Of a stretch of 27,890 bases of DNA, positions 1 through 27,890 are shown piece after piece. Origin of the DNA: Candidatus Poribacteria bacterium (GTDB taxonomy: Bacteria > Abyssobacteria > SURF-5); contig JACRIR010000125.1 of assembly GCA_016215705.1 (NCBI GenBank), positions 1 through 27,890 of the forward strand. The letters are read 5' to 3'. Each line of letters opens with the position of its first letter. The first letter of the stretch is position 1. The notes under the pieces were generated by a model that had not been told where the DNA came from, searched no databases, and was given only the letters and a program-made list of their open reading frames with translations. The position numbers and the translations under genes were made by a program.

Positions 1-7
1 CCTTTCT

Positions 8-29
8 TACACTTGCTTGTGTACTTTTT
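8..29 (+). terminator. Possible short terminator hairpin
   Basis: TACAC (8-12) and GTGTA (19-23) form a 5-bp stem with a TTGCTT loop, followed by C and five Ts (25-29). It reads as a weak plus-strand terminator for a gene left of the window. It also sits just past the end of the small heat-shock gene on the other strand. The short stem makes this tentative. Confidence 0.35.
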
Positions 30-70
30 CCTGGTTAAGGAATAGCCGCAAGAGGAGCCGGCTTCTTCCA

Positions 71-529
71 TCAATCCACCTTCACTTTGATTTGTTTCGG
101 CTTGGCCTCTTCCTTCTTGGGCAACTCAATTTCGAGAATGCCATTCTTAAAGGAAGCTGTGACTTTGCCTGCGTCTACCGCGGCCGGGAGCGTTATGGAG
201 CGCGAGAACGCGCCATACGAACGCTCGAGCCTGTAGAAGCCGTGCTCTTTCTTCTCCTCTTCCTTCTTCTTCTCACCCTTGACGGTGAGAGTTCCGTTCA
301 TGATGTTCACATCGATGTCCTTGTCCGTCAAGCCGGGCAGTTCGGCCTTCACGACGACTTTGTTCTCGTCCTCGTACATGTCGATCGCCGGCGCCCATTC
401 ACCCTCGAACAAGCCCATGCGCTCGAGTGGCCGCCGCCCCAGCGAAAAATCGAACAAGCGATTGATTTCTTCTTGCAGATCCCTAAAAGGATCCAACTCT
501 CCCCTTGGTCTCCACCTGATCAGTGCCAT
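71..529 (-). CDS. Small heat-shock protein, Hsp20/alpha-crystallin family
   Basis: This is an ATP-independent holdase chaperone of the cytoplasm. It binds unfolding proteins and keeps them ready for refolding by DnaK. The protein has about 152 residues, normal for the family. A short N-terminal arm with RWRPRGELDPFRDLQEEINRLF precedes an alpha-crystallin domain of about 90 residues (DMYEDENKVVVKAELPG onward, ending in the GILEIELPK region), followed by a lysine-rich tail. A charged EKKKEEEKKEHG insert sits in the middle of the domain. A TTG two codons upstream is possible, but the ATG at 529 is preferred because GGAGG (539-543 on the opposite strand) lies nine bases before it. It follows dnaK on the same strand after about 150 bases, so the two are probably co-expressed. 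Family assignment is secure; the exact paralogue name is not. Confidence 0.93.
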   Translation of the reverse strand: MALIRWRPRGELDPFRDLQEEINRLFDFSLGRRPLERMGLFEGEWAPAIDMYEDENKVVVKAELPGLTDKDIDVNIMNGTLTVKGEKKKEEEKKEHGFYRLERSYGAFSRSITLPAAVDAGKVTASFKNGILEIELPKKEEAKPKQIKVKVD

Positions 530-604
530 GATCAATTACCTCCGTTTATTCACCTAAGCTCCTCTTACAGCCATTGCAATCTTTGTTTCTGGAGTTCTTT
601 GCAT

Positions 605-634
605 GAGATTCTTCGCTTCGCTCAGAATGACGAT
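605..634. repeat. Interspersed palindrome, ATTCT...AGAAT type
   Basis: ATTCT (608-612) and AGAAT (624-628) flank a TCGCTTCGCTC core in the dnaK-hsp20 spacer. A near-identical copy in opposite orientation lies at 5613-5639. Short intergenic palindromes of this look are dispersed in many bacterial genomes. No function can be read from it here. Confidence 0.6.
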
Positions 635-681
635 TATCGTCCCCTTCTTTCCATTCCTCAATCGTCACTCATCATTCATCA

Positions 682-2637
682 TTACTTTTTGTCGTCGTCG
701 ACAACTTCGTAATCGGCGTCAATGACGTCATCGCCTTTTTTCCGCTCGCCTTGTGGCTCCCCGGCGCCGGAGCCCCCATCTCTGCCGCCATGCCCGCCAC
801 CGAAGCCACCGCCGCCTTGATGCGCTCCCGCGTATGCGCCCGCGTGCTGGTAAATCTGGGTCGAGACTTCCTGCCACGTCTGCTGGAGCGCTTCGGTGGC
901 CGATTTGATCTCGCCCACCTCGCCGGCTTTCACCGCGCTATTGACTCGACCGACAGCCGCCTCGAGCCTGTTCTTCTGTTCGGCGGGTATTTTGTCCGCC
1001 AGGTCTTTGAGGTTCTTCTCCGTCTCATAGACCATTGATTCGGCCCGGTTGATAGCGTCGGCCTTTTCGCGCTTCTGTTTGTCCTCGCCTGCGTGCGCTT
1101 GCGCCTCTTTCACCATGCGCTCGACTTCCTGCTCGCCCAGGCCGCTCGAGGCCTCGATGCGGATTTTCTGCTCCTTGCTCGTGGCGAGGTCCTTGGCGGT
1201 CACGTGCAGAATCCCGTTCGCGTCGATGTCGAATGCGACCTCTATCTGAGGTATCCCGCGCGGGGCGGGCGGAAGGCCGGTGAGGTGAAAGCGGCCTATC
1301 GTCTTATTGTCAGACACCATCTCTCGTTCGCCTTGCAGGACGTGGATTTCCACGCTGGTCTGGCCGTCGTCGGCCGTCGTAAAAATCTCGCTTTTGCGAG
1401 TCGGGATCGTGGTGTTGCGCTCGATGAGCTTGGTGAACACGCCGCCCTTTGTCTCGATGCCGAGCGACAGGGGCGTAACGTCGAGCAATAGCACGTCTTT
1501 CACTTCGCCCGCGAGAACGCCGGCCTGGATAGCCGCGCCAACGGCAACGACCTCATCGGGATTGACGCCCTTGTGGGGTTCCTTGCCAAATATCCCCTTC
1601 ACAAGTTCCTGCACCTTGGGCATCCGCGTTTGCCCGCCGACCAGAACAACTTCGTCAATCTGGTTCGGCTTCAGCCCGGCGTCTTCCAGCGCCCTTACGA
1701 CCGGCCCGCGCGTTCGCTCGACGAGATCATCAACAATCTGTTCGAGCTTCGAGCGAGAGAGCGTGATGTTCAGATGTTTCGGGCCGGATGCGTCCGCCGT
1801 GATGAATGGCAGATTTATCTCGGTTGTTTGCGAGCTCGAAAGCTCGCATTTCGCCTTTTCCGCTGCTTCCTTGAGCCGCTGGAGCGCCATGCGGTCCTTG
1901 CGCAGGTCGATTCCGTGCTCCTTCTTGAACTCGTCGGCGAGCCAGTCGATGATGCGCTGATCGAAGTCATCTCCGCCAAGATGCGTGTCGCCGTTGGTCG
2001 AGAGCACCTCGAACACACCTTCTCCAAGTTGGAGAATCGAGATATCGAAGGTACCGCCGCCCAGATCGTAGACCGCAATCTTCTCATCTTTCTTCTTGTC
2101 GAGACCGTATGCAAGCGATGCGGCAGTCGGCTCGTTGATGATTCGGAGGACCTCGAGCCCCGCGATCTTGCCCGCGTCCTTTGTAGCCTGCCTCTGAGAA
2201 TCATTGAAGTATGCCGGAACCGTGATTACCGCCTGGGTGACTTTCTGACCGAGGTAGTCTTCGGCGCTCTGCTTCATTTTTTGAAGGATGATCGCCGATA
2301 TCTCCGGCGGCCTGTATGTCTTTCCGCCGGCCACCACCTGACAGTCGTTATTGGGTCCCGTGCTGACTTTATACGGAACCAGCTTTATCTCACTCCCAAC
2401 CTCGCCGAACTTGCGGCCCATAAAGCGCTTGATCGAGAAAACCGTATTCTCGGGGTTCGTAATCGCCTGTCGCTTTGCGACCGTGCCCACGAGGCGTTCG
2501 CCCGTCTTCGTGAATGCGACAACCGACGGCGTAGTGCGTCCGCCTTCGCTGTTAGGTATGACGACGGGTTCGCCGCCCTCAAGCACCGCAACACACGAGT
2601 TGGTAGTTCCAAGGTCTATTCCAATCACTTTTGCCAT
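682..2637 (-). CDS. dnaK: Chaperone protein DnaK (Hsp70)
   Basis: This is the ATP-driven Hsp70 chaperone. It binds exposed hydrophobic peptides and cycles with DnaJ and GrpE. The 651 residues match the usual DnaK length. The N-terminal ATPase domain shows [17 protein letters not shown] near residue 6, the second phosphate motif [12 protein letters not shown] near 190, and [14 protein letters not shown] near 330. The interdomain linker [16 protein letters not shown] precedes the substrate-binding domain. The C-terminus has a Gly-rich stretch and ends in the typical [14 protein letters not shown]. The ATG at 2637 has GGAG upstream. No grpE or dnaJ is next to it; an Hsp20 gene follows and an exporter gene precedes. 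No canonical CIRCE element was found upstream, but two small inverted repeats lie there (2706-2724 and 2818-2832). Confidence 0.98.
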
Positions 2638-2705
2638 CGCCCTATTCTCCTCTTCATTCGAATACTGTTTATGATTCCGTCACCATTCGACAAAGAGCAA
2701 GCGGT

Positions 2706-2724
2706 ATGCCAAATTTTTCGGCAT
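2706..2724. promoter_or_regulatory. Inverted repeat upstream of dnaK
   Basis: ATGCC (2706-2710) and GGCAT (2720-2724) are separated by nine A/T-rich bases, about 70 bases before the dnaK start. The nine-base spacer resembles the CIRCE layout, but the arm sequence is not CIRCE. It could be an operator for a different heat-shock repressor. This is inference only. Confidence 0.3.
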
Positions 2725-2803
2725 TTGGTGGAGATATGTAAGTCAAATGAATCTGACCAGTTACATCGTGGCTCTAGAGAGGCAATTAATACTGATCTGC
2801 AGG

Positions 2804-2832
2804 ATGGGGCCAATTCCGTTTCATCTTGAAAC
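2804..2832 (-). promoter_or_regulatory. Possible heat-shock promoter or operator upstream of dnaK
   Basis: Read on the minus strand, a palindrome GTTTCA-AGA-TGAAAC (2818-2832) is followed by CCCCATCC (from 2809 down). CCCCAT resembles the -10 element of sigma-32 promoters, but no good CTTGAA element lies at the standard distance (TTTCAA at 16 bases is the closest). The remaining DNA between 2638 and 2963 shows no gene I can support. Confidence 0.25.
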
Positions 2833-2963
2833 AGTCACGTGTGGGAAAATTCGACAGGCAATCAGGGGTATCATAGGCGAAGTTCGAATCAAATAGATTG
2901 CTGACGATGTTGAGAAGGTCCGCCGGCATCTGTGGGGGCGGTTCGCGAATAGCCCTTACAGAG

Positions 2964-5333
2964 TCATTCGTGGTCCCTCTTCTTCTCTCCTCTTTTGTCT
3001 GCGAACTTCGGTTTGAAGACAGCAAGGCATGCGGGCAGAACGGTGAGGGCGCCGAGAAGGCTCGACACCATGTTCGCGGAAACAAGGGCGCTAAGCCAGC
3101 GGCTCGGTGGGAAATTGGAAATCATAAGGACGAGAAAGCCGGCAGTGACAACTATGGCATTGAAGAAAATGGCCCGGCCCGACGACTGCATCGTTGCGCG
3201 CAGGCGGTCATTCCTGTCAGGATAGGCATCAGCCAGCCAGCGATACTTTGCGACGAAGTGTATCGCGTAATCGACTCCTATGCCGATGCCCATTCCCGAG
3301 AGTATCGCGGTCGTGACGCCGAGCGGGATGCCCGTCGCGCCCATCAGGCTGAAATTAAGGAGGGTGGCGATCATCACGGGTATTATACAAAAGAAGCCCG
3401 CCATGGCGGAGCGGAACATCAGCGCCGTTATCAGGAAAACCGCCACAATTGCGCTCAGAATACTAAGCAACTGCCCCCTGATGATAAGGTTCATGAACGT
3501 ATAGGAAGTCATCACACCGCCTGCCGGATGGATGCTTACAGGCAATTCCCGAAAGAGCTCCATTGCTTTAGAGCGAGTTTGGTCTAACACCTTTTTCAAG
3601 ACCGGCGAACTGTCTGAATTGACACGGACGCGCACATTAGCCAGCCTGTAGTCGTAGTCAACAACATCGTCAAAGTCGTCCGGATCCCCTGAAAGCGAAT
3701 AGAGCAAGAGATATTGCGCAATCAGCTCCCGGGAATCAGGAATCCGCGAATACTCTCGGTGGTTTTCATTCATCACTCGATTCATCCGCTTGAGGTAATC
3801 GGCGATGGAAAGAGTGGCGCCGACTTCGTCCATGCCTTCAAGCTCGTGCTGCAGGCGCTCGATTGCGCAAAGGATTTCGGGCGACTTCATATCGTCCTGG
3901 TTCTTGCCGTCCACGATGATGTTGAGCGTATTGGTTCCGCCGAATTTTTCGTTGAGCATCGTGTCGGCGGTCAGCACTTCGCAGCCCGGTCTGAAATTCG
4001 AGAGCAGGCTGCCGTCCACGTACACCCGAAGCAACCCCGCGAAACCGACGAGTGCGACTATCGCCGTAATAGCGAGCACCGGCGCGGGATGCTTGCCGAT
4101 TACCCTTCCGGTCGCTCGGAGGCTGCGTGTCAGCAGACCCGATTTGTGGGAACCGTTTTCCCTGCTTTCTCCTCCGGTGTCAACAACGTTTTTCTCCAGA
4201 CCTGCCTTCGGGCATTTTATGGGCAGTATCATCAGCCATGCGGGAATGAACGTGAGCGAGAACACGAGCGCGCTGAAGACACCGATGCCGGTGAAGATTC
4301 CAAAATATCTGATCGGCATCATGTCGGAAGTGGCCAGCGAAAGAAAACCGGCCGCCGTAGTCAATGCCGCCATTGTCACAGGAGCCCATATTTCATGCAT
4401 GACGGCGAGCACAATCTGTCGGGGGGTTCCATGAGGCGCCGACGCAGCTTCCTCGTTGTACCGGTTTATTATATGGATGCCGTATGCGAGCCCGACCGCT
4501 ATCAAAAACACGGGGACCACCGTAGTCACCGCATACATCGGGATTCTTGCGAGCGACATGATTCCCAGCGTCCAGACTACGCTCGAGACCACGACCGCCA
4601 GAGGGAGGAACACACCGCGAGCCGAGCGGAGAGTCAGATACAAAACAATGAGCGAAACGAGCGTGACCAGCGGGAACGTCCTGCGCATATCCTCAGCCGC
4701 GTATCGGCCAATGGTTCCCTCGATCACGGGCCTGCCCGCAATGAAGACCTGGTCACCGCCAAGATCGAACTCCTCCGCCACGATCTTCTTGATGTGATCG
4801 TACATCGCAACTTTGTTGTAACCCTCCTCGATCTTTGCGAATATCGAAGTGGCCGTCCCGTCAGGAGAGACCACGTTATTGACGAACATGTCGTTGTCAA
4901 GGACAGCCATTCGCAATTCGTCAGCCTCCTCTTGAGTCTCGGGAGCGGTTTCCATGAGGCGGATAACTTCGAGACTCCCCTCGGAACCGACGATGTTGTC
5001 GAGCGTTTGCAGGCTCACTATGTCCTCGCCGATTATGCCGTCGAGGTCCTCGATCATCGCGCTCAGTTGCTCGACGAGCTTGAGCGTCTTCGGGTTGAAC
5101 ACACCATGCGGACCCTCATTGACGATGCCGACGACGATCATCTTCTTCGTGTTGAATATCTTCTCGATCTGCTTGTTATAGATAAAAACAGGATGATGTT
5201 CGGGCATCATCGTCTCAACATCGGTCTCGAAACGGAGTGAACGCATTGGAATGGCAACTGCGGCGGTCGCCAGGACAACGGCGAGAATTGTCATTTTGGG
5301 AAATTGTGCGATAGATTTGAAAATACGGTCCAT
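2964..5333 (-). CDS. RND-superfamily exporter with two MMPL/SSD-type membrane domains
   Basis: This is an inner-membrane proton-driven exporter of the MMPL/hydrophobe class, probably moving lipids or other hydrophobic compounds outward. The 789 residues show the internal duplication of the family. There is one membrane segment near residues 13-31, a large extracytoplasmic loop to about 210, then five membrane segments. This pattern repeats from about residue 415. The signature GLAYGIHIINRYNEE (near 285) and its second-half equivalent GIGVDYAIHFVAKYR (near 687) mark the two halves. The C-terminus is short and basic. A TTGACT-N17-TATAAT promoter lies upstream on the same strand. No periplasmic adaptor or outer-membrane channel is next to it, which fits the MMPL type rather than tripartite drug pumps. 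The substrate is unknown. It may be read through toward dnaK, but 326 bases separate them. Confidence 0.9.
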   Translation of the reverse strand: MDRIFKSIAQFPKMTILAVVLATAAVAIPMRSLRFETDVETMMPEHHPVFIYNKQIEKIFNTKKMIVVGIVNEGPHGVFNPKTLKLVEQLSAMIEDLDGIIGEDIVSLQTLDNIVGSEGSLEVIRLMETAPETQEEADELRMAVLDNDMFVNNVVSPDGTATSIFAKIEEGYNKVAMYDHIKKIVAEEFDLGGDQVFIAGRPVIEGTIGRYAAEDMRRTFPLVTLVSLIVLYLTLRSARGVFLPLAVVVSSVVWTLGIMSLARIPMYAVTTVVPVFLIAVGLAYGIHIINRYNEEAASAPHGTPRQIVLAVMHEIWAPVTMAALTTAAGFLSLATSDMMPIRYFGIFTGIGVFSALVFSLTFIPAWLMILPIKCPKAGLEKNVVDTGGESRENGSHKSGLLTRSLRATGRVIGKHPAPVLAITAIVALVGFAGLLRVYVDGSLLSNFRPGCEVLTADTMLNEKFGGTNTLNIIVDGKNQDDMKSPEILCAIERLQHELEGMDEVGATLSIADYLKRMNRVMNENHREYSRIPDSRELIAQYLLLYSLSGDPDDFDDVVDYDYRLANVRVRVNSDSSPVLKKVLDQTRSKAMELFRELPVSIHPAGGVMTSYTFMNLIIRGQLLSILSAIVAVFLITALMFRSAMAGFFCIIPVMIATLLNFSLMGATGIPLGVTTAILSGMGIGIGVDYAIHFVAKYRWLADAYPDRNDRLRATMQSSGRAIFFNAIVVTAGFLVLMISNFPPSRWLSALVSANMVSSLLGALTVLPACLAVFKPKFADKRGEKKRDHE

Positions 5334-5503
5334 ATCTTGAGAAGATTCCTGGCCACAGAGGACGCCGAGTTCAGAGAGATTCTTCCCCCCGTCTGTGCTC
5401 TCGATGATCGCTTTGGCTGACAGTTTGCTCGGGAGAAATGTTTTGAGAAGGCGGAGACCAAACTTCCTAAAGAAGGGTGATTATGCCGCCCTCGAGCAAT
5501 TCG

Positions 5504-5532
5504 ATTATAATGGTAGCAAAACGGCAAGTCAA
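5504..5532 (-). promoter_or_regulatory. Sigma-70-type promoter for the RND exporter gene
   Basis: On the minus strand TTGACT (5527-5532) is followed by exactly 17 bases and then TATAAT (5504-5509). This would start transcription near 5497 and give a leader of about 160 bases before the exporter ATG. The non-coding stretch 5334-5765 otherwise holds only short dispersed repeats and no gene I can support. Confidence 0.7.
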
Positions 5533-5580
5533 TTCTCAACATCGGCTGGAGTGTGAACAAGAGGGACCGGCAGAAATTGA

Positions 5581-5597
5581 ACCGCAAAGGCGCAAAG
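5581..5597. repeat. 17-bp dispersed repeat, left copy
   Basis: ACCGCAAAGGCGCAAAG is an exact reverse complement of 6595-6611. The two copies lie on either side of the metallo-beta-lactamase gene at 5766-6545. A weaker related piece (TCTTTGCGGTGAAAG) lies near 5689. Sequences of this look are common in intergenic DNA of several bacterial groups, so the flanking arrangement may be accidental. Confidence 0.6.
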
Positions 5598-5612
5598 CCC
5601 TCATACCCTAAT

Positions 5613-5639
5613 ATTATTCTGAGCGGAGCGAAGAATCGC
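5613..5639. repeat. Interspersed palindrome, ATTCT...AGAAT type, second copy
   Basis: ATTCT (5616-5620) and AGAAT (5632-5636) surround a GAGCGGAGCGA core. It is the reverse-oriented partner of the copy at 605-634, with one core base changed. Confidence 0.6.
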
Positions 5640-5765
5640 ATGTTGTTGCATTTCCTTGTGGCCAATATTCTTATTGCGAACGTTGAGTCTTTGCGGTGAA
5701 AGAAGGCCATTTGGGAGAGCAGCGATCCAGAATCTGAAATCCAAGATCGACAAAAGGAGACTACC

Positions 5766-6545
5766 GTGAAAGTCACCATTGTTGGGTCTGGCTGCGGAAT
5801 ACCGAATCCGCGGCGCGGCTCGCCATGCATCGCCGTGAGCGCCGGGAAGCACCTGTTCGGCTTCGACTGCGGACCCGGAGCGGTCAGAGCAATGGCCTCG
5901 TTCGGGCTTGACTGGACGCGGCTCGATGCGCTTTTCATCACGCATTTCCACACCGACCACATCGGAGATATCCCGGCCCTTCTGTTCGCGTACAATATTC
6001 CGGACACGAATCGGACTGCTCCGCTGACGCTTTTCGGTCCCTCCGGCATGAAGAAGCTGTTCCAGAATCTCGTCGTCGCCTATGGAGAATGGCTCGTTCC
6101 GAAAAGGTATGAGTTATCTATAGAGGAACTGCCGGCTGTTCCGTTCACAGGCGACCGGACCGGTGAAGCGACATGGCGCCTCGAGACTGTTCCGGCGGAA
6201 CACAGCCAACCCGCCTTTGCTTACCGGTTCGAGGCCGACGGCGCAAGCATCGTGTACTCCGGCGACACCGACTACAGCGACAGCATCGCCGGGCTGGCCT
6301 CGAGCTGCGACCTCCTCATTCTCGAATGCTCATATCCCAACGAGATCGAGGCTCCTGGCCACCTCAATCCAAGAAAGGCTTCCGAGATGGCCCGGGAAGC
6401 CGGCTGCAAGAAACTCGCGCTCACGCACATCTATCCCGTCAGCGCCGGTTATGATCTTGTCGCGCAGTGCAGGGACATATTCGACGGTGATGTCGTGGTT
6501 GCCGAGGATGGCATGAGATTCGAATTGGGAGGCTTTGTTTCTTAA
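5766..6545 (+). CDS. Ribonuclease Z-like metallo-beta-lactamase-fold hydrolase
   Basis: This is a cytoplasmic metal-dependent hydrolase related to RNase Z (tRNA 3-prime processing) and to other phosphodiesterase-type members. The 259 residues contain the full metal set: HFHTDH at residues 60-65, H146 in AEHSQ, D167 in SGDTDYSD, H199 in GHLNP and H221 in LTHIYP. The N-terminal strand MKVTIVGSGCGIP and the GFDCGPG motif are typical. The start is GTG at 5766, with AGGAG about nine bases before it. It lacks the long exosite arm of classical RNase Z, so the substrate could be tRNA or a small phosphodiester. recO follows after 82 bases on the same strand, so the two may be co-transcribed. The 17-bp repeats noted at 5581 and 6595 lie outside the gene. 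Confidence 0.88.
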   Translation: MKVTIVGSGCGIPNPRRGSPCIAVSAGKHLFGFDCGPGAVRAMASFGLDWTRLDALFITHFHTDHIGDIPALLFAYNIPDTNRTAPLTLFGPSGMKKLFQNLVVAYGEWLVPKRYELSIEELPAVPFTGDRTGEATWRLETVPAEHSQPAFAYRFEADGASIVYSGDTDYSDSIAGLASSCDLLILECSYPNEIEAPGHLNPRKASEMAREAGCKKLALTHIYPVSAGYDLVAQCRDIFDGDVVVAEDGMRFELGGFVS

Positions 6546-6594
6546 TTCCTCTGATTCGCGATGCGATTCGTGATCCTGTGTTTTTCTTTGCGTT

Positions 6595-6611
6595 CTTTGC
6601 GCCTTTGCGGT
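6595..6611. repeat. 17-bp dispersed repeat, right copy
   Basis: CTTTGCGCCTTTGCGGT is the exact inverted partner of 5581-5597. It lies just upstream of recO, so any transcript from the gene before would carry it in the spacer. Confidence 0.6.
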
Positions 6612-6627
6612 AGAATCCCTCCTGCAA

Positions 6628-7380
6628 ATGGAGAAAACTGAAGCCGTCGTTCTTCACACGTACAATCTGACGGAGTCGAGCAAGATAGTGGTGCTGCTCA
6701 CGCCGTATAGAGGAAAGGTGCGTGCGGTCGCGAAGGGCGTGAGGCGCACCAAGAGCAAGTTCGGGAGCGCGCTCGAGCCGATAACGCACGTCGAGGCGGA
6801 GATATATTTCAAGGACGGGCGTGACCTTCAGAATCTCTCTCAGGCGGAAACGCTTGACGCATTCCCTTCGATCCGGTCGGACCTCACTCGCCTTGGGCTG
6901 GCGTCGCTCATATGCGAATTGATGGAGCAGTTCGCGCAGGAAGACGAAGACTCGAGCGCTCTCTTCGCGCTCCTGCTAATCGCCCTGAAGACGCTCGCAA
7001 GCACGACGAAGAACTACGCCAGCCTCTTGATCTCGTTTTACCTGAGATTGCTCGATGTTTCGGGTCTGCTGCCGGAGATCAACCATTGCGTTCGCTGTAG
7101 GCGCGGGATCGAGGGCCACGCTTATCTGGAGGCAAGCGCCGGCGGCGCCTTGTGCGGAGGATGCAGCGGCGGGGCGGGCGAGAAGGTCTATGCAGGCTCG
7201 CTTAAAATTATGCAGCGATTGCTGACTTGCGACTGGACGATGCTCGACCGCACACGCATCGCGCAGCCGTCGGCTGATGAGATTTTGCGAGCGCTCAACA
7301 CGTATATCATTCATCATACCGGCCGCGAACTCAGGTCGGCCAGGTTTCTTCGGAGCCTGCCAAAGCTCGACCGCGAATAA
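6628..7380 (+). CDS. recO: DNA repair protein RecO
   Basis: RecO is a recombination mediator. With RecR it helps load RecA onto SSB-coated single-stranded DNA in the RecFOR gap-repair pathway. The 250 residues are the normal length. The N-terminal OB-fold is recognisable from EAVVLHTYNLTESSKIVVLLTPYRGKVRAVAKGVRR. A helical middle part follows. A four-cysteine zinc site is formed by C154 and C157 (HCVRC) and C176 and C179 (LCGGC). The ATG at 6628 has a CCTCC-rich stretch before it rather than a clean Shine-Dalgarno site, and a few bases of uncertainty in the start remain. The RNase Z-like gene lies upstream and a PilT gene downstream. Confidence 0.95.
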   Translation: MEKTEAVVLHTYNLTESSKIVVLLTPYRGKVRAVAKGVRRTKSKFGSALEPITHVEAEIYFKDGRDLQNLSQAETLDAFPSIRSDLTRLGLASLICELMEQFAQEDEDSSALFALLLIALKTLASTTKNYASLLISFYLRLLDVSGLLPEINHCVRCRRGIEGHAYLEASAGGALCGGCSGGAGEKVYAGSLKIMQRLLTCDWTMLDRTRIAQPSADEILRALNTYIIHHTGRELRSARFLRSLPKLDRE

Positions 7381-7456
7381 GAATGAGAGCCATGCAACCG
7401 TCGATGAACGCCGATGAAAACGGATTTGGGACAGCTATCTCTGCCTTCGTGGAGGG

Positions 7457-7485
7457 TTGCAAAAACATTCTGGCTGTGTTATAAG
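7457..7485 (+). promoter_or_regulatory. Promoter in front of the first PilT gene
   Basis: TTGCAA (7457-7462), 17 bases, then TATAAG (7480-7485). It lies about 90 bases before the TTG start of the first PilT ATPase. It suggests that the PilT pair has its own transcript separate from recO. Confidence 0.5.
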
Positions 7486-7576
7486 AATTATGTGGCTTTA
7501 GACGCTTTTAGACCTATCAAATATCTCCAATCCGAAATATTCCCCGACTAGAGTCCGCTTCGCGGGAGGCATTTGC

Positions 7577-8653
7577 TTGGCAGAAATCGACAGAATTCTT
7601 TCGGAGTCAATGAAGGCAGGCGCCTCCGACATCCATCTTTGCGCCGACCGCGCGCCTATGGTGCGGTTGTGGGGCGAAGTGCGTGCGATTCGCGGTCACA
7701 GCGTGGTTCCGGCGGAGGAGAACAGAAAGCGTCTTTTTGAGATACTGAACACCCGGCAGATCGAAGACCTCGAGCGAAACTTCGAGATCGATATTTCGTA
7801 CGTGGTCAAAGATCTCGGGCGCTTCAGGGTCAATATGCATTATGAGGATCGCGGCCTATCCGCCTCGTTCCGGGTAGTTCCTTCGAGAATACGGACGGTC
7901 GAAGAACTGAATCTGCCGGAGGCCGCGAAGAACCTCACCCGGCTTCATCAGGGACTCGTTCTCATAACCGGCCCGTCGGGATGCGGCAAGTCAACGACGT
8001 TGGCCGCCCTGATTGACCTCATCAACCGGGATTCGCGCCGCCACATCATCTGTATCGAGGACCCCGTCGAGTTCGTTCATAGAAGCAACCTGTCGCATAT
8101 CGACCAGCGCGAGGTAGGCGTGCACACGCGGAGTTTCTCGTCGGCGCTGAGAGCTGCTCTTCGTGAAGACCCTGACGTAATCCTGGTGGGCGAGATGCGC
8201 GACCTCGAGACTATCGCGATGGCGATAACCGCCTCCGAGACGGGGCATCTGGTTTTCAGTACTCTGCACACCCGCAGCGCCTCCAAGACAATCGAGCGCA
8301 TCATCAATGTATTTCCGCCGGACCAGATAGCCCAAATACGCACGATGCTGGCCGAATCTCTCGCGGGCGTCATTTCGCAGCAATTGATTCGAAACGCGGA
8401 GGGAACCGGGCGAGTGCTCGCGCTCGAGATACTTCTGCGGACGTCCGCGCTCGCAACGCTCATTCGAGAGGGGAATACGTATCGAATTCCGTCGGTCATG
8501 CAGACTGGGAAGAAACACGGGATGATGCTGATGGACGAGCATATCATTTCTCTTTATCAGCGGGGTCTGGTTGATCCGAAGCATGCGTTGGAGAAAGTCA
8601 TCGACCGCGAGCGGTTCCTGGGCATCCTCGGAGGTCGCGGTGACACCTCCTGA
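7577..8653 (+). CDS. PilT-type pilus retraction ATPase, first of two
   Basis: This is a hexameric cytoplasmic ATPase that would drive type IV pilus disassembly (twitching motility, DNA uptake). The 358 residues are family length. There is an N-terminal PAS-like domain (SDIHLCADRAPMVRLWGEV near 17-35). The Walker A is GPSGCGKS at 132-139, with serine and cysteine where PilT usually has threonine and serine. A Walker B region with DVILVGEMRDLETIAMA follows at 200-216, and a His box HLVFSTLHT at 224-232. The start codon is TTG at 7577; GGGAGG (7564-7569) stands seven bases before it, which decides the start. A second, diverged copy follows after about 210 bases. No pilin or assembly genes are in the window. 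PilU is an alternative name for either copy. Confidence 0.93.
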   Translation: MAEIDRILSESMKAGASDIHLCADRAPMVRLWGEVRAIRGHSVVPAEENRKRLFEILNTRQIEDLERNFEIDISYVVKDLGRFRVNMHYEDRGLSASFRVVPSRIRTVEELNLPEAAKNLTRLHQGLVLITGPSGCGKSTTLAALIDLINRDSRRHIICIEDPVEFVHRSNLSHIDQREVGVHTRSFSSALRAALREDPDVILVGEMRDLETIAMAITASETGHLVFSTLHTRSASKTIERIINVFPPDQIAQIRTMLAESLAGVISQQLIRNAEGTGRVLALEILLRTSALATLIREGNTYRIPSVMQTGKKHGMMLMDEHIISLYQRGLVDPKHALEKVIDRERFLGILGGRGDTS

Positions 8654-8739
8654 GAAGAGGGGAAAGGCGAAAGGAGCAAGACGAAAGGGACGGAAAGACA
8701 GGAGGAAAAGGTAGAAGAACGCAAGGTCGGTAAAGGAAA
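8652..8739. repeat. Purine-rich AAAGGCGAAAGG tract
   Basis: The spacer between the two PilT genes is almost entirely purines, with repeated AAAGG, GAAAGG and GGCGAA words. Related tracts occur at 9919-9950, 11655-11755 and 27820-27854. No open frame or clear hairpin is visible. Confidence 0.5.
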
Positions 8740-8862
8740 GGCTGCATGCGCTATGGTCATTGCAAGCGTAACGAAGCAATCTCTTTATTTCTTTGGCTTT
8801 CTTTTGCCTCTTTTAACGAGGAGCCAGAAACCATGAACCCTAACCCATGACCACGGTCTCTT

Positions 8863-9921
8863 ATGGCTGCCGAGATTGACAAATTCCTGACGTTCCTCGT
8901 CGCGAACGAGGGGTCGGACTTGATGCTCGCCTCAGGCTCGAAGCCGATGATGCGGGTCCATGGCGATCTGTTTGCGCTCGATTTCGGGAGGGATAGCTCG
9001 AGTTTGAAGACGGAGACCACCCGGAACCTCATATATGAAATATTGAGCGATGAGCAGGTTCGCCGATTCGAGCGCTCGGGCGACCTCGATTTCGCATATG
9101 AAGTGCCCGACTGCGCCCGGTTCCGGTGCAACGTGTACAAGCAGACGAAGGGTCTGGGCATCGTGCTCCGCACGATTCCCACTAAGATCAAGACCATCGA
9201 GGAGCTTGGTCTGCCGATAGGCGTCAAGCAATTGGCGCGTTCGACGCGCGGATTCATCCTCGTGACGGGCCCAACCGGCAGCGGCAAGACGACCACGCTC
9301 GCCGCGATCATCGACCTTATAAACCGTGAGCGGCACAGCCACATCGTGACTATCGAGGAACCGATCGAGTACGTCCACAGGAGCATACGGTCGCTGATAA
9401 CTCAGCGCGAGGTAGGGCTGCACACCCACAGCTTCAAGGCGGCGTTGCGCAGCGCCGTGAGGCAGGACCCTGACATAATACTTGTCGGCGAGATGCGAGA
9501 CCTCGACACCATCGCGATGGCGCTCACGACCGCTGAGATGGGCGCGCTTGTGTTTGGCACACTCCACACCACGAGCGCCGCCAAGACGATCAACCGGATA
9601 GTCGACGTGTTCCCTTTTGAGGAGCGCAATCGGATTCGGGCGTTGCTCGCCGAGGCGCTGACAGGCGTCGTCGCACAGCAACTGGTGCAACGGTCCGACA
9701 AGAAGGGGCGCGTGGCAGTCGCTGAAATACTCGTGGGCACATCGGCAATCTCCAACACGATCAGGGAAGGGAAGATCGAGCAAATGGTCTCACTAATGGA
9801 GACCGGCAAGAAATACGGGATGCAGATGCTTGATGAACACCTGATGCAGCTTGTTCAGCAGTGCGTCATTACGCCTGCCGCCGCGCGCAAACTCGCCGGC
9901 AATAAGGCGCTGTTTGCATGA
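8863..9921 (+). CDS. PilT-type pilus retraction ATPase, second of two
   Basis: This is a paralogue of the gene just upstream with the same overall architecture in 352 residues. The Walker A is the standard GPTGSGKT (136-143). The Walker B region is DIILVGEMRDLDTIAMAL (204-221). In the His box the usual first histidine is alanine (GALVFGTLHT, 227-236), while the TLHT histidine is kept. The first copy keeps both. The N-terminal PAS-like part (SDLMLASGSKPMMRVHGDL) is clear. The ATG at 8863 has no strong Shine-Dalgarno site. Neighbouring tandem PilT/PilU-type ATPases often share work, one main motor and one helper that works through it; which is which here cannot be told. Confidence 0.93.
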   Translation: MAAEIDKFLTFLVANEGSDLMLASGSKPMMRVHGDLFALDFGRDSSSLKTETTRNLIYEILSDEQVRRFERSGDLDFAYEVPDCARFRCNVYKQTKGLGIVLRTIPTKIKTIEELGLPIGVKQLARSTRGFILVTGPTGSGKTTTLAAIIDLINRERHSHIVTIEEPIEYVHRSIRSLITQREVGLHTHSFKAALRSAVRQDPDIILVGEMRDLDTIAMALTTAEMGALVFGTLHTTSAAKTINRIVDVFPFEERNRIRALLAEALTGVVAQQLVQRSDKKGRVAVAEILVGTSAISNTIREGKIEQMVSLMETGKKYGMQMLDEHLMQLVQQCVITPAAARKLAGNKALFA

Positions 9922-9978
9922 AAGAAGACGAAAGGGAAGGACAGCCCGATAGAAGGGCGCTGACTTTCGTCTTGTGGT

Positions 9979-10293
9979 TCAGGTTCTTCTCGAAAACCGA
10001 ACATCGCTGATATCCGCCGGTTTTTCGCGTTCGTGCTTTCTTGAGCCCATCCGCATCTCCATAGACACGTCATCAAAATCAAAATCCTTCGGCAAGGTCA
10101 CTATTTCCGTCACCTGCTCCTTCGGGACCGAGATGACCTTCGGCTCAATGATGTAAGTGTCCTCGTCCTCCGTATAGTTTACGACTTTGCCTATCACGAT
10201 GAGTTCCCTCAGGCCGGCGCCGCCTGCATCGCCGGCGCTCGCGTTACCGCCCACGGTCAGCCGCATCCGCACCAAGTCGCCTTTCGATATCAT
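9979..10293 (-). CDS. Small acidic protein of unknown function
   Basis: I do not recognise this 104-residue protein. It has no signal peptide or membrane segment. The N-terminus MISKGDLVRMRLTVGG and the strand pattern LRELIVIGKVVNYTEDEDTYIIEPKVISVPKEQV suggest a small beta-rich barrel, followed by an acidic stretch (DFDFDDVSMEM) and a basic tail. It is likely to be a real gene because AGGAG stands eight bases before the ATG and a TTGACA-N18-TATAAT promoter lies directly upstream. It converges on the second PilT gene and diverges from the metallo-beta-lactamase gene at 10551. A role cannot be inferred. Confidence 0.8.
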   Translation of the reverse strand: MISKGDLVRMRLTVGGNASAGDAGGAGLRELIVIGKVVNYTEDEDTYIIEPKVISVPKEQVTEIVTLPKDFDFDDVSMEMRMGSRKHEREKPADISDVRFSRRT

Positions 10294-10337
10294 AGTTTCG
10301 CTCCTAATATACCTATGTCTATTTGTGACACAGACAG

Positions 10338-10367
10338 ATTATAGGTCGCACCGGAAAGAAGTGTCAA
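10338..10367 (-). promoter_or_regulatory. Consensus promoter for the small unknown gene
   Basis: Read on the minus strand: TTGACA (10362-10367), 18 bases, TATAAT (10338-10343). Both boxes match the sigma-70 consensus. The leader to the ATG at 10293 is about 40 bases. Confidence 0.8.
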
Positions 10368-10463
10368 TAAATCGGCGCCAAAGAAAGTGGTGTTCTTGTT
10401 AGGATAGATGGTTGGACGATTCATTCCACTGAGGCAATACGTGAGAGAGCGTGGCTTGTTTCT

Positions 10464-10493
10464 TTGACATGGTTTTCGGAGCGGTGTTATAAT
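10464..10493 (+). promoter_or_regulatory. Consensus promoter for the shortened metallo-beta-lactamase gene
   Basis: TTGACA (10464-10469), 18 bases, TATAAT (10488-10493). Transcription would start near 10500, about 50 bases before the ATG at 10551. With the promoter at 10338-10367 it makes a divergent pair roughly 100 bases apart. Confidence 0.8.
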
Positions 10494-10550
10494 CCGGCGC
10501 ATGGCAGGCGAAAGCAGCAAGGGGTTTGGGGTTTGGGGTGAAGAACCAAA

Positions 10551-11120
10551 ATGATAGAAGTGGCCGAAGGCGTATTTTGTGAAACGGGGTGGGAAGGCGC
10601 GAATGTAAGCGCGATCGTGACGAGTGAGGGTGTTGTGCTGGTGGACAGCCCGATGCTGCCGCGAGACGCGCGGGAATGGAAGAGGCAGCTTTCGCGGGTG
10701 TCGGACAAGCCGCCCATATTTCTCATAAACACGGACTATCATTTCGATCACATGATGACGGACTGTCTGCTGTGTGACCGTGTGATCGCTCACATGCTGG
10801 CCGAGCCTGCTTTTGCCGCGCAGGACTCTGAGGTCTTCACACAAATGGTAAGCGTGTTTTTCCCCGATATCGACGCCGAAATGCGCCGCGAAGTAGAGGA
10901 ACTCAAGCCGGTCTTTCCTTTCTTGACTTTCAGCCAGACTCTTGCGCTCAACTTAGGCTCGAGACGGGTCGAAATAATGCATGTGGGCGGTCATACGCCC
11001 GCCACTTCTGTCGTTTACCTGCCGGATGATGCCATACTTCTTACGGGAGACGTTCACGTTCACGACCGGGTTAGGGGTTGGAAGAAAAGAAGCTTGGGTG
11101 CAATCGACTTCAGGTCTTGA
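10551..11120 (+). CDS. Metallo-beta-lactamase-fold protein, C-terminally shortened
   Basis: This is a metal-hydrolase relative with substrate unknown. The 189 residues cover the first half of the fold. They include DYHFDH at 62-67 (an aspartate replaces the first histidine of the usual HxHxDH), H148 in GGHTP and D167 in LLTGDVHVHD. The last part, which would bring the final metal-binding histidine and the closing helices, is missing. After HDR the sequence becomes low-complexity (VRGWKKRSLGAIDFRS) and stops. No continuation is visible in the other frames, and only 64 bases remain before the next gene. It is either a decayed gene or a shortened protein. A strong promoter still stands in front. 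Family certain, activity doubtful. Confidence 0.75.
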   Translation: MIEVAEGVFCETGWEGANVSAIVTSEGVVLVDSPMLPRDAREWKRQLSRVSDKPPIFLINTDYHFDHMMTDCLLCDRVIAHMLAEPAFAAQDSEVFTQMVSVFFPDIDAEMRREVEELKPVFPFLTFSQTLALNLGSRRVEIMHVGGHTPATSVVYLPDDAILLTGDVHVHDRVRGWKKRSLGAIDFRS

Positions 11121-11184
11121 TTGAGAAGAAGAGTCGGATTGCGAACGGCGCGGATCAGGGACGAATAGCGCGAATCAGGAAACA

Positions 11185-11658
11185 ATGAAGAACGATTCTC
11201 ACATCAGTGCTCTATGGCCGCCGGCGGTTGTGGCGCTCATCATTTTATATATATTGAGCCCGGTTGATCTTGTGCCGGGTGTGTTCGTAGGGTGGGTCGA
11301 CGACTTGCTTTCCGGCATTTTGCTTGTGTGGTTTCTTACGAGTTGGCTGCCCAGAAATCGCCACAGAATATATGGAAGGAGGTCCGCTTCGCAGTCCGCG
11401 GACGCTGACGGGGATTGGCGCGCGAGCGGCGAGGGTGAGGCGGCCGCGCAAGGCGGCAAACCGGAATTTGACCCGTTTCAGATTCTCAATATAAGGAGAG
11501 GGGCGTCGCTGAACGACATCAAGCATGCGTACCGGGAGATGCTTATGAAATACCATCCCGACAGGGTGGCCCATTTGGGAAGCGAGTTTCAGCAACTGGC
11601 GCACAACAAGGTGATCGAGATTCGGAAAGCGTACGAGACGCTTTGCGGAAAGGGATGA
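11185..11658 (+). CDS. DUF1232 membrane segment fused to a C-terminal J domain
   Basis: This is a membrane-anchored co-chaperone candidate of 157 residues. Residues about 10-50 match the DUF1232 (YkvA-like) pattern: ALIILYILSPVDLVPGVFVGWVDDLL, one or two membrane segments with the conserved SPVDLVP and DD. A charged, Ala/Gly-rich linker follows (about 60-90). The J domain starts near FDPFQILNIRRGAS and contains the HPD tripeptide (YHPDRVAH) needed to stimulate Hsp70. Its end lies at the C-terminus, as in DjlA. It could recruit DnaK to the inner membrane; the dnaK gene is about 8.5 kb away in this window. The ATG at 11185 lacks a strong Shine-Dalgarno site. The domain reading is good, but the partner is inferred. 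Confidence 0.85.
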   Translation: MKNDSHISALWPPAVVALIILYILSPVDLVPGVFVGWVDDLLSGILLVWFLTSWLPRNRHRIYGRRSASQSADADGDWRASGEGEAAAQGGKPEFDPFQILNIRRGASLNDIKHAYREMLMKYHPDRVAHLGSEFQQLAHNKVIEIRKAYETLCGKG

Positions 11659-11755
11659 GGGGAGGGTAAAGGCGAAAGGGAATCTGAAGCGCAAGGCGTC
11701 TAAAGTGAGCTGAAGTACGGAGTTAAAGGCGAAAAGAGTGGGATTCAAGGGAGCA
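11655..11755. repeat. Purine-rich AAAGGCGAAAGG tract
   Basis: The spacer after the J-domain gene contains GTAAAGGCGAAAGGGAA and, further on, GTTAAAGGCGAAAAGAG. It resembles the tracts at 8652 and 27820. Confidence 0.45.
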
Positions 11756-11805
11756 GTTTGAGTGAGTAGTGGTCCGGAATGAGAATTGGTGGAGGGATTC
11801 AAAAT

Positions 11806-12165
11806 ATGGCGCCTTTTTGTCCGAATTGCCGGAGTGAATACGAGCAGGAAGTCGAAAGATGTTCTGAATGTGACTCTCCTCTTGTCGAGCAGCTTGCGCC
11901 GGAGAACCCGGATGCCGAGCCGAGGATACCGCTCGTCGAGGTTTATGAGGCCAGCGGCGACAGAGAGGCGCTCGTCATCAAGGGGTTGCTCGAGAGCGAA
12001 GGCATAATGTGCTCGCTCAGCTCGGATGTCCCTCACTCGGTGATACCTGTGAACATCGACGGACTGGGGACAGTGAGAATAACGGTTTCGCAAAGGGACG
12101 CGGATCGGGCCAAGGAGATCATTTCCGTCTACAGAATGGAGAACGGCGCGGGAGAAGAGCTTTGA
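11806..12165 (+). CDS. Zinc-ribbon protein with DUF2007 domain
   Basis: This is a small protein of about 119 residues. The N-terminus has two CxxC pairs (FCPNC and RCSEC) forming a zinc ribbon. The rest fits the DUF2007 signal-transduction-like fold: VEVYEASGDREALVIKGLLESEGIMCSLSSD followed by TVRITVSQRDADRAKEIIS. The ATG at 11806 is chosen over one nine codons earlier because GGAGGG (11791-11796) stands nine bases before it and the zinc ribbon begins at once. The HD-GYP gene starts six bases after its stop, so the two are translated from one message. DUF2007 proteins are thought to bind small ligands or partners, but the function is not established. No catalytic residues are visible. Confidence 0.82.
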   Translation: MAPFCPNCRSEYEQEVERCSECDSPLVEQLAPENPDAEPRIPLVEVYEASGDREALVIKGLLESEGIMCSLSSDVPHSVIPVNIDGLGTVRITVSQRDADRAKEIISVYRMENGAGEEL

Positions 12166-12171
12166 AGAAGA

Positions 12172-13155
12172 ATGGTTTCACAGGTTGACATGCCGGAATC
12201 CAGCTTGCAGAAGAAGTTTTTGGTCCTCATCGTTGATGATCATAAGCTCAGCCGCGAGTTATTCAAGGCTTATTTGACCGGCGCTGGTTATGACACGGTA
12301 GAGGCTAAGAACGGCGAGGATGCTTTGTCCAAGCTGAAGGAATATTCACCTGACGTGGTGGTCCTTGACATTGTCATGCCGGTGCTCGACGGCTACGAGG
12401 TGTGCCGGAGGATCAAAGAGGACCCCCGGACGACGTTGCTTCCGGTCATCATGGTCACGGGACTCGATGACTTCGAGGCAAAGATGAAGGCGCTTGCTCT
12501 CGGGGCCGATGATTACATAAACAAGCCGCTGAACGAGCAAGAGCTTCTCATGCGGGTGAGCAACCACCTCCGAATAAAGCAGCTTACCGATCAGCTTGAG
12601 AGCGCCGAAAACGTTATCATAACCCTCATTGGCGCGGTTGAGGCGAAGGACCCTTACACCCGGGGGCATTCCGAGCGTGTGGCGGAGTACTCGTGCAAGC
12701 TTGGCCGGAAGGCGGCTCTGAACGCACACGAACTACAGGTTCTAAGGCGAGCGGCCCTGCTGCACGACGTGGGAAAAATCGGGGTCGACGACGCCATTAT
12801 TCGTTCGCGGACGAAACTTACCACCGAGCAGTTGGAAAAGGTTCAAGACCATCCTTCCATTGGAATCGACATAATCAGGTCGCTGTCGTCCCTTTCTGAT
12901 GTGTTCGAGGTCATCGAGAGCCATCATGAGCGCTTTGACGGCGCCGGATATCCGGGAAGACTTGCGCGCGAGGATATTCCGATTGCGGCGCGAATCATAG
13001 CCGTCGCTGACACGTTCGACGCGCTGACGACGGATCGTCCCTACCGCAGGGCGGTCGGTGTGGAAGAAGCATTCAAAGAGATGCGCCAGAGCGCGCGTAC
13101 GGGTCAACTCGACCCGAAACTTGTCGAGGAATTCATAGAAGCGATGAGCCTCTAG
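12172..13155 (+). CDS. Response regulator with HD-GYP cyclic-di-GMP phosphodiesterase domain
   Basis: This is a two-component output protein of 327 residues that would hydrolyse c-di-GMP when phosphorylated. The receiver domain (about 15-135) has LIVDDH with acidic residues near 22-23, the phospho-acceptor D66 in VVLDIVMP and K118 in NKPL. The HD-GYP domain (about 145-325) has HDVGKIG with H198/D199, H227 in DHPS, HHERFDGAGYPG at 251-262 and DTFDALTTDRPYR. All metal-binding positions look intact, so an active enzyme is likely. A second ATG at 12190 is an alternative start. The gene is coupled to the DUF2007 gene upstream. The nearest kinase, at 17702-20320, is not adjacent. Because PilT genes are near, control of twitching is plausible but not shown. 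Confidence 0.95.
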   Translation: MVSQVDMPESSLQKKFLVLIVDDHKLSRELFKAYLTGAGYDTVEAKNGEDALSKLKEYSPDVVVLDIVMPVLDGYEVCRRIKEDPRTTLLPVIMVTGLDDFEAKMKALALGADDYINKPLNEQELLMRVSNHLRIKQLTDQLESAENVIITLIGAVEAKDPYTRGHSERVAEYSCKLGRKAALNAHELQVLRRAALLHDVGKIGVDDAIIRSRTKLTTEQLEKVQDHPSIGIDIIRSLSSLSDVFEVIESHHERFDGAGYPGRLAREDIPIAARIIAVADTFDALTTDRPYRRAVGVEEAFKEMRQSARTGQLDPKLVEEFIEAMSL

Positions 13156-13203
13156 TGGTTTCCGTTCATCATTGCGGTCATCCCGATACTCATTAGATTT
13201 TTC

Positions 13204-13232
13204 TTGACACGTTCAGTCCCTTTTGCTATCAT
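13204..13232 (+). promoter_or_regulatory. Promoter of the nuo operon
   Basis: TTGACA (13204-13209), exactly 17 bases, then TATCAT (13227-13232). It gives a leader of about 90 bases before nuoA. The leader holds a small hairpin, TGCGAA-TTTG-TTCGCA (13269-13284), followed by TGGGTTTTT. That hairpin could pause or attenuate transcription. Confidence 0.75.
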
Positions 13233-13268
13233 ACTTTCGTATTCTGTCCTTCACCCCGAAGAACGCAT

Positions 13269-13294
13269 GTGCGAATTTGTTCGCATGGGTTTTT
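13269..13294 (+). promoter_or_regulatory. Leader hairpin before nuoA
   Basis: A 6-bp perfect stem TGCGAA/TTCGCA with a four-base loop lies between the promoter and nuoA and is followed by TGGG and a run of five Ts. It looks like a weak terminator or attenuator. The Shine-Dalgarno AGGAG of nuoA is downstream at 13311-13315. Confidence 0.4.
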
Positions 13295-13329
13295 GACCAT
13301 AGCATAATTCAGGAGAAAAGCGCGGCTCT

Positions 13330-13683
13330 ATGAGTGTGTATACGCCCATCTTTGCAATGTTCCTTGTGGCTTTTGCCATAGGACTCGGATTTCTGGCGGT
13401 TGCAACCTTCCTCGGCCCGAAGCGGCTATCGAAAGAAAAACTTGACCCATTCGACTGCGGCAACCCGCCGTTGGGCACGCCTCGCGTGCCCGTATCGATC
13501 AAATACTACGTTGTGGCCATACTGTTCATCCTCTTCGACGTCGAAGTGGTTTATTTGTATGTATGGGCGATAATATTCAAAGATCTGGGTCTGTTCGGCT
13601 TCGTTGAGATGCTGGTTTTCATTCTCATCGTGGTCGGCGGACTTGCATATGTTTGGAGAAAAGGGGCGCTGGAATGGAAATAG
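13330..13683 (+). CDS. nuoA: NADH-quinone oxidoreductase subunit A
   Basis: This is a small membrane subunit of complex I at the junction of the arms, near the quinone site. The 117 residues contain three membrane segments (about 7-30, 60-82 and 88-108). The conserved loop KLDPFDCGNPPLGTPRVPVSIKYYVVAILFILFDVEVVYLYVWA carries the cysteine and acidic residues typical of NuoA/ND3. The ATG at 13330 is preceded by AGGAG at a rather long distance (14 bases). It is the first gene of the operon and its end overlaps nuoB. Confidence 0.97.
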   Translation: MSVYTPIFAMFLVAFAIGLGFLAVATFLGPKRLSKEKLDPFDCGNPPLGTPRVPVSIKYYVVAILFILFDVEVVYLYVWAIIFKDLGLFGFVEMLVFILIVVGGLAYVWRKGALEWK

Positions 13684-14156
13684 GATCACCGCCTAGCGGA
13701 AACATCATCACGACGCGATTAGACAAGATAGTCAACTGGGGTCGCAAGTGGTCTTTCTTTTGTTACCCGTTCGTCACGGCGTGTTGCGGGATGGAATACA
13801 TGTCGACGGCTGCATCGCACTACGACATTGCGCGTTTCGGCGCCGAGTTCCCCCGGTTCTCGCCGCGCCAGGCGGATTTGATGCTCGTAGTGGGGACCAT
13901 ATGCCACAAGCTGGCGCCCGTAGTCAAGCTGGTGCACGAGCAGATGTGCGAGCCCAAGTGGGTTATTGCAGTCGGCGCGTGCGCGTGTTCCGGCGGGTTC
14001 TACCGCAATTACTCGGTTGTGCAAGGGGTTGACAGGATAATCCCGGTTGACGTATACGTGACCGGTTGTCCGCCGCGGCCAGAGGCTTTTCTGGACGGCA
14101 TCATGAAGATGCAGGCGAAAGTGGACACCGAGAGCATGTTTCAGCGCAGAAATTGA
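13674..14156 (+). CDS. nuoB: NADH-quinone oxidoreductase subunit B
   Basis: This subunit carries iron-sulfur cluster N2, which passes electrons to quinone. The 160 residues have the N2 ligands in place: the CC pair at 37-38 (TACCGMEYM), C103 in VGACACSGGFY and C132 in VTGCPPRPEA. An extra cysteine stands at 105, where many homologues have asparagine or methionine. The ATG at 13674 lies inside the last codons of nuoA (10-base overlap), which indicates translational coupling; an upstream TTG at 13653 is less likely. A long palindrome follows the stop codon. Confidence 0.97.
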   Translation: MEIGSPPSGNIITTRLDKIVNWGRKWSFFCYPFVTACCGMEYMSTAASHYDIARFGAEFPRFSPRQADLMLVVGTICHKLAPVVKLVHEQMCEPKWVIAVGACACSGGFYRNYSVVQGVDRIIPVDVYVTGCPPRPEAFLDGIMKMQAKVDTESMFQRRN

Positions 14157-14172
14157 CAATATCAAGACGGCT

Positions 14173-14215
14173 CTTAATTCGGGGACACGATGGGGCATCA
14201 TGTCCCCGAATTAAG
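14173..14215. repeat. Long palindrome between nuoB and nuoC, GGGGAC...GTCCCC family
   Basis: The arms CTTAATTCGGGGACA (14173-14187) and TGTCCCCGAATTAAG (14201-14215) are perfectly complementary over 15 bp. Inside, GATG and CATC pair around a GGG loop after one C-A mismatch. An imperfect extra right half follows (GGGGCATGGTGTCC, 14215-14230). Related hairpins lie at 17651-17685 and 23498-23538. It resembles REP-type intergenic elements that can be moved by RAYT transposases; no such gene is in the window. Confidence 0.85.
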
Positions 14216-14260
14216 GGGCATGGTGTCCACAATTGAGAGGCTGTACCTCAAGAGGCTCAG

Positions 14261-14767
14261 ATGGCAGAGAAGAATCCGACAATAAAGAAGCTGCTGGCCA
14301 AGTTTGGCGGCCAGATAGAGGTTGTGGCTTCACCTTTTGACAAGATGGATACGGTGAGGGTCAAGCGCGAGAGCATACTGGACGTGTGCATGTTTCTTAG
14401 AACCGAGGATGATCTCGACTATGACCTGATGCGCGACCTTACGTGTGTGGACTATATACACGAGAAACCGCGTTTCGAGGTCGTTTACCATCTCTACTCG
14501 ATCTACAACGGGCATGAGATAAGGCTAAAGGTTCGATTAGAGGAGCGCGACCCGACGATCGATACGGTGACAAGCGTATGGGTCGGCGCCAATTGGTACG
14601 AGCGTGAGGTTTACGATTTCTATGGAATAAGATTCAATAATCATCCTGACTTGCGGCGGATATTGCTTTACCCGGAATTTGTCGGGCATCCGCTCAGGAA
14701 GGATTATCCGATAGACAGAGAACAACCCCTTTTCGAGGAGCGCAAGGAAACAAAGGGCGTGCGCTGA
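14261..14767 (+). CDS. nuoC: NADH-quinone oxidoreductase subunit C
   Basis: This is a peripheral-arm scaffold subunit packed against NuoD and NuoI. The 168 residues have the family signature: RFEVVYHLYSI near 67, then NWYEREVYDFYGIRFNNHPDLRRILL near 110-135 and GHPLRKDYPID. It is a separate gene, not fused to nuoD as in Escherichia coli. AGAGG lies about five bases before the ATG at 14261. The gene is bracketed by two different palindromes, upstream at 14173 and downstream at 14776. Confidence 0.96.
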   Translation: MAEKNPTIKKLLAKFGGQIEVVASPFDKMDTVRVKRESILDVCMFLRTEDDLDYDLMRDLTCVDYIHEKPRFEVVYHLYSIYNGHEIRLKVRLEERDPTIDTVTSVWVGANWYEREVYDFYGIRFNNHPDLRRILLYPEFVGHPLRKDYPIDREQPLFEERKETKGVR

Positions 14768-14775
14768 TTCTTTGA

Positions 14776-14805
14776 GGGCGCAGTCCCGCCCAGGCGGGAC
14801 GCCCC
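14776..14805. repeat. GC-rich hairpin between nuoC and nuoD
   Basis: GTCCCGCC (14783-14790) pairs perfectly with GGCGGGAC (14793-14800) across a two-base CA step, and GGGCG (14776-14780) can pair with the following GCCCC. There is no T-run, so it is more likely a dispersed palindrome or an mRNA-stability hairpin than a terminator. Confidence 0.65.
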
Positions 14806-14838
14806 TACAAAAGAGAAGGCCGCCCGGCAAGAGCGAAA

Positions 14839-16029
14839 ATGGCTGATCTTACGAAAGAGCTTCATACGGAGTGCATGACGCTGCAGATGGGGCCGTCGCA
14901 TCCGGCGATGCACGGCACCGTCAAAATGATTGTTGACATCGACGGCGAAGAAATCCACAGCGTGAAGCCGGAGGTCGGCTATCTTCACCGTGGCTTCGAG
15001 AAGATGTGCGAGAACAGCACCTACCATCAAGTGATTCCATTCACCGACCGCCTCAACTATGTGTCGCCTTTCATCAACAACGTCGGCTACGCGATGGCAG
15101 TCGAGAAACTGCTCGGGATTGAAGTTCCTGAGCGCTGCAAGTATCTGCGCGTTCTGGCGTGCGAGATATCGCGCATCTCCGACCATCTTACGTGTCTCGG
15201 CGCGAGCGGCATGGAACTGGCGGCTTTTTCCGTGTTGCTGTACAGCATCGAGGCGCGCGAGTGGATGTGGGAGTTGGTGGAAGCGTTGTCGGGTGCGCGC
15301 TTGACGACCACGTGGGCCCGCATCGGCGGTGTCGCTTACGACATGCCTGACGGTTTCGAGCGGAAGGCGCGGGAAGAACTCGAGAAGGTGAAGCGCCTGG
15401 TCGAGGACATGCGCGGGCTGCTCGAGAAGAACAGGATATTCTATGATCGCATGCGCGGCACGGGCGTGCTCGAGGCCAATGATTGCCTCGCATATGGAGT
15501 CACCGGACCGTGTTTGCGGGCAGCGGGCGTTTACTACGACGTTCGCAAGGCGAAACCCTACCTGGTTTATGACCGCCTTGATTTCGAGGTTCCGCTGGGA
15601 AAATCAGGCGACAATTACGACAAGTTTGTTGTTCGCGTTCTCGAAATTTACCAGAGCATAAGAATAATCGAGCAAGCACTCGAGCAGATTCCGGCTGGCC
15701 CGATAGCCGTGGATGATCCGAAGATCACGCTTCCGCCCAAGCAGGAGGTCTACACCTCAATCGGGGCGCTTGTTCATCATTTCAATATTATTGTTAAGGG
15801 GATTCGGCCACCCAAGGGGGAAGCTTACTTTGCGGTGGAGGGTGGAAACGGCGAACTCGGGTTCTATGTCGTTTCCGATGGTTCGGACAAGCCGTGGAAA
15901 TGCCGCTGTCGCGGGCCGTGTTTCCCGATAGTGCAGGCAGTGCCGAAAATGCTTGAAGGCGCGATGGTCGCCGACGTTGTTCCGACGTTCGGAATGGTCA
16001 ATATGATCGGCGGCGAAATGGATAGATGA
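14839..16029 (+). CDS. nuoD: NADH-quinone oxidoreductase subunit D (49-kDa type)
   Basis: This subunit forms the quinone-reduction cavity with NuoB. It is related to the large subunit of [NiFe] hydrogenases but lacks the metal-binding cysteine pairs. The 396 residues are the normal length. The quinone-site motif is MGPSHPAMHG near 17-26; VGYLHRGFEK, NYVSPFINNVGYA and EISRISDHL are typical. The C-terminus has three cysteines, C355, C357 and C361 (KCRCRGPCF), where homologues mostly have Arg/Lys-Pro-Ser/Gly. The ending MIGGEMDR corresponds to the usual GEVDR. A 13-base repeat of its last codons follows the stop. Confidence 0.97.
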   Translation: MADLTKELHTECMTLQMGPSHPAMHGTVKMIVDIDGEEIHSVKPEVGYLHRGFEKMCENSTYHQVIPFTDRLNYVSPFINNVGYAMAVEKLLGIEVPERCKYLRVLACEISRISDHLTCLGASGMELAAFSVLLYSIEAREWMWELVEALSGARLTTTWARIGGVAYDMPDGFERKAREELEKVKRLVEDMRGLLEKNRIFYDRMRGTGVLEANDCLAYGVTGPCLRAAGVYYDVRKAKPYLVYDRLDFEVPLGKSGDNYDKFVVRVLEIYQSIRIIEQALEQIPAGPIAVDDPKITLPPKQEVYTSIGALVHHFNIIVKGIRPPKGEAYFAVEGGNGELGFYVVSDGSDKPWKCRCRGPCFPIVQAVPKMLEGAMVADVVPTFGMVNMIGGEMDR

Positions 16030-16055
16030 CCAATCCAGACAGAATGGATAGATGA
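16017..16055 (+). repeat. 13-bp direct repeat at the nuoD-nuoH junction
   Basis: AATGGATAGATGA occurs at 16017-16029, where it encodes the end of NuoD and its stop, and again at 16043-16055, directly before the nuoH ATG at 16057. The 26-base offset suggests a small local duplication that built the spacer. nuoH has no other clear Shine-Dalgarno site. Confidence 0.8.
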
Positions 16056-16056
16056 T

Positions 16057-17121
16057 ATGGCAGAGGCCTTAATCCTGGCAGTCAAAATTGCAATTGCAAC
16101 CATGTTTGTGCTGAATCTCGCCGGGCTCTTGACGTGGGCGGAGCGGAGGCAGAGCGCGTTTATTCAGGATCGGCTCGGGCCGAACCGCGCGAGCGTGTTC
16201 GGGATCAGGCTTATCGGTCTTCTGCATCCCGTGGCTGACGGGATCAAGATGATCATGAAGGAAGACTTTATTCCCGCCGGCGCCGACCGCGTGGTGCACA
16301 CGATCGCCCCGTTCATTGCGCTGTTTCCCGCATTCGTCGCCTATGCCGTGATTCCGTTCGGCGACAGGCTTCCGATATTTGGTTATGATGTTAACCTCGT
16401 GGTCTCGGACATAAACATCGGCTTGCTGTTTGTGGTGGCCGTGATGTCGATTGCCATTTTCGGCATTTTTTTGGGCGGATGGGCATCGAATAACAAATGG
16501 TCGCTTCTCGGCGCGTTGCGCTCGGCGGCCCAGATGATTTCGTACGAGGTGACTCTCGGTCTCACGATAATCGGCATTTTGATGGTGTACGAGTCGGTCA
16601 GGCTCGATGAGATTGTTCGCGCCCAGGGGGACCTGCTTTTCGGCTTCATACCAAAGTGGGGAATCGTCACACAGCCGATAGGTTTCCTGCTCTTCTTTGC
16701 GGCGGCGATGGCTGAGAGCAAGCGGACGCCGTTTGATTTGCCGGAGGGCGAATCAGAAATTGTGGCGGGTTATTTCCTCGAGTACAGCGGAATGAAGTTC
16801 GGGATGTTCTTCATGGGTGAATTCGCCGAGATTGTGGTCATTGCGGGGATCATAGCATCCCTGTTCCTCGGCGGCTGGCAGATACCATGGGTTACGACGG
16901 AGATGCTTCTTAAGGCTTTCCCGGGGTGGCTCGTAGCGTTGATTCAGATAGGCGTGTTCTCGGCGAAAGTCGTGGCTTTGTGCTGGCTGCAATTGACTAT
17001 ACGCTGGACGCTGCCACGGTTCCGTTATGACCAACTCATGCGGCTGGGATGGAAGATGCTGTTGCCGATTTCGCTCGCGAATATCTTTGTGACGGGACTG
17101 GTTATTTTGTTGCTGCAGTAA
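16057..17121 (+). CDS. nuoH: NADH-quinone oxidoreductase subunit H
   Basis: This is the membrane subunit that makes the heel of complex I and closes the quinone channel. The 354 residues have about eight membrane segments. Signature stretches are LLTWAERRQSAFIQDRLGPNRAS near 22-45, LADGIKMI-like VADGIKMIMKEDFIP, SYEVTLGL near 165 and AESKRTPFDLPEGESEIVAGYFLEYSG near 217-243, whose acidic residues line the channel. The gene is followed by nuoI after a short spacer. Confidence 0.97.
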   Translation: MAEALILAVKIAIATMFVLNLAGLLTWAERRQSAFIQDRLGPNRASVFGIRLIGLLHPVADGIKMIMKEDFIPAGADRVVHTIAPFIALFPAFVAYAVIPFGDRLPIFGYDVNLVVSDINIGLLFVVAVMSIAIFGIFLGGWASNNKWSLLGALRSAAQMISYEVTLGLTIIGILMVYESVRLDEIVRAQGDLLFGFIPKWGIVTQPIGFLLFFAAAMAESKRTPFDLPEGESEIVAGYFLEYSGMKFGMFFMGEFAEIVVIAGIIASLFLGGWQIPWVTTEMLLKAFPGWLVALIQIGVFSAKVVALCWLQLTIRWTLPRFRYDQLMRLGWKMLLPISLANIFVTGLVILLLQ

Positions 17122-17140
17122 CAGCCGGGAGATTTTGCTG

Positions 17141-17614
17141 ATGTCGATGAAGACAAGTTTGACATTCTGGGAACGACTTTATTTCCCTGAAATCTTCAGG
17201 GGAATTGCCATAACTTCACGTCATTTCTTCAAGAACCTATCAAACCCGTTGAAGAATCCGGTAACCATACGGTATCCGGAACAGAAGCGATTCATTCATC
17301 CGCGCTGGCGCGGACGCCACAGGCTCATGGAGCGCAATGACGGCTCGCCGCGTTGTGTCGCATGCATGTGTTGCGCTACGGTTTGTCCGGCGCGGTGCAT
17401 ATCCATCATGCCGGGCGAGCATTCTGATCCTGCAATCATGAAGTATCCCGTTTCGTTTGAGATCGATTTGACCCGCTGCATTTTCTGCGGTTACTGCGTC
17501 GAGGCTTGTCCGGTCGATGCCATTCGCATGGACTCGGGCATCGTCTCGGTTGTCGGTTATGATCGCGACCAGCTTCAGTTCAATAAGGATCGATTGCTCG
17601 CAAAGACTCCCTGA
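17141..17614 (+). CDS. nuoI: NADH-quinone oxidoreductase subunit I
   Basis: This is the ferredoxin-like subunit with two 4Fe-4S clusters (N6a and N6b) that lead electrons to N2. The 157 residues carry CVACMCCATVCP with C72, C75, C78 and C82, and CIFCGYCVEACP with C113, C116, C119 and C123. An N-terminal amphipathic part (FWERLYFPEIFRGIAITSRHFF) would lie on the membrane. The ATG at 17141 is preferred over an upstream TTG because CGGGAG (17126-17131) stands nine bases before it. It is the last gene of the operon; no nuoJ-N follow, and a strong hairpin comes next. Confidence 0.96.
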   Translation: MSMKTSLTFWERLYFPEIFRGIAITSRHFFKNLSNPLKNPVTIRYPEQKRFIHPRWRGRHRLMERNDGSPRCVACMCCATVCPARCISIMPGEHSDPAIMKYPVSFEIDLTRCIFCGYCVEACPVDAIRMDSGIVSVVGYDRDQLQFNKDRLLAKTP

Positions 17615-17650
17615 GAAGAACGCGATCTTTTTGAGAATTACCGTTATGAG

Positions 17651-17688
17651 AATCGGGGACGCGATATCGCATCGTGTTCCCGATTTTT
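17651..17688. terminator. Strong hairpin terminator after nuoI, GGGGAC palindrome family
   Basis: The 35 bases 17651-17685 fold into an uninterrupted 15-bp stem (two G-T pairs) with a five-base loop, followed by a T-run (17684-17688). It lies between the convergent nuoI and histidine kinase genes and can stop transcripts from the left. Its core GGGGACGCGAT...ATCGTGTTCCC is a relative of the palindromes at 14173 and 23498, so a dispersed repeat seems to have been taken up as a terminator. Confidence 0.8.
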
Positions 17689-17701
17689 CGTCTTGCTTTC
17701 C

Positions 17702-20320
17702 TTATGCGGGCAGCGTTATCTCGACCGTGGTTCCCTCGTTTCGCTTGCTCCTTATGCTCAGGCTGCCGTCGTGCGCATCAATAATCTTTTTGCAGATGGA
17801 GAGCCCGAGTCCCGTGCCCCGGGTCTTTGTTGTGAAGAAAGGCTCGTAGATAAACTCAAGATGCTCTTCGGGAATCCCACAGCCATTGTCCGATATGAAA
17901 AGTTTCAGGCATTTGGCGCCGTCGCTTTCGGCGAATGTCGAGCAAATCCGGATATTCCCTCCGGCAGGCATGGCCTCGAGGGCGTTCGAGATCAGATTCA
18001 CGACCACTTCGCCCATCTTAATCGGATCAACCGATATCTCGCTTTCTTCTCGCTCCAGTTCCGTATGAACCGCCACGTTTTCGAGTTTGTGAGACAACAT
18101 TCTGAGGGAGTGTTGGACGAGTTCTCTTATCGATAATGGCGCATATTGCAGGTTGACGGGTTTCGAGTAGTTGGACAACTGGTCGATTATCTCTCTCAAT
18201 ATCTTGACGCCGTAATTGATCTCGTCCAGAATCTCCCTTTTGGGCTGGTCTTCTCCTATCGCTCTCTCCATGGCGTCGACGCCCATTCGTATATTCTGGA
18301 GCGGGTTCTTGACTTCGTGCGCCACTGCGGCGACCATACGTCCTATGGTTGCAAGCCTCTGCGCCTGTTGTAGTTCGGCCACTTTGTTCTTGACCGTCTT
18401 TTCGAGGCTTTCCGAAAGCAACCGATAACGTTCTTCGGACTTGCGGATGGCGGTCAGATACTTGCTATTTCGGAAGGCGATCGCGGCATGGTCGGCGAAC
18501 GCAACGGCAAGTTTCGCATCCGCGTCTGTGAAGCCGCCCGGCTTGTTCCCGAGGCCGATGAGCCCCACGGTGTTTCCACCGATCAGAAGCGGCGCAAAGA
18601 GAGCGGTTTCAAGTGGGGCATGGCCGGGCGGGAGAAGGTTTTGCATTTCGGATTCGGGGAAATTGTTTTCATATACCGGCCTGCCCGACTCATATACTTC
18701 GGCGCGCATGCCGCGGATCGGCATTGGGAGGTTCGGGTCGACTGTGCATCCCCATCCGCCGGTATCGATAAAGATGGCTTCATTCTGTGTTCCATCCTGG
18801 CTCAGGAGAGAGACATAGCCGGAGGTGGCGCCAATCAATCTCTTGCACGATTCGAATATCGCTTTTGCCGCATCGGCGAAATCCTGATACTCCAGCACCG
18901 CGCGCGAACTTTCGAGAAGCGCCGCTGCCTCCGCTGCACGTCCGCGGGATTCTTCCAGCAAACAACGGGCGGCCTCCTCAGCTCGCTTGCGCTCGGTAGT
19001 TCTCCGGAAGTAGACTGAGATGCCGTCCCTGCGCGGAAAGACCCTGACATCGTACCAGTTCTCATATGGGGATATCTCAAAGTATGATTCAAAGGCAAGG
19101 GGTTTCTTCTCTTTGACGCCGAGCACGAACATCTCTTCGAAGATCGAGCCCTTGGCTTCGGGGAATACATCGAACAATTGCCTGCCGAGAATGTCCTTCG
19201 CCTTCCACCCGAGGAGCTTGGCTGTCGCACGGTTGAAATAGGTGACGACGAGATTCTCATCCAGTGAGAAGAAGCCGTCGCTGATGCTCGTGAGGGTGTC
19301 GGTCAATTGTTCGTTTGCGTGGCGCAGTTTTTCCTCGGTCTTTTTCCTTTCTGCGATTTCGGCGTGGAGGCGCTCATTTGCCGTGTTCAACTCGTCGGTC
19401 CGGGTCTTGACCAATTCCTCGAGACGCTCTTGGTATTTTGCCAGTTCTGCTTCTGCTCGTTTGCGGTCGGTAATATCCCTGGCAACAGAGATAACGGCGA
19501 CGACCTTTCCTTCCCTGAAGAGGGGGGCGCCGGTGACTTCTCCACTCTTTCTTGTTCCGTCTTTCGTAATAAACTCATACTCCGTCGGGCCACTCTTGTC
19601 GCCGGCCAAAACGCGCTTCGTGTTGGAAAGGGCCAGATGAATGTATTCGGTCGGCAGAAAATTCAGCTCATGGATTTTGCGGCCAATTATTTCCTCGGGT
19701 TTGTATCCCAGCAGGTTTTCGACGGATGGTGAAACGCTCGTAACCCGGAATTCCAGATCGGTGGTGTAGATGACGTCGCCCACGTGCATGAAATGGAGGC
19801 GATACTTCTCGTCGCTCTTGCTAAGCGCTTCCTCCGCCCGAACGCGGTCGGTAACATTTACGAGCCACAACGTCAAACCCCGGACAGCGCCAGTGACATC
19901 TTTAACGGGCATCAGCGTCCAGTCCCAGTAAGAGACGCCCCGCTCCGGATGCTCAGCGTATTCAAAGGGCTTAGCGTAGGTTGTGTAGGGTTCGCCGGTC
20001 TCGACCACTCTGCTGAAGATGGCCTTGTTCTCTTCGTTCGGGAAAAGCTCGAAGTGGTTCTTGCCGATATAGAAATCCGGCGCGCGTCCGTCGGATTCTG
20101 CATAGGCGCGGTTCACGCGGATGAAATTGAAATTGCGGTCCATGTAGGCCAGCAGGACTTGAGGGGTGGAGAAGACCCTTTCCAGAAGCTCGTTCGTGTC
20201 GCGCAACGTCTTTTGCGCCTTATCACGCCTGGCCTTGGCCTTCTCCATTTGAGCGACCCGCGCGCGCAGTTTTTCCAACTCCTCGAGGAGTTGAGCCTTA
20301 GTCTTCCCGGACTCTTTCAT
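17702..20320 (-). CDS. Soluble PAS/GAF sensor histidine kinase
   Basis: This is a cytoplasmic two-component sensor kinase of 872 residues with no membrane segment. Order of parts: an N-terminal coiled coil (1-45), PAS (about 45-160), PAS with a PAC tail (170-288), a coiled coil (288-340), a third PAS (345-445), GAF (475-615), then a HisKA dimerisation domain with H668 in VAHEVKNPL, and a HATPase domain with N775/N779 (NLISNALEAM), DNGCGIP (811-817), PFFTTK (827-832) and GTGLGL (835-840). All kinase boxes are intact. The ligands of the PAS and GAF parts are unknown. It begins two bases after the enoyl-CoA hydratase stop, with AGGA about eight bases before its ATG, so it is translated from the same message. 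No response regulator is adjacent; the HD-GYP regulator in this window is a possible but unproven partner. Confidence 0.94.
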   Translation of the reverse strand: MKESGKTKAQLLEELEKLRARVAQMEKAKARRDKAQKTLRDTNELLERVFSTPQVLLAYMDRNFNFIRVNRAYAESDGRAPDFYIGKNHFELFPNEENKAIFSRVVETGEPYTTYAKPFEYAEHPERGVSYWDWTLMPVKDVTGAVRGLTLWLVNVTDRVRAEEALSKSDEKYRLHFMHVGDVIYTTDLEFRVTSVSPSVENLLGYKPEEIIGRKIHELNFLPTEYIHLALSNTKRVLAGDKSGPTEYEFITKDGTRKSGEVTGAPLFREGKVVAVISVARDITDRKRAEAELAKYQERLEELVKTRTDELNTANERLHAEIAERKKTEEKLRHANEQLTDTLTSISDGFFSLDENLVVTYFNRATAKLLGWKAKDILGRQLFDVFPEAKGSIFEEMFVLGVKEKKPLAFESYFEISPYENWYDVRVFPRRDGISVYFRRTTERKRAEEAARCLLEESRGRAAEAAALLESSRAVLEYQDFADAAKAIFESCKRLIGATSGYVSLLSQDGTQNEAIFIDTGGWGCTVDPNLPMPIRGMRAEVYESGRPVYENNFPESEMQNLLPPGHAPLETALFAPLLIGGNTVGLIGLGNKPGGFTDADAKLAVAFADHAAIAFRNSKYLTAIRKSEERYRLLSESLEKTVKNKVAELQQAQRLATIGRMVAAVAHEVKNPLQNIRMGVDAMERAIGEDQPKREILDEINYGVKILREIIDQLSNYSKPVNLQYAPLSIRELVQHSLRMLSHKLENVAVHTELEREESEISVDPIKMGEVVVNLISNALEAMPAGGNIRICSTFAESDGAKCLKLFISDNGCGIPEEHLEFIYEPFFTTKTRGTGLGLSICKKIIDAHDGSLSIRSKRNEGTTVEITLPA

Positions 20321-20322
20321 GC

Positions 20323-21105
20323 TTATTGTCCTTTGAAATCTGCGGGGCGTTTTTGCATGAAGGCCATGACGCCTTCCATCGCGTCTCCGGTTGCCGAGAC
20401 GGCGGCCATGTTGTCGGCTTCGATCTCGAGGCCTTTTTCAATAGTGGTTTCGAGGCCGCGGTTCACGCAGTCGATGATCATCTTGATCGCAATTGGCGCT
20501 TGCCTTGCCAGCCGTTCGGCAAGCGCCCGCGCCTCGTCCGTCAGAGAAGGCGCTGAACAAACCTTATTGACAAGACCGATCTCGAGCGCGCGTTGAGCCG
20601 GAATCCTATCGCCCAGGAACAGCAGTTCATATGCGCGCGTTCGTCCAACGAGGCGCGGCAGGCGTTGTGTGCCGCCGTAGCCGGGGATGATTCCGAGGTT
20701 TATCTCCGGCTGGCCGACGGCGGCCGTATCGGCCATGAGACGCAGATGGCACGCCATTGCGAGCTCGCAGCCGCCGCCGAGCGCGTAGCCGTTTATGGCG
20801 GCGATAACGGGCTTCGGGAACCGCTCGATGCGTGTGAACAGTTTGTGGCGAGTCATCACGAGAGCTTTGACGCTGCCTTCACCGAATGCCTGGCCGAATT
20901 CAGTTATGTCGGCCCCGGCGCAGAAGGCTTTTTCGCCCGCGCCGGTGAGAATGATTGCACGTGTCTCGGTATCTTGTTCGAGTCCGTCGAGCACGGAGTT
21001 TAGTTCCTCTATCATCTGATTGCTGATGGGGTTCATTGGAGGCCGATTCAATGTGATTGTGACAACACGGTCGGCGTGGTGGACAACTACCGTTTCGTAT
21101 GGCAT
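20323..21105 (-). CDS. Enoyl-CoA hydratase/isomerase family protein
   Basis: This is a crotonase-fold enzyme. Most likely it adds water to 2-enoyl-CoA in fatty-acid or related acyl-CoA breakdown. The 260 residues are standard. The oxyanion-hole region is KAFCAGADI (59-67) and NGYALGGGCELAMACH (105-120). The two catalytic glutamates of hydratases are present at E114 and E134 (GQPEINLGIIPGYGGTQRLPR). This favours a true hydratase over the other crotonase reactions. CGGAG lies six bases before the ATG at 21105. The gene sits 15 bases after the large secreted protein and two bases before the kinase. No other beta-oxidation genes are in the window. Confidence 0.93.
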   Translation of the reverse strand: MPYETVVVHHADRVVTITLNRPPMNPISNQMIEELNSVLDGLEQDTETRAIILTGAGEKAFCAGADITEFGQAFGEGSVKALVMTRHKLFTRIERFPKPVIAAINGYALGGGCELAMACHLRLMADTAAVGQPEINLGIIPGYGGTQRLPRLVGRTRAYELLFLGDRIPAQRALEIGLVNKVCSAPSLTDEARALAERLARQAPIAIKMIIDCVNRGLETTIEKGLEIEADNMAAVSATGDAMEGVMAFMQKRPADFKGQ

Positions 21106-21120
21106 GGCGGACTCCGTCTA

Positions 21121-23124
21121 TTACTTGATCCTCTTCATGAAATATTGGTGGTACAGGTAGATGGGTTTCTTCTTGTCTTGTCTGTACTGGTTGACGTAGC
21201 TTTTCCTTTCCTGCTTGAAAGGTTTCAGCTCTCCTTCCTTTAAGGGGAGATCATGGTTGCAGGCGTAATCGAAGAAGCATTCGGAGTAGAATTCGTTTGA
21301 GCTGTAGCCCTTGTGCGATTCCTCTTTTGAGCCGCTTTCAAGCTTCAGTTTGTTCTGAACGGACACGATTGTTGTGATCTTAGGCCACGCAAGGCGGACA
21401 GTGTTCCCGTCGACTTCACCGTTTATGCTTGTTCCAGCCAGCCCGTTGACTCTGTCACAGTTTCTGCAAACAGTGCTCTTGACAAAAAAGACTGAGGGAT
21501 CAAATACCTGGATGGGAGTCACGGTTGCCGACGTTATCTTTCCCTCCTTGTACTTCCATTTCCCTTTCACTTTCTTGATCGTGAATTCCGCCGTTAGCTT
21601 GGTGTAGTTGAAGCGCACGCCGAAGTCGATTTCCCGATACTTCCACTTGTCCTTGACTTTCATGTACATCAACTGGCCGCCGACGTCGTCGGTTTCCTGG
21701 CCGGTAAGCGAGACGCGCCACGTCTGTTCCTCGACCGTGCTTAGTGTCGCCTGCCTTGTCGTGTTCCCCGTCCCATTCGTGACGTTGGTGAAAGTCACAG
21801 TGTCTTTGTAATCACCGGCCTTGAGTGTTTTTGCCGCTTGCTCGTTAATAGAGACTATGACATTGGAGGTCTGCCTGGGCTCCAGTGTTCCCTCGGTGGC
21901 GGACAGTCCCAGCCAGTTCTGGGTCTTCGAGACACTATATTTGATGGCGGACTCACCCGTGTTCTTGAGGACATATGTTTTGGAGGAAGGATTGAATTTG
22001 TTTTTGTCGTCGGGGCCCGTAGAGGCCAAGCTGTCGCCGGGAGTGACCTCGAGTTTGCCCGGCCCCGCCAGAAAGCCAAGGGTCCCTGTAACCATGATTT
22101 TGACCGGCTTTGTCTGGCCTCCCATATCGATTTCGGTCGGGAACGAATGTCTCACGTTTCCGGGTCCTAGCGAAACGCTCTTCTGTCCCTTGGGGAGTGT
22201 GCCCTCGATATCGATTGAGAAGAGTTCTCCCGAGTCATATCCGCTCCCGCTGCTTTCGGAATCGCTTTTGTAGGCGCTTTTTACCGTGCATTTTCCCATT
22301 GTGCTGACGCTGAAGCTGTATTTAGTTGACCCATCGGGTTGTTCTTCCATGTACAGGATGCATTTGACGTCCAGCATTTTTGCGCTCTTGGGCGGAAGTT
22401 TCACACCAGGCATATTGACCGCAGGCGTGGTGCGCGTTTGATACGTCGCGCCCTGATATACCTCGCTCCCGTCACAACGGGTGGTCGCTTCTTCAATGCT
22501 GGATCGTTGCGCACTGCCTTGTTTTTGCGGATGCGCAATGTAGTCTCCAAGGACTTTCTCCGAGCTGCTCCATTTGCTCTCGTCCACGCTCTTCTTCTCA
22601 ATGTAATAGGTGAAACTGCCGATCGGCGCAAGCACGGTCGGTGAGCCGGGCGTATCGGGAAAAGCCGGCGCTTCCTCAAACGAAATCGAAACGATAGCCT
22701 TCCCATCAACGCTAGATTTGCCGCTGTCCGTCGACTCGTATGAACTTACGGAGGTGATATTCTTTTGCGAAGAACTGCCGCCGGCCGAGCCGGTGACCGA
22801 TATGGTGAGATCGAGTTTGGCCTTTATGTTCTTGCCCTTAACAGAGGGGGCCTGCGGCTGTTTCATGGGAACGGGCGGAGGCGTGTTTTGCAGAGGCTTC
22901 GGCGATTGAGGCGAGACCTTTGCCGGAGGGACCGGCGCAGCAGGAGGCAACGGTTGCTGCTTTTGAGGGGGCTGAGACGGCTGTTTCTGTTGAGGCTGCT
23001 CTTTGTTTATTGATTTCAGGATGTCGCCGTAAGGACTATCCCCCCACGCGGGGACAGGCAGGGCAACCATTGCCAAAGCAACCCAAATACACAGCAGAAA
23101 CAGAGAGAGTTTTTTCCCGTTCAT
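21121..23124 (-). CDS. Large secreted protein with Pro/Gln-rich linker and BACON-like domain
   Basis: I do not recognise the full-length family. The ATG at 23124 is chosen over one 20 codons earlier because GGAG stands nine bases before it and a clear signal peptide begins at once (MNGKKLSLFLLCIWVALAMVALPVPAWG). The mature protein has about 640 residues. A Pro/Gln-rich linker (about 41-95) comes first, then a Ser/Gly-rich beta region (about 100-350). Next is a BACON-like Ig-fold domain (about 356-462) with NWLGLSATEGTL and the TFTNVTNGTGNTTRQATL pattern. The C-terminal part has CRNC and two more cysteines and ends in a very basic KDKK/KRIK tail. BACON domains usually bind carbohydrate or mucin, so surface display or matrix binding is possible. 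It lies downstream of a small lipoprotein and a CsgG-like gene. Confidence 0.8.
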   Translation of the reverse strand: MNGKKLSLFLLCIWVALAMVALPVPAWGDSPYGDILKSINKEQPQQKQPSQPPQKQQPLPPAAPVPPAKVSPQSPKPLQNTPPPVPMKQPQAPSVKGKNIKAKLDLTISVTGSAGGSSSQKNITSVSSYESTDSGKSSVDGKAIVSISFEEAPAFPDTPGSPTVLAPIGSFTYYIEKKSVDESKWSSSEKVLGDYIAHPQKQGSAQRSSIEEATTRCDGSEVYQGATYQTRTTPAVNMPGVKLPPKSAKMLDVKCILYMEEQPDGSTKYSFSVSTMGKCTVKSAYKSDSESSGSGYDSGELFSIDIEGTLPKGQKSVSLGPGNVRHSFPTEIDMGGQTKPVKIMVTGTLGFLAGPGKLEVTPGDSLASTGPDDKNKFNPSSKTYVLKNTGESAIKYSVSKTQNWLGLSATEGTLEPRQTSNVIVSINEQAAKTLKAGDYKDTVTFTNVTNGTGNTTRQATLSTVEEQTWRVSLTGQETDDVGGQLMYMKVKDKWKYREIDFGVRFNYTKLTAEFTIKKVKGKWKYKEGKITSATVTPIQVFDPSVFFVKSTVCRNCDRVNGLAGTSINGEVDGNTVRLAWPKITTIVSVQNKLKLESGSKEESHKGYSSNEFYSECFFDYACNHDLPLKEGELKPFKQERKSYVNQYRQDKKKPIYLYHQYFMKRIK

Positions 23125-23201
23125 GGGGAGAATCTCCGTGGGGGAATGTGTCCGGCAATCCCTGGTAGAACGCTTTCTACCCATCGCGTCAGCAGCCGAA
23201 T

Positions 23202-23399
23202 TTACCTGTTATAAGGATTTGATTCCGGCTTGCCGGCGATGCCTTCAGCGACGCCCTCGGCAGCGGAATGCGGCACGCGCATGACTGATCCCACGGTCTC
23301 ACCGCCCGATTTGGCGTCCTTGTTCACTTGCTCCATTGAAGTGGAGCAGCCTTGCGCGAACAAAAAGCAGAGAATCAAGAGCAAAACGGCAATTTTCAT
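23202..23399 (-). CDS. Small lipoprotein
   Basis: This 65-residue exported protein starts with MKIAVLLLILCFLFAQGC, a short signal ending in a cysteine that would be lipid-modified, although AQGC is not an ideal lipobox. The mature part of about 48 residues is small and polar (STSMEQVNKDAKSGGETVGS...), slightly like entericidin-type lipoproteins. The ATG at 23399 is chosen because GGGAGG stands seven bases before it; an upstream ATG adds only MGGLH. The gene lies between the CsgG-like gene and the large secreted protein, all on the minus strand. The function is unknown. Confidence 0.78.
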   Translation of the reverse strand: MKIAVLLLILCFLFAQGCSTSMEQVNKDAKSGGETVGSVMRVPHSAAEGVAEGIAGKPESNPYNR

Positions 23400-23497
23400 A
23401 TGCAAGCCTCCCATACGCCCTATATGAGTCTTGTTCGAATCATAAGTTTTCGTTGCGATTCTCTTGCGACATGTGCATTTGCGCAGAAATCATGCGC

Positions 23498-23538
23498 GAA
23501 AATGGGGTACGCGATGTCGCATCGTGTCCCCAATTTTC
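23498..23538. repeat. Palindrome of the GGGGAC...GTCCCC family
   Basis: GGGG (23504-23507) and CCCC (23528-23531), flanked by AAAAT and ATTTT, enclose ACGCGATG and CATCGTGT, which pair around a TCG loop. One A and one T are bulged. It sits in the 244-base spacer between the CsgG-like gene and the lipoprotein gene. The core ACGCGAT/ATCGTGT is shared with 17651-17685. Confidence 0.75.
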
Positions 23539-23643
23539 TACGTCAGGCTTTCGAGAAACCCATCAGCGCCGAAACAAGATTCGACAGGGTATTTCCCTGA
23601 AAGGCTTCCGGAACGCGACGGCGGCATCCTGCTGCATCACTTG

Positions 23644-24579
23644 TTATTTCTGTTTTTCCTCATAGCGGATAGTATCGCCCGCTTTTATTCCTTTTCCGCC
23701 GGCGGTCAGCTTGGCCTTGGAGTATTTCTCCTTGACCTCGACCACTTTCAGCGAGCCAATCTTCTTCTCCTCGAAGCCGAGGAGTTCTCCGGTGTCGGGG
23801 TCAACCAGTTCCTCGCCCACCGAATAGATGGCGAATGTGTCGCCGGCGCAGGCGCCCACTTGTTCACCCGCGCTGATAACGACATCATCGCCGGTGCATT
23901 TGACGATCCTGCCCTGGAACGGACGGTTCTTCAACTCGGCGGAGATAAACTCTACGGCATTGTCGATCGCGACCTGGGTTGCCTTGCCGAGCGGCGTCTT
24001 CTTGAAGCTATCGGTCTTCAGATCGACTCCACCGACGTTCACTCCGAGATTCATACCGCCCGATTGAGCTTTGCCCTCGACGCGCTTCGAGGCGAGGACC
24101 TGGCCCGTTGTCGTGTCGATGAGTCGAATGATGACTCCCACGTGGGCGTCCTCCCGGTTGGAGCCGATATTGAAGCCGCCGAATCCGATGCCGCCACCGC
24201 TCCCGCTGCTCTTAGACTCGAATTCGGTGACGGTTCCTTTGACCAAGACCTGCGCGCTTGTCAACTTGCCGGTCCGGGCCGACTTCGACTGTTGGAACCT
24301 GCCGCTCTGCGCGAGGTCCTGTTCGGAGATAACATCCGTGAGCGTTTCCCTTTCGAGAACCGTGAACTGGCCGCTCTGGATGAGCGCGTCAGTGAGTTGG
24401 TCGGCCATGCCGGTGTCCAGGTCCCATTGACCGCCGCCGCTGTAAGATGTCTTGTTCTCGAATCTGGAGACCGCGACGACTTTCTTCAAGCCTTCAGCGC
24501 TGACAGGAGTCAGCAGGCCGCCAACGATGATGAGGCTGATGACGATAAGAACAATTGCGTGAAAATGCCGGTGCTTCAT
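23644..24579 (-). CDS. CsgG-family periplasmic/outer-membrane protein
   Basis: This exported protein of 311 residues is related to CsgG, which forms the outer-membrane channel for curli subunits. The ATG at 24579 is chosen because GGAGG stands eight bases before it and a signal peptide follows (MKHRHFHAIVLIVISLIIVGGLLTPVSA). CsgG-like parts are KKVVAVSRFENKTSYSGGG, MADQLTDALIQSGQFTVLERETLTDVISEQDL and AQVLVKGTVTEFE...VIIRLIDTTTGQVLASKRVEG. The signal ends in an ordinary AEG site, without the acylated cysteine of Escherichia coli CsgG. A C-terminal extension of about 90 residues (RIVKCTGDDVVISAGEQVG...) looks like a small beta-domain. No csgA, B, E or F genes are nearby. It starts 32 bases after the FG-GAP gene. 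Confidence 0.88.
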   Translation of the reverse strand: MKHRHFHAIVLIVISLIIVGGLLTPVSAEGLKKVVAVSRFENKTSYSGGGQWDLDTGMADQLTDALIQSGQFTVLERETLTDVISEQDLAQSGRFQQSKSARTGKLTSAQVLVKGTVTEFESKSSGSGGGIGFGGFNIGSNREDAHVGVIIRLIDTTTGQVLASKRVEGKAQSGGMNLGVNVGGVDLKTDSFKKTPLGKATQVAIDNAVEFISAELKNRPFQGRIVKCTGDDVVISAGEQVGACAGDTFAIYSVGEELVDPDTGELLGFEEKKIGSLKVVEVKEKYSKAKLTAGGKGIKAGDTIRYEEKQK

Positions 24580-24611
24580 GTTTTCTTCCTCCGCTTCCAA
24601 TGTGCCAAATC

Positions 24612-25895
24612 CTATTTCTTCAACCTTTGGGATATGTTTAAGAGCACCCTCCCTTCCGACATCCCCAAGGAGCCCCTCAGGATGACTATTATATCCGACA
24701 AACCGTCATTATTCACATCGCAGACACGGAGGCAGCTCACCGGCTTGCCTCCGAAATGGCGCTCGATGATCTTGTCGAAGTGTGCTTCGCCGGAATTCAG
24801 TTGAACTTTGAGTCCGTCATAACCGCCTCCGGCGACAACGAGGTCGGACAGACCGTCTCCGTTGAAGTCGCCGCATTGGATGAGGGCATAGCCGGAGAGC
24901 CCCAGCGAGAGGAATGTTGAGAATCGCTCTCCCCCGACGTTCAGGAGCACCCAACCTATTCCCGCCCTGTCGACAACGAAAAGGTCGTCGAAATCATCTC
25001 CGTTCATGCGCCCGTGAAGTATTATCGCGCTGCCGTCGAATGACGGACCTGTGAAGTTAGAGACAATGAGTTCGGGCTTCACTGAACCGCCGGAGATGTG
25101 AAGAACATCCTTCTCTCCACGAATCATGATAATCTGCTGTTCTCCGACCTTGAGGATATCCGTTGCGCCATCGTTGTCGGCGTCGAGTGCAAGCGCCTGA
25201 AACGAGCTCTTGCTTTCATCTGCGCCTGAACTCATGCGAGCAATGCTGTCCGTTGAAGGCATTTGCGAGCCCGTACTTGCGCTCATAACGAAAAGGTCGG
25301 TGTCGCCGTTGGTTCCAAATACGAAATCGGTTTTCTTGTCGCCGTTCATATCCTCTCCAAACACAAACGGCTGAGAGGAAGCGCTGAAACCTGCCGGCAG
25401 GGCGACGGCAAATCGTTCGTTGAGAGATTCGTCTTTCAAACTCGAGGTGACCAGGAACAACGAAGCTTCGGATGATTCCGAGCTGATGCGGCGTTCCTGG
25501 AATGTAACTATCTCGTCCTTGCCGTCGCCGTCAACATCTGTCGCGATGAGGGTTGCGCCGACGACAGCGTTCTTGTATCCTCCTCCAAAACCTTGCTTCT
25601 TGGGCGGCAAAAATTTCCCTTTTCCATCTCCACAGCTTACCCAGATGACGGATGGGTCGGAAGTAACAAAAATAAGGTCCGGGGAGTGGTCGCCGTTGAA
25701 ATCTCCGACTTCGATCCTTCGCGCCGCTGGAACCTTGAGGAGGGTTTTCTCGAGGAATGATACGAATGGAGCGGGCTTCGTCGAAGGCGTCGCGTTCTCC
25801 TCAGCATGCGCTTGCGCGGCTGAAAGGGGCATAAGCATGGCGAGGATAATGAGGAGAGGCTTCTTGCAGCCTGCAGGCTTCAAGCCGGAGAGCAT
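24612..25895 (-). CDS. Exported FG-GAP/VCBS repeat protein, probable seven-bladed propeller
   Basis: This exported protein has 427 residues. The ATG at 25895 is preferred because GGGAGG stands seven bases before it and a signal peptide ends near AAQAHA. Seven repeats each carry an acidic calcium-binding loop: GDFNGDHSPD, TDVDGDGKDE, EDMNGDKKTD, LDADNDGATD, GRMNGDDFDD, GDFNGDGLSD and CDVNNDGLSD. The spacing of 50-60 residues fits a seven-bladed beta-propeller. Such proteins act in adhesion or binding outside the cytoplasm. It is the first gene of the CsgG-lipoprotein-secreted protein series. There is no catalytic motif and no membrane anchor beyond the signal. Confidence 0.87.
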   Translation of the reverse strand: MLSGLKPAGCKKPLLIILAMLMPLSAAQAHAEENATPSTKPAPFVSFLEKTLLKVPAARRIEVGDFNGDHSPDLIFVTSDPSVIWVSCGDGKGKFLPPKKQGFGGGYKNAVVGATLIATDVDGDGKDEIVTFQERRISSESSEASLFLVTSSLKDESLNERFAVALPAGFSASSQPFVFGEDMNGDKKTDFVFGTNGDTDLFVMSASTGSQMPSTDSIARMSSGADESKSSFQALALDADNDGATDILKVGEQQIIMIRGEKDVLHISGGSVKPELIVSNFTGPSFDGSAIILHGRMNGDDFDDLFVVDRAGIGWVLLNVGGERFSTFLSLGLSGYALIQCGDFNGDGLSDLVVAGGGYDGLKVQLNSGEAHFDKIIERHFGGKPVSCLRVCDVNNDGLSDIIVILRGSLGMSEGRVLLNISQRLKK

Positions 25896-25965
25896 GATGG
25901 GACCTCCCGATACCAGGGATGACAATACTGCCCCGCAAACAGCAACTCGGGGAACACCGGCGCAG

Positions 25966-25983
25966 GCGCGAATTCATTCGCGC
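25966..25983. repeat. Short perfect palindrome upstream of the FG-GAP gene
   Basis: GCGCGAA (25966-25972) and TTCGCGC (25977-25983) form a 7-bp stem around TTCA. There is no T-run, so a terminator is unlikely. Confidence 0.55.
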
Positions 25984-26076
25984 AATAATTCCGGCTCATT
26001 TTGGCCGTGCGAATGCGAACAAATCGGCGACTACAAACCTCTGTGCATAATTCTAAACCGCGCTATGGCTTCTAAT

Positions 26077-26109
26077 GGGGGACAGACCCGAACTGCGGGG
26101 CAGCCCCCC
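26077..26109. repeat. G/C-run hairpin downstream of leuA
   Basis: GGGGG (26077-26081) can pair with CCCCC (26104-26108), with an inner CTGC/GCAG stem-loop at 26093-26103. It lies about 50 bases past the leuA stop and might end the leuA message, although no T-run follows on the minus strand. The rest of 25896-26156 holds no gene I can support. Confidence 0.4.
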
Positions 26110-26156
26110 TTGTCAAGATTATACCCTGTTTTTCACATGCGCACAACAGAAAAATC

Positions 26157-27674
26157 TCATTTTCTGCTGCTAAGTGAAAGCCACTTGTTGAGGGCGTTCA
26201 GATACGCTTTTGCGCTGGCCTCGATGACGTCGGTGCTCAGGCCGCGCCCGGCGACGACGTCGTCCTTGAACTGCAGCTTGACGAACGCCTCGCCCATCGC
26301 GTCTTCACCGATGGTGACGGCATTGATGGAGTATTCGAGCAGTTTGCCGCTGATTCCCGTGATGCGCTCGATTGTCTTATAGGTTGCATCCACCGGCCCG
26401 TCGCCTACGGCTGAATCGACGTCCGATTTGTTGTCGTGGCGGAGCTGGACGGTGGCAGTCGCCATAGTCTTGTTTCCGCTTGTGGTTTGCATGTACTCGA
26501 GCTTGTAGAATTCCTTGATAAGATTGAGCGCTTCCTCGACGATGGCCACGAGGTCCTCGTCGGTCACCTCTTTCTTCTTGTCGGCGAGGGCGATGAACTT
26601 CTTGTAGATGGTTTTCAGATCTTCTTCGCTGAGCTTGAACCCAAGCGTCTCGCACCGCGCAAGGAGCCCGTGCTTGCCGGAATGTTTCCCGAGCACAATC
26701 GAGCTATGGGGGACACCGACCGACTCGGGCGTCATGATCTCGTACGTGAGGGCTTGCTTTATGACGCCGTCCTGATGCACGCCCGACTCGTGGGCGAATG
26801 CGTTCTTGCCGACGATAGGTTTGTTGCGCGGGATGACGAGGCCGGTGATCGTGCTGAGCAGCTTCGAGGTGCGATATATTTCCTGGCTGTTGATTCTCGT
26901 GTGAAACGGCAACTGGTCCTCGCGGGTGCGGATAGCCATCACGATTTCCTCAAGGGCGGCATTGCCCGCGCGCTCGCCGATGCCGTTCACCGTGCATTCC
27001 ACTTGCCGCGCGCCGAAACGAACCGCTGCGAGGCTGTTCGCGACTGCCATGCCGAGGTCGTTGTGGCAGTGAGCGCTCAAGATAACGCGGTCGATGTTCG
27101 GCGTTTTCTCCCGGATTCTTCTGAAGAGCGCTCCGATCTCGGCCGGAGTCGCATAGCCGACCGTGTCGGGAATGTTTACGACTGAAGCTCCTGCTTCAAT
27201 AACCGCGCGGACGACTTCGCAAAGGTAATCGGTATCGCTCCGGGTGGCGTCTTCGGCGGAGAACTCGACGTCAGCGGTATACCGGCGGGCGTACTTGACG
27301 GCCCCGATTGCGTCTTCGAGCGCCTGCTCTCGCGTTCTGCGGAGTTTGTGTTTCAGATGGATATCGGATGTCGCAATGAAGATGTGGATGCGCGGATGCG
27401 CCGAGATTTTGATGGCCTCCCACGCCGAATCGATGTCCGGCTTGTTGGCGCGCGCGAGTCCCGCGACGGTGACGTCCTTGACCGAGCTTGCGATCTTGCG
27501 GACCGAATCGAATTCGCCGGGCGACGCGATCGGGAATCCCGCTTCGATGACATCGACGCCGAGCTTCTCGAGTTGGATGGCCATCCTGATTTTCTCATCG
27601 ACCGTCATGCTTGCGCCGGGTGATTGTTCGCCGTCTCTCAGGGTGGTGTCAAACATATACACTTGTTCTGTCAT
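26157..27674 (-). CDS. leuA: 2-isopropylmalate synthase
   Basis: This cytoplasmic enzyme condenses acetyl-CoA with 2-oxoisovalerate, the first committed step of leucine synthesis. The 505 residues are normal for the bacterial type. The catalytic TIM barrel opens with [16 protein letters not shown] (residues 8-23) and has the metal-binding [13 protein letters not shown] with H202 and H204, and [14 protein letters not shown] near 231-244. [17 protein letters not shown] follows. The C-terminal part (about 390-500) is the leucine-binding regulatory domain, with [15 protein letters not shown] and [16 protein letters not shown], so feedback inhibition by leucine is expected. AGAGG lies about seven bases before the ATG at 27674. 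No leader peptide or T-box is visible upstream, and no other leu genes are adjacent here. Confidence 0.97.
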
Positions 27675-27778
27675 ATCAAAGCCTCTTTATTCCTTGTTCT
27701 CCGGAATCTGCCTGGAGACACAGATTGTCTTGGGTTTCGGGTTAGATGTTCGGGTGCTGAATATGTGGGTTTATATAT

Positions 27779-27797
27779 TCGCGGGCGCCGCCCGCGA
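27779..27797. repeat. GC-rich palindrome upstream of leuA
   Basis: TCGCGGGC (27779-27786) and GCCCGCGA (27790-27797) form a perfect 8-bp stem around GCC, about 105 bases before the leuA start. On the minus strand it is followed by an A/T-rich stretch without a clean T-run. It could be a terminator of the gene to the right or part of the leuA leader. Confidence 0.45.
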
Positions 27798-27819
27798 GCA
27801 GCAGGCCCAAAAGGGCAGA

Positions 27820-27854
27820 GGAAAGGCGAAGGGCGAAAGGCGAAGGGAGCAAAC
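27820..27854. repeat. Purine-rich AAAGGCGAAGGG tract
   Basis: AAAGGCGAAGGGCG is followed by AAAGGCGAAGGGAGC, a near-perfect tandem. It resembles the tracts at 8652 and 11655 and shares GGAAAGGCGAA with the first. Confidence 0.5.
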
Positions 27855-27890
27855 AGTTCGCCGGCTCCTGTTTTCTCGTTTCCGCCTCCA

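Follow-up and report, generated by a model that had tools for sequence, protein, structure and literature searches.

An unlipidated CsgG/FlgT-like protein and an undescribed small lipoprotein form the core of a lineage-specific gene block and probably build a ring together at the outer membrane

The window, that is, the whole stretch of DNA analyzed here (27,890 nucleotides), is an entire contig of a draft genome that measures 5.47 Mb and has a completeness of 92%. Its phylum was represented by three genomes in the comparison. Four genes for exported proteins lie in series on the minus strand, with leuA upstream on the same strand and ech downstream:

24612 to 25895, minus strand: gene of an FG-GAP beta-propeller protein (427 aa), accessory member
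23644 to 24579, minus strand: gene of a CsgG/FlgT-like protein (P0001, 311 aa), core member
23202 to 23399, minus strand: gene of a small lipoprotein (P0002, 65 aa), core member and partner of the CsgG-like protein
21121 to 23124, minus strand: gene of a BACON-domain protein (667 aa), large, exported and lineage-specific
23498 to 23539, strand not applicable: palindromic interspersed repeat of the GAAAATNGGGGACACGATG...CATCGTGTCCCCNATTTTC type in the csgG–lipoprotein intergenic gap
21116 to 26172, strand not applicable: extent of the lineage-specific block, where nucleotide homology to the related genome G002 breaks off and restarts
26157 to 27674, minus strand: leuA (2-isopropylmalate synthase), left neighbor of the empty site in relatives
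20323 to 21105, minus strand: ech (enoyl-CoA hydratase), right neighbor of the empty site in relatives

The gaps from the propeller gene through csgG, the lipoprotein gene and the BACON gene to ech are 32, 244, 77, and 15 bp. A preliminary description of this DNA had listed a seven-repeat propeller, a relative of CsgG that has a plain signal peptide and one additional C-terminal domain, a lipoprotein of 65 residues, and a large protein with a Pro/Gln linker and a BACON-like domain. All four reading frames are present with the boundaries given above, and each of these traits was recovered as detailed below; signal peptides and lipoboxes were called by simple rules. A Pfam scan of the 29 open reading frames between 20.3 and 27.7 kb matched only the four exported proteins, leuA and ech. 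Thus CsgA, CsgB, CsgE, and CsgF were not found in this segment, in agreement with the preliminary description, and the same reading frames contained no flagellar or FlgT_N gene. Scanning the locus for promoters and terminators yielded nothing above the chance level, and the Rfam and tRNA scans gave no matches.

The search for the same gene order in related genomes had been named beforehand as a check on the four genes forming one envelope system, and its outcome was divided. In the other two genomes of the phylum (G001 and G002, same family, other genera), the block is missing and leuA directly adjoins ech, with spacings of 66 and 163 bp; the flanking genes are 81–83% (leuA) and 71–82% (ech) identical to those of the window. 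Nucleotide homology with G002 ends at 21115 and picks up again at 26173. The four genes therefore constitute a lineage-specific insertion of about 5 kb, or a segment lost in both relatives. Neither genome contains a full-length CsgG homologue of the window kind, a lipoprotein homologue or a homologue of the BACON protein. A recent foreign origin was rejected on the grounds of base composition, as the GC and GC3 of the block resemble the rest of the host genome. Conservation was found in more distant genomes, and it is centered on P0001 and P0002.

P0001 matches Pfam CsgG at 2.1e-42. Its signal peptide is plain and devoid of a lipobox (...LLTPVSA|EGLKK), so the protein has no lipidated N-terminal cysteine. 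The CsgG (FlgT-M-like) domain spans residues 31–221 and is followed by a FlgT_C-like beta-barrel at about 222–309. This extra domain scored 0.0028 for Pfam FlgT_C, below the cut-off, and its assignment comes from the structural match; FlgT_M was also below the cut-off for P0001, while FlgT_C exceeded it for the homologue at locus L208. The AlphaFold2 model, based on 50 aligned sequences, has a mean pLDDT of 83.7. Over the whole protein, it matched FlgT (3w1e) with a Z value of 17.3 and the 8z5n chain shown for the flagellar LPHT ring with 20.2; the match to CsgG covered residues 31–221 at a Z of about 13. The sequence profile of the family gave the opposite ranking, with 7e-17 for CsgG versus 0.5 for FlgT, and its match to CsgG runs on through the first transmembrane hairpin. 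Both hairpin positions of CsgG are filled in P0001 by Gly-rich alternating segments, which have low pLDDT in the monomer model. The model shows that P0001 has the FlgT M+C / CsgG fold, and the predicted fold places its subfamily as a bridge between the CsgG channel and the FlgT ring. A plasmid search with P0001 returned only distant (<30%) CsgG/HfaB relatives.

P0002 carries the lipobox FAQGC and the C-terminal signature EGxAEGxxGxxxxNPYxR. It had no match of note in Pfam, NCBIfam or PHROGs, and it represents an undescribed family. Across seven sequences, G33, G37, P43, S45, E48, G49, A51, G53, P62, and R65 are invariant (P0002 numbering). By the usual +2 rule, a residue other than Asp after the lipobox cysteine fits outer-membrane sorting. 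The family has Ser, Ala or Glu at this position and never Asp, so it is suited to such sorting.

To place the pair, one genome per species (GTDB 220) was scanned with a five-sequence alignment, which yielded 80 loci with named organisms. The scan relied on a peptide pattern from within FlgT_C, so its sample consists of CsgG proteins that carry this domain. A P0002 homologue was found directly downstream of csgG at five of the closest loci, namely in L113 (Desulfobacterales), L114 (Deltaproteobacteria), L115 (Thermodesulfobacteriota), and L116 and L118 (Omnitrophota). At L117, another close locus, the contig stops right after csgG. When the lipoprotein profile was run by itself against 386 genomes, one further strong match emerged, in G229 (E 1e-15), and the 44 genomes of its phylum yielded another, in G387 (E 7e-15). 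Both of these lipoproteins, found without looking for CsgG, are encoded directly downstream of a CsgG/FlgT_C gene. Hence all eight known family members, from several phyla, adjoin such a gene in the same position; the intervening gap is between -4 and 98 bp in the seven other genomes, versus 244 bp in the window. Among the 89 CsgG proteins placed in a tree, the lipoprotein-linked ones fall into one clade (100/95), where P0001 is the sister of the L113 protein, and none of 500 shuffles was as clustered. The CsgG-like protein and the small lipoprotein are a genuine pair, conserved across phyla.

The pairing runs in one direction. Every genome with the lipoprotein has an unlipidated CsgG beside it, with a lipidated copy in between in G229, where both CsgG genes precede the lipoprotein gene. 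Conversely, most of the approximately 75 CsgG relatives examined are non-lipidated and have no P0002-type lipoprotein, and the linked clade itself holds three Kiritimatiellota-like rows without one. An unlipidated CsgG therefore does not in general depend on this lipoprotein, and we rejected the idea that such proteins always need it. Many of the relatives without it have a different lipoprotein gene close by. Genes within two positions of these CsgGs code for lipoproteins in 13% of cases, versus 1.6% for distant genes. This excess is dominated by one TPR/SLH family, and its p-value is indicative only because the loci are related, not independent.

The wide gap between csgG and the lipoprotein gene in the window holds a near-perfect palindrome of 41–42 bp. 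At least 39 further copies occur in the genome, a lower bound because only 40 candidate regions were scored. The palindrome resembles an interspersed REP-like element, apparently acquired when the pair was already in place. It may function as a terminator or mark the end of an mRNA, and could separate the transcription of csgG from that of the lipoprotein gene.

The propeller has a plain signal peptide, seven Dx[DN]xDG-type (calcium-loop-like) motifs, and a Pfam FG-GAP_3 match of 2e-26. A homologue (42% identity over 249 aa, 5e-54) is located directly upstream of csgG in L113, the one contig where the upstream propeller is conserved. L113 is assigned to another phylum, retains the propeller–CsgG–lipoprotein order, and encodes core proteins 61–68% identical to those of the window. 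It is a 3-kb contig with a GC content of 47%, versus 55% in the window's phylum, which makes a mis-binned close relative the less likely, though conceivable, source. The BACON protein has a signal peptide, the Pro/Gln linker at residues of about 42–95, and BACON_2 at 381–452 (1.4e-6; 28.6 bits against a cut-off of 25). Its single-sequence structure model was unusable (pLDDT 35.7). No homologue beyond the BACON domain was found in 60 genomes, and no counterpart was present in L113 or beside CsgG in other relatives. The fourth gene of L113 codes for a large exported PAN-domain protein with no similarity to it, which indicates that the BACON protein is a local addition; a role as a conserved substrate was rejected. 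Consequently, of the proposal that the four genes form one envelope system, the CsgG–lipoprotein pair stands across phyla, with the propeller joining it in L113, and the four-gene set is not conserved.

Comparison with known systems sets this pair apart. As in the curli channel CsgG (PF03783; PDB 4uv3, 6si7), the CsgG domain is present with both hairpin positions occupied, but P0001 has no lipidated cysteine, carries the extra FlgT_C-like domain, and is paired with a small lipoprotein in a window with no curlin subunits, CsgE or CsgF nearby. Curli (type VIII) secretion calls for a CsgG-family pore domain in a lipoprotein; P0001 has the domain, and it and its closest relatives have plain signal peptides. 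The M and C domain architecture is shared with FlgT of the Vibrio flagellar H-ring (PDB 3w1e; LPHT ring 8z5n), whereas P0001 has no N-terminal domain, is much nearer to CsgG in sequence, and resides between leuA and ech rather than among flagellar genes. A FlgT_N-like domain, below the Pfam cut-off, is encoded by a separate gene in L208, L211, and L148, and a gene of this type also precedes the CsgG/FlgT_C gene in G229 and G387. In KSB1, Calditrichota, and Zixibacteria, the operon reads LPP20 – TPR/SLH lipoprotein – FlgT_N-like – CsgG/FlgT_C, not all four being present at every locus. These operons contain the same, mostly unlipidated, CsgG–FlgT_C subfamily; unlike them, the window has no LPP20, TPR or FlgT_N gene and has the small lipoprotein, the propeller, and the BACON protein instead. 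Many of the proteins that Pfam assigns to CsgG are distinct from curli CsgG and make up a larger family, according to the parts of Dueholm et al. (2012, PMC3521004) drawn on here; neither the lipoprotein pairing nor the gene order of the window is among the features given in those parts.

With these results in hand, we consider the best explanation to be a two-gene core, in which a non-lipidated CsgG/FlgT-like ring-former is tethered by a small outer-membrane lipoprotein, with the propeller as an accessory and the BACON protein as a passenger (probability of roughly 0.5). P0001 would oligomerize on the inner side of the outer membrane to form a ring that might insert beta-hairpins into it, in the manner of CsgG. 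P0002 may bind each P0001 subunit via its conserved C-terminal segment and supply the lipid tether, which in E. coli CsgG is attached to the protein's own N-terminal cysteine. For the latter protein, N-terminal lipidation was reported to be essential for outer-membrane attachment (PMC3173608). CsgG depends on its lipid, P0001 lacks the cysteine for one, and a lipoprotein gene lies beside the gene of this unlipidated protein; the most economical interpretation is that P0002 would tether or mature the ring of P0001 at this membrane. The propeller would dock on the ring in some lineages, and the BACON protein could be a local protein that binds at the cell surface or in the periplasm. An insertion in the lineage of the window would have brought the block to its site between leuA and ech. 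A wider formulation, which we put forward tentatively, is a two-component outer-membrane ring/channel family spread over several phyla, where the CsgG-type lipid anchor has been split off into a lipoprotein of about 65 residues with an invariant EGxAxG...P..R tail, and a beta-propeller is a partner in some lineages.

The P0001 ring may alternatively be a purely periplasmic FlgT-like scaffold (an H-ring or a non-flagellar equivalent) that is bound to peptidoglycan or an outer-membrane lipoprotein and never inserts into the membrane. We regard this as possible but doubtful. FlgT provides the best whole-length structural match (Z 17–20), and the same CsgG subfamily occurs with FlgT_N-like and LPP20 genes in the three phyla named above, LPP20 being also the family of FlgP. 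The H-ring consists of FlgO, FlgP, and FlgT (PMC6375700). Nevertheless, the far closer sequence profile to CsgG, the conserved hairpin segments, and the scanned neighbors, which include no FlgT_N or flagellar gene, disagree with a scaffold that stays out of the membrane.

The preliminary description had suggested that the CsgG-like protein may assemble or export one of its neighbors. This would make P0001 a CsgG-type outer-membrane secretion channel for the BACON protein or the propeller, similar to curli with a different substrate, which we find unlikely. The complete CsgG domain and the Gly-rich segments at both hairpin positions fit a channel, as do the exported neighbors and the gene order retained in L113; what links P0001 to the export of either protein is adjacency, and this part of the proposal is unsupported. 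The curli partners are absent from the scanned reading frames, the full-length fold match is to a ring protein that is not a channel, and there is no conserved substrate, because the fourth gene is wholly different in L113 and missing beside CsgG in other relatives. Moreover, the CsgG eyelet is reported to be about 12 Å wide and to pass unfolded chains (PMC7304575), leaving a folded BACON or propeller cargo with no known route through it. Least probable is a chance gathering of four unrelated exported genes at an insertion-prone intergenic site, with no functional link except that between csgG and the lipoprotein gene: the empty site in both relatives, the genome-wide repeat inside the pair, and the unassociated BACON protein would suit it, but the shared order and similarity of the three genes in a contig assigned to another phylum and the host-like, uniform base composition speak against it.

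The surprise at this locus is the CsgG–lipoprotein pair, not the four-gene set. An unlipidated CsgG/FlgT-like protein and an undescribed small lipoprotein are the core of the block and probably build a ring together at the outer membrane, while the propeller and the BACON protein are partly or wholly local additions. A natural two-part variant of CsgG would be of practical interest because CsgG is widely used as a nanopore scaffold. Proteins with a CsgG domain are common outside curli systems, and most of them lack an explanation. For one clade of them, the linked family of small lipoproteins offers a concrete candidate binding partner and a starting point for understanding what may keep an unlipidated relative of CsgG and FlgT at the outer membrane.

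Repeated DNA was found in the two large gaps of the four-gene block, which holds the propeller, csgG, small lipoprotein and BACON protein genes.
23498-23539: near-perfect palindrome of 41-42 bp between csgG and the lipoprotein gene (GAAAATNGGGGACACGATG.../...CATCGTGTCCCCNATTTTC)
25896-26157: leuA-propeller intergenic stretch, with weaker repeats that recur at about eight more sites of the genome
The palindrome has at least 39 further copies across the window's genome and, among the copies read, was often adjoined by other inverted repeats; we describe it as REP-like. Since the leuA-propeller stretch is repetitive too, both large gaps of the block contain repeated DNA.

Two further gene groups were noted elsewhere in the window.
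7577-9921 (+): tandem pair of genes for PilT-like ATPases
13653-17614 (+): short complex-I-like cluster of B, C, D, H and I-type subunits only
The cluster ends at an opposite-strand histidine kinase gene, and the remaining complex-I subunits are absent from the window.

CsgG-like proteins at other loci showed different arrangements.
L212:4988-6202 and L213:3641-4864 (G001 and G002, two genomes of the same phylum): proteins of about 405 aa, domain order reversed relative to P0001, the CsgG/FlgT-like protein of the block
L215:5138-10868 (contig C145 of the window's genome, G000): two LpoB/CsgG-like lipoprotein genes and neighbours
L119:1390-1608 (a clade neighbour): immediately following csgG, a protein of 72 aa that has a transmembrane segment at its N-terminus
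In L212 and L213, the FlgT_C-like domain, matching P0001 residues 205-303, precedes a CsgG/FlgO-like domain. The L215 genes adjoin an exported protein of 827 aa that carries NHL repeats, as well as a cytochrome-like protein rich in CxxCH, making this a second site with propeller repeats beside CsgG-like proteins.

The L119 protein occupies the small lipoprotein's place and is possibly an analogous anchor. At L151, L164, L172 and L208, an unlipidated CsgG/FlgT_C protein is followed directly downstream by a second copy carrying a lipidation-like cysteine. These tandem pairs suggest that some lineages may build mixed rings.
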